Source: Candidatus Kuenenia hertensis (lineage in GTDB: Bacteria; Planctomycetota; Brocadiia; Brocadiales; Brocadiaceae). From it: a stretch of DNA of 64,000 nt. The DNA is taken from assembly GCA_021646465.1 (NCBI GenBank), contig SOET01000013.1, forward strand, positions 1-64,000. Direction: 5' to 3'. The translations under genes were made by a program, and so were the position numbers. The notes under the pieces are model-generated. The model was given only the letters and a program-made list of their open reading frames with translations. It had not been told where the DNA came from and did no database searches. Of the stretch, positions 1-64,000 are shown in pieces (position 1 is the stretch's first letter; the number at the start of each line of letters is the position of its first letter).

Positions 1-43
1 CACGATGTCTTGGCACATTTTCGTGTCCACGATGTCCTGGCAC
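1..43. repeat. Two direct copies of a 16-bp motif, possible IS end
   Basis: CACGATGTCTTGGCAC at 1-16 and CACGATGTCCTGGCAC at 28-43 differ at one base and lie 11 bp apart. Repeated short motifs like this are found at the ends of some insertion sequences, but no transposase is inside the window. The family cannot be assigned, and the element, if any, lies to the left. Confidence 0.35.
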
Positions 44-110
44 TTATCACCTAAGTCTTATCACTTTAGGTTGTGAAAACTATTCACTCATTAAAGGAAA
101 GTATACTTTT

Positions 111-251
111 GTGAAAGTGCATCACAAGAAGCATGAAACCAAAAGGAGCGGCCTTTGTGGTATATGGAAGGATGAACGCTCAGCTGTAAAGATAATTAAG
201 GATATCCGTTTGCATCGGAGGGGATTTGGAGGAAGAAAGGTATTTTTGTAA
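111..251 (+). pseudogene. Antitoxin remnant of a VapBC-type pair
   Basis: A 46-codon frame starts with GTG at 111 (AAGGA lies 12 bases upstream) and ends with TAA at 249-251. Its middle, SGLCGIWKDERSAVKIIKDI, resembles the C-terminal tail of small VapB/RHH antitoxins, which bind the PIN toxin. The N-terminal DNA-binding part seems to be missing. The following frame reads as a PIN-domain toxin, which supports the antitoxin reading. It is too short to be certain; a small intact ORF of unknown function is the alternative. Confidence 0.4.
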
Positions 252-433
252 ACTATCTGCTTGATACCGATACCAGTATATACTTGTTTAAAGGAAATAA
301 AGATATTGAAGCAAGGGCATTGAAGGTTGGTCTTTTGGAAATATTTATTTCCTTCTTCTTTTTGAGTGAATTATATTACAAAGCTTACAAATCCAGTAAA
401 ATGTATCTAATCGCTAGTCCATTTTCCCTGTAG
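248..433 (+). pseudogene. VapC-like PIN toxin remnant without a start codon
   Basis: An open frame of 61 codons begins GTA AAC TAT at 248 and reads VNYLLDTDTSIYLFKGN, the typical N-terminus of VapC PIN-domain RNases (YLLDTN-C-Y). A second family-like stretch is SELYYKAYKSSK, after which the frame stops at 431-433. About half of a usual 130-residue VapC is absent. The expected start would be GTG overlapping the antitoxin stop as GTGA. Here the sequence is GTAA, so the stop survives but the start codon is lost. Both the missing start and the missing C-terminus argue for a dead gene. Confidence 0.5.
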
Positions 434-509
434 AATAAATAACGTTAAATGTATAAAATGAATTAAAATATCTTTATAACAAGCAACTTTCTTCAAAACA
501 GGAAAAACA

Positions 510-1550
510 ATGTCAAATATTTTTAATGCTAATTTTGCCGCCACTGCAATCGGAAGCCTTCCTCATGCTGATGTTGAATGTGCTACCGATCTTATGTTTG
601 AAACGCTCAATGAAATTCCTTGCTGGGTTCAACTGCCCAAATATGATCTCAGGGAAGACATGTGTATCCAATATACGGAAGGGCTTCCCTGTTCCATAAT
701 AGACAAAGAAAAGAAGACGGTGATTATCGATGATTCTCAAGAGACGGCGTTCGGACTGGAAAAGTTCTACGAGGCATATTTAAAAAATGATCCCGATCAG
801 TTTCAGATAAGCAGGGAATGTGCTGTGGGATTTTACGCCATGCTGGACCATCTTGAAAAATCGCGTCCCCCATCACTTCGGGCATTAAAAGGGCAGGTTG
901 TCGGCCCGATTACCCTGGCGGGTTCACTGAAACTCGCATCCGGGATTTTGGCGCTTTACAGCGAAGAATTCTTTGATGTGATTATTAAGCTATTATCCAT
1001 GAAGGCATACTGGCAGTTCACCAAATTGGCGAAATACAAACTTCCTGTTCTGATATTTATCGATGAACCGTATTTAACCAGCTTTGGGTCGTCATTTATG
1101 AATATCAGCAGGGAAAGAATTATTAGCGCCCTCAACGAGGTGTATGAGGTTATTCAGTCTCACGGTGGTTTAACAGGAACTCATTGCTGTGGTAATACCG
1201 ATTGGGCAATGCTCATGGAATCGAACGTTGATATTGTAAGTTTTGATGCGTATGAGTTCATGGACAAGTACCTCATGTATTGGCGTGAGATAATCGCATT
1301 TATAGAAAGAGGCGGTTACCTGGCATGGGGAATTGTCCCTACATCCTCAAAGATTGCGGACGTAACACTGGACGATCTGGTAAAAAGACTGGAGGAAGGG
1401 GTTCAATTTCTTGTGAGTAAAGGCTTGTCGAAAAAGTTGATTCAGGAACGATCGATAGTAACGCCAAGTTGCGGCGCCGGAACCTTAACGACAGAAGAAG
1501 CTGAAAAGGTAATGAGATTAACGGGCGAGATTTCTGCGGGAATGAAATGA
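510..1550 (+). CDS. MetE-like (cobalamin-independent methionine synthase C-domain) protein
   Basis: 346 residues of the UROD/MetE-like barrel superfamily, beginning TAIGSLPH as these proteins do. The stretch GTHCCGNTDW near residue 223 carries the His-Cys pair expected to bind zinc, and a late SCGAG motif supplies the second cysteine. Enzymes of this group move methyl groups between a methylated donor and a thiol. Full-length MetE has about 750 residues and an N-terminal folate domain, so this stand-alone catalytic half may use another methyl donor such as a corrinoid protein. The ATG has AGGA seven bases upstream. The substrate cannot be deduced. Confidence 0.7.
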   Translation: MSNIFNANFAATAIGSLPHADVECATDLMFETLNEIPCWVQLPKYDLREDMCIQYTEGLPCSIIDKEKKTVIIDDSQETAFGLEKFYEAYLKNDPDQFQISRECAVGFYAMLDHLEKSRPPSLRALKGQVVGPITLAGSLKLASGILALYSEEFFDVIIKLLSMKAYWQFTKLAKYKLPVLIFIDEPYLTSFGSSFMNISRERIISALNEVYEVIQSHGGLTGTHCCGNTDWAMLMESNVDIVSFDAYEFMDKYLMYWREIIAFIERGGYLAWGIVPTSSKIADVTLDDLVKRLEEGVQFLVSKGLSKKLIQERSIVTPSCGAGTLTTEEAEKVMRLTGEISAGMK

Positions 1551-1572
1551 AGGCTAATGGGTGACACTTATT

Positions 1573-2727
1573 CTAAGCGAGATCTTTTGGATATTTGGCA
1601 CAGCAAATATCATCTATATAGCGTTTGAATTTTGTCTTAAATACCTTGCGATCAAAGCTCTCTGCGTGTTTTCTTATGGAGGAAGCATCAAAGATATTTT
1701 TGTTATTCTCAAAATGTCCGATGGCTTTCATTAATGATTCTGTAGTTTGTTCGGTAAAAAATACTCCCGTGGGGTTTGTGTTCTGTTTCTGAGTAACATC
1801 AGGATAAATCCCATTTACTGTTTCCAGTACACCGCCTTTTGCAAAGGCAATTACCGGTTTCCCACATGCTTGTACTTCAAGCGGAACGATTCCAAAATCC
1901 TCAACTCCGGGGAAGATTAACGCTTTACAGTTCCTGTAGTAATCTTTCAATGCTTCGCTTGGCTGCCATCCGAGATATTTAATGGTATTCTTTGCCATAC
2001 TTTTAATTTGTTTTTCCTCCTGTCCTCCGCCAATAATCACAAGGGGTAGTTCCAATTTCCCAAATGCCTCAATGGCAATATCAATTCTCTTGTAAGGGGC
2101 AAACGCCGATACTATGAGATAGTAGTCGCCTTCTTTGCATGTATCCGGCAGCGTGAATAATGAACAATCTACAGGGGGATGAATTACCTTTGCGGTTCGC
2201 CGGTAATATTTTTTAATTCGATTTGCCACATTATACGAATTGGCCACAAAATAATCCACCCGGTCGGAAGACGATACATCCCACATCCTCAGATAATGGG
2301 CAAATACATTCATTAATGTTCTTGTTGCAATTCCTTTTTTCCCTTTCCCAAAATACGTATGATAGTGTTCCCACACATATCTCATGGGCGTGTGGCTGTA
2401 ACATATGTGAAGTGCAGAAGGGGGAGTAATTACCCCTTTCGCGACACAATGGCTGCTGGAAATTACCAGATCATAGGATTTGATGGAGAAGCTTTCTATC
2501 GCAAGGGGGAACAAGGGTAAATACGTACGGTAATGTTCCTTTATCAAAGGGAATTTTTGTAAAAAAGAGGTGTAGATAGTCCTGTTTTCTATTATTGGAG
2601 ACACGGAGCCCGGAATATGGAGCAACGTAAATATATCCGATTGGGGGAAAAGTTCGCAGAGGCATTCCAGTACTTTTTCTCCTCCCCGCATTCCCGTCAA
2701 CCAGTCGTGTATAAGCGCAACTTTCAT
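1573..2727 (-). CDS. Glycosyltransferase family 4 (GT-B)
   Basis: 384 residues with the GT4 layout: an N-terminal acceptor domain starting VALIHDWLTGMRGGEKVL, then a C-terminal nucleotide-sugar domain. The latter contains SAFAPYKRIDIAIEAF (about 206-221) and the donor-binding segment FPGVEDFGIVPLEVQACGKP with the E-x7-E pair. It resembles WbaZ-type mannosyltransferases of O-antigen pathways, but sugar and linkage cannot be read from sequence. It is the last gene of three minus-strand glycosyltransferase genes, 24 bp behind the next, and probably shares their transcript. No membrane segment; a cytoplasmic or membrane-associated enzyme. Confidence 0.8.
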   Translation of the reverse strand: MKVALIHDWLTGMRGGEKVLECLCELFPQSDIFTLLHIPGSVSPIIENRTIYTSFLQKFPLIKEHYRTYLPLFPLAIESFSIKSYDLVISSSHCVAKGVITPPSALHICYSHTPMRYVWEHYHTYFGKGKKGIATRTLMNVFAHYLRMWDVSSSDRVDYFVANSYNVANRIKKYYRRTAKVIHPPVDCSLFTLPDTCKEGDYYLIVSAFAPYKRIDIAIEAFGKLELPLVIIGGGQEEKQIKSMAKNTIKYLGWQPSEALKDYYRNCKALIFPGVEDFGIVPLEVQACGKPVIAFAKGGVLETVNGIYPDVTQKQNTNPTGVFFTEQTTESLMKAIGHFENNKNIFDASSIRKHAESFDRKVFKTKFKRYIDDICCAKYPKDLA

Positions 2728-2751
2728 GGTAATTTATAGAAAATAAAATGA

Positions 2752-3891
2752 TTAAGTGATTATTGATGAATACAGTTCCACATGTTTTTTACAAATGGCA
2801 TCCCATGAAAAGTACTTAGCCAATTCTTTTGTGTTGTTCGATATTTTTTCCCGTAGTTCCGGGTTTTGTATTAACTTCACAATTGTGTCGGCTATTTCTC
2901 CGGAATTACCGATTTCGGTTAAAATAACATTCTCCCAGTTCTTCAAACACGAGGGAACGTCTTTTCCCTTTGTAGTAATTACCGGGACATTATGGCAAAT
3001 GGCCGTTAAAAATGTGCTTCTCCGTAATGATATTCCATCATTAAAGGGAAGCACGCAGGCAAATGCATTTTGAAAATAATGAGAAATCTGTTCAGGAAAA
3101 CAATGCCCTGTTACCACAATTTCGTGTTCAAGATTCAGTTTATTAATCATTTCCTGAAGGGGATACGATAATTGTGTTATCATAACCAATTTGCAGGAAA
3201 TTGCAAATGGGCGTAATTGTTTTAGTGCATGAAGCAGTGTGTCGATTCCTTTTGATTTTGTGGCAAATCCGAAATATACAATGTAAGGAATGTCTTGGGG
3301 TTTTTCAGCCATTTTTTTGTGCAATGAAGGTTCTATATTTGCCCCAATGGGAATAATAGTATATTTTGTTTTAATTATGGGAAGCCATTTCAGAACGCTT
3401 TCCGCCTCCCGCTGGTCGGGAAATATAATTTTATCTGAAAAGAGGAGCAAAAAGATCATTCCCATTTTACGCAAAGGATGGGCGATGGAAAATTCATGTA
3501 TTGTTACAATTCGTTGTATTTTGGGAAAGAACCACCGGCAAAAAAGGGGAAGCATGTTGGGCAGAAGAAACCATTTGTATCCGCGGGTGGGATACTGAAT
3601 ATGGATACAATCCGGTTGTATTTTTTTAATACAATGTATAATTTTAAAAATGTTATACAACCGCCAGTTTTTTATTAATTTGAAAACGGAAATGGCATTG
3701 TTCTCCGAAGCGGTTATGGCTGCGTCATCTGTGGTGATAACGGCAATATTAATTCCAGGTTTTGCCAATCCGTTTGCCAACCGGTACGTATAGTCGCCAA
3801 CACCGCAGGGAGCGTTTGGAAAACTTCCTGTGATCATTGCTACTTTGTATGCGTGCGATTTTGTGGAAGATGTATGAGAATTATTTATCAC
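2752..3891 (-). CDS. Glycosyltransferase family 4
   Basis: 379 residues. The N-terminus KVAMITGSFPNAPCGVGDYT is typical of GT4 enzymes, with the glycine-rich acceptor loop. The C-terminal half has YFGFATKSKGIDTLLHALK and VTGHCFPEQISHYFQNAFAC, the latter corresponding to the donor-binding region. The usual second glutamate is weakly conserved: PFNDGISLRRSTFLTAICHN stands where many relatives have E-G-F-G-x3-L-E-A. The start is GTG at 3891; the next in-frame ATG is inside the first beta strand. Donor and acceptor are unknown. It lies between a GT4 and a GT2 gene on the same strand. Confidence 0.75.
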   Translation of the reverse strand: MINNSHTSSTKSHAYKVAMITGSFPNAPCGVGDYTYRLANGLAKPGINIAVITTDDAAITASENNAISVFKLIKNWRLYNIFKIIHCIKKIQPDCIHIQYPTRGYKWFLLPNMLPLFCRWFFPKIQRIVTIHEFSIAHPLRKMGMIFLLLFSDKIIFPDQREAESVLKWLPIIKTKYTIIPIGANIEPSLHKKMAEKPQDIPYIVYFGFATKSKGIDTLLHALKQLRPFAISCKLVMITQLSYPLQEMINKLNLEHEIVVTGHCFPEQISHYFQNAFACVLPFNDGISLRRSTFLTAICHNVPVITTKGKDVPSCLKNWENVILTEIGNSGEIADTIVKLIQNPELREKISNNTKELAKYFSWDAICKKHVELYSSIIT

Positions 3892-3999
3892 GATAAGAAA
3901 TATAGTTATTCTTGAATTACCATAGTTGTTGGTATATGAAAGCCACCAAAGGTCAAATGCGCGGAATTTTAAATTAATTCAACATTCAATATTTAACAT

Positions 4000-4953
4000 T
4001 TAAAATTTCTCTTTAATCCAAAAACATAATTTTACGACCTTGCCGTAACCACGTAATTTGTTTACTGCTGTTTTTGTGTTTGAAGGATACAGCGCCAGCC
4101 AGAGAAAAATGCGAAGCAATGATCGCAATACTATCGCCATTCTGAGAAAAACCAACTGATAAGGCATATTCTTCCTGAAATAGTAAAATAAACTTTTATG
4201 ATAGTATATGATTTTTTCTTCATTGTAAAGTTCGGGACTGCTTGCACCGCCAAAGTGTATAAGTTTTGCATCCGGCAGGATATATATTTTATATCCTGCG
4301 TTTCTGAGTCGCAAACAAAGGTCTGTTTCTTCAAAGAAAAGAAAATAATGGCTGTCAAACATACCTGCTTTATCGAGTGCTTCTCTGCGAACAAAGAGGC
4401 ACGACCCCATAGTCCAGTCAACCATGAATACTTTTGAACGGTCGATATGGCTCATTTTATGAGAGCCGAAAAAACAGCTGTTTGGGAAAAGGCGATCCAG
4501 GAAAAACGATTCGCTTAGAATATTTTTAAGATTAGGAAAGGTATTGCCGCTGAGCTGGAGTGAACCATTGGGATTAAGAAGTGCGGGGCCAATTGCTCCT
4601 GCTTCCCGGTGTTTCTCCATAAATGCCAGTAGCGTACCCGTCATTCCGGAAATCACTTCTGTGTCAGGATTTAAAAACAGTACATACTCAGAGTTTGAGA
4701 GTAATAATGCGGTATTACATGCCTGTGCGAAGCCGACATTTGTTTTATTTTCGATAAGAATTGCCTCTGGAAATTGAGTTTTGATGAGTGATACTGTCAG
4801 ATCGGTGGAGGCGTTGTCTGCTATAATAAGAGAATGAGAGAAAGAGCGGAGATCGTTTATAAGACTTTTCAGGCAGTTCACTATCCATGAAGAAGAATTC
4901 CACGTTACGATAACAATAGAAATTTTATGTGTATCCGGAGTCGGGTTTTCCAT
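4000..4953 (-). CDS. Glycosyltransferase family 2, rhamnosyltransferase-like
   Basis: 317 residues with a GT-A fold. SIVIVTWNSSSWIVNCLKSL opens the nucleotide-binding domain, ADNASTD follows, and FLNPDTEV (about 93-100) holds the metal-binding acidic motif. The catalytic-base region FFEETDLCLRLRNAGYKI and the following LIHFGGASS match the WcaE/RfbN-like group that builds surface polysaccharides with an inverting mechanism. A hydrophobic stretch near 265-285 may form a membrane anchor. First gene of a three-gene minus-strand unit. The sugar is unknown. Confidence 0.8.
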   Translation of the reverse strand: MENPTPDTHKISIVIVTWNSSSWIVNCLKSLINDLRSFSHSLIIADNASTDLTVSLIKTQFPEAILIENKTNVGFAQACNTALLLSNSEYVLFLNPDTEVISGMTGTLLAFMEKHREAGAIGPALLNPNGSLQLSGNTFPNLKNILSESFFLDRLFPNSCFFGSHKMSHIDRSKVFMVDWTMGSCLFVRREALDKAGMFDSHYFLFFEETDLCLRLRNAGYKIYILPDAKLIHFGGASSPELYNEEKIIYYHKSLFYYFRKNMPYQLVFLRMAIVLRSLLRIFLWLALYPSNTKTAVNKLRGYGKVVKLCFWIKEKF

Positions 4954-5089
4954 AGTAATTATTGGCCGGTAATATTTGTTAAGTTGTTTTGGTGGGCATT
5001 GCCTACCCCACTATGATTGAAGATTGAATTTCCTTAAACATGCACGTGAACCGACCACTAAGATAGCTGCCAAATAATACTTTACGCAT

Positions 5090-5290
5090 TCATATTCTTC
5101 CCAATGCTTTTTCAATTTTTTCCGTAATAATTTTGGCGTCAAACGGTTTTTCAATGTATCCTGCGGCGCCGAGCGTCTCGTTTTCATCACGGGGGGAGGC
5201 ATTCCACCCTGTAGGGGTTATTACCTGGTAGTTGGATATCTTTCCGCCTTCGACCCTGTTAAAGGGAGATATGGAGATTACCTTACTCAT
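5090..5290 (-). pseudogene. Mosaic remnant: hydrogenase large subunit ends fused to a receiver-domain tail
   Basis: 66 codons made of three pieces. Residues 1-15 (MSKVISISPFNRVEG) are the start of a [NiFe] hydrogenase large subunit. Residues 16-42 (containing KISNYQVITPTGWNASPRDE) match a region near the C-terminal end of the same subunit. The rest (GAAGYIEKPFDAKII and following) is the end of a response-regulator receiver domain, with its conserved Lys-Pro. The nickel ligand cysteines of both CxxC pairs are gone, so no hydrogenase activity is possible. Its ATG overlaps the preceding stop as TAATG and has AAGGAGAG upstream. The frame stays open across both junctions, so a small protein may still be made. 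Confidence 0.7.
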
Positions 5291-5577
5291 TATTGTCTCT
5301 CTCCTTTTTCACGGTACTTGTTGTGTGCGGAAACTGCGTTTACCTTCATCGGAACGGCGCCTTCTAAAATAAAAAAATCCAGTTTACGCATTCCGTTTAT
5401 AAAATCAGTGCAGATTTGCCTGACGTCTTCACCTTTTTCAAGTGAAATGGACGGATGCCATGCAACGTTTATATCAAGCATTTCAAGCGCTGTCAGTAAA
5501 TCCGGTTCTTCGGCATTTAGCAGAGAGATTGTATCTCCTCCGCATCCGAGTCCGTGAAGGCAAAGAAGGTTTTTCAT
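5290..5577 (-). pseudogene. Truncated [NiFe] hydrogenase small subunit
   Basis: 95 codons against about 300 or more for an intact small subunit. Residues 1-75 (LLCLHGLGCGGDTISLLNAE, then DLLTALEMLDINVAWHPSIS and FFILEGAVP) match the N-terminal flavodoxin-like part that holds the proximal iron-sulfur cluster; only one cluster cysteine (C12) remains. The last 19 residues (KVNAVSAHNKYREKGERQ) look like the natural C-terminus. A large internal piece therefore seems to have been deleted in frame. It overlaps hypB by 4 bp (ATGA) and the large-subunit remnant by TAATG, so the operon arrangement outlived the loss of the enzyme. Confidence 0.7.
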
Positions 5578-6230
5578 TTTGTATCTCCTGTATTTAAAAT
5601 ACTATCTACCCACTCCGCTATGCCTGTTTCATCGGTGCAAGACGTTTCTATTATTTTCAACTCAGGATTAATTGCCAATGCGTTTTGCCTTGCTTTTTCC
5701 ATATTAAAATTAGTATGTGACAAAAGGTCAACCTTATTTATCAAAAGATAGCGGGACGTCCTGAAGAGGGCAGGGTATTTAAGCGGTTTATCGTCCCCCT
5801 CCGTTACACTCATTACTGTCACTTTTAAATCTTCGCCGAGGTCATATTCGGCAGGACATGCCATGTTCCCTACATTTTCTATTATCAGCAAATCTGTTTC
5901 CCCCTGTTCAAAAATCCACGGAAGGGTATGCTGTATCATGTGAGCGTCCAGGTGGCAGCTCCTTCCGGTGTTTATCTGCCTTACGGGAATACCGTGTTTT
6001 GCAATCCTTTGTGCATCCAGATCGGTCTGAATGTCGCCCACAACAACGGTGATCTTTACTCTATCTTTTAAAAGTGCTATGGTTTTTTCAATGATGGAGG
6101 TCTTTCCTGAACCCGGCGAACTCATCAGATTGACGGCAAATATCCCCTTCTCCTTTAATAATTTTCGGTTTTGGTCTGCAATTTCATTATTTTTAACAAG
6201 TATTTTTGTATTGATAAGAACATCATGCAT
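5574..6230 (-). CDS. hypB: Hydrogenase maturation GTPase HypB
   Basis: 218 residues, a SIMIBI-class GTPase that helps deliver nickel to the [NiFe] hydrogenase large subunit together with HypA. NLMSSPGSGKTSIIEKTI (about 34-51) is the P-loop; VVVGDIQTDLDAQRI is switch I; IIENVGNMACPAEYDLGED holds the Walker B region and the conserved metal-site cysteine and histidine region; LINKVDLL is the NKxD guanine motif. It lacks the long N-terminal histidine-rich nickel store of some HypB proteins. The start abuts the hypA stop and the end overlaps the hydrogenase remnant. All motifs look intact although the neighbouring structural genes are dead. Confidence 0.95.
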   Translation of the reverse strand: MHDVLINTKILVKNNEIADQNRKLLKEKGIFAVNLMSSPGSGKTSIIEKTIALLKDRVKITVVVGDIQTDLDAQRIAKHGIPVRQINTGRSCHLDAHMIQHTLPWIFEQGETDLLIIENVGNMACPAEYDLGEDLKVTVMSVTEGDDKPLKYPALFRTSRYLLINKVDLLSHTNFNMEKARQNALAINPELKIIETSCTDETGIAEWVDSILNTGDTK

Positions 6231-6575
6231 CTACTCTACCTCCATACTGATAATGTCAAGCTCCGTGCCAGAAACGTAATTTCCCGCCTCTCCTCCGCAC
6301 TCAGGACATCTGGAGTCGGAATACCGGTCCAGGGTGAATTCTTTTTTGCAGTGAACACATTGTCCTATAACGGGGACTTCTTCGATATCAAGGATTGCGC
6401 CCTCCATATCCGTTCCTTCAGCGCAAATCCCGAAGCAGAATCTAAGGGCTTCAGGCTCGACGGCAGTCATTTCTCCAACCTGTATCTTTATTTTTTTTAG
6501 ACGCCCGACGCCGTGCAGCGCCATGTTTTCTCTTACAATACCTATTATGCTAGTGACTATTGACAATTCATGCAT
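6231..6575 (-). CDS. hypA: Hydrogenase nickel incorporation protein HypA
   Basis: 114 residues, normal length. The N-terminal MHE supplies the nickel ligands, and two zinc-binding pairs, CVHC (about 73-76) and CPEC (about 90-93), form the structural zinc site. It hands nickel to the large subunit with HypB, whose gene follows directly (stop and start adjacent). Upstream DNA has AGGGGAAATCAA before the ATG, an acceptable Shine-Dalgarno. The gene is intact, so it may serve a hydrogenase or urease-like nickel enzyme encoded elsewhere. Confidence 0.95.
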   Translation of the reverse strand: MHELSIVTSIIGIVRENMALHGVGRLKKIKIQVGEMTAVEPEALRFCFGICAEGTDMEGAILDIEEVPVIGQCVHCKKEFTLDRYSDSRCPECGGEAGNYVSGTELDIISMEVE

Positions 6576-6601
6576 TTGATTTCCCCTGTTAAAAATACAG
6601 G

Positions 6602-6766
6602 TTACTCTCTCCCTTTCTTATCCTTGCAACTCGTTTTTTCCCGGTTATTCTCTTTACACCTTAGAAATAATTCTTTGAATACATCTCTCTGCTTTCTTGC
6701 CGAAAAGTCGTACGTGTTTTCCACTGCTGCCAAGTTTGCAACGGCTTTAAAAGGGCGTATTCTTGA
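6602..6766 (-). pseudogene. Orphan 54-codon frame between hsdR and hypA, possible gene end
   Basis: In the same frame as hsdR, directly after its TAA, the DNA stays open for 54 codons without ATG, GTG or TTG at its head. It reads RIRPFKAVANLAAVENTYDF and later RKQRDVFKELFLRCKE, a composition typical of real protein, and stops at 6602-6604, 26 bp before hypA. It may be the tail of a gene cut when the restriction-modification block was inserted upstream of hypA, or an hsdR extension lost to a stop mutation. I do not recognise the family. Confidence 0.3.
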
Positions 6767-9760
6767 TTATGCCTGCTTCTCATTAAACCGTTGATATATT
6801 TTCCTGGTCAACCAGTCCTTCACATCATTTTTAAATTCAGAATTTTCCATGATCTTATCAAATATTTCCTGATTAGAATCCATCCGGTCAATAAGTGTTT
6901 GGATAAATATCTCTTCAAAGGCGTACTTGAAATTTTCAATCGGATTGTTTTGCGCCCTTATCTTCAAATCTTCATTCTCAAATAACGCTTGTTCAATCTG
7001 CTCAAAGTATAAGCGGTCAGCTTCAGTAAAGTCAGTGCCAAATTTTTCATTCAATAAGTAAATAATGTTCGAGAGTTTATCCTTTTCATCTTTTGGTTTG
7101 CTGATACCAGCCTCTGTTGTTGGGTCAAGGCTATGCTCTCCCTGAACCTGCAAAACCAGATCGCCTTCGGCTACTTTTTGTAAGCGATAATATTCAAGCG
7201 CTACTTCATTATCCAGTTTCAATCGCTCCGTATAATCTGCCTTGGGCAGTTTCGTCAGCAGAAATCGGCCGTACGAATACAATTTTTCAAGCTCAACGTC
7301 CTGAAAGGGCATGATTTGCGAAAGAAATGAATACAACCTGACAAAAGCAGTCAAAGACTTTTTGAACTCATCCTGCGGCTCTTCCTGTAAGGCATTAAAC
7401 CGGTCGACTGCCGGATCAATAAATGCGTACAACCTGCCCTGATCTTTCACCGATGAATGTCCCGGCTTGTAGAATACTCTGGCAAATGCATCCACTTCAG
7501 ACTGGTAATAGACATTCGCGGCATCGGTCTTACCCTTCAAATCATATAAATGATTCGGGTCAGTGGTTTCTGTCATTGCTGTCAGTTCATAGTATGGCTG
7601 GAATGAATCAATGATTGTTTGTCTATCATTGGCAAAATCGAGAACAAAGGTGTCTTCCTTGCCGGGATAAGTCCTGTTGAGTCGTGAAAGCGTTTGCACG
7701 GCTTTTACTCCTGACAGCTTTTTGTCAACATACATGGTGTGCAATAAAGGCTGGTCAAAGCCATACTGATATTTATCGGCCACCAGCAAGACCTGATAAT
7801 CATTCGTTGCAAACTTTTCTGGCAATTCCTTCTCGCCAAACTTGTTCAACTGTGCTTCGGTTACTCCTTCCGGATAGAGGTCGTCAATCACTGTCCCGGA
7901 AAAAGCTACCAGAAGTTTTATGCTGGTGTAGCCCTTTTCTTTAATATAATCCTTAAACTCAAGGTAATACCTCAGGGCATGTTTTCTTGATGAAGTTACA
8001 ACCATTGCCTTTGCCTTGCCTCCGATTTTTTTCATCGTGATCTGTCTGAAATGCTCAACCATCACTTCGGTCTTCTGCGCAAGGTTTGTGGGATGGAGCG
8101 TTGCAAAACGGCCAATTGCCTTTACTGCTTTTCTTTTATTCAGTTCCGGGTCGTCCTCAATGGTTTTGCAAAATTTGTAATAAGTTTCATACGTAGTGTA
8201 ATTCTTCAGCACATCAAGGATAAATCCCTCCTCAATGGCTTGCCGCATAGAATAAAGATGGAATGGCAGGGATTTGCCTTCGTCATTTTTGAAGCCAAAC
8301 ACCTCTATTGTTTTTGCCTTTGGCGTTGCAGTGAAGGCAAAAAGGCTTATATTTTTTTGAGGACCGCGCTTACGTATCGTTTCACGGATGTAATCATCCT
8401 CATCTTCCACACTGCTCTCAATTTCAGTTTCAATCTTTTCTGATTCTTCGAGCGAGACATTCTTTCCAACGAGTGCTTCAGTCATCTTTCTGCTTGCTTC
8501 ACCGCCCTGGCTGCTATGCGCCTCATCAATGATTACCGCGTAGTTGCGCCCGGAATTTTCTCCCAAATGTTTAAGCGCATAGGGAAACTTCTGTAATGTA
8601 GTGATGATAATGCCCGTTCCTGATGTAATCGCTTCAGCCAGTTGCCTGGAATCCTCATCAATGCGCTGAACCACGCCCGTTTTGTGCTCAAACTGATAGA
8701 TGGTATTTTGCAACTGCTGGTCAAGCACATTTCGGTCGGTAATTACAATTATTGAGTCAAATACCTTCTTGTCCTGCACATTGTATAAACTACTCAGCCG
8801 GTAGGCGAGCCATGCAATTGAATTGCTCTTGCCGCTGCCTGCTGAATGCTGAATCAAATAATTCCTGCCGGGGCCGCTGATTTTTGCGTCGGTGGTAAGT
8901 TTGCGAACCGCATCAAGCTGATGATAGCGAGGGAATAGCAATGATTCTTTTGTATATTTCTTTCCCTCAACCGTAAAGTCTTCTTTTTGCAAATGCATAT
9001 ACCTTCCGATAATTTCCAGCCAACCGTCCACATTCAGTGTTTCTTCCCAGAAATAGGCAGAACGGTAAGTGGAATAGTCCTTTGCCGGAGGGTTGCCTGC
9101 TCCATTCTTAAAACCCTTGTTAAATGGTGAGAATCGTGTGCCGCCTGACTCAAGCCTGGTAGTGAAATACACTTCATCTGGGTCGAGGGTAAAATGCACC
9201 AAGGCTCTCTTTTTGAATTGAAAAAGCAGTTCCCGCGGGTCACGGCTGGTGCGGTATTGCTCCATCGCTTCACTTACGGATTGACCGGTGAAATGGTTTT
9301 TTAATTCAATAGTCGCCACAGGCAAACCGTTTAAAGAAAGCAGCAGGTCTATGCTCTTGTTGTTTTTGGTAGAAAAATGAACCTGTCTGGTTACAGAGAG
9401 TTTATTGAGTTTATAAAGTTCAAGCGTTTCAGGATTCAGTTTGCTATCGGGTTTGAAATAAGCCAGTTTGAATTTAACACCGCTGTCGGTAATACCATGA
9501 CGGATTACATCCAGCATGCCCCTTAAATCCAGTTCTTTAAAGAGGCGTTGAATGAATTTGTTCTCGGTGTCATCTTTATAATAAGACTTCAACTTGTCCC
9601 ACTCTTTAGGCTGAGACGTCTGAATAAATGAAAGCACTGCCTTTTTATCAAATGCCAGATCTCGGCTGAAATCTGAATCATTACCTAAATGCCAACCATT
9701 GGTGGTTAAATGCTCAATGATAGCTGATTCAAAAATGGATTCTGTGTGAATAGAAGTCAT
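6767..9760 (-). CDS. hsdR: Type I restriction enzyme R subunit (motor and nuclease)
   Basis: 997 residues. An N-terminal PD-(D/E)xK nuclease domain shows SIDLLLSLNGLPVATIELKN (about 136-155), with the acidic residue and ELK. The superfamily 2 helicase motor follows: Walker A SAGSGKS (306-312), DEAH box IIDEAHSS (about 410-417), FTATPK (motif III), and a second RecA-like domain with FDQPLLHTMYV and QTLSRLNRT (motif VI). In the HsdR2M2S complex it translocates DNA by ATP hydrolysis and cuts unmethylated DNA at a distance. It is the last gene of the block hsdM, nuclease, hsdS, nuclease, hsdR. All motifs look functional. Confidence 0.95.
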   Translation of the reverse strand: MTSIHTESIFESAIIEHLTTNGWHLGNDSDFSRDLAFDKKAVLSFIQTSQPKEWDKLKSYYKDDTENKFIQRLFKELDLRGMLDVIRHGITDSGVKFKLAYFKPDSKLNPETLELYKLNKLSVTRQVHFSTKNNKSIDLLLSLNGLPVATIELKNHFTGQSVSEAMEQYRTSRDPRELLFQFKKRALVHFTLDPDEVYFTTRLESGGTRFSPFNKGFKNGAGNPPAKDYSTYRSAYFWEETLNVDGWLEIIGRYMHLQKEDFTVEGKKYTKESLLFPRYHQLDAVRKLTTDAKISGPGRNYLIQHSAGSGKSNSIAWLAYRLSSLYNVQDKKVFDSIIVITDRNVLDQQLQNTIYQFEHKTGVVQRIDEDSRQLAEAITSGTGIIITTLQKFPYALKHLGENSGRNYAVIIDEAHSSQGGEASRKMTEALVGKNVSLEESEKIETEIESSVEDEDDYIRETIRKRGPQKNISLFAFTATPKAKTIEVFGFKNDEGKSLPFHLYSMRQAIEEGFILDVLKNYTTYETYYKFCKTIEDDPELNKRKAVKAIGRFATLHPTNLAQKTEVMVEHFRQITMKKIGGKAKAMVVTSSRKHALRYYLEFKDYIKEKGYTSIKLLVAFSGTVIDDLYPEGVTEAQLNKFGEKELPEKFATNDYQVLLVADKYQYGFDQPLLHTMYVDKKLSGVKAVQTLSRLNRTYPGKEDTFVLDFANDRQTIIDSFQPYYELTAMTETTDPNHLYDLKGKTDAANVYYQSEVDAFARVFYKPGHSSVKDQGRLYAFIDPAVDRFNALQEEPQDEFKKSLTAFVRLYSFLSQIMPFQDVELEKLYSYGRFLLTKLPKADYTERLKLDNEVALEYYRLQKVAEGDLVLQVQGEHSLDPTTEAGISKPKDEKDKLSNIIYLLNEKFGTDFTEADRLYFEQIEQALFENEDLKIRAQNNPIENFKYAFEEIFIQTLIDRMDSNQEIFDKIMENSEFKNDVKDWLTRKIYQRFNEKQA

Positions 9761-10009
9761 GTTTGTCTGAAGTTTATCTAATTATTTTTAATTACCTTGC
9801 ATAGTAATAGTATTAGAAGCATAACCACTTGTCCTTATTTGGAACATCAAATTTTCCCTCTAATAATTTATTAGAATCCATTGGGGCTTTTTATCACTCC
9901 CGACATTTTTGGCTGAAAAGGATGTGTAGGACATACATAATTAAACAAGACTCTATAAATTACCATCAACCCCGTGTTCTGGCAGAGACACTAAGCCTGG
10001 ACGTCTTTC
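9761..10009. other. Spacer between hsdR and DUF559 element A
   Basis: About 250 bp with no credible gene. The part from about 9916 (AGGATGTGTAGGACATAC) and especially from 9953 (TATAAATTACCATCAACCCC) is the left flank of a direct repeat that recurs at about 12183-12275 in front of the second DUF559 copy. A plus-strand frame at 9829-10260 is the complement of the nuclease gene. Confidence 0.5.
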
Positions 10010-10052
10010 CATGTCCCCCCACGGGCTATACCACGAATTTGTCCCCCGCTGG

Positions 10053-10499
10053 CTATGTTATGAATCTGTCCCCCGCTGGCGGGGGTGCAGGGGGTGGACC
10101 GGATATCCCAATCATGTCAACTACCCGCACAATCCTCTGTATAACACCGCTCATGTTCTTCAAAACATCTTCGTCAGTAAACCTGATTATGCTAAACCCG
10201 GCGCTTTCAAGTGCACGGGTCTTCCGCTTATCTTTTTCACTTGTTTCGCCGTCTAAATGAGTTATCCCGTCAACCTCAATGATCAGCTTCAATGCGTTAC
10301 AGAGGAAATCTGCGACGGATTGGCGCGCGGGTCTTTGCCTCCTGAACTGATAGCCCTTCACCTGCCCGGCTCGCAGTGCATATTTCCAGAGGCAAGCCTC
10401 TGCTTTCGTCATTTTCTTACGCAGGCTGTTTGCAAGCGGCTGTAATCGTTTGTTGTCGCCGTAATTATTGGTTCCGTCAGCTTTTGGTTTTTTTCGCAT
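10053..10499 (-). CDS. DUF559 endonuclease-like protein, copy A
   Basis: 148 residues of the DUF559 family, a PD-(D/E)xK nuclease fold related to Vsr mismatch endonuclease. RKKMTKAEACLWKYALRAGQ (about 27-46) and FRRQRPA precede the catalytic strand pair ADFLC-x4-LKLIIEVDG (about 63-77), with D and E-x-D. IIRFTDEDVLKN follows. The family's natural role is not well established. The last 15 or so residues, rich in proline, come from the inverted repeat and are probably not part of the fold. About 91 percent identical to copy B by eye over 133 residues. ATG at 10499. Confidence 0.8.
   Translation of the reverse strand: MRKKPKADGTNNYGDNKRLQPLANSLRKKMTKAEACLWKYALRAGQVKGYQFRRQRPARQSVADFLCNALKLIIEVDGITHLDGETSEKDKRKTRALESAGFSIIRFTDEDVLKNMSGVIQRIVRVVDMIGISGPPPAPPPAGDRFIT
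10068..10098 (+). repeat. Left inner inverted repeat of DUF559 element A
   Basis: 31 bp, GTCCCCCGCTGGCGGGGG followed by TGCAGGGGGTGGA. It is the exact reverse complement of 10517-10547. The first 18 bases fold as a hairpin on their own (7-bp stem, 2-nt loop). A similar sequence forms the left end of copy B at 12306-12335. Confidence 0.9.
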
Positions 10500-10516
10500 G
10501 ATTTCCGAGTTCCTTT

Positions 10517-10547
10517 TCCACCCCCTGCACCCCCGCCAGCGGGGGAC
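10517..10547 (+). repeat. Right inner inverted repeat of DUF559 element A
   Basis: 31 bp, TCCACCCCCTGCACCCCCG followed by CCAGCGGGGGAC, exact reverse complement of 10068-10098. It lies just upstream of the nuclease start, so transcription entering the gene must cross the hairpin. The same end recurs with one change at 12754-12784. Confidence 0.9.
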
Positions 10548-10575
10548 AAGTTCATGACAGCCCTTCGGGCTTGGT

Positions 10576-11889
10576 TTATACCACCTTTATTTTTCCCGTC
10601 ACCACTTCGCTGATTAATGCCGTGCGGTATTCCTGCAACAGCTCAATTTCCTTTTCGATTTTGGAAACGGTGGCGTCAATTTTTTGAGTTTCGGTTTCAA
10701 TATGCCACACAATGCTTTGTTGTTCTTTAAATGTAGGTAAGAGTAGAAAAGCCTCTCCTAATTCATCTTTATTCAAGTGCGGTTGAGCAGCTCTTAATCT
10801 GTGCAAGTAAAGCTGATTGATTAAAACATAATTACTAAGAAGGCAATAGGAAATAAAGATTGGATCGGCAGTGATTACACGAACCACCATGTCATATCCA
10901 GTAATCGCTCCTTCGTATTTCTTTGGGATTATAGCTGAATCGCCAGTATAGGCACCGCTTCTCACAACAATAATGTCATTTTCTTTTAGAACAGGATCTC
11001 TGTCGTATGGTATGTCATCAGGGTCGATATAAATTAAATCGTTATCAACGATTTTCCCCCTTTCAACATTAGTCGCTCTTATTAATGGCAATCCATCGGT
11101 TTTTTGTCTTGGTGGTTGTCCTAATCCATATTTTACTTCCGTTACATACTTCAACTTCTTCACTTCCCAATGTGCCGGGATATCGACGAGCCATTCTATG
11201 CCGCTGGGTTTGAGTTTGGCTTTGGGGTTAATACCTTTCGTTACCGCATGATTAATAATCGCCGTCCGTTCTTCTTTTAGCAGTTCAATCAGTTTTTGCT
11301 TTTTTTCAATGAGCGTATCTATCTGAGCGGTCTTTTCGTCAAGGTAATTGGCAATGGCGGTTTGTTCGGCTTCGGGTGGAGTTCCTGCTACAAAATTTTC
11401 CACAAATGATGCGGGCACTCTTTTTTGACCAGCAGATCCAGTCATAAACGCCTCGCCAGCTTTCATAAATGGATGGCTTTTTGTAATGTAGAATAAGAAT
11501 TTCGGTGAAACAGATTTATTCGCTCTCAGCACATGAAATTCAGTTGATCCATAGCCAAAATCAGTTTCTAAATCATTAAGGAAAGCTCCTTTGCCATTTT
11601 CAAAACAAGGAGTAATTTTAGCCACAATAACATCGTTTCTCTCAAAAGATGTAAACCCTGAACTCACCTCATCGATACGCCTTCTTAGCTCTTGATTAAT
11701 TTTACCTTCCTCAGAAACCTTTTCCATTGGGAGAAAAACGACTTCATCGTCAGATGCATTAGCGAATTGACCAGGTGGCTTTGAAGGATTAATATTTGCT
11801 ATATATTTTAGCTTTTTGCTTTCCCAATGCTCCGGGATCTCTCCAATCCACTCAACCCCTGAAGGCTTATATTTCTCGTATCGTTTCAT
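10576..11889 (-). CDS. hsdS: Type I restriction-modification specificity subunit
   Basis: About 437 residues with the two-fold HsdS layout. Each half starts with the same phrase, KPSGVEWIGEIPEHWESKKL near residue 8 and KPSGIEWLVDIPAHWEVKKL near 228. Each holds a target recognition domain and ends in a coiled-coil spacer (EQTAIANYLDEKTAQIDTLI and EQQSIVWHIETETQKIDATV). It sets the bipartite target sequence for methylation by HsdM and restriction by HsdR. ATG at 11889 is preferred to GTG at 11907, because MKRYEKYKPSG is the usual beginning. It is bracketed by two almost identical DUF559 elements in direct orientation. Confidence 0.93.
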   Translation of the reverse strand: MKRYEKYKPSGVEWIGEIPEHWESKKLKYIANINPSKPPGQFANASDDEVVFLPMEKVSEEGKINQELRRRIDEVSSGFTSFERNDVIVAKITPCFENGKGAFLNDLETDFGYGSTEFHVLRANKSVSPKFLFYITKSHPFMKAGEAFMTGSAGQKRVPASFVENFVAGTPPEAEQTAIANYLDEKTAQIDTLIEKKQKLIELLKEERTAIINHAVTKGINPKAKLKPSGIEWLVDIPAHWEVKKLKYVTEVKYGLGQPPRQKTDGLPLIRATNVERGKIVDNDLIYIDPDDIPYDRDPVLKENDIIVVRSGAYTGDSAIIPKKYEGAITGYDMVVRVITADPIFISYCLLSNYVLINQLYLHRLRAAQPHLNKDELGEAFLLLPTFKEQQSIVWHIETETQKIDATVSKIEKEIELLQEYRTALISEVVTGKIKVV

Positions 11890-11932
11890 CCGTGCTTTAT
11901 TCCCCACAAGTGAACAAAATATTAATTATATA

Positions 11933-12088
11933 ATCCCGAAGGGATGTCATTATTATAGCATATCGTTATGCAATTATTGTTAACCCCGGAGGGGGTGACA
12001 TGGTCTCATTGTTTTCGCGATATTTCACCCCTACGGGGTTGAATCTTGTGGTATGTATTTCTCTATAATCATATCATCCCTTCGGGAT
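11933..12088. repeat. Nested palindromic element in the hsdS upstream gap
   Basis: Four short palindromes are arranged symmetrically: ATCCCGAAGGGAT (11933-11945), AACCCCGGAGGGGGT (11982-11996), CACCCCTACGGGGTT (12026-12040) and ATCCCTTCGGGAT (12076-12088). The outer pair are exact reverse complements of each other and the inner pair nearly so, so the 156 bp form one imperfect inverted repeat. ATTATAG occurs inside both arms. There is no coding potential. It is probably a MITE- or REP-like dispersed element. Confidence 0.6.
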
Positions 12089-12149
12089 TTTCCCGTCTGC
12101 CAGTTTTCCCTATTGTCTCTTAAGTATTCTGAGATATATCCTCCATCAG

Positions 12150-12166
12150 TTTCGCTGAATAGTTAC
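12150..12166 (-). repeat. Solo end of the 43.7-kb MITE-like repeat
   Basis: TTTCGCTGAATAGTTAC here is identical to 17 of 18 bases of the right terminal repeat of the element at 43656-43798. A GC-rich stretch follows (CCCCACTACTAAAAAGGAGG). Only one end is recognisable, so this is a partial or diverged copy. Confidence 0.55.
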
Positions 12167-12275
12167 TATTCCCCACTACTAAAAAGGAGGGGTAGGGCAT
12201 ACGTGTTATGTTAAGAATTTATAAATTACCATCAACCCCTTGTTCTGGTAAAGACGCTAAGCCTGGACGTCTTTC

Positions 12276-12814
12276 CATGTCCCCCGTTGGCTATGTTATG
12301 AATCTGTCCCCCGCTGGCGGGGGTTAGGGGGTGGACCGGACTGCCCAATCATGTCAACTACCTGCACAATCTTCTGTATAACACCGCTCATATTCTTCAA
12401 TACATCTTCGTCAGTAAACCTGATTATGGTAAACCCGGCGCTTTCAAGTGCACGGGTCTTACGCTTATCTTTTTCACTTGTTTCTACGTCTAAATGAGTT
12501 ATCCCGTCAACCTCAATGATCAGCTTCAATTCCTTACAGAGGAAGTCTGCGATATATTGCAGCGCGGGCCTTTGCCTTCTAAATTGATAGCCCTTAATCT
12601 GTCCGGCTCGCAGTGCATATTTCCAGAGGCAAGCCTCTGCTTTCGTCATTTTCTTACGCAGGCTGTTTGCAAGCGGCTGTAATCGTTTGTTGTAGCCGTA
12701 ATTATTGGTTCCGTCAGCTTTTGGTTTTTTTCGCATGATTTCCGCGTTCCTTTTCCACCCCCTGCACCCCCGACAGCGGGGGACAAGTTCATGGTATAGC
12801 CACCGGGGGACATG
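12276..12814 (-). mobile_element. DUF559 element, copy B
   Basis: 539 bp with imperfect terminal inverted repeats of about 60 bp (12276-12335 and 12754-12814). Both run from CATGTCCCCCG through GGCTAT, TGTCCCCCGCTG and GGGGGTGGA, with roughly nine mismatches and one indel. Inside lies one DUF559 gene. The same unit occurs as copy A on the other side of hsdS in the same orientation, and homology continues about 90 bp further left in both. This looks like two insertions or a duplication of a small nuclease-bearing mobile unit. Confidence 0.6.
12296..12736 (-). CDS. DUF559 endonuclease-like protein, copy B
   Basis: 146 residues, the paralogue of the copy at 10053-10499, with about 12 substitutions over the first 133 residues. 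The same catalytic strand pair is present (IADFLC-x4-LKLIIEVDG). The C-terminus (GPPPNPRQRGTDS) is again read from the element's left inverted repeat and differs from copy A because the reading frame shifts through the GC-rich end. Most changes are conservative, suggesting both copies were under selection or the duplication is recent. Located between hsdM and hsdS. Confidence 0.8.
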   Translation of the reverse strand: MRKKPKADGTNNYGYNKRLQPLANSLRKKMTKAEACLWKYALRAGQIKGYQFRRQRPALQYIADFLCKELKLIIEVDGITHLDVETSEKDKRKTRALESAGFTIIRFTDEDVLKNMSGVIQKIVQVVDMIGQSGPPPNPRQRGTDS

Positions 12815-12933
12815 AAGGATACAACAGTAACAAGAATTTTATGGTGATTATTGAATCCTTACCTTAAGACGTATGCCCTTTATTAAGGGGGAATTGCACT
12901 GAACCACTTCACCCCTTATCCTCATGGGGAATA

Positions 12934-14685
12934 TCAGACAACTATCTGTTTAATCATTCCCTCGGTTTCTTTTTCCAATGCCAGTATATCCTTTCTTATT
13001 TCTTCCAAACTGCGTAGCGGCTTATATTGATAAAAATACTTTGTGAAATTTATCTCATATCCCACTTTTGTTTTACCGTGGTCAATCCATGCATCTGGCA
13101 CATGCGGCAAGACTTCCCGCCTAAAGTATTCCTCAACATCCTCTTTTAGCGGTACATTTTCAAAATCACGAAGGTCTGCATCGGGCAAAGGATTGCCCTT
13201 TCGATCTTTTTCAATATTGCCTTTCGCATCACGTTTAGGGCGCTCAACGGCTATCCGCCTGTAACCAAAATCATCATTGTCAAAAATCTTGCAGTATGGG
13301 CCATCCTTGAACTCACCGTAGATTTCGGTAATGCGCTTAATGGCCTCCTCGTGTATCTCTTTCCTCTTATTGCCGAGACTGCGGAGCATCTTACTGTAAA
13401 AGGGATTGTTTTTGTCTTCCTTATCAGCGCCAGTTGCATTAATAAGCTGCACCTTGCCTTTGCGTTTCTTGCTCTTTCGGTCGGTAACGATCCAAATATA
13501 TGTGGAAATGCCCGTGTTGTAGAACAACTGGTCAGGCAAGGCGATTATGGCTTCAAGCATATCATTTTCAATAATCCATTTGCGTATTTCGCTGGGACCG
13601 CTTCCGGCGCCGCCGCTGAACAAAGGCGAGCCGTTAAAAACTATTCCAATGCGGCTGCCACCAGCACTACGCTTCATCTTGGAAATCATATGTTGCAAAA
13701 AGAGTAAAGACCCGTCACTGATGGGTGGCAACCCGGCGCCAAACCGACCTGCAAAGCCTTTGTTGACTGCTTCATCTTTAATCTGTTTCTCAACCTTTTT
13801 CCAGTCCACACCAAAAGGCGGATTGCTCAACATGTAGTCAAAAGTTTCGCCTTCCAGGCCGTCTTGCGTAAAGGTGTTGCCGAATTTGATGTTAGAAGGA
13901 TTCTGACCCTTAATGAGCATATCTGATTTACAGATAGCATAAGATTCAGGATTGATTTCCTGCCCGAACACTTCCAGCCTTGCGTCAGGATTCAGTTCAT
14001 GAACATATTCTTCGGCTACGGACAGCATGCCGCCTGTCCCGCCTGCAGGATCATACAATGTTTTTACAATACCTTGTTTCCGGAGAATTGCCTTATCGTT
14101 CACAAACAGCAGATTTACCATAAGGCGTATCACCTCACGTGGCGTGAAGTGTTCTCCGGCAGTCTCGTTGGAAAGCTCTGCAAACTTTCGGATGAGTTCC
14201 TCGAATATATACCCCATCTGGATAGAGTCCACATCTTTGAAAACGCCGTTGCTTTCGGCAAATCGCTTCACAATCATATAGAGCAGGTCATACTCATCCA
14301 GCTTTCGTATCTGATCTTCAAAGCTGAAATATTCAATTATTTCCCGCACGCTTATGGAAAACCCATTAATGTAATTGCGGAGGTTTGCGGCAATGTTGTT
14401 GTGGTCCCTGGCCAGTTCAGCAAAGTCGAACTTGCTCCGATTGTGAAATTTTACTTTGGCTACGTTATTGAGAATGGGTTCGAGTACTTCAGGCTTTTTA
14501 TCTTTATGTTTTTGATATGCAGTAAGCACAGCTTTCCTGGTTGGCTGTAAAACAGAGTCCAACCGCCGTAAAACTGTAAACGGCAAAATTACCTTGCCAT
14601 AATCGGCCTGCTTGTAATGGCCTCTTAACAGGTCTGCGATCGACCAGATGAAGTTTGCCTTTTCTCTGAAGTTATTTGTCGCCAT
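12934..14685 (-). CDS. hsdM: Type I restriction-modification DNA methyltransferase subunit
   Basis: 583 residues, N6-adenine methyltransferase of a type I system. An N-terminal helical HsdM domain (about 8-130) precedes the catalytic domain. GEHFTPREVIRLMV (about 178-191) is the family hallmark, DPAGGTGGML (212-221) is the SAM-binding motif I and SNPPFG (287-292) is catalytic motif IV. It pairs with HsdS for methylation and with HsdR for cleavage. First gene of the restriction-modification block, starting 88 bp after the HypC-HydE gene. All motifs are intact. Confidence 0.95.
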   Translation of the reverse strand: MATNNFREKANFIWSIADLLRGHYKQADYGKVILPFTVLRRLDSVLQPTRKAVLTAYQKHKDKKPEVLEPILNNVAKVKFHNRSKFDFAELARDHNNIAANLRNYINGFSISVREIIEYFSFEDQIRKLDEYDLLYMIVKRFAESNGVFKDVDSIQMGYIFEELIRKFAELSNETAGEHFTPREVIRLMVNLLFVNDKAILRKQGIVKTLYDPAGGTGGMLSVAEEYVHELNPDARLEVFGQEINPESYAICKSDMLIKGQNPSNIKFGNTFTQDGLEGETFDYMLSNPPFGVDWKKVEKQIKDEAVNKGFAGRFGAGLPPISDGSLLFLQHMISKMKRSAGGSRIGIVFNGSPLFSGGAGSGPSEIRKWIIENDMLEAIIALPDQLFYNTGISTYIWIVTDRKSKKRKGKVQLINATGADKEDKNNPFYSKMLRSLGNKRKEIHEEAIKRITEIYGEFKDGPYCKIFDNDDFGYRRIAVERPKRDAKGNIEKDRKGNPLPDADLRDFENVPLKEDVEEYFRREVLPHVPDAWIDHGKTKVGYEINFTKYFYQYKPLRSLEEIRKDILALEKETEGMIKQIVV

Positions 14686-14772
14686 AATTCTTTTCTCATT
14701 GTCCTTTTGAAACTATTACCATAAGAAAAATTAGACCAAACATACCATAACATTATCCTTAACATTAACGCA

Positions 14773-16059
14773 CTATTCCTCAAACGCCTCAGACATCTTT
14801 TTCTCAAGCATTTTGTAACTCAGTTCTTCTTTATAGAGGCCGTATTTTTCCCAAAACTCCTCTTTTCCGTGATACTTGTTCGGATAAATCATGTAGTCGC
14901 CCCTGTACTTTTCAGGCGTTAGATTGAACATCAACGCATTTGCGCCCGATGAAAGTCCGAGCTTCCTTCCGGCTTCGTTTTCAATGGTTTCAAGGGCGGT
15001 AGTGACTGGTATCTTTGCCTTTGGCGTCAGTAATCGTGAAATAGCCGTTACCTTAAGCGTCATTGCGGCACTGCCTGCGGGATGCAATGCCAAAGGGGTA
15101 ACATCAGAGGGGATAAAGGGGCCTACGGTTACCATATTTGCACCCAGGGATTTAATGGTTATTATATCATCCGCTATATCTTCAACCGTCTGGCCTGGCA
15201 GTCCTATGAGAAACCCTGTGGCAATAAAATATCCCAGTTTCTTCATTTCCAGGAGGAGCGCTATCCTTTCATCGTAAGATTGTCCGGGGTGGATTGAGTT
15301 ATAGATCGCCTTGTTGGAAGTTTCAAAACGGAAGAGAACGCCATTTGCCCCTGCATCTTTCATTTTTTCATAGCTTGTACGGCTTCGTTCCCCTACACTC
15401 ATGAAAATAAAAACCCGGCACTTTTCCTTTATCTTCCTGATGATATCGCAGAGCATATCGTCGGTGTAATAAAAATCATCACCCGACTGGAGAACTATAA
15501 GTTTGTAACCGCGACGATTTACGGCATCATAAACAGAATTTACTATTTCATCAGGTCTCATTCTATAACGCTGTATGTCATTTGAATCCCTTCTAAGTCC
15601 ACAGTAAAGGCAGTTTCGGACGCAGTGACTTGAAAACTCTATTATGCCATGTATGCAAAAAAAATCTCTTAGTCTTGCCTGCCTTATGGTATTGGCCTCT
15701 GAAAGAAGGGCCTCCATCTCCACACCTTCACTGGCGTGAAGAAGCCTTATTATTTCTTCACGTCGGAGTTCTCTTGTGTGGCATGCCTTGAGTATTTCCA
15801 GAAATACACTATCAAGCCGGGAAATATCAATATGACTCCTGGGTTCAAGGAGTTCCAGTATTTCCCTGGCATCATCTTCGCTTATCTTTTCCACTGCCAT
15901 GTCGGAGGCATAAAGAACCCAATCCCCCGCCCTGATGTCTTCAAACAATGCGGTTATCGATCTCTCACCTCTTGAATCACGGATGGTAATCCTTTTTAGC
16001 GGCAGATTGTCTCCGGAATCTTCAACAGATATCACTTTTGCAGGAATGGTAAGGCACAT
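14773..16059 (-). CDS. HypC-HydE fusion: hydrogenase chaperone joined to radical SAM enzyme
   Basis: 428 residues from the ATG at 16059, chosen because HypC needs cysteine as residue 2 (MCLTIPAKV); a TTG 18 bp earlier would bury it. Residues 1 to about 80 are a HypC/HybG chaperone, which in [NiFe] maturation carries the Fe(CN)2CO unit with HypD. The remainder matches HydE, the radical SAM enzyme of [FeFe] hydrogenase assembly, with the cluster motif CVRNCLYC (146-153) followed by GLRRDSNDIQRYRM, as in HydE. RFETSNKAIYNSIHPG and GFLIGLPGQTVEDIADDI are further barrel motifs. The two parts belong to different hydrogenase pathways, so the substrate is open. Confidence 0.85.
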   Translation of the reverse strand: MCLTIPAKVISVEDSGDNLPLKRITIRDSRGERSITALFEDIRAGDWVLYASDMAVEKISEDDAREILELLEPRSHIDISRLDSVFLEILKACHTRELRREEIIRLLHASEGVEMEALLSEANTIRQARLRDFFCIHGIIEFSSHCVRNCLYCGLRRDSNDIQRYRMRPDEIVNSVYDAVNRRGYKLIVLQSGDDFYYTDDMLCDIIRKIKEKCRVFIFMSVGERSRTSYEKMKDAGANGVLFRFETSNKAIYNSIHPGQSYDERIALLLEMKKLGYFIATGFLIGLPGQTVEDIADDIITIKSLGANMVTVGPFIPSDVTPLALHPAGSAAMTLKVTAISRLLTPKAKIPVTTALETIENEAGRKLGLSSGANALMFNLTPEKYRGDYMIYPNKYHGKEEFWEKYGLYKEELSYKMLEKKMSEAFEE

Positions 16060-16143
16060 AAAAATCTTTTTTTTCAAAATAATTTTTCAGACAGACAATA
16101 CAAAATCGCCTTTTTAAAAAACTGAAACCATGATGTTGTTGTA

Positions 16144-17019
16144 TTATTTATTAATGATATCACCATAGCCAAGTTTATGCATTATATCTTCACTCTGTAT
16201 TTGCAGGTAAAGTTCCTGTAGGGATGTATCTTTTATAAAGGTAAAATTATTCTCAGATAACACATGCTTTGAGACGGCGTAAATAGAGGATGGATCAGCG
16301 GGCAGCTCGATAAAGCGCACAATTTTTTCAAGAGTGTCTGCCGGATGATCCAGAAAGGTTTCATATCGGATATGAAGTATGTTTTCCTTCCATTCTTCTT
16401 CTAAAGAGAATGCCTTTTGCACATAATCCTTCCACAATTGAATGCCTTCGTGTATGTTCTGAAGTCTTAAAGAGTCCTGGTAAAAGACCTTTCCGAATGC
16501 AAAACGTTCTTTTAACGTGTTTTTCCAGTTTTGCTTGTAATTGTTTTGAATTTCCACTTCCCTTTTTCTCGCGCTGTTTGCAACGTCAATGGGATTCCGG
16601 TAAATATGCAGGAGTTTTGGATGGGGGAAAATGTCTTTCCAGACATCAATGGTAAAGGTGTTTCTTGGATCCTTCCATCCCCAGGGAAAATCTACATGCC
16701 GAATGTCTTTGTATCGCAGAAATTTTTCAAAGCCCAGATATTCGATTCTTCTCATACCTTTTAAGTGTTGTTTCAATACACGAAGCACCCTTTCCTTAAA
16801 GACGGTATTTATAAAGTTAAAATTATGCGGATTATCCCAGGAAGCGTTTGCCTGACGAAGCAACCAGTCGTTTAGTTTGAAAAAGAACAAAGACTCATCA
16901 TTTTCCTGTTTTTTCACACCGATAAACAATCCCAACTGTTCCAGCAGTGAAGCAAGCATTGTGGTGCCAGAACGGTGCATACCAATGATTATTACCGGTT
17001 GAAGATGTTTTGTATTCAT
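16144..17019 (-). CDS. Sulfotransferase family protein
   Basis: 291 residues. IIGMHRSGTTMLASLLEQLG (about 11-30) is the 5'-phosphosulfate loop that grips PAPS, and IYRNPIDVANSARKREVE (about 139-156) holds the Arg-x7-Ser motif for the 3'-phosphate. It should move sulfate from PAPS to a hydroxyl or amine of a glycan or other acceptor. Last gene of a long minus-strand series of sulfotransferase and glycosyltransferase genes, 2 bp after the GT4 gene, so surely co-transcribed with it. The acceptor cannot be deduced. Confidence 0.82.
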   Translation of the reverse strand: MNTKHLQPVIIIGMHRSGTTMLASLLEQLGLFIGVKKQENDESLFFFKLNDWLLRQANASWDNPHNFNFINTVFKERVLRVLKQHLKGMRRIEYLGFEKFLRYKDIRHVDFPWGWKDPRNTFTIDVWKDIFPHPKLLHIYRNPIDVANSARKREVEIQNNYKQNWKNTLKERFAFGKVFYQDSLRLQNIHEGIQLWKDYVQKAFSLEEEWKENILHIRYETFLDHPADTLEKIVRFIELPADPSSIYAVSKHVLSENNFTFIKDTSLQELYLQIQSEDIMHKLGYGDIINK

Positions 17020-17021
17020 TG

Positions 17022-18020
17022 TTATTGTCTCAACACTTTTTCAAAGACTATCAGATGTTCTTTTGCGCTTTTTTGCCACGAGAAATTTTGCGCACGGGCT
17101 AGTCCCTTTTTTCTTAACGTATCACGCAATGCAGCGTCTGAGAGAAGACGCTGCATTGCGTAAGTAATATCTTGTTCTGAACGTGGATTTACTAAGAGCG
17201 CGGCGTCATTTGCTATTTCGGCGCATGCGGTGTTGTTTGATGTTATTACCGGACAACCGCATGCTATTGCTTCCAAAACAGGCATGCCGAACGTTTCATG
17301 CAGAGAAGGGAATACAAATCCAAGGGCGCCTCTGTACCACTTTGCCAATTCATGGGGAGCACACTTTTCCCGAATGTGTCGTATTCCTTTAACATGAATG
17401 GTGGTTTTATAATCCGGCACTATCATGACAAGTTCAGGTTTTGTATTGTTGGAAAGATTTTCATATGCGCGGATTATCCTGTCAACATTTTTTTTTGGAT
17501 GGTATTGTGAAACATGGAGGATATATGTTTCAGATTCGTCAGGAATGGTATTGTCATAACTAAACGTATTGTGGTCGATACCATGATAAATAGGATAAAT
17601 CTTTTCGCACGGGACGGTAAAAACATGGGATACTTCCCGTGCGGCAAATTCGGAAACGGTAATAATTGCAGACGTCTTTTCCCGAAACCATTTCCACGAG
17701 GATAATGTTGTACGGTTTTTTAATTTACATCTGATTGCCTGCAAAAAAGAGGTGTTCATTTCATTCCATTTCATGGTAAATAGCGCCGCCCCATGAACAG
17801 TTGCGACTATTCTCTTTCTAATATTCATATATATGTCGGGTGGTGTGTGGTTTCCCGCCAGGCCCGGTTCCCACACGATATCGCAGTTTTCAGGAACAGG
17901 GTCTGATTCTGCAAAGGAAATGATATCTGCTCCAAGGGCGGACAATTCTTTTTTTATATTTTCGCGATAGATTTCCAGACTAAAGGGGATTTGGGTGCGG
18001 GTAAGTAAGGCGATTTTCAT
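17022..18020 (-). CDS. Glycosyltransferase family 4
   Basis: 332 residues. The C-terminal domain shows ILHVSQYHPKKNVDRIIRAY (about 167-186), GFVFPSLHETFGMPVLEAIA (about 231-250, with the E-x7-E donor motif) and GCPVITSNNTACAEI, classical for retaining GT4 enzymes such as mannosyltransferases. VHGAALFTMKWNEMN replaces the usual acceptor loop. Soluble, no transmembrane segment. Between two sulfotransferase genes (2 bp and 15 bp gaps), which suggests its product sugar is later sulfated. Confidence 0.85.
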   Translation of the reverse strand: MKIALLTRTQIPFSLEIYRENIKKELSALGADIISFAESDPVPENCDIVWEPGLAGNHTPPDIYMNIRKRIVATVHGAALFTMKWNEMNTSFLQAIRCKLKNRTTLSSWKWFREKTSAIITVSEFAAREVSHVFTVPCEKIYPIYHGIDHNTFSYDNTIPDESETYILHVSQYHPKKNVDRIIRAYENLSNNTKPELVMIVPDYKTTIHVKGIRHIREKCAPHELAKWYRGALGFVFPSLHETFGMPVLEAIACGCPVITSNNTACAEIANDAALLVNPRSEQDITYAMQRLLSDAALRDTLRKKGLARAQNFSWQKSAKEHLIVFEKVLRQ

Positions 18021-18035
18021 TGAATTTGCAAAAGA

Positions 18036-18932
18036 TTAATTTGAACACCAATAATTTAAATCTCTTCCAAGCATGTCGCTTAGCTGTTTGATTTCCGGTT
18101 TAAATTCCTCCCGTAATATTTTGCATAATTCCGGCTTCATGGGAATGCGGGCTTCATGCCGAATATTAAAATTCCACATGCTTTTTCTCACAATGCTGCG
18201 AACAGGATGAGGTATTAGCTTTCTCGACATGTTGAGTAAAAAAGGAGGAGGATTTTGCAATACATTTCTCAGAAAAACACTCCTTGCACGCTTGTTTGGG
18301 TTAACCAATGTTATTTCATGATCGATATTTTCATCTACTCCCAGAAAACGGAAGGTTTTTATTAATGTCTCCTGGGGATTATTTTTTAAATCGTCAAAAA
18401 TAATTATATGAATGGCATTTTTGTCAAATACTTCATAATATCTTTTTATCTGCTGTGTGTACTTTGCCGTTTCCCGATAGAAAAGCCCTTCAACGGGATA
18501 CGCGTTTTTTGGCAGGAATAACCCTTTTTTTCTTTCTTCTTCTTTTTTCAACGCTTCTTCAAAATCAGTTATATCTTCGCATCCGTTAAAAAGATATTGG
18601 CTGTGTAAGGAATATATCATATCTACCGGATTTCGCAACATAATGATAATTTGTGCTGAAGGTGAAAACTCCTTAATCTCGTATGCCGCCCTTTTTGAAT
18701 AAAGGTACCATACGGATGCTTCTCCTGTTTTTTTTTCATTTTTCGCTTTTTGGAAAAAAGACAGATAGTGTGCTTTGTCCCTGACGAAGTCGGGATGATA
18801 TAAATCCGTACCGAAATAATGTAGTTCTTTTCTTTCGGGCATAAAAATTTCCGGATGGTTTTTCAGGCGGCTATGTAAGAAGGTAGTCCCGCATTTGGGA
18901 GCACCAACAATAAAAAAATCCGGTTGTCTCAT
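18036..18932 (-). CDS. Sulfotransferase, heparan-sulfotransferase-like
   Basis: 298 residues. It opens with PDFFIVGAPKCGTTFLHSRL (4-23), the PAPS 5'-phosphosulfate loop in its KxGTT form. IIMLRNPVDMIYSLHSQYLF (about 96-115) is the 3'-phosphate motif. HELHYFGTD-like text (KELHYFGTDLYH) follows the pattern of heparan sulfate N-deacetylase/sulfotransferase relatives, where it helps substrate binding. A polysaccharide or lipid-linked glycan acceptor is likely. Located 15 bp before the GT4 gene in the same transcription direction. Confidence 0.85.
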   Translation of the reverse strand: MRQPDFFIVGAPKCGTTFLHSRLKNHPEIFMPERKELHYFGTDLYHPDFVRDKAHYLSFFQKAKNEKKTGEASVWYLYSKRAAYEIKEFSPSAQIIIMLRNPVDMIYSLHSQYLFNGCEDITDFEEALKKEEERKKGLFLPKNAYPVEGLFYRETAKYTQQIKRYYEVFDKNAIHIIIFDDLKNNPQETLIKTFRFLGVDENIDHEITLVNPNKRARSVFLRNVLQNPPPFLLNMSRKLIPHPVRSIVRKSMWNFNIRHEARIPMKPELCKILREEFKPEIKQLSDMLGRDLNYWCSN

Positions 18933-18997
18933 TTGATTTTTTGTAGCATTTTAGATTTTTGGTAACACTTTAGTTTTTTGAAAACACCAGCAGTTTT

Positions 18998-19118
18998 CCT
19001 GCTTGTTCCCAAACTCCTGTTTGGGAACACAATTTTAATGAGAAACAATGTAGAGACGCATTGCAATGCGTCTCTACTGTCCATTTACGCTCCCAAACAG
19101 GAGTTTGGGAGCGAGCAG
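18998..19118. repeat. Composite palindromic repeat with GTAGAGACGC core
   Basis: Three hairpins in a row: GTTCCCAAACTCCTGTTTGGGAAC (19005-19028), a 28-bp perfect palindrome starting GTAGAGACGCATTG (19050-19077), and GCTCCCAAACAGGAGTTTGGGAGC (19089-19112; 24 bases each for the outer two). The outer hairpins are also inverted copies of each other. The core palindrome recurs at 49874 and 49924. It lies between two minus-strand genes and is non-coding; probably a dispersed MITE-like repeat, perhaps also an RNA stabiliser or terminator. Confidence 0.75.
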
Positions 19119-19162
19119 ATAATGTTATTTTTCAAAATACTAAATTGTTACGATTTGTTTGA

Positions 19163-21028
19163 CTATATCTCATCATCGTCCAGGTCTTCATCAAGGTCGA
19201 AGTCATCAGTGTCTTTTTCTTTGTTTTTATGGTATTCTTGCATTTGTATGTCTTTTATGGCGTCATGATTTGTTTTAAACCAGTTAATTGATCCCAGGCC
19301 AATAATTTCACCATGGGCAATTGCCGCAATTATATCTTCACAATAATTGCCTACAGTGGTATGGTCTTTATAAAATACTATTGTAGTTATTTTGTCTGAA
19401 CATTGTTCAAGGATGTAATTTCTTGCGCTATCAGATAAGGTTCTTAACCCTTTTTCCTCAAGCATTATCCAGTGGCAATTTGATTGCAACGCATTGAATA
19501 ATGTTAGCGAAAATTTAATGTCGGGATCTATTCTTCTCCAAATATCAGGGGATAAAGAAGTATCCAGATTGCCCGGTAACAGTTCGATGTATTTTTTCCA
19601 CAACCCTATTTTTTCTAAATCTCTTTGTAAATTATCTGTGGTGTATTCTTTTGAAAAACCGAGTGATTCACGTAAAGAACGTTTCGGAAGAAATTCATAA
19701 TTCGCTGTTACAAACCACATAGATTCAAGGGCGCTTTTTGTCTTTTCCGAGGAATGCCCAAGTATACAGTCCGTCAGAAATCCCAGTGTATAGCGATTCA
19801 ATGCGCTGGGGCTCAGGAGTCCGATGCGGCATCCTTTTTTTATTTCCCAATTTTCCAGAGAACCCTCTATTGCAGGTGTAGTTGTTTTTGTAATTGTATA
19901 GTTAACCGGCGGGACTGTCCCTGCTACCGGGGTAATGACAGCGGTGCTGAGAAACTGGAAATATCTTCTGATTTGCGGATAGAGGCGGTTGATACCTGTT
20001 GCCTTCCTGTTTACCTGCCGCATATTGGTTAACATAAAGCGTAATGCAATTAAATAGACGATTAATTCACCCCACCCTTTCCCTTCGGAAATAATGGATT
20101 TGCCCATAATGAGCAATATTAAGAAAATTGCAAGGGCTAATACAACATTGCTGATTAAATGGCTGTACTCCAATGATTTCAACCTTGCTTCATATGCATC
20201 GTGGAATTTTTTTATTGGACCAGAGGAAAAAAAGTTTTTTTCCAGCCATTGTTCATTTTCAGGGGTTGAAACTACCAATGCCTTTTGGCGCTGGATAATT
20301 CTTAAATATTCTTTGCTTGTTCTTTTCGCGAATTTTTCCAGTGATGCTGAATTTCTGGCGGCATAAACACTTACTTTATAAAGAAAAAAGGCAGAGATAC
20401 CCATTAAGGTAAAATTTAAAAGCGTCAGGAGTGCATTGATGTACAACAGGGTAGCAATGGCGACAAAGAAGGTGACTAGCGGTATGATCGTATCAAGAAT
20501 CATCCATAACGCCCTGCTGCAGAATCTTGAATCCCGCCTTGCCAGCCGTGCGATGGTTTTGTCGTTACTGAAGTCCTGTTCAACCGGAGTTCCGATTTTA
20601 AAGCCGGAACCGAATATCAGAAATATTCTCTTTGCGCAAAATTCTTCATATTTTCTCCTTAATTTCAAGCCTTTTGACTTTGAAAAATAAATAGACCATG
20701 CGGCAATCAAAAGAGAAAATAATATTGATAATCCGCACAAAATAAGGAGTAAATTGGACGTCCTTGCATTAAATTCATAGTGCAGGAGTTTGATGGTCTT
20801 GCCGCTTTGCATTGCTTTGGCGTAATAAATTGCAAGACCAATCGTCCATACCTGAAATGATACCCCAAGAAAATTGGTAAAAAGAATGAGGAACGATTCT
20901 TTTCTGAATCGCCAGATAGAATCTCCCACCAGCCATTTGAGCACCAAACGATACTGATCTAAGGTTTTCCGGAAACGGTCATATTTGGTCTTTAAAAAAG
21001 AGTATGAGATGAAAGGGAGCCAATGCAT
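19163..21028 (-). CDS. ABC exporter-like membrane protein with degenerate nucleotide-binding domain
   Basis: About 621 residues from the ATG at 21028, just after the preceding stop (a GTG at 21055 would overlap it). The first 350 or so residues are an ABC-exporter membrane domain with about six hydrophobic helices. The C-terminal 240 residues follow an ABC ATPase, but every ATP motif is gone. GCRIGLLSPSALNRYTLGFL stands where Walker A (GxxGxGKS) should be, LSPDIWRRIDPDIKFSLTLF replaces the LSGGQ signature, and HWIMLEEKG replaces Walker B. The tail is very acidic (DDFDLDEDLDDDE). It may bind without hydrolysis or pair with an active partner. Confidence 0.7.
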   Translation of the reverse strand: MHWLPFISYSFLKTKYDRFRKTLDQYRLVLKWLVGDSIWRFRKESFLILFTNFLGVSFQVWTIGLAIYYAKAMQSGKTIKLLHYEFNARTSNLLLILCGLSILFSLLIAAWSIYFSKSKGLKLRRKYEEFCAKRIFLIFGSGFKIGTPVEQDFSNDKTIARLARRDSRFCSRALWMILDTIIPLVTFFVAIATLLYINALLTLLNFTLMGISAFFLYKVSVYAARNSASLEKFAKRTSKEYLRIIQRQKALVVSTPENEQWLEKNFFSSGPIKKFHDAYEARLKSLEYSHLISNVVLALAIFLILLIMGKSIISEGKGWGELIVYLIALRFMLTNMRQVNRKATGINRLYPQIRRYFQFLSTAVITPVAGTVPPVNYTITKTTTPAIEGSLENWEIKKGCRIGLLSPSALNRYTLGFLTDCILGHSSEKTKSALESMWFVTANYEFLPKRSLRESLGFSKEYTTDNLQRDLEKIGLWKKYIELLPGNLDTSLSPDIWRRIDPDIKFSLTLFNALQSNCHWIMLEEKGLRTLSDSARNYILEQCSDKITTIVFYKDHTTVGNYCEDIIAAIAHGEIIGLGSINWFKTNHDAIKDIQMQEYHKNKEKDTDDFDLDEDLDDDEI

Positions 21029-21029
21029 T

Positions 21030-21815
21030 TTACTTTTTATAGCCCCAGAAATCACAGTAGTGAGGCATTAAACCGATAATTTTGGATGCTTCTGAAACTA
21101 AGCTTTTATCCTGCTCCTGCTGCCAGCGTTGTACTCTTTTATCAGTGATGAAGTTGCCATGCAGTTCATATTCATCTCTCCTTTTCACATTTGCCGCGTT
21201 GAAACTTCCGATGGTTCCGGTATCAGGAATTTCACTTTCGACGAATGTTTTTATTTTCTGATATATTTCGCGATCAGTGCACAATTCTTCATATTTTATC
21301 CGTAAACATTTTACCTGTTCATACATTTCCAATTGTCTGTTAAATTCATTGTTAAGGTGTGTGGATAAGGTTTCCGGTGTTAATTCTTTTTTCCAGCTTC
21401 CCTTTCCCTGTTTTTTTCTGTAATAAAGAGAAATATAGATATCCCGTGGGTCTCTTGCCGTCAGGATAACCTTCATATCGTTAAATACCCGGTAGTAATT
21501 TTGCCATCCTTTGTTGTGAATTTCTTTTACACCAATCTGATGGATGTTGGAGTCAAGCTTTGTAAGTAGTTCCTCTTTAAAAATTTTGATAAAGGAATTG
21601 TCTTCTTCGGTAAGATATTTTTGTTTAAATTCCTCAAGGTCAATTCCTAATTGTAAAAACAATTTGTGATCATTTTCCCTTATGCGAAATTTATTTTTCC
21701 CCAAATTCGGTTCCAGAAAAATAAACGAATAGGGCAGCATAGTTAATGCCTCGCTGAGTACCGTGCCTCCCGTTCTTCTCAATGAAGCAATATAAATAAA
21801 TGGTCTTTTCTGCAT
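21030..21815 (-). CDS. Sulfotransferase family protein
   Basis: 261 residues. IYIASLRRTGGTVLSEALTM (about 7-26) is the PAPS-binding loop and VILTARDPRDIYISLYYRKK (about 116-135) the 3'-phosphate motif with Arg and Ser. GVKEIHNKGW matches a strand found in other prokaryotic sulfotransferases. It ends at the start of the ABC-like membrane protein, so the two are probably translated from one message. Acceptor unknown. Confidence 0.8.
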   Translation of the reverse strand: MQKRPFIYIASLRRTGGTVLSEALTMLPYSFIFLEPNLGKNKFRIRENDHKLFLQLGIDLEEFKQKYLTEEDNSFIKIFKEELLTKLDSNIHQIGVKEIHNKGWQNYYRVFNDMKVILTARDPRDIYISLYYRKKQGKGSWKKELTPETLSTHLNNEFNRQLEMYEQVKCLRIKYEELCTDREIYQKIKTFVESEIPDTGTIGSFNAANVKRRDEYELHGNFITDKRVQRWQQEQDKSLVSEASKIIGLMPHYCDFWGYKK

Positions 21816-21840
21816 CGGAATATATTTCTAAAAGTATAGA

Positions 21841-22875
21841 TTAACTACAGGCCAATAAACCATGCACGCAAACGGCAATATCTTGTGAGTAGGAAAATAA
21901 GTCGAGAAGTTTCCCTTTTTCAATATCAATTTCCGCAATAGTCGCGGGAGAGAATCCCACAAGAATACGAGATTGACCAATAGGGCTAAGACCGCGTAAA
22001 AATAACGGACTTTTTATTTCATGTTCTCTGTTCATAAAACGGGAAAAAAGGCTAAAACCTCTAAAAAGAGAAGATGACTTTGCTTTGGGAGATTTGCTTG
22101 CAGCCTGGTATATAGCATTTATTTCCGGAAAATCTAATAAATTCAGAGATTGAACCAATTTGCCGTTCTGTGTATAGACCATAACCCGTTTCCCTTTGGT
22201 ATCATTAATTAATATTTTGTCTTCAAAAAATACGAGGTTATGGCAACCTATTATAGAGGTGTCTTCCAGCACAAGACGATTTGTTGTCGTATTGTAAACA
22301 GCGCCAAACCGGTTCAAAAGGACGTACAACTGTTCCTTATGAATTGCAACGGCGTTTAAATGTGTATGGTCTGGCTGCCGTGCAGGTAATACTTTCAACC
22401 AAAGCATTCTGTTGTCGATTGTTTTATCGATTTTCAGCGGTGTAAGTGAAAAATGTTTCTGCAGGTTCGTATCTTCTCTTGCCCACCAGGAATCAATACA
22501 ATTTCCTTGTGTATCTATACCGATAACACAATCTATTGCTGTGGAAGTAAGCCAGATTACATCATCATTAAGAAAAATTTCGTGCAATCCGACAAACAAA
22601 TTGTTTGATATTTTCCCCTTTGGATTAAGCATTTGATCAAAAAGAAGCAAACTATGATAGGTTGCAACATAGATGGTATCATTCATCTTAACAATGCCCC
22701 TTCCCCCCCTTGAGTTTCCCCGTGGATTGGCATCGTCTTTTTCCGTAATGATAGGATCGGTAGGCGATAAAGTTGATTTTGCATGTACTTTTTTTGTTGA
22801 CCAGTCAATGTGAACCAATTCTCCACCCTGTGCAATTGGTCCCTGCCGGACAACCGTGCTAAAATAAACATCCAT
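21841..22875 (-). CDS. Uncharacterised protein, probably a beta-propeller
   Basis: 344 residues with repeating strand-rich blocks such as VKMNDTIYVATYHSLLLFDQ, LHEIFLNDDVIWLTSTAIDC, HLNAVAIHKEQLYVLLNRFG and LVFFEDKILINDTKGKRVMV. The spacing of about 45-50 residues suggests six or seven blades. No signal peptide and no catalytic motif that I recognise. Its place between a sulfotransferase and two glycosyltransferases suggests a role in making or sensing the same glycan, perhaps as scaffold. Function unknown. Confidence 0.6.
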   Translation of the reverse strand: MDVYFSTVVRQGPIAQGGELVHIDWSTKKVHAKSTLSPTDPIITEKDDANPRGNSRGGRGIVKMNDTIYVATYHSLLLFDQMLNPKGKISNNLFVGLHEIFLNDDVIWLTSTAIDCVIGIDTQGNCIDSWWAREDTNLQKHFSLTPLKIDKTIDNRMLWLKVLPARQPDHTHLNAVAIHKEQLYVLLNRFGAVYNTTTNRLVLEDTSIIGCHNLVFFEDKILINDTKGKRVMVYTQNGKLVQSLNLLDFPEINAIYQAASKSPKAKSSSLFRGFSLFSRFMNREHEIKSPLFLRGLSPIGQSRILVGFSPATIAEIDIEKGKLLDLFSYSQDIAVCVHGLLACS

Positions 22876-22918
22876 TCACATGTTTCTCCCCAAAAAGTAT
22901 TTGAAACAAAATAGTATT

Positions 22919-24073
22919 TTACAGGCCAAAGGCGTCTTTTGCGTGTTTTATGGTATTTTCCCACGAAAAGTTTTTTTGTGATTCCACGGTATTCCTTGTA
23001 TATTTTTCTACCGTTTCCGGCGCCGATAATTCTTCTATTGCACGGGTAAGATCATCAACATCCGGATCAAAGAAAGGAATACCGGAAGCGGTATATCCTA
23101 TTTTATGCGATTCTACGAGAATTCCATTATATCGGTCTGTTATTACTTCATTATGTGGCGGGATATTATTGGTAATTGTGGGTAATCCAAAAGAGATTGC
23201 TTCATAAAAATGTTGTCCCAACCCTTCCCATCTGCTTGGAGCAAGGCATACATGGCATGATGAAAACAGATCGTAATATTCCTTTGCGGATAAATTTTCT
23301 TTAATGTGTATAATTCTTTTATCGGTAATATCATCTATTTGTTCCGTATTCGACCGCTCCCCCTGTGCCTTGATGATAAGTCTTATATTGGGGCTTTGTA
23401 CTTGTGTAAAGGCCTTAACTGTTTTTCGTATCGGTTTTCTTCCTCCCTGAAAGCCTCCGGGAAAATAAAAATAGATTGCATCTTCACGTTTTCTTGATAC
23501 GGAATTAAGAAGTTCCGGATGGCATCCCCACGGTACCAATGGGCTATCAACACCAAAATCAGCGTATCGCTCCTGTTCACATTTGTTTAAAGAATAAATT
23601 ATGTCGTAAGCTTCGATTGCATCTTTCATCGGACGTATTCGTAAATTGCTTAACAAACATCTTCCGACAAATTTCCAGCGAAATGGTTTAATCGGTATTT
23701 TTCTGTAACCGGTGAGATGCTGTATCCCAAAACTTTCCCAGATAAATCTTCCGATGGTTTTTATTCCCATTGAGCGTAAAGCTGCAATTTCACTAAATTG
23801 TAAATTTGAATCAAAAAATATTATCTTCAGCGAATTTTTACTTGCCCATTCTTTATATTCATGTAATGGTATTACAAAATTAGAGGCATGGGTGACATTT
23901 TTTTGATCCCATACGTCGGTATTTGCAATAAATTTTGGCAGTGCGTCATTATCTCTTGTAGGTCGTGCAAGCACAAAGGTCTTGTGTCCAAGTTCATCAA
24001 ATATAGAACGAAGATAGCGTGAAACGGTAGCCTGGCCTCTGTTTAACCAGGTACTGACTATTCCGATATGCAT
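22919..24073 (-). CDS. Glycosyltransferase family 4, first of a tandem pair
   Basis: 384 residues. The start IGIVSTWLNRGQATVSRYLR (3-22) contains the acceptor loop, and LAPSRWEGLGQHFYEAISFG (about 278-297) is the GT4 donor motif with E-x7-E. GLPTITNNIPPHNEVI follows. It shares long identical stretches with the next gene (24095-25255), for instance EYYDLFSSCHVCLAPSRWEG, so the two arose by tandem duplication. The acceptors probably differ, because the middle third diverges. Cytoplasmic. Confidence 0.88.
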   Translation of the reverse strand: MHIGIVSTWLNRGQATVSRYLRSIFDELGHKTFVLARPTRDNDALPKFIANTDVWDQKNVTHASNFVIPLHEYKEWASKNSLKIIFFDSNLQFSEIAALRSMGIKTIGRFIWESFGIQHLTGYRKIPIKPFRWKFVGRCLLSNLRIRPMKDAIEAYDIIYSLNKCEQERYADFGVDSPLVPWGCHPELLNSVSRKREDAIYFYFPGGFQGGRKPIRKTVKAFTQVQSPNIRLIIKAQGERSNTEQIDDITDKRIIHIKENLSAKEYYDLFSSCHVCLAPSRWEGLGQHFYEAISFGLPTITNNIPPHNEVITDRYNGILVESHKIGYTASGIPFFDPDVDDLTRAIEELSAPETVEKYTRNTVESQKNFSWENTIKHAKDAFGL

Positions 24074-24094
24074 TATTTTGCCTTTCTTATTTTC

Positions 24095-25255
24095 TTATAA
24101 TCCAAACGTCTTTTTTATCTGTTCGGTGGTGGTGTTCCATGAATATTTATTTTGCAATTGTACTGTATTATTGGAAAGTTCTGCTATTTTTTTCAAGTCA
24201 GACAGTTCCTCTATTGCCCTTGCAAGATCATCCACATCAGGGTCATAGATGGGTATTCCCGACTGTTTATAACCGATTTTGACTGATTTTACAAGTAAAC
24301 CATTATTTCCATTCTCAATGACCTCGTTATGAGGAGGAATATTATTGGTAATCGTGGGGAGTCCAAAAGAGATTGCCTCATAGAAATGTTGTCCCAATCC
24401 TTCCCATCTGCTTGGTGCCAGGCACACATGGCAGGATGAGAATAAATCATAATATTCCTTTGCGGGGATATCTTTGACAATTTTTATGAGTCGTGCATCC
24501 GAAAAGGTATCAATATTTTCGGTCGATGTTCTTGTCCCTTGTGCTTTTATAATTAAACGGATATCCGGTTTTTTTACCTTCATAAAAGCTTCCACGGTTT
24601 TTTTCAGGGGTTTTCTTGCTCCCTGAAAACCGCCCGGAAAGAAAAAGTAAATCGCATCTTCACGTTTTTTGGGTCTTACCTCCAGGAGTTCCGGATGGCA
24701 GCCCCATTGTATCCAGGGGCTGTCAATCCCAAAGTTCTTATACCGTACCTGTTCGCATTTCGTAAGTGAATAAACAATATCAAATGCTTCCTTTGCACCG
24801 ATGATATCCTTATTGGTAAAACATTCCCCCACATACCGGTAAAGTGATTTTATATCTTTCGTCCGAAAAATTGTTTTAAAACTTTTTGCATGTTTTTCGC
24901 CAAAACATTCCCAGACGAAACGCCCGTAAGTTTTTATTTCCTTTGAACGCAGATGTTTAATTTTTTCATATTCATTGTTTTCGTCAAAAAAAATAATCCG
25001 GAGTGAATTTTTTTCTATCCAGTCTGAATATTCTTCCAGGGGAATAAAAAAACGGGAAGCCTTTGTAACGTTCCTCTGGTTCCACACGTCAACCGTAGAG
25101 ATAAAATTTGGCAAATCATCGGTATCGCTTGTGGGGCGGGCGAGTATGAATGTTTGATGACCCAAACTGTCAAAAACAGACCGTAAGTAACGGGATACGG
25201 TACTTTGTCCCCGATTCCACCAGGAGCTAACTATTCCAATGTTGAGTTTTTCCAT
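24095..25255 (-). CDS. Glycosyltransferase family 4, second of a tandem pair
   Basis: 386 residues, paralogue of the preceding gene on the transcript's downstream side (22919-24073). IGIVSSWWNRGQSTVSRYLR is the N-terminal loop, PGGFQGARKPLKKTVEAF the start of the donor domain and LAPSRWEGLGQHFYEAISFG the donor-binding motif. The N- and C-terminal thirds are most alike, while residues about 110-160 differ, which is where acceptor binding usually lies. The gene pair is separated by 21 bp. Confidence 0.88.
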   Translation of the reverse strand: MEKLNIGIVSSWWNRGQSTVSRYLRSVFDSLGHQTFILARPTSDTDDLPNFISTVDVWNQRNVTKASRFFIPLEEYSDWIEKNSLRIIFFDENNEYEKIKHLRSKEIKTYGRFVWECFGEKHAKSFKTIFRTKDIKSLYRYVGECFTNKDIIGAKEAFDIVYSLTKCEQVRYKNFGIDSPWIQWGCHPELLEVRPKKREDAIYFFFPGGFQGARKPLKKTVEAFMKVKKPDIRLIIKAQGTRTSTENIDTFSDARLIKIVKDIPAKEYYDLFSSCHVCLAPSRWEGLGQHFYEAISFGLPTITNNIPPHNEVIENGNNGLLVKSVKIGYKQSGIPIYDPDVDDLARAIEELSDLKKIAELSNNTVQLQNKYSWNTTTEQIKKTFGL

Positions 25256-25288
25256 GTGTAAAAAATGAGTGAGGTAGCTGTGCCGTCA

Positions 25289-26206
25289 TTAAGTGTTCAT
25301 GATTTTAATACAATCATCATATCCCGCCTGTTCAAGCTCTTTCTTCATGTTGAGGATTTCAAAACCTTTTTTCCAGAATTTGCTGTCAGGTGCAAATAAG
25401 GTCGTTTTCTTTTGAACATGTTCGGTTGCCCAATTAAGAACATTTTCTGGCAATTTTCTTTCCAGGAAGTCATAGAATAGTTGCAGTGTTTTGTATGGCT
25501 GCGAGATTAAGTCTTCATGGCGTAGTAAAAAAAATTTTTTCCCGAATAATTTTTTACCTGTGCGGTATGCCTGTTGAAAGGTATATTTCCATATCATTAA
25601 AACCCGCAAATAGTTGCCGCAATTTTCCATATGGGTATATTCAGGTGTTTTTGTCAGTAATTTATAAAGTTCGTAACTTCCCCATGGATTTTTTTGGGTA
25701 ACGGTTTCGAAAAATAATTTTTCTGTGGAAAATTTTTCTATGTGTTTCTGGTCCCGGCCAAAAATATACGATGTGGTAATTGCGCGGGGGTCTCGAAGTA
25801 TAAGTATGAGTTTTGAATCCGGATCTATTCTTTTGAGTACAGGAATTTTGGTGTACATTCGTGTAAACTTAATGACGGTATCTTCAGAACGGGAAATCAA
25901 ATATTTCAGGTAATCAATGCAATATTGCGGTAAATCATTTTCAAGTTCTAAAGAGGCGTCTCTTGGAGTGCCGTAATTTAACATATCTACATCCTTTAAT
26001 GAGGGATAGTTTTTTTGAAACGCTTCCCTGCACTTTCTGATTTTTTCAAAGAGATCGATCTTTTGTATGCCGCTGCCGCCACCGGGTTTTGGTGTTCTTC
26101 CGGCGGCAAAAGGCTCATAGTATAAATCAAAATTCTTGTCCTGGGATAATATGTCATAAACAATTGTTGTTCCTGAGCGGCGCATTCCCTGCATAAAAAC
26201 ATTCAT
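25289..26206 (-). CDS. Sulfotransferase family protein, tandem paralogue
   Basis: 305 residues. MNVFMQGMRRSGTTIVYDIL (1-20) is the PAPS 5' loop right at the N-terminus. KLILILRDPRAITTSYIFGR (about 128-147) is the 3'-phosphate motif. GGSGIQKIDLFEKIRKCREA is shared almost word for word with the gene at 26272-27252, so these two are duplicates. ATG preceded by GGATCGCTT, a moderate ribosome site. Likely sulfates a glycan made by the adjacent GT4 enzymes. Confidence 0.82.
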   Translation of the reverse strand: MNVFMQGMRRSGTTIVYDILSQDKNFDLYYEPFAAGRTPKPGGGSGIQKIDLFEKIRKCREAFQKNYPSLKDVDMLNYGTPRDASLELENDLPQYCIDYLKYLISRSEDTVIKFTRMYTKIPVLKRIDPDSKLILILRDPRAITTSYIFGRDQKHIEKFSTEKLFFETVTQKNPWGSYELYKLLTKTPEYTHMENCGNYLRVLMIWKYTFQQAYRTGKKLFGKKFFLLRHEDLISQPYKTLQLFYDFLERKLPENVLNWATEHVQKKTTLFAPDSKFWKKGFEILNMKKELEQAGYDDCIKIMNT

Positions 26207-26271
26207 AAGCGATCCTCCAGGATTGGAAAAAATGAGAAAAATAAAACGTCTGTGTAAAATATATTGATTAG

Positions 26272-27252
26272 TTAAATGAGATATTCATATCCTGCTGCCT
26301 TAAGTTCTTCTTCCATTTTAATTTTTTTAACAGCTTCATGCCAACGAGGATTATCCGGAGCGAAAAAAGAAGGTGTACGATTAATATTTTTTTGTACCCA
26401 TTCAAGAACGTGTTTTGGCAAAGGTAATTCCAGGAATTCATATAATGTTTTCAATGTTTGTTCCGGCTCAGAAAGCAGGTTTTCATGCCGAAAGAGAAAA
26501 TAGTTATTTCTGAATAACGCTTGCCCATCGTCGTGAGTTCTTTGAAACATAATTTTCCAAAGAAGCATAACCCGCATATAAGCCTTGCAATTATGAAGAT
26601 AAGAATATTCATGCGTCTGAAGCAGTACTTCTGACAATGTGCGGCTGGCGCCTATCAATACTTCCGGTCCGCTCTCAAAGAAGATATCTTCGTTTGGAAA
26701 TTTATTGCGCTGTCGTTGTTTTTTTCCAAAAAAAAATGATGCAGTAACAGAGCGTGGGTCGCGTACGATATGAATAAATTTTGCTTTTGGGTCAATTTCC
26801 CATAGCACCCTTATTTTTGAAAACATCCGGGTAAACTTTATCATGGTATGTTCTGCCTGGGAGGTCATGAACTTTATGTATTCTCTTGCGTAATCGGGCA
26901 AATCAGTTTCGAATTCAAGCGCAGGTTTTCTTGGTGCGCCGTAATTGAGCAAATTTTCCCTTTCTATCATCGGCAATTTTAATGACATTATATTTTTGAC
27001 GGATTTACAGAAGGATTCTTCCCTATTTATTTTTTCCAGATGAAAATGAGGATATTTTTTCATAAAAGATGCGCGGCATTGCCTTACATTTTCATAAAAA
27101 TCTACAGACCGCATTCCGCTGCCGCCTCCGAAAACATCGTCAGTTGCGGTTGATAAGGGTTCATAGTAGCAGTTAAAATTTCCATCTTCCCATAAAATGT
27201 CAAATGCAATAGTTGTCCCGGAACGGCGCATTCCCTGCATGAAAACGTTCAT
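26272..27252 (-). CDS. Sulfotransferase family protein, first gene of the glycan cluster
   Basis: 326 residues. MNVFMQGMRRSGTTIAFDIL (1-20) is the PAPS loop and KFIHIVRDPRSVTASFFFGK (about 157-176) the 3'-phosphate site. It carries an extra 20-25 residues near position 70 compared with its neighbour paralogue. It heads the minus-strand run 27252 to 16144, so the promoter of that run should lie in 27253-27440, divergent from rnpA. Acceptor unknown. Confidence 0.82.
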   Translation of the reverse strand: MNVFMQGMRRSGTTIAFDILWEDGNFNCYYEPLSTATDDVFGGGSGMRSVDFYENVRQCRASFMKKYPHFHLEKINREESFCKSVKNIMSLKLPMIERENLLNYGAPRKPALEFETDLPDYAREYIKFMTSQAEHTMIKFTRMFSKIRVLWEIDPKAKFIHIVRDPRSVTASFFFGKKQRQRNKFPNEDIFFESGPEVLIGASRTLSEVLLQTHEYSYLHNCKAYMRVMLLWKIMFQRTHDDGQALFRNNYFLFRHENLLSEPEQTLKTLYEFLELPLPKHVLEWVQKNINRTPSFFAPDNPRWHEAVKKIKMEEELKAAGYEYLI

Positions 27253-27440
27253 GTACTAAACCTCAAAGATGTTTGTATTAGGAATAAATAATAAGGTCTA
27301 AATTTACCTTGTGTCAATTTGGCGGACAAATATAATAACTTTTTTGGTTCATAATATATTTGTATTGCGCTGCTAATGTCAAGATGATTTAATTCTTTAA
27401 TAGAATAGTGATAATTCTGTAAGAATGATTAGAATAAGGA
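27253..27440. promoter_or_regulatory. Divergent promoter region between sulfotransferase cluster and rnpA
   Basis: 188 bp, very AT-rich, between two divergently transcribed units, so it must hold both promoters. TTGATACTATTTTTTGATAT just before rnpA and several TAATA stretches could be -10 boxes, but no pair with good spacing stands out. rpmH, which often precedes rnpA, is not here. Confidence 0.4.
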
Positions 27441-27458
27441 TTGATACTATTTTTTGAT

Positions 27459-27839
27459 ATGGGAACAATAAATTATAAATTCACAAAAGCGGAGCGGTTA
27501 TTACGAAAGAAGGAGTTTGATAGAGTATTCGGCGAAGGGAAAGTATTTAAAAATAAAACTCTCATCTTCTACGTTGCGCCTGGTGTGCAGAAGTGTTCCC
27601 GTCTGGGGCTGATAGTGAGTAAAAAAATCGGGAATGCGGTATGCCGAAACCGGGTGAAACGGTTACTTCGGGAGGTATTTCGGCTGAATAAAAATATGTT
27701 AATGATAAACGTGGATATTGTCATTATTCCACGAAACACTTTTTCTCCTTCTTTGAAATTGTCTGACATTGACACAGGATTTAAGAAGATAATTCATCAA
27801 GTCAATAAAAGTTTTGCGAATGAAATTCATCATCATTAA
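27459..27839 (+). CDS. rnpA: Ribonuclease P protein component
   Basis: About 126 residues from ATG at 27459 (a TTG at 27441 would add MILFFD). [20 protein letters not shown] opens the fold and the RNR signature appears as [16 protein letters not shown] (about 60-75), the helix that binds the catalytic RNA. The protein helps RNase P RNA cleave the 5' leaders of precursor tRNAs. The yidD start overlaps its last 20 bp, the usual rnpA-yidD order. rpmH is absent upstream, so the ancestral rpmH-rnpA-yidD-yidC group is only partly kept. Confidence 0.92.
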
Positions 27840-28029
27840 ATTGCTTCAACTCTATCGATTTGCCATTTCGCCGCTTTTCCACCATGCCTGCCGGTTTGAC
27901 CCCACCTGTTCCCAGTACATGATTGACGCCATTGAAAAGAAAGGGGTATTATATGGTATTGTTTTGGGGATATGGAGAATATTACGCTGTAATCCCTTTG
28001 GCGGTTCAGGATATGATCCGGTAAAATAA
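27820..28029 (+). CDS. yidD: Membrane protein insertion efficiency factor YidD
   Basis: 69 residues from ATG at 27820, a typical size for Yid[13 protein letters not shown] gives the amphipathic N-terminal helix, [19 protein letters not shown] the conserved central motif and [17 protein letters not shown] the family's C-terminal signature. It is a small inner-membrane-associated protein that aids YidC-dependent insertion. The gene starts inside the end of rnpA, so translation is coupled. No yidC follows; the next gene is a TPR lipoprotein on the other strand. Confidence 0.92.
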
Positions 28030-28066
28030 TTGTACGGTAATCGTTTTTTGTAGAGATAATACTCCG

Positions 28067-28786
28067 TCAGTTCTCTTGTTGTGTGTTATTAATTAAAGCT
28101 TCATATAGTTTTAATTCGTTGTCAGCGTCTTCAATCAATCCTTTTTTTCTGTAAGCAAACTCAAGATTTTTGTGCGTCATTGGTATGTTGGGGTTGAGTT
28201 GAATAGATTTTTTTAATTCTGCAATAGCCTCATCCAGTTTACCTGTTTCCGTGTAAGCTGCGCCTAAATTATTATGTGAAACGGGGTCGTTGGGTTTTTT
28301 TTCGAGTACCTTCTGATATTCTTTGATAGCATCAGTAAAACGGTTTTTTTGTGCGTATGCAATTCCCAATGCGTAGTGAGCTTCCGTAAAATCAGGATTT
28401 AATTCAACCGCCTTTTCCCAAAGCGAAATAGCATTATCCTGATTATTATTCCGCGCCTGTATTGCTCCTACGTTGTAAATTACCTGAGGGTCGTAAGGGT
28501 ATAATTCCAATACTATTTTGTATTCTTCGAGGGCTTTACCGAGTAATCCTTTTTTGTGGTAAACAGTTGCAAGGTTGCAATGTGCGTCTCTGTTGTATGG
28601 GTCTATTCGTAATGCCTTCTTATAATACAGCAGGGCATCATCGAGTTTCCCCTGGCTGTCTAAAAGGACTCCCTGACGGTTATAATTATCGGGGTCCTGG
28701 ACTCCGCAACCTTCTATTGCCAGAATACAAATTATAAGCAGGAAAATGTTGTATTTTGTATGTGCACGAAGAAACATGGATTTCAT
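28067..28786 (-). CDS. TPR-repeat lipoprotein
   Basis: 239 residues. The N-terminal hydrophobic segment NIFLLIICILAIEGC ends in a lipobox-like AIEGC, so it is probably lipid-anchored with Cys27 as the first mature residue. From about residue 33 on come six tetratricopeptide repeats in tandem, for example NYNRQGVLLDSQGKLDDALL, HYALGIAYAQKNRFTDAIKE and HNNLGAAYTETGKLDEAIAE. Such proteins act as scaffolds for envelope complexes. No partner gene lies next to it; the two neighbours are yidD (convergent) and the tRNA. Confidence 0.8.
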   Translation of the reverse strand: MKSMFLRAHTKYNIFLLIICILAIEGCGVQDPDNYNRQGVLLDSQGKLDDALLYYKKALRIDPYNRDAHCNLATVYHKKGLLGKALEEYKIVLELYPYDPQVIYNVGAIQARNNNQDNAISLWEKAVELNPDFTEAHYALGIAYAQKNRFTDAIKEYQKVLEKKPNDPVSHNNLGAAYTETGKLDEAIAELKKSIQLNPNIPMTHKNLEFAYRKKGLIEDADNELKLYEALINNTQQEN

Positions 28787-29020
28787 CCTCTTTTCTATAG
28801 TGTAAACTTAAAGTAACGGAATAGTATAGAAAGAAATTACTGTTTGATTTTTCATAATATCACGAATATAATTTATTTTTCTAATAAATTTTAAAATTTA
28901 ACTATTTTTGCGGGCGTTACGTTTTCAGTTTCGTGAGAGGTGAATTTGTGTTAGAATTAGGCAAAACGGAAGTTTTGTGTTATACTTTTGTTGTATTAAA
29001 CGATAATTAAAGAGACTAGT

Positions 29021-29094
<74 letters not shown>

Positions 29095-29106
29095 TTAAAA
29101 ATATTT

Positions 29107-29748
29107 ATGATTGATTTGCACACACACACGCTATTTTCTGATGGTGTGCTTCTACCTTCAGAGCTTATCCGCCGTTGTGAGATAAAAGGTTTTCGCGGGC
29201 TGGCTATTACCGACCATGCAGACTATTCCAACATAGATATTGTAATTCCTAATGTATTAAAAGCCTGTAAGGAAATAGAGTCTGTTACTAATATGAAAGT
29301 GCGTGTGGGGGTTGAATTGACGCATCTCAGGCCGGAACACATAAAGGTAATGGTGCAGAGAGCCAGAGAGTTGGGTGCGTTCATTGTTTTGGTGCATGGG
29401 GAGACAATTACGGAACCTGTTATCCCCGGTACAAACAGGGCGGCAATAGAGGCGGGTGCGGATATTTTAACTCATCCCGGGCTTATTTCGGAGAGCGATG
29501 CTCATTTGGCGAAGGAGAAGGGCGTAAGACTTGAAATATCCGGCAGGAAAGGGCATGCTTACGCAAATGGCCATGTTGCTAAAATGGCGAAAAATACAGG
29601 GGCAAAACTTGTGATGGGATCAGATTCCCATTCTCCTGGTGATTTGTTAGACCGCACGTATGCAGAATTAGTTATCAGAGCAGCAGGTTTGGATGATGCG
29701 GATGTAAAGGAAATGTTTAAAGAAGCGGAAACTTTAATTGGTTTATAA
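29107..29748 (+). CDS. PHP-domain metal-dependent phosphoesterase
   Basis: 213 residues with all four PHP motifs. MIDLHTHTLFSDG (1-13) is motif I, ITDHADYSN motif II, VHGE and ILTHPGLIS the middle ligands, and GSDSHSPGDLL the last. These histidines and aspartates bind two or three metal ions in a TIM-like barrel that hydrolyses phosphoesters. It resembles the stand-alone histidinol-phosphatase-like group, and the true substrate is unknown. Followed after 12 bp by a membrane-anchored TPR protein. Confidence 0.85.
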   Translation: MIDLHTHTLFSDGVLLPSELIRRCEIKGFRGLAITDHADYSNIDIVIPNVLKACKEIESVTNMKVRVGVELTHLRPEHIKVMVQRARELGAFIVLVHGETITEPVIPGTNRAAIEAGADILTHPGLISESDAHLAKEKGVRLEISGRKGHAYANGHVAKMAKNTGAKLVMGSDSHSPGDLLDRTYAELVIRAAGLDDADVKEMFKEAETLIGL

Positions 29749-29760
29749 AGAGAAGGGAAA

Positions 29761-30411
29761 ATGACTGGAACAAAATCTGACATACTAAGTAAATTAAACA
29801 AGTATAAAATTTTTATAGGTATAGGAATTGCAGTTGCTATTTCAATTGCTTCAGGGATGATTACTTTTGTGAAAGCAAAGTCAAGAAAAGAAGAAACCGC
29901 ATGGCAGAGTATGTGGAGAATCAATAATGACCTTGCAAAGGCTTCTCAGACGGGAAAAACTGAAAAAGATAAAAATGAGGCATTGAACACTGCAATTGAA
30001 GCATTCGAATATATAAAGGAAATTTCAGCCTCTTCCGGCATAATGCCATGGGTTTTATTTCAAATGGGTAATATTTATTATGAATTAAAAAAATATGATG
30101 AGGCGATTCGTATCTATAATGATTTTTTACAAAGACACCGGGGCCATCCAATTGCTTTCCTGGTAAGTCAATCGTTAGGATACGCTTATGAGGAAAAAGG
30201 GCTTTTGCAGGAGGCTGGTAATCAATTTAATGATACGCTGCTTTCAAACAAGGTTTTTCTTGTGGCGCAACAGGGATGGGATGCTGGCCGTTGTTACGAC
30301 AAATTAGGTCAAAAGGAAAACGCAATTCGCAATTACACCAAGGCGGTGGATTCTGATCCTGACAGCATTTGGGCGTCTCTTTCGAGGTATCGTTTGTCAA
30401 TAATAAAATAA
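29761..30411 (+). CDS. Membrane-anchored TPR protein
   Basis: 216 residues. One hydrophobic helix near the N-terminus (IFIGIGIAVAISIASGMITF, about 17-36) without a signal cleavage site suggests an anchor with the rest outside the cytoplasm. Several TPR-like repeats follow (VLFQMGNIYYELKKYDEAIR, GYAYEEKGLLQEAGNQF, GRCYDKLGQKENAIRNYTKA). The layout resembles YfgM-type periplasmic chaperones of the Sec system, but similarity is only in architecture. ATG 12 bp after the PHP gene, with AGAAGGGAAA upstream. Confidence 0.7.
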   Translation: MTGTKSDILSKLNKYKIFIGIGIAVAISIASGMITFVKAKSRKEETAWQSMWRINNDLAKASQTGKTEKDKNEALNTAIEAFEYIKEISASSGIMPWVLFQMGNIYYELKKYDEAIRIYNDFLQRHRGHPIAFLVSQSLGYAYEEKGLLQEAGNQFNDTLLSNKVFLVAQQGWDAGRCYDKLGQKENAIRNYTKAVDSDPDSIWASLSRYRLSIIK

Positions 30412-30413
30412 AT

Positions 30414-31409
30414 ATGATGCTGCAGGAAAGTCCTCCACAGGTTAAAGAAGTAATTTTAGAAATAAAGAGGGTAAATGAAAATAAAAGAATAGATAGGTAT
30501 ATTTCTTCCCGGTTCCCTGACTTTTCGAGAACGTATATACAGAAACTCGTAAAGGAGGGTGCAATTGTTGTAAACGGTAGTACCGTCAAAAGTAGTTATT
30601 TTATAAAAAAAGGTGATGTGATTTCCGCTACTGTCCCGGTACCAGAAGAAACGAAAATAGTTCCGGAGGATATTCCTCTGAACATAATATACGAAGATGA
30701 CTATCTAATGATTATTAATAAACCATATGATATGGTAGTACACCCAGCGGGTGGTCATCCTTCCGGAACGCTTGTTAATGCTATTACCTTTTATTGTCAA
30801 AACCTCTCCCAGATTAATGGTCCTTTGAAAGCGGGTATCGTTCACCGTTTGGATAGAGATACAAGCGGAGTAATGCTTGTAATAAAAAGCGATGCAGTGC
30901 ATTCTCACATTGCAATGCAGTTTGAGAAAAGACTTATCCAAAAGGAATATATTGCTGTTGTAGAGGGCGAGATGGTATTTGATTCGAATGAAATAAATAT
31001 GCCAATAGGAAGGCATAAAGCGGACAGGCAAAAGATGGCGGTGAGGAGGGATATTGGGAAAAGTGCTGTTTCCGTTTACGAGGTAATAGAACGTTTTCGG
31101 GGATATACGTTGGTGAAAATAATGCCAAAGACGGGGAGGACACATCAAATTCGCGTGCATATGCAGGCAATAGGGCATCCGATAGTCGCAGATGCAATGT
31201 ATAGCAAGCAGGATTCTTGTTATCATGCTGATTTGCTTGGTATGGAACGACCTCTGGATGAAGAACCGATTATTGACAGACAGGCGCTTCATGCGCATAG
31301 GATTGAATTTTTTCACCCTGTTCTGGACAAACAAATGGCATTTCAGGTTGATTTGACGGAGGACGTTGCTTCTTTAGTTAAAGCCCTTCAGAAACTAAGG
31401 CCATGCTGA
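30414..31409 (+). CDS. rluD: RluD-type 23S rRNA pseudouridine synthase
   Basis: About 331 residues from ATG at 30414; a TTG at 30369 would overlap the TPR gene. The N-terminus is an S4 RNA-binding domain (RIDRYISSRFPDFSRTYIQK). The catalytic domain has GIVHRLDRDTSGVMLVIKSD, with the nucleophilic aspartate in HRLDRDTSG, and later KTGRTHQIRVHMQAIGHPIV, both family signatures. RluD converts uridines of helix 69 in 23S rRNA; RluC is the alternative within the same family. Genes of the RluA family cannot be fully told apart by eye. Confidence 0.85.
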   Translation: MMLQESPPQVKEVILEIKRVNENKRIDRYISSRFPDFSRTYIQKLVKEGAIVVNGSTVKSSYFIKKGDVISATVPVPEETKIVPEDIPLNIIYEDDYLMIINKPYDMVVHPAGGHPSGTLVNAITFYCQNLSQINGPLKAGIVHRLDRDTSGVMLVIKSDAVHSHIAMQFEKRLIQKEYIAVVEGEMVFDSNEINMPIGRHKADRQKMAVRRDIGKSAVSVYEVIERFRGYTLVKIMPKTGRTHQIRVHMQAIGHPIVADAMYSKQDSCYHADLLGMERPLDEEPIIDRQALHAHRIEFFHPVLDKQMAFQVDLTEDVASLVKALQKLRPC

Positions 31410-31594
31410 AATAAATATGAAAGGTTATTTTATTAAACAGGAAAATATGATATTTGTTAATGTAATAAAATATTCACTGAATTGTGCTTCTAAAGATTAT
31501 TTTGTCAATAAATTAAGTAATTGATCTTTAATAGTATAATGTTAAATGTTATATTTTGTAATGTCTTTAAATTTTTATATAAGGAGTAATTGAT

Positions 31595-31825
31595 ATGTTT
31601 GGTATGCCAGGCGGTTGGGAGTGGATTATTATCCTGATTGTAGCAATTCTCATATTTGGCAAAAGACTTCCAGAGGTAATGAAATCATTGGGGAGGGGAA
31701 TCGTAGAGTTTAAAAAAGGTGTGAAAGGAGTTGAAGAAGAAGTGGAAGACGCCAGCAACAAGCCGCAATCACAGAAAAAAATAGACATCGAGAATGATAC
31801 TGCAAAGCAGGAAAAAAATAATTAA
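31595..31825 (+). CDS. tatA: Twin-arginine translocation pore protein TatA
   Basis: 76 residues. The short N-terminal membrane helix WEWIIILIVAILIFG is followed by the FGKRLPEVMKSLGRGIVEFK amphipathic helix, the defining TatA/E features, and a charged tail. It oligomerises to move folded proteins with twin-arginine signals across the inner membrane. AAGGAG lies eight bases before the ATG. tatC is not in the neighbourhood. Followed 31 bp later by a 32-residue basic ORF. Confidence 0.95.
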   Translation: MFGMPGGWEWIIILIVAILIFGKRLPEVMKSLGRGIVEFKKGVKGVEEEVEDASNKPQSQKKIDIENDTAKQEKNN

Positions 31826-31856
31826 TTTTGTTTGATTTTAGAAAAGGATTAATACA

Positions 31857-31955
31857 ATGAAAGACAGAAGAAGACAAAGATTAAGTTGGAAGAGTAAAAG
31901 AGCAAATCATGGGAGAATGGGGGCAAAAGGGAGAAGGGTGGGCAGGTATAAGTGA
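31857..31955 (+). CDS. Very basic 32-residue protein
   Basis: ATG at 31857 with AAGGA and an 8-base spacer upstream. It encodes 32 residues, MKDRRRQRLSWKSKRANHGR and a 12-residue tail ending GRRVGRYK, then TGA at 31953-31955. About half the residues are Arg or Lys, as in ribosomal proteins such as bTHX or L34, but it matches neither well enough to name. Too short for most gene callers. The good ribosome site and protein-like composition make translation likely. It probably binds nucleic acid. Confidence 0.55.
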   Translation: MKDRRRQRLSWKSKRANHGRMGAKGRRVGRYK

Positions 31956-31985
31956 TCAGGGATGCTTGGTGTAATGATACCGGCT

Positions 31986-32019
31986 TTTTTCCTGATGAAA
32001 ATTTTCAGGAGTTTTTTAC
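31986..32019 (+). terminator. Possible terminator after the basic ORF
   Basis: CCTGATGAAAATTTTCAGG followed by AGTTTTTT: a short inverted repeat (CCTGA/TCAGG) and a T run, 31 bp after the ORF stop. The stem is weak, so this is tentative. A second, stronger inverted repeat follows at 32018. Confidence 0.35.
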
Positions 32020-32054
32020 AGAGTAAATTATTCCTGTAACATAATTTACTCTGT
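32018..32054. repeat. Perfect 14-bp inverted repeat
   Basis: ACAGAGTAAATTAT (32018-32031) and ATAATTTACTCTGT (32041-32054) are exact complements around a 9-base loop. No T tract follows, so it is not a normal rho-independent terminator. It could be an operator or an RNA hairpin in the long leader region before the AsmA-like gene. Confidence 0.6.
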
Positions 32055-32112
32055 GTATAATAGCAAGTGAAACGTTCGTTTGCCGGGCTTTTCGCTAAGT
32101 TATATTGAGTTT

Positions 32113-32160
32113 CTCCAATCCGTTTGTTTTTGAAATATTTAATTGGAGGGAAAACGGATG
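32113..32160 (+). promoter_or_regulatory. Overlapping stems that cover a ribosome-binding site
   Basis: CTCCAAT (32113-32119) can pair with ATTGGAG (32142-32148), and CCGTTT (32120-32125) with AAACGG (32152-32157). Together they make an H-type pseudoknot, or two exclusive helices. The GGAGGG Shine-Dalgarno lies in one arm and the ATG at 32158 touches the other. Such a layout usually means translational control by a ligand or protein. No known riboswitch consensus was recognised. Confidence 0.4.
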
Positions 32161-32295
32161 TTTCTTTCCCTGAGTAATAAAACGAAAATTTGCCAATATA
32201 ACAGGCATCAGATCAAGGCGTTTTTTTCGTATATTCTATCCAAAAGCAATTCATGCCAAAATTCAAGTAGTTGCAACAATATAATTATATATTAA
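32158..32295 (+). CDS. Possible 45-residue ORF behind the structured leader
   Basis: ATG at 32158 with GGAGGG seven bases upstream opens 45 codons ending in TAA at 32293-32295. The translation is unremarkable (MFLSLSNKTKICQYNRHQIK at the start) and becomes Ser/Asn-rich, so it may be a leader peptide or a chance frame. Apart from this ORF and the repeats above, 31956-32427 holds no recognisable gene. Confidence 0.25.
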   Translation: MFLSLSNKTKICQYNRHQIKAFFSYILSKSNSCQNSSSCNNIIIY

Positions 32296-32427
32296 CGTTT
32301 TTTTTTGTTATAATTTCTTCACATTTACTATCAAATCATCAGCAGGGAAAGTACTCAGTTACTGCTACTTTATGAATAGTATCTTCCATTTTCACCTTAG
32401 TAAGTTTTATGCAGGAGAATATGTTAA

Positions 32428-35076
32428 ATGAGAAAAATAATTATCATACTATCATCTGTTTTTATTTTTCTTTTAATAACAGTAATTATTGCACCCTTTG
32501 TTGTTGATTTGAATAAATATAAGGGACGGATAATTACACTTGCAAAACCTTATTTGAAGAGAGAATTTGATTTTGCAGATGTTAAACTTACCATAATCAG
32601 CGGCCTGGGAGCAGAAATCAACGGATTGCGTATTGCAGACAATCCGGAATTCGGAACAGAAGATTTTCTCTCCCTGCAAAAACTTCGCATAAAGGTGAAA
32701 CTATTTCCATTAATAAAAAAAGAAATACAAATCAAGAAGTTGATTATGGACAGTCCAGTTGTCCATTTGGTTCGGAATTCAAAAGGTGAGTTTAATTTTT
32801 CCGATATGGTAAATGATACAGAAAAAGCAGAGACGCCACCTGCGAAAGATGGAAAACGGAAAGAAAAAAAATCAGATGATGGAGAAAAACAGAAACCTGA
32901 TAGGGAGAAAACTGATACGGATAATGATCATAGCCCTTTTCTCGCCGGATTAATGGTTTCTCAATTTGTTATCGAGCAAGGCCAGATACATTTTTTTGAT
33001 AGTTTTATTCGTGATGAACCGGTAACAACGGTAATTGATGCATTAGATATCGAATTAAAAAATGTGTCATTAGATAATCCTGTGTCGGTATATGTATCAG
33101 CTTTATTTCCGGGGAGAACCGAACAAAGCCTTCGTCTGAAGGGAATGATTGGTCCAGTGGGAGAGAGCATGGACATTGCGGGTCTTTTTGTGGATCTTAA
33201 CGTTTCTGCCAAAAACATTTTTCTTAATACATTTGCTCCCTATATTCCGGAAGATTTAATGGTATGTCCTCTTGAAGGAATTGTTAATATGACGGTAAAT
33301 ATGAGGGGAGATATTAATTCAGGACTTGAATTAGAGTCTGAAATAAAGGCTGAAAAGCTGGCGATGTCCATAAAAGATGTTGATGAAAAAATACAGAATG
33401 TAGATTTTACCCTTCAGGAAAAGTTGAAATATGAAGACAAAAAAGGGGGGCTCAGTCTTCAACAATTGGATTTAAATCTGAATGATAATGTTGTTTCATT
33501 GAGGGGTAATATAGAAAACATGAAAGCAAATCCTCAATGGGATTTGACTCTTTCTTCAAAAATGAATGCGCTTGATGAAGTTATAAAAATGTATCCTGCC
33601 TTAAAAGAAGGTTTACCGGAAAATTTCCAAATCACAGGCCCCATAAATATGGAAATGAATTCTAAGGGAAATATGGATACTATGCAAATATCCGGACATA
33701 CGGAAATGGATGATGCGGAAATAATATATGGCGAAATATTTCAGAAGCCAAAACAGGTTCCATTTCAACTATCGCTTAAAGCAGATAAAGTCGCAGATAT
33801 CATAAAACTGGAGTCTCTTACGGTTAATCTGCAAAATGCATCTCTTAATAGTTCCGGTACTATAGAGGGCATGGCGAATCCTCGGTTTGATTTAACGAAT
33901 GCCACAAATGAATTTTCTTTGAAAGGGTGGGGTGCAATTGTTCCCATGCTCAAAGAATACAAGCCGGAAGGGACAATTAGTATCAAAAATTATGTGAAGG
34001 GTAATTTTGATGACGCATCTGTGAATATGCAGGTCTCATCTCCGAAACTTGCGTTTAAACTTCCTGCTTCATTGTCAGAATCAGGTGGTCAGGAAAATAA
34101 GAATAAAAATGAGAAACAATCCAAAGATTTTGTTGAATTGTTAAGTCTGGAGTTATTGGCAGAGAAAAAAGCGGACAATATAAATGCCGACGGGAAGGTT
34201 GAAGTAAAAAAGGGAGTTGTACAGGACATTGATTTTGAAGAAATGAACGGGAAGTTTAATTTTCAGAATGACATCGTGAAAATACAGAACTTTCAAATGC
34301 GTACATTTGAGGGAAATATTTCATTGGTAGGTAACTATGACACTAACAGTATGAAATGGAATGCGAGTCCTGTGATCAATAATGTAAAAGTTGAAGGAAT
34401 AGTTGATACTCTTACACAGTACCGTGGCATGATGAAAGGACTTTTTTCAGGTTCTTTTGAAATGAGTGGTTCTTTGGACAATGAAAAGAGAATGGTGGCA
34501 AATGCCGATGGTTCGTTTCAACTTTTGCAAGGAGAGATCGAAAACGTAAATTTTATGGAGACGATAATAGATTCTCTTTTGGGGATGAAAGAAATATACA
34601 AATATGTAGAGAAAAAAAAGGATGTGCTTGAGGAATATAATGTAACGCGATTTGATTCTCTGGACGGTGAATTTTCTCTTTTAAACGAAAAGCTTGATTT
34701 AAAAAAATGTGATATGGAAAATATTTATGTTCCTGAAGTACCAGGTTCAGATGCAAAATTAAAGGGAGATATAAATATTGATACCGGAGACCTTGATTTA
34801 AAAGGTAAAGTCATCTTATCTCCGGAACATTCGGAAAAATTGACAAAAAAGGCAAAACCATTGAAAGCGCTTGTCAATGAAAAAGGGAATATTGTTCTGC
34901 CTGTTACCGTTACCGGGAACATGAATAAACCGAAACCATCTTTGGATACAAAATATGTACTCAACGCAATGATGAATTATTACGGTAAAGAAGAACTCGA
35001 AAAAGGATTGGATAAGTTAAAAGAGAAGCTTGATCTTGAAAAGTTTGGTTTGGAAAAATTATGGAAAAAAGATTAA
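32428..35076 (+). CDS. AsmA-family protein, inner-membrane anchored
   Basis: 882 residues. One N-terminal membrane helix (IIILSSVFIFLLITVIIAPF, about 5-24) is followed directly by the AsmA motif VVDLNKYKGRIITLAKPYL. A Lys/Glu/Asp-rich stretch lies at about 130-175, and the rest is beta-strand-rich repeats up to a C-terminal AsmA-like domain (KGDINIDTGDLDLKGKVIL). AsmA/TamB-type proteins span the periplasm and are thought to help lipid transport or outer-membrane assembly. The long periplasmic part fits a diderm envelope. Preceded by about 130 bp without features. Confidence 0.8.
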   Translation: MRKIIIILSSVFIFLLITVIIAPFVVDLNKYKGRIITLAKPYLKREFDFADVKLTIISGLGAEINGLRIADNPEFGTEDFLSLQKLRIKVKLFPLIKKEIQIKKLIMDSPVVHLVRNSKGEFNFSDMVNDTEKAETPPAKDGKRKEKKSDDGEKQKPDREKTDTDNDHSPFLAGLMVSQFVIEQGQIHFFDSFIRDEPVTTVIDALDIELKNVSLDNPVSVYVSALFPGRTEQSLRLKGMIGPVGESMDIAGLFVDLNVSAKNIFLNTFAPYIPEDLMVCPLEGIVNMTVNMRGDINSGLELESEIKAEKLAMSIKDVDEKIQNVDFTLQEKLKYEDKKGGLSLQQLDLNLNDNVVSLRGNIENMKANPQWDLTLSSKMNALDEVIKMYPALKEGLPENFQITGPINMEMNSKGNMDTMQISGHTEMDDAEIIYGEIFQKPKQVPFQLSLKADKVADIIKLESLTVNLQNASLNSSGTIEGMANPRFDLTNATNEFSLKGWGAIVPMLKEYKPEGTISIKNYVKGNFDDASVNMQVSSPKLAFKLPASLSESGGQENKNKNEKQSKDFVELLSLELLAEKKADNINADGKVEVKKGVVQDIDFEEMNGKFNFQNDIVKIQNFQMRTFEGNISLVGNYDTNSMKWNASPVINNVKVEGIVDTLTQYRGMMKGLFSGSFEMSGSLDNEKRMVANADGSFQLLQGEIENVNFMETIIDSLLGMKEIYKYVEKKKDVLEEYNVTRFDSLDGEFSLLNEKLDLKKCDMENIYVPEVPGSDAKLKGDINIDTGDLDLKGKVILSPEHSEKLTKKAKPLKALVNEKGNIVLPVTVTGNMNKPKPSLDTKYVLNAMMNYYGKEELEKGLDKLKEKLDLEKFGLEKLWKKD

Positions 35077-35100
35077 AAGGATAAAGGAGAATATTTGCTA

Positions 35101-35907
35101 CTATTTCAGCACTTCATTCATACTGCCACTGCGGTATCCTTCTATATCGAGAGTAACGTATTTATATCCTATTTCCTTGAATTTACTAATTAATTCCTCT
35201 CTTTTGCCGTTTTGTAATAATTTGGGAAAATCTTCAGGCATTACCTCTATTCTTGCTATAGTGTCATGATGCCTTACGCGAAACTGGCGCAACCCGATGC
35301 TTCGTAAATAATCCTCTGCCGCGGCGACAAGAACTAATTTGTTTTCAGTGATGGAATCTCCGTAAGGGAATCGGGATGACATGCAGGCATATGACGGTTT
35401 ATCCCAGTTTGAGAGATGAAGGTATTTTGATATTTCACGTATATCAGACTTTCTGAATCCGAGATCTTTTAAAGGGCTGCGCACGCTGAGTTCTTTTGCA
35501 GCCTCAAGCCCGGGCCTGTATTCGTTCGTATCATCAAAATTAGCCCCATCTGCAACATTTTTGTATCCCTTTTCCTGTGCAATTTCTTTGAGCTTTCCAA
35601 ATAATTCTGATTTGCAGAAATAACATCGGTTTGTAGGGTTTTCCGCAAATCCCTTGATATTAAGTTCGCTGGTATGAATGGTTATATGCGGGATACCAAT
35701 TTCTTGTGCTATCTTTTTTGCCTCTTCATATTCAAATGCGGGATACGTTTCTGACCTGGCGGTGATTGCCAGGGCTTTTTTGCCTAAAACATCAAAACAA
35801 ACTTTTGCGACAAGAGAACTGTCTACTCCTCCCGAAAAAGCAACAACAACACTTTCTAATGCTTCTATATAGTTTTTTAATTTATTGAGTTTATCTTTAG
35901 TATTCAT
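35101..35907 (-). CDS. larE: Pyridinium-dithiocarboxylate sulfur transferase LarE
   Basis: 268 residues, PP-loop ATPase. VVVAFSGGVDSSLVAKVCFD (21-40) is the pyrophosphate loop. LarE adenylates a carboxylated nicotinic mononucleotide and gives it sulfur for the nickel-pincer cofactor of lactate racemase and relatives. The Lactobacillus enzyme sacrifices one cysteine. Here three stand at C95 and C98 (RCYFCKSELF) and C175 (ACMSSRFPYG), the pattern of the [4Fe-4S]-cluster form that can work catalytically. larB and larC are not seen here. Its end faces the AsmA gene, 24 bp away. Confidence 0.85.
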   Translation of the reverse strand: MNTKDKLNKLKNYIEALESVVVAFSGGVDSSLVAKVCFDVLGKKALAITARSETYPAFEYEEAKKIAQEIGIPHITIHTSELNIKGFAENPTNRCYFCKSELFGKLKEIAQEKGYKNVADGANFDDTNEYRPGLEAAKELSVRSPLKDLGFRKSDIREISKYLHLSNWDKPSYACMSSRFPYGDSITENKLVLVAAAEDYLRSIGLRQFRVRHHDTIARIEVMPEDFPKLLQNGKREELISKFKEIGYKYVTLDIEGYRSGSMNEVLK

Positions 35908-35977
35908 TTATGTCCAACTATATCCAACGAGAGTCAAAATATGAGTGAGATATGTTTGAAAATGTTTTACTGAAAAT

Positions 35978-36886
35978 TTACGATAAATCCAGCATTTTCT
36001 GTATTGCGGAATGTGCCTTTTGTGCGATGTCACCGACAACCTTGACCTGATATACAAGGTCTTCTAATGCCCATAATACCTTTTCCAGATTAATGAGTTT
36101 CATATTTGGACAATCAGAAAGTTGAGTAATTGCATAAAATGATTTGTGAGGGTTTTCTTTCTTTAGCCGGTGTAAAAGGCCAATCTCTGTACCAATTATG
36201 AATTCTTTTGCACCGGATTCCTTACAATACTTTGCAATTCCTGTTGTGCTCGCCACGTGATCCGCCAGTTCAATAACATCAGGTGTGCATTCGGGATGTA
36301 CCACAACTTCTGCCTGCGGGCGTTCCTGTTTTGTTTTTACTATATGTTCCGCCAATATTCTGTGGTGCGTTGGGCAGTATCCTTCCCAGAGAATCATGGG
36401 GCGGTTGAGTTGTTTTGATACATATCCTCCCAGACTTTTATCCGGAACAAACAGTATTTCTTGATCGTTGGGAAATGAAGATACGATTTTTATTGCATTA
36501 GAAGACGTGCAACAGATATCGCTCTCTGCCTTTACCGCTGCAGTACTGTTTACATAGCACACCACTTTTGCATTTGGATGTTCTTTTTTTCGAATAATAA
36601 GTTCTTTCCGGGTTATCATATTGGCCATAGGGCAGCCGGCATTTTCATCGGGCAGGAGTACCAGTTTGTCAGGGCAAAGAATTGATGCGGTCTCTGCCAT
36701 GAAATGCACCCCGCAGAAAACAATTATTTCCGCTTCAGCCCTGGCGGCCTGTTGTGATAATCCGAGGGAATCTCCGGTGTAATCGGCAATATCCTGTACC
36801 TCACCTCTTTGGTAGTTGTGAGCGAGTATTATTGCATTTCTTTTCTTCTTTAACTCTTTTATTTTATTTATTATTGATGTAGACAA
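35978..36886 (-). CDS. nadA: Quinolinate synthase A
   Basis: 302 residues. It condenses iminoaspartate with dihydroxyacetone phosphate to quinolinate in NAD synthesis, using a [4Fe-4S] cluster. The three ligands fit C84 (DENAGCPMANMI), C171 (EGYCPTH) and C259 (LSDCPNMKL). NYQRGEVQDIADYTGDSLGL, VVCYVNSTAAVKAESDICCT and FVPDKSLG are substrate-site motifs. Short A-type like the Thermotoga enzyme. Divergent from the aldehyde dehydrogenase gene, with a 282-bp gap holding the promoters. Confidence 0.95.
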   Translation of the reverse strand: MSTSIINKIKELKKKRNAIILAHNYQRGEVQDIADYTGDSLGLSQQAARAEAEIIVFCGVHFMAETASILCPDKLVLLPDENAGCPMANMITRKELIIRKKEHPNAKVVCYVNSTAAVKAESDICCTSSNAIKIVSSFPNDQEILFVPDKSLGGYVSKQLNRPMILWEGYCPTHHRILAEHIVKTKQERPQAEVVVHPECTPDVIELADHVASTTGIAKYCKESGAKEFIIGTEIGLLHRLKKENPHKSFYAITQLSDCPNMKLINLEKVLWALEDLVYQVKVVGDIAQKAHSAIQKMLDLS

Positions 36887-37052
36887 ACCGTAAGCGTTTT
36901 CCAGATGTTATGGTATTGAAATGCCTTTCATTACCGTTATTTGTTACTAGAGGATATAGTGCAAGCACTACAAAAACAAATAATAACACAGTATGATACG
37001 TTTTTAAATACTTTTTTTAAGGAAACTCAATATGTCCTGCGCCAAAGTAAAA

Positions 37053-37081
37053 TTGACTCATATTCATCTATGTGATATAGT
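37053..37081 (+). promoter_or_regulatory. Sigma-70-like promoter for the aldehyde dehydrogenase gene
   Basis: TTGACT (37053-37058) and TATAGT (37076-37081) with a 17-bp spacer, both one mismatch from consensus. Transcription would begin near 37088, about 80 bp before the ATG at 37169. TGACTCA (37054-37060), overlapping the -35, and TGAGTCA (37093-37099), after the start site, are inverted copies and could form an operator pair. Confidence 0.65.
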
Positions 37082-37168
37082 GATTTTTGTTGTGAGTCAT
37101 GGTATTCCGCTCGTTATGATTAATAGGAATTTTTCCTGCAATTTTTAATTTGAGGAGGGAATGGCATT

Positions 37169-38653
37169 ATGAAAGGGCAAAACTACATCAATGGTGCATT
37201 TGTTGATAGCAGTTCCGGCGAGAAGTTTGAAAGCAGAAATCCGGCGAATATTGACGAAGTGCTGGGGACATTTCCTCTTTCTTCTGAAAATGACGTTGAC
37301 AATGCGGTTCAGGCGGCAAAGACCGCTTATGATAAATGGAGAAAGCTCTCGCGAATTAAACGAGGTGAATACCTTGATGAATTTGTGCAGTTGTTAAAAA
37401 AGGACAGGGAATCCCTGTCTCAGTTAGTGACGAAAGAGTGTGGGAAAGGGATTGCGGAAGGCCGTGCAGATGTGACGGAAGGTATTCACATGATTCAATA
37501 TATGTTTGGCACGACGAGGATGTCGCACGGTGATATTATTGATTCGGAAATTGTTGAAAAGGATTCCTTCATGCGCCGCAGACCGAAAGGGGTGGTGGCG
37601 GCCATAACACCGTGGAATTTTCCCTTTGCCATCCCTTTGTGGTTGATATGTCCCTCTATAGTAGAAGGGAATACCGTGGTGCTAAAGCCATCCAGAGAGA
37701 CGTCATGTGTAGCGAATAAAATTGCAGAATATGCGCATGCGGCAGGGTTTCCCCCTGGGGTAATTAATATAATACACGGAGGGTGTGGAGATTCTCTGGT
37801 AAAACATCCTGATATACAGGTAGTCTTGTTTACCGGTTCATGTGAAGTTGGCGAAGGGATCAAGAAGGTTGTTGCCGAATCCTATAACAAGATGTGCGCC
37901 TGCGAAATGGGGGGGAAAAATGCTATCATTGTCCTTGATGACGCCAATATGAATATAGCGGTGAATGCCTCTGTTATCAGTGCCTTTAAAACTTCAGGTC
38001 AGAGATGTACTTCTGCGGGCAGGTTGATTGTGCATGAGAATGTGCTGAAAGAATTTGAAAAGCAGTTTGTTGAACTTGCAAAACGGATAAAAATCGGTAA
38101 TCCTCTTGATGGGGATGTATTTATGGGGCCTGTGATAAATCAGGCGGCAATAGAAAAGATTACGCAATATAATGAGTTGGCAAAGAAAGAGGGAGCGGAG
38201 GTGTTGCTGGACGGCTCAAGGCTTACCGGCAAAGTATACGATAAAGGATATTTTATGTCTCCTTTTGTGTACCGCATGCAAAGTAATTCAAAGAGTCGTG
38301 TTCTCCATGAAGAGGTCTTCGGGCCACATGTTGCGATCATTCCTGTGAAAAGTATTGATGAGGCAATTAATGTGTATAACGATACAGAATATGGCCTTTC
38401 CTGTGCGGTGATTACGGAAGATTTCCGAAAGGCAAGGAGGATAAGGGAGGATTGTGAGTATGGCCTTGGATACGTCAATTTGCCTACAATAGGTGCAGAA
38501 GTGCATTTACCGTTTGGTGGAGTGAAAAAAAGCGGAACCGGCCTCCCTTCTGCAAGTACTTTGATAGATGTGGTTACACACCGGACGGCGTGGACGGTAA
38601 ATCATGACGTGGAAATAAAGATGGCTCAGGGCCTTAGTGTTGAATTACCGTGA
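37169..38653 (+). CDS. Aldehyde dehydrogenase (NAD(P)-dependent)
   Basis: 494 residues of the ALDH superfamily. ITPWNFPFAIPLWLICPSIV (about 146-165) is the cofactor region and VLFTGSCEVGEGI the nucleotide loop. CEMGGKN holds the general-base glutamate (usually LELGGKN). SGQRCTSAGRLIV holds the catalytic cysteine near 282. EVFGPHVAI and LPFGGVKKSG are C-terminal signatures. Similarity in tone is to aminoadipate-semialdehyde and ketoglutarate-semialdehyde dehydrogenases; the substrate stays open. GAGGAGGG lies about nine bases upstream of the ATG, a strong ribosome site. Confidence 0.88.
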   Translation: MKGQNYINGAFVDSSSGEKFESRNPANIDEVLGTFPLSSENDVDNAVQAAKTAYDKWRKLSRIKRGEYLDEFVQLLKKDRESLSQLVTKECGKGIAEGRADVTEGIHMIQYMFGTTRMSHGDIIDSEIVEKDSFMRRRPKGVVAAITPWNFPFAIPLWLICPSIVEGNTVVLKPSRETSCVANKIAEYAHAAGFPPGVINIIHGGCGDSLVKHPDIQVVLFTGSCEVGEGIKKVVAESYNKMCACEMGGKNAIIVLDDANMNIAVNASVISAFKTSGQRCTSAGRLIVHENVLKEFEKQFVELAKRIKIGNPLDGDVFMGPVINQAAIEKITQYNELAKKEGAEVLLDGSRLTGKVYDKGYFMSPFVYRMQSNSKSRVLHEEVFGPHVAIIPVKSIDEAINVYNDTEYGLSCAVITEDFRKARRIREDCEYGLGYVNLPTIGAEVHLPFGGVKKSGTGLPSASTLIDVVTHRTAWTVNHDVEIKMAQGLSVELP

Positions 38654-38686
38654 TACGTATAACTACTTCATATTGAGATCGTTACT

Positions 38687-39262
38687 ATTAAGCATTTACC
38701 AAGACTAGCAAAAAACATATCACGAGAATGGCGCTGGATAGTTACCGCGGTATACATTTTTGCTATCTATGCATTTCTGCCTTTTGCCCCTGAGCTTTGG
38801 AGGTTTGTTCTGCAAATCCTGGGAGAAAAAGCAAACTCTTTGGGCATTCTCGTTGTATGTATAATGGGCGCCTGTTTTCTTTGCTTTTTGATTTTCCGGG
38901 AAAAAACAAAGAATATTTCCATTTATGTAGCATTCTTTTTCATATCTCTGGCGTGTCTCGCCTTATTGAAGTATATGTGCGTAGCCGGAGCGGAGAGATT
39001 CCATTTGCTCCTTTACGGAATTTTAAGCGGTGTTCTGTTTTGGACATTGAGAATCGATGTTAAAAGTAAATGGATATATGTATATATAACCCTTTTGGTG
39101 TGCCTGGTGGGCGCTGTAGATGAGTTTATCCAGGCAATGTTGCCGATGCGGTGTTTTGATGTGCGGGATATCGTGATGAACTGGTTTTCCGGAGGATTGG
39201 GAGAACTCTTTATTGCGTTTGTTTTACACCCCTCCCTTGTTGTCTCAAAAAAAGAAAAATAG
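38687..39262 (+). CDS. VanZ-like membrane protein, no canonical start codon
   Basis: The frame is open from 38663 to the stop at 39260-39262. It reads WRWIVTAVYIFAIYAFLPFA, then further hydrophobic helices (ILVVCIMGACFLCFLIF and AFFFISLACLALLKYM) and DEFIQAMLPMRCFDVRDIVM, the VanZ-type D-x3-N signature region. The first helix lies before any ATG, GTG or TTG; the only usual start, TTG at 38840, would cut it off. A non-standard ATT start (38687 or 38672) or a mutated start is therefore likely; 38687 is a guess. VanZ-like proteins are integral membrane proteins of mostly unknown role. Confidence 0.5.
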   Translation: MKHLPRLAKNISREWRWIVTAVYIFAIYAFLPFAPELWRFVLQILGEKANSLGILVVCIMGACFLCFLIFREKTKNISIYVAFFFISLACLALLKYMCVAGAERFHLLLYGILSGVLFWTLRIDVKSKWIYVYITLLVCLVGAVDEFIQAMLPMRCFDVRDIVMNWFSGGLGELFIAFVLHPSLVVSKKEK

Positions 39263-39282
39263 TAACACTTTAGTCATAAGGC

Positions 39283-39304
39283 AGGGTTTCTTACCCGACA
39301 ATAC
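39283..39304. repeat. Copy of a GGGTTTCTTACCCGACAATA repeat
   Basis: GGGTTTCTTACCCGACAATACC here matches the sequence after nth at 62639-62659. GGGT/ACCC makes a small hairpin. It sits between two convergent genes and may act as terminator, but recurrence suggests a dispersed repeat. Confidence 0.5.
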
Positions 39305-39363
39305 CTTAAGTTTGTTGCCTGTTACCTCAATAAGACAATGCCTTGGCCGTTCAATAATTCTTA

Positions 39364-40137
39364 TTATCGTTTCTTTTTGATAGTAAAAGAGTCAAGCTGT
39401 TTTTTGCATTCATCAGGAGACCTGCGGTCAAGCCATTTTCCCGGACTCTCGCCCTTATCCGTCTTGTACATAATAAACAGATAGCTAAAGCCACGGAGAA
39501 AATAATTGCCCTCAACAGCGGAACTGTGCCAGTGATTTCTCAAGAGTTTCGCGTTGTGGCGGGTTATAGCGATAATATCCACCGGAAGGAAATAATCACC
39601 GAGGATACTGAATAAATTGAACCCTATGGGCAGAAATGGCTTCCCCTTTTTTGCCGAATCGGAGACCAGAAGAGCCATATAGCGGCTTGGTTTGAGTATA
39701 CGATGTATTTCCCGGATTACCCGTTCCATAGCTTCATAATATTCGTTGGAATTTGCTTCTAATTCACCGATACATTTCTCCTTCCCCGAATAAGCAAGGT
39801 GGGTTGAATAGGGCGGGTCAATAAAAACGAAATCGGCGCTTTGTTTTTCCAGGGGGATTTTCCGCGCGTCCGCCAGCTTGATCTCCTTGCGTATCGGGTT
39901 CAGGTCAAAACCGAATGCTTTACGGTGTAACTCCATTGCGACGTCAATGGTAGTGCCTGCACCGCACATGGGATCGACAATAACATCACCTGGCCGTGTG
40001 TATCGGTGCAGGAGGTTCCATATAATATAAGAAGGAGTGGCCCCTTTGTAGCTCTGAGCATGTTCCTGTTCGCGAAGATAATGCTGGGAAGGAAAATCCC
40101 AGAGTGTTAAAGTCTGTAATCGAAGTTTTTTTTTCAT
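39364..40137 (-). CDS. DNA methyltransferase of the N6/N4 class
   Basis: 257 residues. DVIVDPMCGAGTTIDVAMEL (about 51-70) is SAM-binding motif I and DFVFIDPPYSTHLAYSG is catalytic motif IV with DPPY, which points to N6-adenine (or N4-cytosine) methylation. Motif I comes before IV (alpha or gamma order). There is no dedicated target recognition domain of usual size, so the target may be short, or it may be an orphan enzyme or act on RNA. No restriction gene is adjacent, but a restriction-modification pair and a toxin-antitoxin pair follow within 3.5 kb. Confidence 0.72.
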   Translation of the reverse strand: MKKKLRLQTLTLWDFPSQHYLREQEHAQSYKGATPSYIIWNLLHRYTRPGDVIVDPMCGAGTTIDVAMELHRKAFGFDLNPIRKEIKLADARKIPLEKQSADFVFIDPPYSTHLAYSGKEKCIGELEANSNEYYEAMERVIREIHRILKPSRYMALLVSDSAKKGKPFLPIGFNLFSILGDYFLPVDIIAITRHNAKLLRNHWHSSAVEGNYFLRGFSYLFIMYKTDKGESPGKWLDRRSPDECKKQLDSFTIKKKR

Positions 40138-40171
40138 AATATAAAAAAGGGTAGGATTGTTTTCTCTATAT

Positions 40172-40228
40172 CAAACAGCGACGTATATGCGTCTGTTATC
40201 GGGGATGCACTAATAAAATCTGTCCTGC
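40172..40228. repeat. Degenerate dispersed repeat, copy 1
   Basis: CGACGTATATGCGTCTGTTA, then TCGGGGATGCACTAATAAAA and TCTGTCCTGCTTTAATTATT, resembles 41145-41203 (CGTATACGTGTCTGTCATCA then AGGATGCAGGAATAAAATCT). Another relative is near 43923. Each lies just downstream of a minus-strand gene end. Non-coding. Confidence 0.4.
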
Positions 40229-40244
40229 TTTAATTATTCCTGCA

Positions 40245-40481
40245 TTATAATTCATCTCCGGGAATAGCCTTACGGTTGGGTACTTTATCCAATAACTTTT
40301 TAAAATCTTTTTTTCTGGCTCTTTTAGCCCGATCTTTTAAATAGTCTTCGGTTAAGATTGCTGATATTTTCTCTGCAACTGCAGATGATATAAACTGGTT
40401 AATTGAAACGCCTTCTTTTCTGGCAACTTCTTTAATATGCCTATGTATTGAGTCAGGTAATCGTAAGCTTAATGTACTCAT
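40245..40481 (-). CDS. Ribbon-helix-helix antitoxin (HicB/CopG-like)
   Basis: 78 residues. STLSLRLPDSIHRHIKEVAR is the beta strand and first helix of a ribbon-helix-helix DNA-binding fold, and KEGVSINQFISSAVAEKISA the second helix. The C-terminal part is charged and probably binds the toxin. Its ATG overlaps the PIN toxin stop by 4 bp (ATGA), with the toxin gene first, the reverse of the usual order. It likely neutralises the PIN RNase and represses the pair. Confidence 0.75.
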   Translation of the reverse strand: MSTLSLRLPDSIHRHIKEVARKEGVSINQFISSAVAEKISAILTEDYLKDRAKRARKKDFKKLLDKVPNRKAIPGDEL

Positions 40482-40903
40482 TTTACTTCCTCCAAAAGTT
40501 CTCTTGGAGTTATAGCCCTAACTCCGAATTTATTTACTCCTTTAAAATCATGGGTGTTATGAGTTACTATAATCTTCGTTTCTGATGCAACTGCTAATTC
40601 TAAAATATGATCATCACTTGGATCTGATAAAAAGGGTCTCCATAAAAAATATATTTTGTGATGATTGCTTAATTCACATAAATTATCAAGAATTTGTTCG
40701 ATTTTCTTAAATGACAACTTTAAAATTGATTTATTTCTCTTTAGCACATCTTCGTATTCAAATAGTAGTGCAGTTGAAATGTTTATCTTTATTCTTTCTT
40801 TTTCGATTAATCTAAGAACTTGATAAGAAGCTCCTCGTGATGAATACAATCCAGCATACAATACGTTTGTATCAAGAATTGTATTTATTATGCCCATTAG
40901 CAA
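40478..40903 (-). CDS. PIN-domain toxin (PilT N-terminus family)
   Basis: 141 residues. INTILDTNVLYAGLYSSRGA (about 5-24) carries the first acidic residue of the PIN nuclease site. LLFEYEDVLKR gives a conserved glutamate and LSDPSDDHILELAVASETKI the DxxD-type acidic cluster. IVTHNTHDFKGV supplies the last. It matches the group called putative toxin-antitoxin toxin component of the PIN family. It should cleave RNA and be held inactive by the RHH protein encoded directly after. Start at 40903 (MLMG) or two codons later. Confidence 0.8.
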   Translation of the reverse strand: MLMGIINTILDTNVLYAGLYSSRGASYQVLRLIEKERIKINISTALLFEYEDVLKRNKSILKLSFKKIEQILDNLCELSNHHKIYFLWRPFLSDPSDDHILELAVASETKIIVTHNTHDFKGVNKFGVRAITPRELLEEVK

Positions 40904-41203
40904 ATGATACTGTATATGGTATTACATATCAACAATTTTTTCCGGATGATAATAGCGCGCAAAACAATCCTGTATAGCAGGCAAAATAATAAATTTGATA
41001 ATTTGTATGGGTAGGTGGCGGTTGTGTTTGCTTAGAGAATAATACATTCTGACAATGATTTTATAAGATAGGGATTCGCGTCTGATTTACATGGCTGTTT
41101 GCGCTCGACCATTTGTACTTGTGTGGTTTTCTCACGATACCGGCGTATACGTGTCTGTCATCAAGGATGCAGGAATAAAATCTTCCCCGCCACGATTATT
41201 ATT
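40904..41203. other. Gap of 300 bp with a dispersed repeat
   Basis: No coding frame that looks like protein. From about 41122, GTGGTTTTCTCACGATACCG starts a sequence that recurs near 43923 (GTGGTTTTCATATGATACCG), and its second half resembles 40172-40228. The rest is AT-rich and may hold the promoter of the PIN toxin operon. Confidence 0.4.
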
Positions 41204-41440
41204 TCAAGGCAGGGTCAGTTCTGATTTTTCTCCGGTTGCCTTGTTAATAATAAAAAGCCTGCCAGCATCTTCCTTTTTTAATTGTTCGTTGGCGTTAAGC
41301 AATTCTATCCCATAAATGGTACCGTCGGGAGCGATATCGATGTTGATTTCCTCACCTACCTTTATTGTCTCCACTTCAGATGTTTTTTCATGTAGTCTTA
41401 TATACGCTATATTGTATCTTGGATCGTAGGTTAGCCTCAA
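41204..41440 (-). CDS. DUF2283 family protein
   Basis: 78 residues with the DUF2283 pattern: LTYDPRYNIAYIRLHEKTSE at the start, then EEINIDIAPDGTIYGIELLN. The family is small and often lies beside toxin-like DUF4258 or similar genes; its biochemical role is not known. The start overlaps the end of a frameshifted small gene (41388-41622), as in a two-gene operon. Confidence 0.75.
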   Translation of the reverse strand: MRLTYDPRYNIAYIRLHEKTSEVETIKVGEEINIDIAPDGTIYGIELLNANEQLKKEDAGRLFIINKATGEKSELTLP

Positions 41441-41622
41441 TTTCTTCCTCGCAAAATGTCATCAAAATGGAAGTTTCTTCTAAAACCCATCCTGCCAAAC
41501 TTTGCCGGGAAAGCCTTTCCCAAGTTTCATTGTCAACGGCAAGGTCTATTATAACTTCACCATAATGTGCAATTTGTTCCTTCGCATCCTTGCGTATTTA
41601 CGAATGTTACAAGAAAGGTCAT
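41388..41622 (-). pseudogene. Frameshifted small gene in front of the DUF2283 gene
   Basis: ATG at 41622 has a full AGGAGG site a few bases upstream but hits TGA after 21 codons. Skipping one A in GTAAATACG near 41597 opens a 77-residue frame (MTFLVTFVIRKDAKEQIAHY, then GEVIIDLAVDNETWERLSRQ and further) that ends at 41388-41390 inside the DUF2283 gene. The strong ribosome site and the overlap make this the true gene. Either it is dead, the sequence has an error, or a shift is made during translation. I do not recognise the family; an antitoxin or toxin partner is plausible. Confidence 0.55.
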
Positions 41623-41712
41623 TTTTACCTCCTATAAGTAGATAACGATAAGCTCACCGGCGGCAATGGAGCGCAGCGGAATTGCCGTCCGGTGGAGCGC
41701 CTTGTTGGGCGG

Positions 41713-42708
41713 TTACTCCGTGCCGTATGATGCTTCTAACTCCCTGATCATTAAATCCATCTGCACAGGTTCCTTAGTATATGTATTGATTGATTCTGTA
41801 ACCTTTTTTGCGATAGCTACTGATTTTTCCTCTTTCTCAATTCCAATATATTGTCTTCCTTCACTAATGGCTGCCATCGCAGTTGTTCCACTCCCCATAA
41901 AACAATCAAGAACAACCTCACCCGGTTCAGTAAAAAGCTTTATCGCTCTTCTCGGAAGTTCAACAGGAAATTTAGAATCGTGATCTGCATTGCTACGAAC
42001 AGATGGTATTTCCCATACACCTCTTGAACCCCAATTTACCCATTCTTCCTTTGTCAATCTTGAACGGTCAACCTTAGTAATTCCCGGCTTCCAAAAAATA
42101 TACAGATATTCAGACTCGTCTACAGAACGATAGGATATAGTGTGCCACCGTGAATTTTCCCATGCTGCATCTTTTACCCATATCCTACGATCATACAAGT
42201 AGAATCCAGCGGATAAAGCTGCCTCTTCTATTAACCCTCCAACTAAGAAAACCCTGGTTTGCGATTGGTATTTTCCACCTCTGATGTTATTTCCATTAAG
42301 CCTTCTATCGATAGTTTGTTCACTACATCCGAAGTGCTCTGCGAGTTTGTATCTGTTCCAGTCAGGATGTTTTTTCCTGACTGCCAATATATTTTCTTTG
42401 GAAAGCGAAATTTTTCTTCGGGAGATGTTTTCGGCCATGATTTTTGGCATACCTTCATCCCTAAAGCATAAAATATCAGCAATATTGATCGCCAAAAATC
42501 CACCAGGCTTGATAATTGGAAAGTGCAAAGCAATAACATCTCTTAATAGGTTTTTCCAATCATCAAATGACAAATCTTTTTCATATTCTTTGCCAACGAA
42601 ATAAGGCGGAGACCATACACTTAAAGCAATTGAATTTTTCTCAATTCTATTTAATAGATTTCTGGAGTCTCCATGGTAAATTTCGTTCGGAGTTAGCGGA
42701 TTAAACAT
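41713..42708 (-). CDS. N4-cytosine-type DNA methyltransferase of a SfiI-like system
   Basis: About 331 residues from ATG at 42708, which follows the endonuclease stop; an upstream GTG at 42735 would overlap it. SVWSPPYFVGKEY is catalytic motif IV in its SPPY form, typical of N4-cytosine enzymes, and comes before motif I (DCFMGSGTTAMAAISEGRQY, about 279-298 of the longer form): beta order. Between them lies an inserted helix-turn-helix-like stretch (RKKHPDWNRYKLAEHFGCSE). It should protect the SfiI-type site from the endonuclease encoded just before it. Confidence 0.82.
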   Translation of the reverse strand: MFNPLTPNEIYHGDSRNLLNRIEKNSIALSVWSPPYFVGKEYEKDLSFDDWKNLLRDVIALHFPIIKPGGFLAINIADILCFRDEGMPKIMAENISRRKISLSKENILAVRKKHPDWNRYKLAEHFGCSEQTIDRRLNGNNIRGGKYQSQTRVFLVGGLIEEAALSAGFYLYDRRIWVKDAAWENSRWHTISYRSVDESEYLYIFWKPGITKVDRSRLTKEEWVNWGSRGVWEIPSVRSNADHDSKFPVELPRRAIKLFTEPGEVVLDCFMGSGTTAMAAISEGRQYIGIEKEEKSVAIAKKVTESINTYTKEPVQMDLMIRELEASYGTE

Positions 42709-42710
42709 CT

Positions 42711-43430
42711 TTATGACTGCCATACGCCTATACACTCCTTTCTATCATGATCATAGGTTAATGTTTGGATACGCCAGCTTGCTTTTTCTTTTAACCTGCT
42801 AAAACTAACCCTTACCCTGAAGTCTTCGCCCAATGTCGGAGCATTTCTACCAGCCAGCCAAATTCCATCATCTGCACTTGGATTATACCTGTCTTGTAAC
42901 TTCCCATTAGGAATTGCAGCTATAGTGACTTCACGCAAATTATGAATACCGGTATCGTCATCATCGTACATAAAATGTATAAGGCATGTTGTCGTTAAAT
43001 AATTTTTCCCTCCATATTCGGATATTTCTGGGAGAAATCCTTTTTCATTTACCTCTGCACCCGATCGCCTTTGCCTTACCCACAATGATGTCTGGGACAT
43101 TTGAATTGTAGCGGAGCGATTTTCTTTCTCGGCTTTTGAATCAATGAACAAGGCTTGTCTGACAGTTTCATCAGGAAGTATCACATACCTTGCTTTCTTG
43201 TAATCTACTGTGCCATACACTCTTTGTTGAACATTAAATCCCGAAAGCCTATCAAGCAGTTCTCTTGTGATATCTTCCGCAATATCTTTAACACTATCTG
43301 GTGATTTAAGAAATATTTCATGGGCCTCCATTCCAAAATCAAGGACTGCTTGAAATATCCAGCGCAAAGTCAGTTTTTCAATTCGCTCTATCTCATCCAA
43401 TGATAAGATATCAGGGTCTTTTTCAGTCAT
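42711..43430 (-). CDS. SfiI-family type II restriction endonuclease
   Basis: 239 residues. Similarity to SfiI is seen along the whole length: LSLDEIERIEKLTLRWIFQA at the start, then AEDITRELLDRL, VDYKKARYVILPD, ALFIDSKAEKENRSATIQMS (the catalytic D-x-K strand), IPNGKLQDRYNP and VRVSFSRLKEKASWRIQTL. SfiI is a tetrameric enzyme that cuts an interrupted GGCC-type palindrome; the target of this one can differ. It precedes the SPPY methyltransferase on the same strand. Slightly shorter than SfiI (about 269 residues) at both ends. Confidence 0.78.
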   Translation of the reverse strand: MTEKDPDILSLDEIERIEKLTLRWIFQAVLDFGMEAHEIFLKSPDSVKDIAEDITRELLDRLSGFNVQQRVYGTVDYKKARYVILPDETVRQALFIDSKAEKENRSATIQMSQTSLWVRQRRSGAEVNEKGFLPEISEYGGKNYLTTTCLIHFMYDDDDTGIHNLREVTIAAIPNGKLQDRYNPSADDGIWLAGRNAPTLGEDFRVRVSFSRLKEKASWRIQTLTYDHDRKECIGVWQS

Positions 43431-43655
43431 ATTTATCCTTTAGTTCGTTCTTTCCGCCGAACTTTATATTAGACGTCCCAAATATCATTTATTTTACGGC
43501 AATTGTGAAATATATTTCTATTTGTATACCTTACCGCTAAGTGCTGGCATCATAATAGATAACTCCAAAAACATAATCAAGCTTATTTTCTTGTTATGTA
43601 TTGTATTTGCAGCATAATACGACAACATTTCCCTTGTGATTTTACAATAATTTAT

Positions 43656-43798
43656 GTAATTATTCAGCGAAATAATCATCGCCTGAATCCCCCTTAAAAA
43701 AGGGGGACTCAGGGGGTTGTAATAAAACATTAAATTTAAGACAACCCCCTAACCCCCTTTAATAAAGGGGAATATGGTAAATTTCGCTGAATAGTTAC
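43656..43798. mobile_element. MITE-like element with 18-bp terminal inverted repeats
   Basis: 143 bp bounded by GTAATTATTCAGCGAAAT (43656-43673) and ATTTCGCTGAATAGTTAC (43781-43798), which pair at 17 of 18 positions. Inside lies a second imperfect inverted repeat with GGGGGTTGT (to 43720) and ACAACCCCCTAACCCCC (from 43741) around a 20-base spacer. Non-coding. One end recurs at 12150-12166. No transposase is present, so it would need one from elsewhere. Confidence 0.65.
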
Positions 43799-43838
43799 TA
43801 ATTTATGGGTATATAAAGGATATCTATTACGATAAAAA

Positions 43839-43907
43839 ATGAAAATTGCAGTGATGCAGCCGCATTTTTTCCCTTACCTGGGATATTGCCAGTTTGTGTG
43901 TACCTGA
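43839..43907 (+). pseudogene. N-terminal fragment of a WbqC-like gene
   Basis: 22 codons from ATG at 43839, MKIAVMQPHFFPYLGYCQFV and two more residues, then TGA. This is the highly conserved start of WbqC-family proteins (about 230 residues), which are found in O-antigen and glycan loci. Nothing of the rest follows; DNA related to a dispersed repeat begins near 43923. So the gene was cut off, perhaps by the nearby MITE-like element. Confidence 0.6.
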
Positions 43908-43979
43908 CCATTATCCTTGCGTGGTTTTCATATGATACCGGAATAGACAGGATTGTTTTCTGGAATTTTTTGTAGTTAT

Positions 43980-45659
43980 TCAAATTAATGGGAGTATTTT
44001 TTCTTTAATTTTTTCTATGGGAATAGAAAAATTTTCATGAAGCGGATGCCAGTGTGAACCAGGCTTGCCAGGACCAGAAATCAATATCAACTCACTCTCG
44101 GAAATCTGAGCCATCAAACCATTCAAATGCAAATCAAACATACTTCCTTCTTTCAACAGGATGATAATTTTACTTCCTTCCTTACAAAAAACCATATTTG
44201 TAAGCGCCGATCCTGCAGGGCCAATAACGACATCGGCAGTATTGAAATAGCCAATGGTTTCCTCAATGCATAATTTTTCAGGATAAAGAATTTCAAATCC
44301 ATTTTTTACGAGAAAATCACATATTTCTTTTTCATTGAGCAATTTTCTTAAAGAATTTTTTTGTCGACTTAAATAAATGCGTACTCCTGCTTTTTTGCCT
44401 TCCTGTTTAAGCTTTCCATGTATCAAAAGATTATTTCGGATATATCGTAACGACTGAGGCGTTATTCGTTCTCCAAATGTTTGTTTTTCTATAGGTGTAT
44501 TGGGTAAATAATCATAAGGGCAAAAACCGAATTTCGGAGCAACTAATAATTTATCAAAGATAATAGAACTATTTGGAGGGATAGTACGGATTTCATGTTG
44601 ATTGTGGGTCAGTAACTCCAGGGCATGGATAAAATCTTTTGGTAATTCATCAATGTAAATCGGATATTCTTTAAAATTTGGGTACTGTTCAAACATCTGA
44701 ATTTTAGGTAAATACTCTTCGAACCAATGACCATATACATTACTTGGCACTCCGGATAACATTATTCCGCACTTAGCATGAGTTGTTTGAAATCCAGTAT
44801 AATCGCATAGTATTTTTTGCTGATCATTATATTTAATTACAAGGGAATCTGCCCTCAAACTGACCCTTGAGCTGCGTGGGTCCACAGCAAGATCATACAG
44901 TGCGGCACGGTCTTCAGCTATAACAAAGTTGCATCGGGAAAAGATTCTTGCATTGCGGATTTCAGCAACATATAACTCGTTTGCCAGAAATGTCTTTTTA
45001 TCGTATAGACCTGGCGTATCACAATCAAATGGTATTTTAGGGACGACAATCTCCTCTTGTTCTTTGACCAATTGATAGTGGTTTGAAGATTGTCTACACC
45101 ATTCTTTAGCACTACATAGCGGATATATTTGAATTTGCGAATCGTTTGCTTTTGCAGTAGCTGTTAGGTAGTGGGCCTTTGCGTCTTCATATTCTTTTTT
45201 GGAAAACAGTACTTTTCCATATTCAAAATGAGCTTTTTTTGAATCGGGACTGATTTGTAATAATTCCTGGAGTACCATCTCGGCAGCATCCTGATTTTCG
45301 AATGATTGAAATTTAGAAGCCAGCCGGAATAGTGTTTCTACTTTTCCCTGGTGTTTATGATGTCGTAAAGCTTCGCCTGATTTTCCCTGAACTTTATAGA
45401 GTTCAGCCAAATTGTTCCACACATTGATATCATTGTCATTGAGTGAAATCGAATGAACGAATAGCTTTAAAGCCTCTTGTATTCTTCCTTTCTTCATAAC
45501 AATAATGCCGAGATTATTCAAGGCATCCGGTTTGTTCGGAACGACCTGGAGTATTTTTCTTAAGAGGGTCTCTGCCTGATCAAGTTGTCCATGTTGATAA
45601 TTATGGATGGCCAGCTTCATTGCTTCTTCAATAGATAATTCTTTTTCTTCAATGCTCAT
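43980..45659 (-). CDS. TPR domain fused to GT61-type glycosyltransferase
   Basis: 559 residues. The first 190 are TPR repeats (LAIHNYQHGQLDQAETLLRK, LNNLGIIVMKKGRIQEALKL, WNNLAELYKVQGKSGEALRH). From about 200 on is a GT61 domain (DUF563): GVPSNVYGHWFEEYLPKIQM, RIYLSRQKNSLRKLLNEKEI, ETIGYFNTADVVIGPAGSAL and TNMVFCKEGSKIIIL are typical. GT61 enzymes add xylose or GlcNAc to protein or glycan acceptors in other organisms. TPR arrays often select protein substrates, so protein glycosylation is plausible. 96 bp behind an acyltransferase gene. Confidence 0.8.
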   Translation of the reverse strand: MSIEEKELSIEEAMKLAIHNYQHGQLDQAETLLRKILQVVPNKPDALNNLGIIVMKKGRIQEALKLFVHSISLNDNDINVWNNLAELYKVQGKSGEALRHHKHQGKVETLFRLASKFQSFENQDAAEMVLQELLQISPDSKKAHFEYGKVLFSKKEYEDAKAHYLTATAKANDSQIQIYPLCSAKEWCRQSSNHYQLVKEQEEIVVPKIPFDCDTPGLYDKKTFLANELYVAEIRNARIFSRCNFVIAEDRAALYDLAVDPRSSRVSLRADSLVIKYNDQQKILCDYTGFQTTHAKCGIMLSGVPSNVYGHWFEEYLPKIQMFEQYPNFKEYPIYIDELPKDFIHALELLTHNQHEIRTIPPNSSIIFDKLLVAPKFGFCPYDYLPNTPIEKQTFGERITPQSLRYIRNNLLIHGKLKQEGKKAGVRIYLSRQKNSLRKLLNEKEICDFLVKNGFEILYPEKLCIEETIGYFNTADVVIGPAGSALTNMVFCKEGSKIIILLKEGSMFDLHLNGLMAQISESELILISGPGKPGSHWHPLHENFSIPIEKIKEKILPLI

Positions 45660-45755
45660 GATTATATTTTTCCTTTAAACAAGTGAATAGCGAAAAATGC
45701 CAGAAAAGTAAGTAAGTCATACAAAAAGATGCAAAAACAGAAAATAGTTTTTATT

Positions 45756-46430
45756 TTATTGTTTTAATTCGTCCATTAGTTGTTTCTCAAGCTCCAGAAG
45801 CTTTTTTGAGCGGTTTTTTAGTTTTCTTGCCGGACATCCAAAATAAATTCCCCATGGCGCTAAATTTTTATTTACTAATGAAAGCGCCCCAACAGCGGAA
45901 CCTTCTCCAATGGCGATATTGGGTAAAATTACACTTCCAGCCCCAATGATTACATGACGTTCAAGGCAAACTGTGCCCCGGTTTATCTTTGTGTAATTCC
46001 TGGGAATAGTCGGATTGGTAAGATGATTTCCTGAATAATCGTCAGCACGACTATATATCTGAACACCATGTGATAATCCGCTGAAATCGTTCATGATTAT
46101 TCCTTCTCCACCGGTTAAAATGCAATAGCCTCCTATATGAACAAAAGAACCAATAGTGACATATCCATTTCCTAATGCTATAATTGAAGAAAATCCATCA
46201 ATACGTACGTTGTCTCCAATAGAAATATTATTTGCACCAATAATTGTGCAATTCTTTGCAATTTTTACGTTTTTTCCTAACTTTCTAAATCCTTCATCCT
46301 TCAAATCATCTTCGCAATAGTATCCCGGATCAAATTTTTTGCCCAAGGGAATCTCCTTTTTTAAAATAAATATTGAGCCTAATCGTTTCTTATTACTTGC
46401 TTTATGTTTTATTTTCAATAAAATATGCAT
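45756..46430 (-). CDS. Left-handed beta-helix acyltransferase
   Basis: About 224 residues from ATG at 46430 (TTG six bases earlier is the other choice). Hexapeptide repeats run from about 55 to 185 (IGANNISIGDNVRIDGFSSI, IGSFVHIGGYCILTGGEGII, VIIGAGSVILPNIAIGEGSA), followed by PWGIYFGCPARKLKNRSK, the usual end of sugar O-acetyltransferases such as WbbJ. It should form a trimer and acetylate a sugar of the surface glycan using acetyl-CoA. Divergent from the DegT aminotransferase gene. Confidence 0.82.
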   Translation of the reverse strand: MHILLKIKHKASNKKRLGSIFILKKEIPLGKKFDPGYYCEDDLKDEGFRKLGKNVKIAKNCTIIGANNISIGDNVRIDGFSSIIALGNGYVTIGSFVHIGGYCILTGGEGIIMNDFSGLSHGVQIYSRADDYSGNHLTNPTIPRNYTKINRGTVCLERHVIIGAGSVILPNIAIGEGSAVGALSLVNKNLAPWGIYFGCPARKLKNRSKKLLELEKQLMDELKQ

Positions 46431-46588
46431 TGTCAATCAATTACCGAATTATGAAAAAATGAAATTCTTTTTCCAGATGTATAGCATAATTATATACTAA
46501 GTTATTTTAAAATGGTAATTTTGTCTACATTTAGTAAAACATGAAAATAAACAAACATTCAAAATTTTTCTGTAGAATATATTGAAAA

Positions 46589-47704
46589 ATGATGCGTTAT
46601 CCCGTCCTGGTGCCAGATTTGCCGACAAAGGAACAATTGCTTCCCTGGTTGGCTAAAATTGACTCCAACAGGTGGTATACAAATTTTGGCCCGCTGGTTC
46701 AGGAGTTTGAATCAAAACTGGCACGGCTTCTTTCGCTGGATACGGCTTATCTTGCGACGGTAAGCTCCGGTACCGCGGCGCTGGAACTTGCATTGCTTTC
46801 ATATGATTTGCCAAAAAATAGTTGTGTTCTTGTTCCCTCGTTTTCCTTCCCTGCAACTGCTACCTCAGTGAAACGTGCCGGATTATGTCCAGTTCTTACC
46901 GATGTTGACCCTGAAACATGGACATTGACTCCGGAGATTGCATATCAAGTGCTTGAGAAAAATTCTTGTAGTATGGTTATGCCTGTTGCAGCCTTTGGAT
47001 GCCCGTTGCCGATAGAAACCTGGGATAAATTTAACAGTGATACGGGTATTCCTGTCTTGATAGATGCTGCCGCCTCTTTTGGCAGTCAGGCTATCGGAAC
47101 CCGATGTTCCATTGCTTTTAGTTTTCATGGTACGAAGGCTTTCGGGATAGGTGAAGGCGGTTTGGTTGTTGCTAAATCTGCGGACTTTATTAAAAAGATC
47201 AGGCAGTTATGTAATTTTGGTTTTGATGGGGGCGTTATTGCCCGATGTGGTTGTAATGCTAAAATGAGTGAATATCATGCGGCGGTAGGTTTGGCGCAGT
47301 ATAGCCGATGGAACGGAATAGTAAAGCAACGACAAAGTCTTTTGCAAATTTATAAGCATTTGTTGAAAAATACAGGCATCGAAATTAGCTTTCAGCAAAC
47401 ACCGGAGCGCTATATACCAGCACTATTACCTATCTTGATCCCTTTTTCAAACTCTTTATCAACGGTCATTGATTCTTTAACAGACCATGGTATTCAGACA
47501 CGCTGCTGGTATAGTCCTCCGTTGCATAAACATCCGGCATTTATCGGTGATAAAACAATACCACCTGATGGGAAGGCATATTTACCGGTAACTGAAAATT
47601 TATCAAACTATTTATTGGGACTGCCGTTTCATTCCTTATTAGAGGAAAAGGATATCGTTTATATTTGTGACGTATTATCCATGTCTTTAAATGGTAAAAA
47701 GTAA
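46589..47704 (+). CDS. DegT/DnrJ/EryC1-family aminotransferase
   Basis: 371 residues, PLP enzyme of fold type I. RWYTNFGPLVQEFESKLARL at the start and AYLATVSSGTAALELAL are family signatures. VLIDAAASFGSQ has the aspartate that pairs with the PLP nitrogen. SFHGTKAFGIGEGGLVV holds the lysine (about 190) that binds PLP. Such enzymes make 3- or 4-amino sugars for lipopolysaccharide, S-layer glycan or secondary metabolites, or act as dehydratases. The product here is probably an amino sugar for the neighbouring glycan genes. Confidence 0.85.
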   Translation: MMRYPVLVPDLPTKEQLLPWLAKIDSNRWYTNFGPLVQEFESKLARLLSLDTAYLATVSSGTAALELALLSYDLPKNSCVLVPSFSFPATATSVKRAGLCPVLTDVDPETWTLTPEIAYQVLEKNSCSMVMPVAAFGCPLPIETWDKFNSDTGIPVLIDAAASFGSQAIGTRCSIAFSFHGTKAFGIGEGGLVVAKSADFIKKIRQLCNFGFDGGVIARCGCNAKMSEYHAAVGLAQYSRWNGIVKQRQSLLQIYKHLLKNTGIEISFQQTPERYIPALLPILIPFSNSLSTVIDSLTDHGIQTRCWYSPPLHKHPAFIGDKTIPPDGKAYLPVTENLSNYLLGLPFHSLLEEKDIVYICDVLSMSLNGKK

Positions 47705-47770
47705 AAAAATATCTGACACGGTAAAGAAATATATATTCAAGTATTGTGTATTTTATGTTTGGAGAAACCA

Positions 47771-49741
47771 ATGACAGAAGATAGTAATTTGCCATCCGAA
47801 AAAACGGTAGATATTTATGAACTCGAGGTGGCTGCATATCAACAAAAATACGGGGAAACCTTTAATTTGATGTGGAGGCTGTTAGGCCGTTGGTTTGATA
47901 AAGATTTCGAAGATTTAAAGCGATTGAAATTAACGAAACCTTTAAACGATGAAGAGTATTATTTAAGATGCAATACGCGTTTTGCCAGTATAATAACAAT
48001 TCTTTTTGCTAACCAAAAGGTGCAGTTAGAGAATGAATTATTTTATTCGCTCTATTTAAGCAAAAATCAATTTTCTATTATTTTTGAGGTAAGTGGTTTC
48101 AGAGGCACAGACCATCTCCTGGGTACAATTGTTAACGTTACTGAAATACAAGGGTCGAAATTAAGTTTTTCTATTCAGAATGAACAACAGTGGCTGAAGT
48201 TCTTTTTATTTTACACAATCTATTCAGAAATTGAAATCGACTATATCGCTTTTTTTAAAGTGAAATCACCAGTTGTGTTGCTGGGATACTTGAGTATGAT
48301 GGATGAGGTATGTGTTTTAAATAAACAAGCAAATGAGAGAAGAAATAACTTATTGGAAATCGGGCCATCGGTGGTAAAAGAGGCTGACCTGGAAACTATT
48401 TTCCAGAGGGAAGGTTTAGTGAAACGTATTTACGTACTGCTGGCACGTTTGTGGATGAGATGTTCCTACTATGATCATGAAAACAAACATGAAATCAAAA
48501 AATATTTGAATAGTATGCTGCAGGAATGGATGAAGAAAAAAGGAGTAACAGGGCCTGCATTGCCTGTTCATTATGTAAAAAAAGAACGTCCTGTGATATT
48601 GCTTCCCATTGAGCGTTTTTTGTCGTCACACGCAATGTATAGGTGTTATGCGCCTTCTATTAAGCAACTTCGTGATAAATTTTTTCTGGTTTTGATGACA
48701 GTTCCCAATGAAATTGATGATGTTAATAGAAAGCTTTTTGACCAGGTGATAGAACTGGATTCCGACAATCCTTCCAATGTAAGAAAGCTTGTCGGAAAGG
48801 TGATTAAAATAAAACCGGATATGATTTATTATCCCAGTCTTGGCATGTCATTGTGGGCGCTGTTTTTGGCGAATTTAAGGCTTTCCCCTGTACAATTTAT
48901 GACCGGGGGCCACCCAGCCACGAGTCATTCCGCATTTATTGATTATTTTTTACTTCCTGACATTGTTTTTTCTCACGAGGTTGATTGTTTTAGCGAAAAA
49001 GTTGTGTTACTGAATACCGCAGATGCACTGCAAATGATACCAGCAGAAAATGATAAACAAAACGTACCTCCGCAAATAAATAAAAATCCCTCTCCCGTGC
49101 GGCTTGTCATCACAAGCACCTCAATGAAGCTCAATGTTGGTTTTATGGAGACCTGTAAACAAATAGTATCTCAGAGTCAAAAACCGATTGAAGTTATTTT
49201 TTTTCTTGGTACGAAGGGAATCGAGTTTTATCAGGAAAAACAACGAATTCTGAAATGGTTGCCGAGAGCGCTTATTTATCCGTTTACGGAATATAATAAA
49301 TATATTACTCTGTTAAATACATGTGATATTCATTTAAGTCCTTTTCCTTTTGGAGGGACAAATAGCAACGTTGATTCTATGAAACAAGGTATTCCGATGG
49401 TTGCACTGGAAGGGCATGAACCAAGTTCCCGGACTGATTCCATATTTATTAAATTAAGCCATTTGCCGGACTGGTTGCTTACTCATAGTAAGGAAGAATA
49501 TATTCAGGCAGCATTACGTTTAATCCATAATGATGAAGAACGTGTTGCTATCAGTGAGGCGTTATTAAAACAGGATTTTGAGAAACTTTTTAGAGATCAT
49601 GAATATCTCTGCCATGAGAAAGTATTTTTGAAAACTGTAGAATGGTTGTATCGCTATCACAGTGAAATCCAAAAAGACGGCAGAAAGGTGTGGACCGTTG
49701 AAGCCCAGGAAGGGGTAAGAAATGCCAGCGCTTCTTTGTAA
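47771..49741 (+). CDS. HMW1C-like family 41 glycosyltransferase
   Basis: About 656 residues from ATG at 47771, chosen for GGAG seven bases upstream. The C-terminal half follows HMW1C, the N-glucosyltransferase of adhesins. TGGHPATSHSAFIDYFLLPD (acceptor loop), VDCFSEKVVLLN, then HLSPFPFGGTNSNVDSMKQG (donor site), GHEPSSRTDSIFIKLSHLPD and WLLTHSKEEYIQAALRL are the main matches. HMW1C puts glucose on Asn in Asn-x-Ser/Thr of secreted proteins in the cytoplasm. The N-terminal half is helical and less conserved. No HMW1A-like adhesin gene is in the window. Confidence 0.68.
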   Translation: MTEDSNLPSEKTVDIYELEVAAYQQKYGETFNLMWRLLGRWFDKDFEDLKRLKLTKPLNDEEYYLRCNTRFASIITILFANQKVQLENELFYSLYLSKNQFSIIFEVSGFRGTDHLLGTIVNVTEIQGSKLSFSIQNEQQWLKFFLFYTIYSEIEIDYIAFFKVKSPVVLLGYLSMMDEVCVLNKQANERRNNLLEIGPSVVKEADLETIFQREGLVKRIYVLLARLWMRCSYYDHENKHEIKKYLNSMLQEWMKKKGVTGPALPVHYVKKERPVILLPIERFLSSHAMYRCYAPSIKQLRDKFFLVLMTVPNEIDDVNRKLFDQVIELDSDNPSNVRKLVGKVIKIKPDMIYYPSLGMSLWALFLANLRLSPVQFMTGGHPATSHSAFIDYFLLPDIVFSHEVDCFSEKVVLLNTADALQMIPAENDKQNVPPQINKNPSPVRLVITSTSMKLNVGFMETCKQIVSQSQKPIEVIFFLGTKGIEFYQEKQRILKWLPRALIYPFTEYNKYITLLNTCDIHLSPFPFGGTNSNVDSMKQGIPMVALEGHEPSSRTDSIFIKLSHLPDWLLTHSKEEYIQAALRLIHNDEERVAISEALLKQDFEKLFRDHEYLCHEKVFLKTVEWLYRYHSEIQKDGRKVWTVEAQEGVRNASASL

Positions 49742-49873
49742 ATGTTTTTTGGAGGGTGTTAACCGATTGGCTGAAATATATAGTCAAAAGCATCTGTTTT
49801 TCAAATGCTTTTACGGAGTTTATACCGAACGATGTGAATATGCTCAGATGATGCCTGCTTATATGCAGCCTGT

Positions 49874-49950
49874 GTAGAGACGCATTGTATGCGTCTTGTG
49901 TAATACAGTTATAGGTGTACAGGGTAGAGACGCATGCAATGCGTCTCTAC
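49874..49950. repeat. Two GTAGAGACGC palindromes
   Basis: GTAGAGACGCATTGTATGCGTCT starting at 49874 and a 27-base palindrome from GTAGAGACGCATGCAATGCG at 49924-49950. The core is the same as in the 28-bp palindrome at 19050-19077. Between two plus-strand genes; non-coding, probably a dispersed repeat. Confidence 0.7.
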
Positions 49951-49981
49951 AAAACATTGAAAATTTGTTTACTTGGGTAAA

Positions 49982-51319
49982 ATGAAAAACTTTGTACGAA
50001 TATGTCTACTATTTAGTTTATTTATAATGGCATATATTAGTTGCCGTAGTGCGTATGCAAAGGAAGACAGGCCGAATATTCTGCTTTTTACCATTGATGC
50101 CTGCCGTCCTGAACATTTTGGTTGCTATGGGTATTCCCGAAAACTCACCCCGAATATTGATAGTCTTGCGGAAAAGGGGGTATTGTTTACTAATGCATTC
50201 AGTCAGTCGGCATGGACTACGCCGGGAGTGATATCGATATTTACCTCATTGTATCCGTTTACCCATAGGGTGGAAACCCGGGGAGATTCACTGAATACGA
50301 AAGTCGTAACCTTGCCTGAGGTTTTAAAAGAAAACGGATACGCGGTGCCTGTGTTACCGAGATTTGTCGATATCCCGAATTACTGGAATCTTGGTTTTGA
50401 TGCGGAGGAAAAAGGGAAATTCAGAGGGAAAGAAGGAGAGGATTTGTTGAAATTATTACATGCTTACAAAGAAAATCAACCCTTTTTCATATGGTATCAT
50501 TACCATGGACTGCATTTGCCCTATGATTCTTCTGATTTACATAGCTGTGTAATTGCTGAAGATGAAGGAAAGCAACCTGTTGTTGAATCCGAAGGGATTT
50601 CATTGATAAAAACGAAGTCGGTTATCAAACACGATTATGTTGTTTTTACCGATGAGGATAAAAGTTGTGCTGTTAAGTTGTATGATAGTCAATTACTGCC
50701 GTTAGATGACTATGTAGAGAGATTGGTCAGGAAATTAAAAGAATGGAAATTATATGATAACACGATAATCATTATTACTTCTGACCATGGAGAAGAGTTG
50801 TTTGAACACGGTTTTGTTGGTCATGCTTCGACTTCGTTAAAGGCGAAGCTGTATGAAGAAATCATACGGATACCACTCATCATTTTGTGGCCGAAAAAAA
50901 TAAAGCACAAAAGAATTGACGCACACGTGCAGCAGGTAGATATTATGCCTACTGTTCTTGATATGCTGGATATTCCTGTAAAAAATAAATTAGAGGGACG
51001 TTCCTTGTTGCCGTTGATAGAGAACAATCAAGATGCTCAGTCCGCGGCAATATATTGTGAAACAATTATGGGCGGCTATCAGAGTACCGAGGAATTGCGG
51101 AAGATCAGGTTGCGTTGCATAAGGACGGAGAGATGGAAGTTGATTGTAAAAAATGCTAATGATTATGATACGTATGCGTTGTATGACTTGAAGAATGATC
51201 CCGGAGAAAAAGAAAATGTTGTTAAAAAATATCCCGATATTGCGGCTGATTTGCAGAAAAAACTCTTTGCAAAAATCGGATATAATAAACTTCCGGAAAC
51301 TGGTGTCATGAAAAAGTAA
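49982..51319 (+). CDS. Sulfatase-like hydrolase without the CxPxR motif
   Basis: 445 residues from ATG at 49982. An N-terminal signal (ICLLFSLFIMAYISCRSAYA) directs it out of the cytoplasm. NILLFTIDACRPEHFGCYGY is the first metal-binding stretch of the alkaline phosphatase/sulfatase superfamily, and IIIITSDHGEELFEHGFVGH the second. At the site where sulfatases have CxPxR (the formylglycine cysteine), it reads SAWTTPGVISIFTSLYP, so no formylglycine can be made. It may use Thr as nucleophile, as in phosphotransfer relatives, and act as phosphoethanolamine or phosphate transferase. Convergent with flgI. Confidence 0.8.
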   Translation: MKNFVRICLLFSLFIMAYISCRSAYAKEDRPNILLFTIDACRPEHFGCYGYSRKLTPNIDSLAEKGVLFTNAFSQSAWTTPGVISIFTSLYPFTHRVETRGDSLNTKVVTLPEVLKENGYAVPVLPRFVDIPNYWNLGFDAEEKGKFRGKEGEDLLKLLHAYKENQPFFIWYHYHGLHLPYDSSDLHSCVIAEDEGKQPVVESEGISLIKTKSVIKHDYVVFTDEDKSCAVKLYDSQLLPLDDYVERLVRKLKEWKLYDNTIIIITSDHGEELFEHGFVGHASTSLKAKLYEEIIRIPLIILWPKKIKHKRIDAHVQQVDIMPTVLDMLDIPVKNKLEGRSLLPLIENNQDAQSAAIYCETIMGGYQSTEELRKIRLRCIRTERWKLIVKNANDYDTYALYDLKNDPGEKENVVKKYPDIAADLQKKLFAKIGYNKLPETGVMKK

Positions 51320-51333
51320 GACGTTTTCGTTTT

Positions 51334-52491
51334 TCACATGATTACCAGTTCCGCGTGCAATGCTCCTGCTTTTTTAATGGCCTGAAATATTGAGATGAGA
51401 TCCCTGGGGGTTACTCCCAATACGTTAAGTGCGCGGGCGACATCTGAAATAGAAACACCTTCCTGCAGTACGGTTAATCTGCTTTTTTCCTCACCTACTT
51501 GTATATCGGTACGCGCCATATCCCTTGTTTCTCCCGATGCCAGCATATTAGGCTGGGAAACCTCTTTTTCTTCTTTAATCGTTATGCTTAAGTTTCCATG
51601 GGCAACAGCTACAGTTGATATTCTGACATGTTCATCGGCAACAATAGTTCCGGTCCGTTCATTAATAATTACCTTCGCAATACTGTCGGTTTTGATGTAA
51701 AGTTCTTCGATATTGGAGATAAATTTTACAATAGTTTCCTCTGCCTGAAATTCTTGCGGGGGTTTTATATTAATAACAGCGGCGTCGGTTGCAATCGCGG
51801 AATGCGGATACAAATTATTTATTAATTCTGCCACACGGGTGGCAGTGGTAAAATCCGGGTTTCTCAGTACAATACTCAACGATTGTCCTTTCAGAAAGGA
51901 AGTGTAAATTTCCTTTTCAACTATTGCTCCGTTTGAAATGTGTGCGGTGGTAACTATGTTTTTTCTTGAAGATTGGGCTTCCCCTTCGATGCTGTACCCG
52001 CCAACGGTGAGAGCTCCCTGGGCGACTGCATATACTTCATTATCGGCGCCCTGTAATGCTGTCTGAAGTAATACACCACCTTCCAAACTTTTGCAATCAC
52101 CTATAGAAGAAAGCGTTACGTCTAACTTATCGCCTGGCCTTGCAAATGCGGGAATATTTGCAGTAACCATGACCACGGCAACATTTTTGGAGAAAAAATC
52201 TTCTTGTTCCATCAGTACTCCAAGTTTTTCAAAAACATTTACTGCCAATTGACTGGTAAGTTTAAAAATCTGGCTGTTATCGCCTGTTCCCTGAAGCCCA
52301 ATCACAATACCATATCCATAAAGCTGGTTTTCTCGGACGCCCTGCACATACGCAATATCTTTAATCCGTACGGCAGCATGTGCCTGATGTGCAAATGGAG
52401 TTATCAGTATTGTGCTTGCGATAATAAAAGATGTTAGAATACATTTCAGGATAAATCTGATTGTAAATTGTTTTCTTCTCATAGCATTCAC
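51334..52491 (-). CDS. flgI: Flagellar P-ring protein FlgI
   Basis: 385 residues. A signal peptide (ILTSFIIASTILITPFAHQA, about 14-33) exports it. VRIKDIAYVQGVRENQLYGY and GIVIGLQGTGDNSQIF are the family start. LLQTALQGADNEVYAVAQGA and the late LQEGVSISDVARALNVLGVT match other FlgI proteins. It forms the peptidoglycan ring around the rod of the basal body, which means a periplasm with peptidoglycan. Last gene of the flg group; flgJ is absent after it. Confidence 0.96.
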   Translation of the reverse strand: MNAMRRKQFTIRFILKCILTSFIIASTILITPFAHQAHAAVRIKDIAYVQGVRENQLYGYGIVIGLQGTGDNSQIFKLTSQLAVNVFEKLGVLMEQEDFFSKNVAVVMVTANIPAFARPGDKLDVTLSSIGDCKSLEGGVLLQTALQGADNEVYAVAQGALTVGGYSIEGEAQSSRKNIVTTAHISNGAIVEKEIYTSFLKGQSLSIVLRNPDFTTATRVAELINNLYPHSAIATDAAVINIKPPQEFQAEETIVKFISNIEELYIKTDSIAKVIINERTGTIVADEHVRISTVAVAHGNLSITIKEEKEVSQPNMLASGETRDMARTDIQVGEEKSRLTVLQEGVSISDVARALNVLGVTPRDLISIFQAIKKAGALHAELVIM

Positions 52492-52584
52492 CGTAAGTAG
52501 TAGTTATAAATAATTTTTATTCAAATACAGGCATTCAGGGCTTTATTGTTTATGAAAATATAAAAGGAGATATTTACTGTTAAC

Positions 52585-53205
52585 TTAGAATGGCGATATA
52601 AATTCCTTTATACGATAAAACCATCCCCGCTTGGCGGCATTCGTCAAAAATCCTTTACCTTCCAGACTTATGTTGGCATTCGCAATCGAGCTTGATTGGA
52701 TTATGTTATCCACGCTCACATCGATTGGCCGAATGATTCCGGATACCTTTATAGTATATTTTTCCTTGTTAACGTCTACTTCTCTGTTTCCTTCGATAAT
52801 AAGATTCCCATTAGACAATATTTCCGTTACTACCGCCGTAATTTCTAATTGGAGACTGCGGCTGCTGTCGTATTGTCCCTCGCCGCTGAAAGAGTGTTGT
52901 GTTTGTGATGATACATTGGGCAGATAGTCTTGCAGTGCGAATAATTTTCGCGAAAAATCTGAAGCATCTACATTAATTTCATGGCTTGTACTTTGGTCCG
53001 CGCTGGAATCTTCCGTTCCTGTAATTGCGGTTGATTCATTTATTATAACCGTTACGATGTCTCCAATACGCATTGCACGATTGTCATTATAAAGATTTGT
53101 ATTTAACGTAATTCGTTTTTGCCAGAGAGATTCTCCCATTGCGTCAGTTGTAAAGGCGATAAATGCTAAAGATGCAATAATATATGAAATAGTTTTCTTT
53201 TTCAT
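52585..53205 (-). CDS. flgH: Flagellar L-ring protein FlgH, non-lipoprotein form
   Basis: 206 residues. A signal peptide (SYIIASLAFIAFTTDAMG) is followed by ESLWQKR, then RAMRIGDIVTVIINESTAIT and HSFSGEGQYDSSRSLQLEIT, and later GNLIIEGNREVDVNKEK and ISLEGKGFL. These are FlgH motifs; FlgH forms the outer-membrane ring of the basal body. In enteric bacteria it is a lipoprotein with an LxGC box. Here the whole protein contains no cysteine, and the cut is probably by signal peptidase I at AMG. Outer-membrane insertion must use another feature. Confidence 0.93.
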   Translation of the reverse strand: MKKKTISYIIASLAFIAFTTDAMGESLWQKRITLNTNLYNDNRAMRIGDIVTVIINESTAITGTEDSSADQSTSHEINVDASDFSRKLFALQDYLPNVSSQTQHSFSGEGQYDSSRSLQLEITAVVTEILSNGNLIIEGNREVDVNKEKYTIKVSGIIRPIDVSVDNIIQSSSIANANISLEGKGFLTNAAKRGWFYRIKEFISPF

Positions 53206-53276
53206 AATAATCCCCGCGATGGGGTCCTTGATTTAAAAATGTATTGAGTATTTATTAAAAGCAGTACACACTTTCA

Positions 53277-54257
53277 TTAAAGGATTACCTTCACAGTATA
53301 ATCATCTTTAACTTCTCCGTATAATTCTCTTTTTGTGTCTAAGTTCATGATCTTTATCACCCTTCCCTTATAACCGTCTTCTTTTGCAATTCCTTTCGTA
53401 ATAACGCTAAGATTGCCGATTTTTACAAGAATCTTGACGAGTTCTCCCTTTTTTATCGCAGCAGGTTCATCAATCATGTTTTGAGTAAGAGGTTTATCCG
53501 GCAAAATTGTGTATAAAACACGTTTCCCCAAAAGAGGTTTCATATTGTCAAATGTAGTAATCCCCGGCATCCTTGTCGTTTCTACACGTTTAATATAAAG
53601 ATCTTTAGCGGTTAAAATATCGTTTCTGTTAATTCTTTTGCTGGCAACAACTATATCCTCATAATGTCGTATGTTAAAATACATCGGTATTTTCTGATAT
53701 TGCTTGTCGCCAACATATATTCGTACAACCACTTGAACTCTGCCTCTGCTTTTGTTTGCGTTTACCTGTGATACCTCCATACGAATATTTCCTCCGCCAA
53801 AAGGCAACATCGCATCGTTTGGAGGTCTGTCGGCTTCGACAACGATTTCTTCATTTCTTTCTGAAAAAGAAAGATTTGAAGTAACGTAATCTTTTGCAGT
53901 TTGCAGAATTTCATCTCCGGTAATGGTAATTGATTCTACGGATATCATTGAGAAATCATTTTTACCATAAGAGACTTCATTGGGGTCTATTCCCGCATCC
54001 AGAAGACGGGAAGTAATAATATTTTTTTCTATTTTTCTCACGTTGCCCGGCCATGGGGTATTTCCGATATACACATTATTTAGTTTCTGCAAAAGGTCTG
54101 AATCATTGCAGGATATATAAGCAATATCGCCAAGGGTTACTTCCTTTTCGGGCAGCGTTACGGAATCTTTTAGCTCAATTGTAATCTGTTCCCCAAAGGT
54201 TATGGAAATGGTGGTCAACATTAAAAAAGGAATTATTAGTAAAAATTTAGTTTTCAT
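53277..54257 (-). CDS. flgA: Flagella basal body P-ring formation protein FlgA
   Basis: 326 residues, longer than the 220 of E. coli because of an N-terminal SAF-like extension. A signal peptide (LLIIPFLMLTTISITFG) precedes ITIELKDSVTLPEKEVTLGD. Further on are VVASKRINRNDILTAKDLYI, RVLYTILPDKPLTQNMIDEP and LVKILVKIGNLSVITKGIAK, characteristic of FlgA. It is the periplasmic chaperone for P-ring assembly. It lies between flgG and flgH, an order found in several deep-branching bacteria. Confidence 0.9.
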   Translation of the reverse strand: MKTKFLLIIPFLMLTTISITFGEQITIELKDSVTLPEKEVTLGDIAYISCNDSDLLQKLNNVYIGNTPWPGNVRKIEKNIITSRLLDAGIDPNEVSYGKNDFSMISVESITITGDEILQTAKDYVTSNLSFSERNEEIVVEADRPPNDAMLPFGGGNIRMEVSQVNANKSRGRVQVVVRIYVGDKQYQKIPMYFNIRHYEDIVVASKRINRNDILTAKDLYIKRVETTRMPGITTFDNMKPLLGKRVLYTILPDKPLTQNMIDEPAAIKKGELVKILVKIGNLSVITKGIAKEDGYKGRVIKIMNLDTKRELYGEVKDDYTVKVIL

Positions 54258-54356
54258 AACAGCCCCATTTCTTTTTTCCAGTATATGATGTGAGACCTTT
54301 TAAATATTTTCAAAAGTTTATATAAAGAATCAATTCAAACAGCTTAAAACCATCCT

Positions 54357-55145
54357 CTATCTTGCCATACTGTTAATCGTTGATAACATTTCATCGCTTG
54401 CAGATATTGCTCTGGAGTTAATTTCGTAAGCGCGTTGAGCAGTAATCAGGTTTACAAGCTCTGTAACGGTTTCAACATTGGAATTTTCAAGAAATCCCTG
54501 ATAGATTTCGCCGCTTCCCTGTTCACCCGGTACGGTTACTGAAGGAGCGCCTGAGGCGACCGTTTCAAGGTATAAATTTTTTCCCAGGCTATCAAGCCCT
54601 GAAGAGTTAGGAAACATTGCCAGCATAATCTGGCCCACATTTTGAAGGGTTCCGCTTGCGTCGGAACCTTTTACATATACCGTTCCGTCGGTTCCGATGG
54701 AAATCTCTGTTGCGTCAGTAACTGTAATGGAAGGTGATAAAGGCAAGCCGTCTGCTGTTACTATTTCCCCTTTGCTGTTTAATTCAAATGAACCGTCTCG
54801 TGTATATGCAATGGTACCGTCTGCCTGCTGGATTTGAAAAAACCCTTTTCCCTGGATAGCGAGGTCCAATTCTCTTTCTGTATTTACGTGATTACCCTGG
54901 GAGAATACCTTGGAAATGGAAATTGTTCTCACACCACCTCCCAGTTGGATACCCGCCGGGATTTCAAAACCCTGCGCCGACTCGGAACCTGCTATATACC
55001 GTTTGCTGTAAAGCAGGTCCTGAAAGTTAATCTGGCTTCTTTTAAATCCCGTAGTGTTAATATTTGACAAGTTATTTGAAACATTATCCAGGTAAAGCTG
55101 TTGCGCTTTCATACCTGTTGCTGCTGTGTAAAGCGCTCTTAACAT
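54357..55145 (-). CDS. flgG: Flagellar distal rod protein FlgG
   Basis: 262 residues, the standard length. MLRALYTAATGMKAQQLYLD and NVSNNLSNINTTGFKRSQIN are the N-terminal rod motifs, DLAIQGKGFFQIQQADG the central one and NSNVETVTELVNLITAQRAY EINSRA the C-terminal coiled-coil part. It builds the distal rod that passes the P and L rings. A SAM-free, non-enzymatic axial protein exported by the flagellar type III system. 19 bp after flgF. Confidence 0.95.
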   Translation of the reverse strand: MLRALYTAATGMKAQQLYLDNVSNNLSNINTTGFKRSQINFQDLLYSKRYIAGSESAQGFEIPAGIQLGGGVRTISISKVFSQGNHVNTERELDLAIQGKGFFQIQQADGTIAYTRDGSFELNSKGEIVTADGLPLSPSITVTDATEISIGTDGTVYVKGSDASGTLQNVGQIMLAMFPNSSGLDSLGKNLYLETVASGAPSVTVPGEQGSGEIYQGFLENSNVETVTELVNLITAQRAYEINSRAISASDEMLSTINSMAR

Positions 55146-55164
55146 TTTTCATCTCCTTAGTTTT

Positions 55165-55893
55165 TTACGAGACAAGTCCGATAAGTTTTTTCATAGAATC
55201 GTTAATGGCGTCTGTTGATTTGTTGCCTGATTGAAAGTTTCTCATATTGGCAATCATATTTACCATTTCATCGATGACATTAACATTTGATTTTTCCAGA
55301 TACCCATGTGCAATTTCAAAACTTCCCTGCGCTGAGGAGGGTTCTGCATTGTCTGAAGCCACATAAGCGCTTCCGCCGATTGATTTAAGGCCGTCAAGGC
55401 TAGAGAAATTAACGATATTGATTTTGCTTATCGTTTTGCCATCGATGGAAACAGACCCGTCTGCCTTAAAGGTAAATGATTTTGCGTTATCAGGTATTTG
55501 AATAGGGCCCCCACCGCTCATCAAAGGCCAACCTTCAGGGGTTACTATTGTTCTATCGCGTGAAAGCATAAATTGTCCGCTTCTTGTATAAGCAATCCCT
55601 GCTTTCGTTTGAACTTCAAAAAAACCATCGCCTTTTATTGCAAGATCAAGATCATTACCAGTGTATTGCATTACTCCTTGAGAAAAATCTGTTGCCACTT
55701 TCCCCAAAGTACTGCCTGTTCCCTCAGAGGTTTCTTTTGCCTGGTTTTTTGAACCCGCGACAAAAGACTCAAATACGGCAATATTCTTTTTGTATCCTAC
55801 GGTATTTACGTTTGCTAAATTACGGGCAATAACTGCCTGATATTCTCCCTGACCCATCATGTTTGTTGCTCCGGCATATAAACCGCTAATCAT
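55165..55893 (-). CDS. flgF: Flagellar proximal rod protein FlgF
   Basis: 242 residues. ISGLYAGATNMMGQGEYQAV and IARNLANVNTVGYKKN begin it, DLAIKGDGFFEVQTKAG follows, and the end has HGYLEKSNVNVIDEMVNMIA, all rod protein signatures. It is shorter than FlgG and upstream of it, as flgF normally is, so FlgF is preferred to a second FlgG. First gene of the group flgF-flgG-flgA-flgH-flgI; its promoter must be in 55894-56285. Confidence 0.9.
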   Translation of the reverse strand: MISGLYAGATNMMGQGEYQAVIARNLANVNTVGYKKNIAVFESFVAGSKNQAKETSEGTGSTLGKVATDFSQGVMQYTGNDLDLAIKGDGFFEVQTKAGIAYTRSGQFMLSRDRTIVTPEGWPLMSGGGPIQIPDNAKSFTFKADGSVSIDGKTISKINIVNFSSLDGLKSIGGSAYVASDNAEPSSAQGSFEIAHGYLEKSNVNVIDEMVNMIANMRNFQSGNKSTDAINDSMKKLIGLVS

Positions 55894-56285
55894 GTTTTTA
55901 CATCCTCCATGGTTGTAAAAAAGTATTAAAAATTTTTGCTATCCACTAGTGCAATCAAGATACCAAATATGAAGATAAATTTAGAGTTATACGATGAATA
56001 TCCCTAAGATCAACGTATGCAAATGATTATGTGCCTCTTCTGTAAAATATTAAATAATTATTTCTCAATATTTTGGGGAATAAGGGAGTAATTATTTCCT
56101 GCTAAATGAATAAATTTTCCTGGTTAAAAAAAGGTGGTGTTTAAAAAACTTACATGAGATGGTTGGTTTTTACTCTTCGGAGAGAAAAAGAGTAAAAAAA
56201 TATTGTGAAGTAGTTTTATTTTTTAAGGTTTAAAGGGGAGCATTCCCGATATATTTCAGGGGATAAAATATGAGTAAAATTAAAC
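55894..56285. other. Intergenic stretch between flgF and the aroF leader
   Basis: About 390 bp, AT-rich, without a credible ORF or repeat. It separates two divergent units, so it should hold the flgF promoter (minus strand); no clear sigma-28 or sigma-54 signature was found by eye. Confidence 0.5.
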
Positions 56286-56315
56286 TTGACATTAAATATA
56301 CCAATATGTTAGCTT
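56286..56315 (+). promoter_or_regulatory. Promoter of the aroF leader transcript
   Basis: A perfect TTGACA (56286-56291). A -10 with 17- or 18-bp spacing would be TTAGCT (56309-56314) or TAGCTT (56310-56315), only half matching. The message would start near 56322 and include the leader peptide 27 bases further on. Confidence 0.5.
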
Positions 56316-56348
56316 TTACTGATTAAATAGGTATACGGGAGCAAAATT

Positions 56349-56390
56349 ATGTATTTTAAATATTTTTCTATACAGATAAGGTGTTCTTAG
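56349..56390 (+). CDS. Tyr/Phe-rich leader peptide of the aroF attenuator
   Basis: 13 codons, MYFKYFSIQIRCS, then TAG. Of residues 2-6, four are Tyr or Phe (Y F K Y F). CGGGAG lies seven bases before the ATG, a strong ribosome site for so small a frame. Its stop codon lies inside the 5' arm of an antiterminator helix (56387-56393). A ribosome stalled at the Tyr/Phe codons leaves that arm free; one that reaches the stop covers it. This is the arrangement of classical attenuators. Confidence 0.75.
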   Translation: MYFKYFSIQIRCS

Positions 56391-56453
56391 GGTCAGTATT
56401 GTATAAAAATTAAAATTGTCACCCTAAAACTAACGGTTTTAGGGTTTTTTTTT
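56387..56453 (+). terminator. Attenuator: antiterminator and intrinsic terminator before aroF
   Basis: Terminator: ACCCTAAAAC (56421-56430) pairs with GTTTTAGGGT (56436-56445) in a perfect 10-bp stem with a 5-base loop, followed by nine T (56445-56453). Antiterminator: TTAGGGT (56387-56393) pairs with ACCCTAA (56421-56427), using the same bases as the terminator's left arm, so only one can form. The terminator stands 32 bp before the aroF start and can only work as a conditional stop. Confidence 0.8.
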
Positions 56454-56484
56454 GCCTATAGAATATGGTGGAGGGGTATAGCCA

Positions 56485-57501
56485 ATGATTATCGTAATGA
56501 AGGTTGGATCTGCAAAGGAAGATGTAGATCACGTCCTTAAAGAAATCGAGAAGACCGGATTAAAAGGCGTTCTTTTGCAAGGAATAAACAGGAATGTAAT
56601 TGCTGTAATTGGTGATGAACGTATTTTACCGCAGGATTTTTGGGACGTAATGCCGGGGGTGGAAAAGACCGTTCCCATCTTAGCTCCATATAAACTGGCA
56701 AGCAAAGAAGGGAGAGATTTTAACACGATAATACATTTACCAAATGGTAAAACTATTGGTGGGGAAAAAATTGCAGTAATAGCAGGCCCTTGTGCGATAG
56801 AAAGCAAGGAACAGATTATTGAGATTGCAAAAAGAGTAAAAGCCGCGGGTGCTACTGCAATACGCGGCGGGGCATTTAAACCCCGAAGCAATCCTTACAC
56901 CTTCCAGGGCCTTATGGAAGAAGGCCTGATTCACATGGCTCATGCACGCGATGTTACAGGGCTACCAATCGTTACTGAAGTTCTGACTCCCGAACATGTT
57001 AAATTAGTGAGCAAATATAGTGATATATTACAAATCGGAACACGTAATATGCAAAATTTTCTGCTGTTGCGTGCTGTTGGCGAATCCGGTAAGCCGGTAA
57101 TCTTAAAACGGGGTATGTCGGCAACTCATGATGAATTTTTGCTTGCCGCAGAATATGTATTATCTCAAAATAATCCCAATGTAATTTTGTGTGAAAGGGG
57201 AATTAGAACTTTTGAGACGTTTACACGTTTTACTTTGTCATTAAGCATTGTGCCGATGCTGAAAGAAATGACGCATTTGCCTGTTATTGTAGACCCCAGC
57301 CATGGCACGGGAAAACGATCTCTTGTGAATCCCATGTCGAAAGGCGCTATTGCGGCTGGTGCAGACGGCTTAATTATAGAAACACATCCGGATCCGGAAA
57401 AATCGTTTGTGGATGGTCCGCAAACGATCGATCTTGATTCTTTTGAACAACTGATGCAGGAGTTAAAGCCTGTTGCCAAAGCAGTGGGAAGAGATATTTA
57501 A
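56485..57501 (+). CDS. aroF: 3-deoxy-7-phosphoheptulonate (DAHP) synthase, AroA-I-beta type
   Basis: 338 residues. Residues 1 to about 70 form the ferredoxin-like regulatory domain of the Thermotoga enzyme, which binds Tyr or Phe as feedback inhibitors. The barrel starts with KIAVIAGPCAIESKEQIIEI (phosphate and substrate site), GATAIRGGAFKPRSNPYTFQ, TRNMQNFLLLRAVGESGKPV LKRG region and VIVDPSHGTGKRSLVNPM. It joins PEP and erythrose 4-phosphate in the first step of aromatic amino acid synthesis. Regulated by the attenuator upstream. GGAGG lies ten bases before the ATG. Confidence 0.95.
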   Translation: MIIVMKVGSAKEDVDHVLKEIEKTGLKGVLLQGINRNVIAVIGDERILPQDFWDVMPGVEKTVPILAPYKLASKEGRDFNTIIHLPNGKTIGGEKIAVIAGPCAIESKEQIIEIAKRVKAAGATAIRGGAFKPRSNPYTFQGLMEEGLIHMAHARDVTGLPIVTEVLTPEHVKLVSKYSDILQIGTRNMQNFLLLRAVGESGKPVILKRGMSATHDEFLLAAEYVLSQNNPNVILCERGIRTFETFTRFTLSLSIVPMLKEMTHLPVIVDPSHGTGKRSLVNPMSKGAIAAGADGLIIETHPDPEKSFVDGPQTIDLDSFEQLMQELKPVAKAVGRDI

Positions 57502-57586
57502 ATTCAAGTGATGCATAAGAGATTAAAAACATCAATATATTTATAGTAATGATATTTTTCCAGATCGAGAGATTGCAAGATTTCTT

Positions 57587-58087
57587 ATGCGCAGAAGAGA
57601 TAAAGAGATTACGGACCGAAAAGAAATTGATGAAGTACTGACAAAGGTAAAAACCGGCAGGCTTGGGACATGTTCCCGTGATATTCCTTATGTCACACCA
57701 ATGAATTTTGCGTATGACAGTGAAACATTGAAAATATTTCTCCATTGTGCCAACGAAGGGAAAAAACTGGAGAATATTCGGGTTAACCAAAATGTTTGCT
57801 TTGAGGTTGATGATGTAGCAGATGTAATTGTGAAACAACCAACGTGTGCTTCTTCCGTTGCATATCGCTCAGTAATTTTGTTTGGCACAATAAAGGAATT
57901 AATTGATCTTGCTGAAAAGAATAAGGCCTTACAGAAAATTGCCGAAAAATATGCCCCCCAAAATCCTAGAATTCCATTCGCTGACACGATGTTGACCAGG
58001 ACTAATGTTCTCGAAATACAGATCATGGAAATGACTGCGAAGAGAAGTCCTGCCAGGCCTGCGTATGCCGATCCGTCAAAAAAGTAA
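57587..58087 (+). CDS. Pyridoxamine 5'-phosphate oxidase-like flavin-binding protein
   Basis: 166 residues with the split-barrel FMN-binding fold. ITDRKEIDEVLTKVKTGRLG at the start, then YVTPMNFAYDSETLKIFLHC (flavin contact) and SVILFGTIKEL (strand after). This resembles the NimA-like/nitroreductase-type group encoded by many anaerobes, which bind FMN or heme; the reaction is unknown. Follows aroF by 85 bp and is probably in the same transcript. Not likely to be real PdxH, as the PLP motif is missing. Confidence 0.75.
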   Translation: MRRRDKEITDRKEIDEVLTKVKTGRLGTCSRDIPYVTPMNFAYDSETLKIFLHCANEGKKLENIRVNQNVCFEVDDVADVIVKQPTCASSVAYRSVILFGTIKELIDLAEKNKALQKIAEKYAPQNPRIPFADTMLTRTNVLEIQIMEMTAKRSPARPAYADPSKK

Positions 58088-58115
58088 ATAATTTACACAT
58101 TAAGGGAAAATTATT

Positions 58116-59291
58116 ATGGAGATTATTGTTTCAAAAAGATTACAGTCTATTGGTTCTTACGCATTTGCGGAGGTAGATAAGGAAGTTGAAAAATTAAAAT
58201 CAATGGGAGTTGCTCCAATTGATTTTGGTGTAGGAGATCCAACCGTCCCGACTCCTGAGATTGTCCGCAATGCAACCCAGGAGGCGATTACGAATCGTAA
58301 ATCGTCCGGCTACCCAAGCTATATAGGAACTTCCGAATTTCGGCAGACAATCTCGCAATGGACAAATAAAAGATTCGGTGTACAGCTGGACCCTGCCACT
58401 GAGATTTCTTCTACTATTGGTTCAAAGGAGGGAATTTTTAATTTTCATGAGGGATTGGTTGATCCCGGGGATTATGTTATAATCCCTACTCCCGGATATC
58501 CTCCTTATACGCGCGGAACGTTGTTCGCCGAGGGAATACCTTATTACGTACCACTCCTTGAAGAAAATAACTTTCTCGTTGATGTGAAATCAATTCCGGA
58601 AGAAGTATGCAGAAAGGCGAAGATATTATGGCTCAATTATCCAAACAGCCCGACTGGAGCGGTTGCGCCATTATCGTATTTAAAGGAAGCCGTAGAATTT
58701 GGCAAAAGACATAACATTATTATTGCAGCGGACGAAGCATACAGTGAGATATATTTTAATGAACCTCCCCATAGCATTCTTGAAATAGCAAAAGATGGAG
58801 TTATTGTTTTTAATTCATTGTCTAAGAGAAGCGCAATGACCTGTTATCGGATTGGTTGGATTGCGGGAGATAAAAAGATTGTCGATGTTTTTAAGAAGGT
58901 GAAAACGAACATTGATTCGGGGACGCCAACCTTTATACAGGATGGCGCGATAGCGGCATTGAATGACGAAGCCCACGTTGAGGAAATGCGGTCTGATTAT
59001 AAAAAGAAAAGAGATTTACTTGTTGCGGCATTCAAAAAAATCAACCTTCCCGATTGCACTCCGGAAGCTACAATCTATTTGTGGCAAAAAGTACCGCAGG
59101 GAATGAGTTCCGTGGAATTTGCCAAAAAACTCCTTTCTCCTGATATCGCCATAGTCACTACGCCGGGAGGATGGATTAGTGATAAAACTGATAGCGGCAT
59201 AAACCCAGGCGAGGGATACGTTCGATTCGCTTTGGTTCCCAGTATTGAAGATACTGAGAAAGCCGCAAAGAGGATAGAAGAAAAATTATGA
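58116..59291 (+). CDS. Class I aminotransferase, LL-diaminopimelate or succinyl-DAP type
   Basis: 391 residues. FAEVDKEVEKLKSMGVAPID and FGVGDPTVPTPEIVRNATQE are typical of the DapL/DapC group. LNYPNSPTGAVAP is the PLP-aspartate region, ADEAYSEIYF carries the conserved aspartate and tyrosine, NSLSKRSAMTCYRIGW the PLP-binding lysine, and GYVRFALVPSIE the carboxylate-binding arginine. It should act in lysine/peptidoglycan precursor synthesis, or as an aspartate/aromatic transaminase. AAGGGA lies upstream of the ATG; it overlaps trpS by 4 bp. Confidence 0.8.
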   Translation: MEIIVSKRLQSIGSYAFAEVDKEVEKLKSMGVAPIDFGVGDPTVPTPEIVRNATQEAITNRKSSGYPSYIGTSEFRQTISQWTNKRFGVQLDPATEISSTIGSKEGIFNFHEGLVDPGDYVIIPTPGYPPYTRGTLFAEGIPYYVPLLEENNFLVDVKSIPEEVCRKAKILWLNYPNSPTGAVAPLSYLKEAVEFGKRHNIIIAADEAYSEIYFNEPPHSILEIAKDGVIVFNSLSKRSAMTCYRIGWIAGDKKIVDVFKKVKTNIDSGTPTFIQDGAIAALNDEAHVEEMRSDYKKKRDLLVAAFKKINLPDCTPEATIYLWQKVPQGMSSVEFAKKLLSPDIAIVTTPGGWISDKTDSGINPGEGYVRFALVPSIEDTEKAAKRIEEKL

Positions 59292-60265
59292 AAAAACGAT
59301 TGTTTAGTGGAATCCAGCCGAGCGGAGAAGTACATATAGGAAATTATCTGGGTGCGATAAAGAATTGGGTAGGGATGATTGATCGATACGATTGCATTTT
59401 CTGTATTGTTGATTATCATGCGATAACAATAGAGTACGATCCGAAACAAATGCAAAATCGTATTTTCAATGCTGCAGCAGTTAATATTGCAGCCGGCCTT
59501 GACCCGAATAAGTGTACTTTGTTCGTGCAATCTCATGTACCGGAACATACCGAGCTTGCATGGATATTGAATACTGTGACTCCGATAGGGCATCTGGAGA
59601 GAATGACGCAGTTCAAGGATAAAGCAAAGCAGCATAGGGATAATATTAATGCAGGCTTGTTAACATATCCTGTTTTGCAGGCGGCAGACATATTAATCTA
59701 TAAAGGAGAAGCGGTGCCTGTCGGTGAAGATCAGGTGCAACACATAGAATTAGCAAGAGAGATTGCCAGGAAGTTTAATTTGCGGTTCGGAGATGTTTTT
59801 CCTGATCCGAAAGAAATACTTTCAGACGCCCCAAGGATTATGGGACTTGACGGGAAGACAAAGATGAGTAAGAGCAAGGGTAATTATATCTCATTGGTAG
59901 AATCTCCGGAATCCATATGGAAAAAATTATCTACCGCAGTAACTGACGAGAATAGAAAGAGACGTACAGATCCGGGTAATCCGGAGATATGCAATCTTTT
60001 TACATTGCATAAATATTATTCTGCGAGTGAACAAATAGAACGTATTAATAGGGTATGCCGCACCGCGGAGATAGGTTGTATTGAATGCAAAAAAATATTA
60101 TCTGAAAATATCGAAAAAGCATTATCTCCCATACGAGAAAAATATGAACAGTTGATAAAAGATAAGAATTTTATCGTTGATATATTGCGTGAAGGTGCGA
60201 AAAGATGCAAAAACATGGCAGAGATTACCATGACAGAAGTGAGAGAACGAATGGGACTGGCTTAG
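59288..60265 (+). CDS. trpS: Tryptophanyl-tRNA synthetase
   Basis: 325 residues, class Ic. FSGIQPSGEVHIGNYLGAIK (5-24) has the HIGH equivalent HIGN, and GEDQVQHIELAREIARKFN follows. KTKMSKSKGNYISL holds KMSKS. It loads Trp onto its tRNA in the cytoplasm. ATG overlaps the aminotransferase stop as ATGA, so the two are translationally coupled. The aromatic theme (aroF, trpS) in one operon could reflect shared control by the aroF attenuator. Confidence 0.96.
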   Translation: MKKRLFSGIQPSGEVHIGNYLGAIKNWVGMIDRYDCIFCIVDYHAITIEYDPKQMQNRIFNAAAVNIAAGLDPNKCTLFVQSHVPEHTELAWILNTVTPIGHLERMTQFKDKAKQHRDNINAGLLTYPVLQAADILIYKGEAVPVGEDQVQHIELAREIARKFNLRFGDVFPDPKEILSDAPRIMGLDGKTKMSKSKGNYISLVESPESIWKKLSTAVTDENRKRRTDPGNPEICNLFTLHKYYSASEQIERINRVCRTAEIGCIECKKILSENIEKALSPIREKYEQLIKDKNFIVDILREGAKRCKNMAEITMTEVRERMGLA

Positions 60266-60289
60266 AGACAGTTCAAGATAGAAAAACAG

Positions 60290-61987
60290 ATGATAGACCA
60301 ATTCAAAAAGACAATTGTCTGTTTGTTAGCAGACAAAACATATCTTACCGAAGATGAAATAGATAAATGCATTGAAATCCCTCCAGACCCGAAGATGGGT
60401 GATTATGCATTCCCCTGCTTTAGTCTTTCAAAAACGCTAAAAAACTCCCCAAATAAAATTGCTTCAGAATTAGCAGACCGCCTAAAGCCAACGAGTCCGG
60501 TAAGTGAGATAAAAGCAATTGGTCCCTATTTGAATTTTTTCTTAGACAAGACAACATTCTCTGAGGTCGTATTAAAAAAAATCAGTAATGAAGGTAATTT
60601 ATATGGTTCTGATACTATCGGTGAAGGAAAAACGGTTGTTATTGATTACTCTTCTCCAAACATTGCAAAACACCTTGCGGTTCACCATCTCCGTTCCGCG
60701 TTAATTGGAAATGCGCTGTACAATATATACAGAAACCTAGGATACAAGTGTGTGGGAATCAATCATCTTGGTGATTGGGGGACGCAGTTTGGACAACTGA
60801 TTGTTGCGTATAAAAAATGGGGAGAGAAAAATCTCGAAGATTATACAATTACCGATTTAAATAAACTCTATGTCAGATTTCATCAGGAAGCGGAAAAAGA
60901 TATTTATTTGGAGGATGAAGCAAGGGAATGGTTTAAAAAATTGGAGAGAGGAGACACAGAGGCAATAGAATTATGGAAACGTTTCAAGGATATCAGCCTT
61001 CTCGAGTTTCAAAGAGTGTATAAGATGCTGGGTATTCACTTTGATGCCGTTGTTGGTGAAAGTTTTTATAATACAATGGTAGAAGATACAGTGTCCAGGA
61101 TCAGGGAGAAAGGTTTGGCCTGTATCAGCGATCAGGCATTGATTATTGATCTGGAACGTTATAATATGCCTCCATGCTTGTTGCGAAAGAAAGATGATAC
61201 GACATTGTATGCAACACGTGATATTGCAGCGGCTGAGTACAGGAAGTCTGCGTACAATTTTGATAAAATGATTTATGTAGTTGGTTCCGAACAAAAACTT
61301 CATTTCAAACAGGTATTTAAAGTCTTGGAGTTAATGGAATATGACTGGGCAGGCCAGTGTGTTCATGTAGATTTTGGCCTCATGAAATTTAAAGATGGCA
61401 AGATGTCTACCCGTAAGGGAGTGGTTATATTGTTAGAGGACTTATTAATTGAGGCGGTGGAACGCATCAAAAAGATAATTGAAGAAAAGAATCCTTCTTT
61501 GAAGGACAAGGAATTGGTCGCCAGGGATGTTGGTATTGGGGCAGTTGTATTTGCGGATTTAAGTACAAAGCGAAATAAAGATGTCATATTTGATTGGGAT
61601 ACTGTATTAAATTTTGAGGGAGAGACAGGTCCTTATGTGCAGTATACCCATGCACGCCTTTGCAGTATTTTGAGGAAATATGGAAAAGATGTAATGGCAG
61701 ACATTGATTATACATTATTAAATGAAGATGATACCATTAATCTTGTAAAAAATTTATGGCAATATCCTTTCGTATTATTGAAATCAGCACAATATTATGA
61801 ACCTTCATTGATGAGTAATTATCTTATTGATGTTTGTGCTAATGTAAATAAATTTTACAATTCTCACAGAGTATTATCTGAAAATGATGACCTTACAAAA
61901 GCAAGAATACTTTTGGTAGATGCTGCACGGCAAATTATTAAAAATGGGTTAAGAATCCTGGGCATGCATGCACCTGCGGAAATGTAA
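60290..61987 (+). CDS. argS: Arginyl-tRNA synthetase with an altered HIGH motif
   Basis: 565 residues. An N-terminal tRNA-binding Add1 domain is followed by DYSSPNIAKHLAVHHLRSAL (about 120-139). The HIGH signature there reads AVHH rather than HVGH: the first His and the Gly are changed. INHLGDWGTQFG and KDGKMSTRKG (KMSKS equivalent) are intact. The C-terminal DALR domain includes GPYVQYTHARLCSILRKYG. The variant occurs in some other bacterial ArgRS from memory, so it is likely active. Between trpS and nth. Confidence 0.93.
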   Translation: MIDQFKKTIVCLLADKTYLTEDEIDKCIEIPPDPKMGDYAFPCFSLSKTLKNSPNKIASELADRLKPTSPVSEIKAIGPYLNFFLDKTTFSEVVLKKISNEGNLYGSDTIGEGKTVVIDYSSPNIAKHLAVHHLRSALIGNALYNIYRNLGYKCVGINHLGDWGTQFGQLIVAYKKWGEKNLEDYTITDLNKLYVRFHQEAEKDIYLEDEAREWFKKLERGDTEAIELWKRFKDISLLEFQRVYKMLGIHFDAVVGESFYNTMVEDTVSRIREKGLACISDQALIIDLERYNMPPCLLRKKDDTTLYATRDIAAAEYRKSAYNFDKMIYVVGSEQKLHFKQVFKVLELMEYDWAGQCVHVDFGLMKFKDGKMSTRKGVVILLEDLLIEAVERIKKIIEEKNPSLKDKELVARDVGIGAVVFADLSTKRNKDVIFDWDTVLNFEGETGPYVQYTHARLCSILRKYGKDVMADIDYTLLNEDDTINLVKNLWQYPFVLLKSAQYYEPSLMSNYLIDVCANVNKFYNSHRVLSENDDLTKARILLVDAARQIIKNGLRILGMHAPAEM

Positions 61988-62001
61988 ATAAAGTAAGCAT
62001 T

Positions 62002-62634
62002 ATGACTGAAGAACGAACAAAAAAGATATTATCCCTCCTTGAAAAGGCATATCCGGATCCTAAACTTATGCTTCGATATAAAAACCCCCTGGAATTATTA
62101 ATTGCGACTATATTGGCTGCTCAATGCACCGATGAACGAGTAAACAAGGTGACGGAAAATTTATTTGCAAAATATAAATCTGCAAATGATTTTGCTTTTG
62201 CAAAGCAAGAGGTTTTTGAACAGGAAATCCGGCAGACTGGTTTTTACAAGAACAAGGCTAAAAATATTATTGCGTGTGCAAAGGAATTAGTAGAAAGGTT
62301 TCATGGCACAATACCGGAAACTATGGAAGAACTTTTGACACTTTCCGGAGTTGGAAGAAAGACGGCAAATGTGCTGCTTGGTAACGTCTTTGGTAAACAA
62401 GCTATTGCAGTAGATACGCATGTATTTCGTGTTGCGCACCGTTTAGATTTTGCCAAATCAAACAACCCTGATAAGGTAGAAATTGAATTGTGTGAGATCA
62501 TACCGGAAAAGAAATGGACAAAATCTTGTCTTTTGCTGGGTACGCATGGCAGGCAAACCTGCATTGCCAGAAAACCGTTATGCGATAAATGTGTTGTAGA
62601 GAAGTTATGCAATTCAAATGATAAAATAATGTAA
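62002..62634 (+). CDS. nth: Endonuclease III (DNA glycosylase/AP lyase)
   Basis: 210 residues. The helix-hairpin-helix LLTLSGVGRKTANVLLGNVF (about 111-130) contains the catalytic lysine, and VDTHVFRVAHRL the catalytic aspartate. The C-terminal four cysteines (C-x6-C-x2-C-x5-C in TCIARKPLCDKCVVEKLC) hold the [4Fe-4S] cluster. It removes oxidised pyrimidines from DNA. Last gene of the aroF-to-nth run, 14 bp after argS; a hairpin follows it. Confidence 0.96.
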   Translation: MTEERTKKILSLLEKAYPDPKLMLRYKNPLELLIATILAAQCTDERVNKVTENLFAKYKSANDFAFAKQEVFEQEIRQTGFYKNKAKNIIACAKELVERFHGTIPETMEELLTLSGVGRKTANVLLGNVFGKQAIAVDTHVFRVAHRLDFAKSNNPDKVEIELCEIIPEKKWTKSCLLLGTHGRQTCIARKPLCDKCVVEKLCNSNDKIM

Positions 62635-62635
62635 G

Positions 62636-62654
62636 GTCGGGTTTCTTACCCGAC
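62636..62654. terminator. Hairpin between nth and the histidine kinase gene
   Basis: GTCGGGTTTCTTACCCGAC folds into a 7-bp stem with a 5-base loop. It stands between convergent genes, so it could stop transcription from both. A T run is lacking, and the same sequence core recurs at 39283, so it may be just a repeat. Confidence 0.45.
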
Positions 62655-62664
62655 AATACATCAA

Positions 62665-64000
62665 TTAATGAGATTCCATGGCGGGAAGCTCAATAACAAA
62701 TGTTGCACCTTTTCCCTCCTCACTTTGTACGTATATCTTGCCATTATGTTGTTGAATAATACTTTGGGCGATAGAAAGCCCCAGTCCAGTGCCTTTTTTC
62801 TTTTTATTTGCTCTTTTGGTAAAAAATGGTTCGAAAATTTTAGAAAGATTTTCCTTTGGTATTCCCGGACCGGTGTCAGATATGGTTGTTTTTACTACAT
62901 TATCCAGACTTTCTGTTTTAATGGTCAGACATTTATCATATTCGGATACTTCCAGTGCAGCACAGGCATTTTCTATTATATTAAGCAATACCCTGCGTAT
63001 CTGATATTTATCCACAAAAATAAATGGCAAAACGTTTCCAAGTAAAATAATAGTTTTGATATTTGCATGGTCAAACTGATATGTTTTTTGTTTTATAATT
63101 TCTTCGATTATTTCATTAATATTAATTTGTTCTTTTGATAAGGTATAATTTCCTGTAAATGTGAGGAGACTTTTTACAACGTCTTGTATTTGTTCTGTTT
63201 CTTTCTGTATTCTATGGAGGTATTTTAGTGCTTTTTCACTCATTGCAGGATCGTTCAGGACGAGTTCGGTGCAAAGTTGAATGCCTGCAAGCGGATTATT
63301 TAATTCATGGGCGGCGCCTGCTACTAAATTGCTTACCGCAAAAAGTCTTTCTGATTTCACCACCTGATTTGTTAATTGGTGTTCCCGGGTGACGTCTCTC
63401 AAAACGATGACGATCCCTATGTTGTTTCCCGTGAAAGCCCGTGTCAGTCTTTTTCTCTTTCTTCTGTCTCCAATCACGTGTATCTTTTCATCGATAAACT
63501 GATTCACCGAGTATGCGATGACATGGAAGTGTCTTTCAACCTCACCGGTAATATTTATTTCATAGTAAACTGAGAGTTGTTTTCTATCAAACAGTTCACT
63601 GTAAATATCTTTAGTGGCAATAGAATCTATTTTAATGATTGACCCATCGCTGCTTCTCACCAGGTTAAGCTGACTAAGGATTCCATCAGCGGCCTTGTTA
63701 ACGGTAGTTATCTTTCCACTCTTATCCATGAAAATAATACCGTCAATTATACCGTCTATCAAAGAATGTAATTTTAATTCTTCCACACCTAAAAGTTGGT
63801 TACAAAGGTTGAAATGGTATTTTGTTAATGTATTTGCAAAAATTGATGAAGCAGTTCTTTCTTCCTTTGGTTGTATGATGTAGTCATTTGCCCCTGCTTT
63901 CAGTAATTCAATTGCTTTCCACTCCGAATCTTGAGGGATGATAATCGTAATAAATAGTTCAGGGATGCTTTCTTTTGCTTTTCTGATGAGTTCTGAAACA
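62665..64000 (-). CDS. Receiver-PAS-histidine kinase (partial, runs off the window)
   Basis: The frame is open from the stop at 62665 to the window edge, so the GTG at 63786 is not the true start. The edge-proximal part reads LLKAGANDYIIQPKEERTAS, the end of a response-regulator receiver. Then come a PAS domain (LIDGIIDGIIFMDKSGKITT), HisKA with the phospho-acceptor in LVAGAAHELNNPLAGIQLC, and HATPase_c boxes NIIENACAALE, DTGPGI and GTGLGLSIAQSI. All kinase boxes are intact. It is a soluble hybrid kinase that receives a phosphate signal or cytosolic stimulus; its output partner is outside the window. Confidence 0.9.
   Translation of the reverse strand, partial: VSELIRKAKESIPELFITIIIPQDSEWKAIELLKAGANDYIIQPKEERTASSIFANTLTKYHFNLCNQLLGVEELKLHSLIDGIIDGIIFMDKSGKITTVNKAADGILSQLNLVRSSDGSIIKIDSIATKDIYSELFDRKQLSVYYEINITGEVERHFHVIAYSVNQFIDEKIHVIGDRRKRKRLTRAFTGNNIGIVIVLRDVTREHQLTNQVVKSERLFAVSNLVAGAAHELNNPLAGIQLCTELVLNDPAMSEKALKYLHRIQKETEQIQDVVKSLLTFTGNYTLSKEQININEIIEEIIKQKTYQFDHANIKTIILLGNVLPFIFVDKYQIRRVLLNIIENACAALEVSEYDKCLTIKTESLDNVVKTTISDTGPGIPKENLSKIFEPFFTKRANKKKKGTGLGLSIAQSIIQQHNGKIYVQSEEGKGATFVIELPAMESH

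Follow-up and report, generated by a model that had tools for sequence, protein, structure and literature searches.

The window analysed here, a stretch of 64,000 nucleotides from Candidatus Kuenenia hertensis, holds two genes of the DUF559 family, copies A and B, which lie among hsdR, hsdS and hsdM in a type I restriction operon from Brocadiaceae, and raises the question of why each of them lies between a pair of inverted palindromes. DUF559 is a common nuclease family whose function is, to our knowledge, not established. E. coli has BoxC-type repeats, familiar since the 1990s, and we know of no enzyme that explains their spread. The data point to an answer for both: A and B probably belong to a widespread class of tiny mobile elements that combine a DUF559 gene with clade-specific, BoxC/triplex-motif-like inverted palindromes, and in which the nuclease would recognise its own palindrome.

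Unit A occupies positions 10067 to 10548 of the minus strand (482 bp, measured between the outer edges of its two palindromes) and unit B positions 12305 to 12785 of the same strand (481 bp). These lengths are set by where homology between unlinked copies ends, and they replace the figure of about 540 bp given in a sequence-only reading of this DNA. The match of unit A to T1 units at unrelated loci elsewhere ends at 10066/10067 and 10546-10552, homology of unit B in other genomes stops at 12304/12305 and 12783-12789, and the T1 units of loci L173, L112, L143, L127 and L123 align to the window solely between the outer palindrome edges. The restriction genes, all on the minus strand, are hsdR (6767-9760; Pfam HSDR_N, SWI2_SNF2 and T1R_D3-like), hsdS (10576-11907; Methylase_S), which sits between units A and B as between direct repeats, and hsdM (12934-14685; N6_Mtase and HsdM_N). 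Around unit B lies a larger host repeat with a left part at 12179-12304 (ACGTGTTA..ACCATCAACCCC), also found at 9913-10066 beside A, and a right part at 12786-12879. It shows up as a direct repeat (9913-10019 / 12179-12285, 83%) and as an inverted repeat (12194-12244 / 12829-12879, 76%), the latter also marking the right part, and the same flanking sequence is found beside other T1 units.

The terminal inverted repeats reported earlier for both genes are present. Gene A, encoding a predicted Vsr/EDxHD-like PD-(D/E)XK nuclease of 148 aa (10053-10499, minus strand), has at its 3' end a palindrome on the plus strand (10067-10098) that reads TGTCCCCCGCTGGCGGGGG-TGC-AGGGGG-TGGA, with the G-run tail facing inward, and upstream its inverted copy (10517-10548, minus strand), a perfect 32-nt match that extends to 43 nt at 93% when the flanks are included. 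Gene B (12296-12736, minus strand, 146 aa) has a 3'-end palindrome at 12305-12335 on the plus strand (TGTCCCCCGCTGGCGGGGGTTAGGGGGTGGA) and its inverted-repeat partner upstream at 12754-12785 on the minus strand, the ends of copy B forming an inverted repeat of 56 nt at 82%. The idea that the repeat ends code for the nuclease tail holds for the 3'-end palindrome, which is coding in both units (tails PPPAPPPAGD and PPPNPRQRGT) and supplies the final codons of gene A, and fails for the other palindrome of each unit, which is non-coding and situated some 18 bp ahead of the ATG. Proline-rich tails, which the sequence-only reading ascribed to DUF559 proteins of other genomes, are indeed present in copies from Brocadiales and, elsewhere, in several fused copies.

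The palindromes of A and B are 31-32 nt long and share the layout of a hairpin, 2-3 nt and a G-run. The CCCCCGC-TG-GCGGGGG hairpin had been recognised before; its third block, the G-run AGGGGGTGGA located 2-3 nt past the hairpin, had been missed, and it is because of this block that the palindrome counts as BoxC/triplex-motif-like. The palindromes of units A and B have both the BoxC/triplex-motif layout and its repetition in the genome, where a BoxC-like pattern search (genome G000) returns dozens of matches versus none for the reversed pattern. Their hairpin energies are unremarkable relative to shuffled sequences in a folding program that does not model triplexes.

Genes A and B match Pfam DUF559 (PF04480) over 109 positions, with E values of 9e-30 and 7e-33, respectively. 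Across 139 copies the catalytic-type columns E, Q, D, E, D, G, H and D are at least 99% conserved, stop codons occur in four copies, and dN/dS between genes A and B is 0.23. The DUF559 profile matches PDB 3hrl (E 2e-25) and the mobile-intron homing nuclease I-Bth0305I (PDB 3r3p, E 5e-6); predicted structures for eight sequences are of low quality (mean pLDDT 51). Profile matches in the unit are confined to the DUF559, MTES_1575 and DUF2726 nuclease profiles and include no classical IS transposase. The DUF559 gene alone lies between the palindromes, where a Y1 HUH (TnpA_REP) transposase gene is absent.

The arrangement of nuclease and palindrome is non-random, since flanking inverted repeats accompany 72 of 85 stand-alone DUF559 loci of related Brocadiales versus 2 of 72 far-flank control windows (Fisher p ~2e-28); among cross-genome flank pairs the share is 17%. 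Among Bacteroidota the count is 21 of 55 against 2% in the control. The sequence-only reading had named two findings that would speak against it. Randomly placed repeats are not seen, and DUF559 genes without recognisable flanking repeats in relatives are a minority in Brocadiales (13 of 85 below the repeat threshold) and the majority in Bacteroidota (34 of 55). The palindromes fall into seven types, and placing these on the nuclease tree takes seven changes, where the minimum is six and the shuffled mean 49.5; none of 200 shuffles is as low. The orientation of the G-run tail varies among the types, so that a single cleavage geometry need not suit all of them. BoxC-like palindromes near DUF559 genes are also found in Deinococcus, Sphingomonas, cyanobacteria and E. 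coli, in the last of which the DUF559 gene ycjD adjoins BoxC copies. On the sequence evidence, each unit ends in its palindromes, and nuclease and palindrome type evolve together.

The sites occupied by the units argue that they move. The loci that carry T1 units are unrelated and have no flanks in common, and palindrome-bounded units are inserted in frame within MetH, LeuRS and HsdR/M/S. In one Bacteroidota family, four genomes carry a unit at the same linker site of MetH, one genome retains a two-palindrome remnant without nuclease (L296), and most of the 57 genomes searched have a MetH with no such interruption. The T1-bounded derivatives L348 and L346 keep both unit ends with the middle gone, as in elements that generate MITEs, and lone palindromes, which the earlier reading had proposed to look for, occur besides the full units, as do dimers. 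These forms show units decaying to nuclease-less derivatives, dimers and lone palindromes. Together with the empty sites in relatives and the cognate palindrome types, the evidence bears out the suggestion that nuclease and palindrome form one unit, which is very probably mobile.

Two alternative accounts bear on these sites. In the first, DUF559 would be a housekeeping or defence nuclease, a Vsr-like repair enzyme or restriction helper acting on hairpin DNA, with the palindromes as regulatory or target sites and mobility incidental. Many copies do lie in or next to restriction genes, and the Caulobacter DUF559 protein VsrA triggers a DNA damage response upon loss of a solitary methylase (PMC12907096). 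This account is nevertheless very improbable, as the presence, number and site of DUF559 genes differ even among related genomes, insertions that keep the frame of MetH and LeuRS, together with empty sites, are a hallmark of mobile elements, and regulation leaves the matching palindromes at both unit ends unexplained. In the second, the nuclease would only home, cutting fixed empty sites and spreading by gene conversion, with the palindromes as by-products of break repair. Kinship to I-Bth0305I, a DUF559 domain at the place expected for an intein endonuclease as read from the sequence (L050) and the single MetH linker site used in four genomes are in its favour, although that site may merely reflect insertion tolerance or shared descent. 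The unrelated T1 loci and the dispersal of nuclease-less palindrome units as well make homing alone improbable.

For a DUF559 unit no clean occupied/empty pair from which to read a target duplication was found, and no recent jump between near-identical strains was caught. The one clean E. coli insertion seen is that of a lone BoxC at pstB-pstA, with 8-bp flanking direct repeats; the other E. coli sites examined are replacements or deletions. Thus gabT-gabP, ypfG-tkt and cpxA-yiiM were rejected as empty sites because the other allele carries REP-type sequence, and the yjdP-phnP alleles because they look like deletions. The Sinorhizobium meliloti site was rejected as a deletion derivative in which about 38 DUF559 residues remain. 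The centre of another palindrome seemed on inspection a likely insertion target but is not supported as one: a permutation test of the inner 8 nt gives p 0.14, and the p of 0.04 over 60 nt is driven by L345, whose flanks are fully inverted copies and probably an assembly artefact.

That the DUF559 nuclease itself mobilises the unit is favoured by a slight balance of probability, because the catalytic residues are conserved and the enzyme resembles homing nucleases; the case is weakened because palindrome number is only weakly tied to the nuclease and a single E. coli site shows a target duplication. The Vsr/EDxHD-type PD-(D/E)XK nuclease would read its cognate palindrome in hairpin or triplex form, probably while the DNA is single-stranded during replication, and would cut at the palindrome foot; host repair or replication could then copy the unit or a bare palindrome to a new site. 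Such a system would work in the manner of REP/RAYT with an unrelated enzyme. The original proposal of the nuclease as mobility enzyme, in REP/RAYT-like or homing mode, stays a hypothesis, given that palindrome counts are only weakly tied to the cognate nuclease and that some DUF559 genes lack recognisable repeats.

These counts bear on a third account, in which another enzyme, e.g., a RAYT-like Y1 transposase acting in trans, or replication slippage at hairpins moves the palindromes and DUF559 is a captured passenger. Palindromes are plentiful where the cognate nuclease is absent: genome G001 has 59 T1 palindromes and no full DUF559, and T6 palindromes without cognate nuclease number 37 in G000 and 74 in G039. 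Brocadiaceae genomes that have the T1 nuclease and those that lack it show no difference in T1 counts (p 0.15), and for this type palindrome number was not found to depend strictly on the nuclease; T2 and T6 counts are weakly linked to their nucleases (p 0.012 and 0.028, in statistics that ignore phylogeny). A search of 33 related genomes found Y1 transposases in 31, and the E. coli BoxC replaces REP-type sequence of other strains at the three loci named above. Against the passenger account, these palindromes lie on both sides of 0 of 33 Y1 loci of the same order versus 50 of 84 DUF559 loci, 12 of the 33 having inverted repeats of their own that are different. The clade-by-clade match to palindrome type and the recurrence in many phyla are unexpected for a passenger, and no other gene is seen regularly between the palindromes in a non-systematic look. 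This account is therefore rather unlikely, and the nuclease stays the preferred candidate for the mobiliser. In E. coli, low BoxC counts seem to coincide with the absence of ycjD, O157 strains breaking the pattern; the trend may reflect one lineage.

More broadly, there is about an even chance that DUF559 proteins are the missing mobility enzymes of BoxC/triplex-motif palindromes across bacteria, with a Vsr-like nuclease in place of a known transposase and in-frame entry into essential genes. If so, the pairing would explain both the spread of BoxC and the function of DUF559, and a second system analogous to REP/RAYT may have evolved independently of it. The units also show how small nuclease cassettes can come to lie in frame within essential proteins, and the YcjD-BoxC pair offers a directly testable prediction in E. 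coli.

Among known systems, BoxC, also termed the PIT element or intrastrand triplex motif (TM), shares with the A and B palindromes the hairpin arms, a spacing of 2-4 nt and a third G-rich strand, as well as inverted pairs and variable presence. No mobility gene was found near this motif, which was interpreted as a source of instability, and DUF559 is unmentioned (Holder et al. 2015; PMC4666352). YcjD and DUF559 proteins in general, of the same family and fold as the A and B nucleases, were treated as putative nucleases or mismatch repair enzymes with a PD-(D/E)XK fold related to Vsr (PMC1189080; PMC12907096); unlike the reading given here, that literature discusses no palindrome-bounded mobile unit, and a search of the open-access literature found no paper that connects DUF559 with palindromes or BoxC. 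The Rickettsia palindromic elements (RPE), of about 150 bp and without a nuclease gene (reviewed in PMC10969869), likewise lie in frame in protein-coding genes, whereas a DUF559 unit enters in frame either complete with its nuclease or as palindromes alone. EDxHD (Vsr-like) homing endonucleases such as I-Bth0305I are self-propagating nuclease genes with sequence kinship to DUF559; unlike I-Bth0305I, the units lie outside introns, have palindromic ends of their own, occupy unrelated sites and leave nuclease-less derivatives. REP/RAYT (REPtrons) and TIRYT/TIRtrons (Di Nocera et al. 2013; PMC3733652) resemble A and B in placing a small nuclease or transposase gene between inverted palindromes, which are also found singly and as dimers, and in REP/RAYT, as in the DUF559 units, each enzyme group has its own repeat family. 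The differences from REP/RAYT are that the enzyme is a PD-(D/E)XK nuclease rather than a Y1 HUH transposase, that the GTAG tag is absent from the hairpin foot, where the ends read TGTCCCCC and AGGGGGTGGA, and that Y1 genes of the same order bear palindromes other than those of the DUF559 units.

Flanking inverted repeats at DUF559 nuclease genes are general and are not the product of chance. Each of 85 stand-alone DUF559 loci from the window's genome and relatives of its family and order was scored by the best inverted match found between its 350-bp flanks, and 72 reach or exceed the threshold, compared with 2/72 far-flank control windows from these loci and 17% of cross-genome flank pairs, many of which have a palindrome type in common. 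In Bacteroidota, 21 of 55 DUF559 loci pass, against 2.1% of mismatched pairs, and visual inspection shows similar palindromes adjoining DUF559 genes, only some of them with a long match from one flank to the other, in Deinococcus, Sphingomonas (between sufB and sufC), Azospirillum, Sinorhizobium, Neisseria, cyanobacteria and E. coli. The arms are built alike, from a hairpin followed after a few nucleotides by a third G-run and then a tail that differs by type, and at least seven palindrome types are distinguishable. Placed on a tree of 77 DUF559 domains, these seven require 7 changes (minimum 6; shuffled mean 49.5). A mobile, palindrome-bounded DUF559 unit, as the sequence-only reading had suggested, is well supported, as are its cognate ends.

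The window's contig, from a Brocadiaceae (anammox planctomycete) genome whose closest named relatives are Candidatus Brocadia assemblies, carries two such units in a minus-strand type I restriction operon comprising hsdM (12934-14685), DUF559 copy B (12296-12736), hsdS (10576-11907), DUF559 copy A (10053-10499) and hsdR (6767-9760). Inverted copies of the T1 palindrome, TGTCCCCCGCTGGCGGGGG-TGC-AGGGGG-TGGA, frame each gene with the hairpin outermost and the G-run tail directed toward the gene; the copy at the 3′ end encodes the proline-rich C-terminus and its counterpart sits just ahead of the start codon. As alignment of the window to T1 units at unrelated loci in other Brocadiaceae extends only from one outer palindrome edge to the other (10067-10548 and 12305-12785), the units measure 482 and 481 bp. 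Some T1 units, A and B among them, share a larger surrounding host repeat, so the wider repeat may have moved too. At two loci of one genome (L056 and L070; G000 C39 and C31), one larger inverted repeat recurs, occupied once by a palindrome-bounded unit of 431 bp and once by a single palindrome.

In a relative of another genus (L150, G022:C1:324290-326620), the same hsd operon as window 9115-13676 is found at 98-99.6% identity with hsdS and one DUF559 unit absent, as if two direct copies had recombined, which would place hsdS in a removable cassette. Between hsdS and unit B, at 11932-12089, the inverted pair AATCCCGAAGGGATGT..CTATAATCATATCATCCCTTCGGGATT is probably a RAYT-type REP pair adjoining the unit, because it is very similar to the repeat that flanks a Y1 (tyrosine HUH) transposase of a relative (L377). 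Two inverted T3-type palindromes (CCCCCTTAAAAAAGGGGG..AGGGG) at 43689-43770 lie about 80 bp apart, too close to hold a nuclease gene.

Several long DUF559-matching frames are conserved proteins carrying an in-frame unit with its palindromes translated, the hosts being MetH, LeuRS, HsdR, HsdM and HsdS as named by reading the sequence rather than by profile search. Most of the 57 genomes of one Bacteroidota family have an uninterrupted MetH; in 4 it holds a DUF559 unit at one linker, and in one (L296) it retains two in-frame palindrome remnants only. A 524-aa DNA methyltransferase-like protein without nuclease (G024:C1:4045120-4046910) also has in-frame T1 palindromes close to either end. In another DNA methyltransferase-like frame (G030:C58:63656-63961), a DUF559 domain reads as occupying the endonuclease position of an apparent intein.

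Without the nuclease, T1 palindromes occur singly, in head-to-head dimers with a related type, and in pairs spaced by about 120-430 bp. Two such pairs (L348, L346) preserve the two ends of the nuclease unit without its middle, the route by which non-autonomous copies of mobile elements arise. A Sinorhizobium meliloti locus (L262, CP090106), compared with L206, has the DUF559 gene cut down to its first ~38 codons and joined to the downstream palindrome. The single-contig genome G001, of the same genus as the window's, contains 59 exact T1 hairpins and one short, weak DUF559 match only.

The nuclease is under constraint, since conservation of its catalytic-type columns is 99% or higher across 139 copies and dN/dS between A and B is 0.23, and profile comparison relates it to the homing nuclease I-Bth0305I. 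The obvious rival mobiliser is a RAYT-like Y1 transposase, but of 33 Y1 loci from the window's order none is bracketed by any of the seven palindrome types, and 12 carry different inverted repeats of their own. At three G000 loci (L080, L081, L082), Y1 genes lie between palindromes of three additional families, two starting GTAGG. Counting against the nuclease, some genomes without cognate DUF559 (G001, G039) are rich in palindromes, whose copy number shows a weak link to the nuclease at most; palindromes without cognate DUF559 are explicable by nuclease loss after spread but also by another mobiliser. The DUF559 nuclease is the best available candidate for the unit's mobility enzyme, at slightly better than even confidence.

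The palindromes share their layout with E. coli BoxC (alternatively named PIT or intrastrand triplex motif), which Holder et al. reported in more than 260 genomes, in inverted pairs at sites highly variable between strains and with no mobility gene observed near the motif (PMC4666352). BoxC is present in 5369/5426 E. coli genomes at 1 to 27 copies each, and BoxC-like palindromes lie downstream of the E. coli DUF559 gene, ycjD, which is located between sapF and fabI. At pstB-pstA, a 92-bp insertion with a lone BoxC and an 8-bp direct repeat on its flanks is missing in other strains, and at cpxA-yiiM about 154 of 5375 genomes have a BoxC pair where the others examined have REP-type sequence. Because neither a Y1 enzyme nor a GTAG tag, the two REP/RAYT hallmarks tested, was found in the DUF559 unit, it is not a member of REP/RAYT, yet it would work in a like manner.
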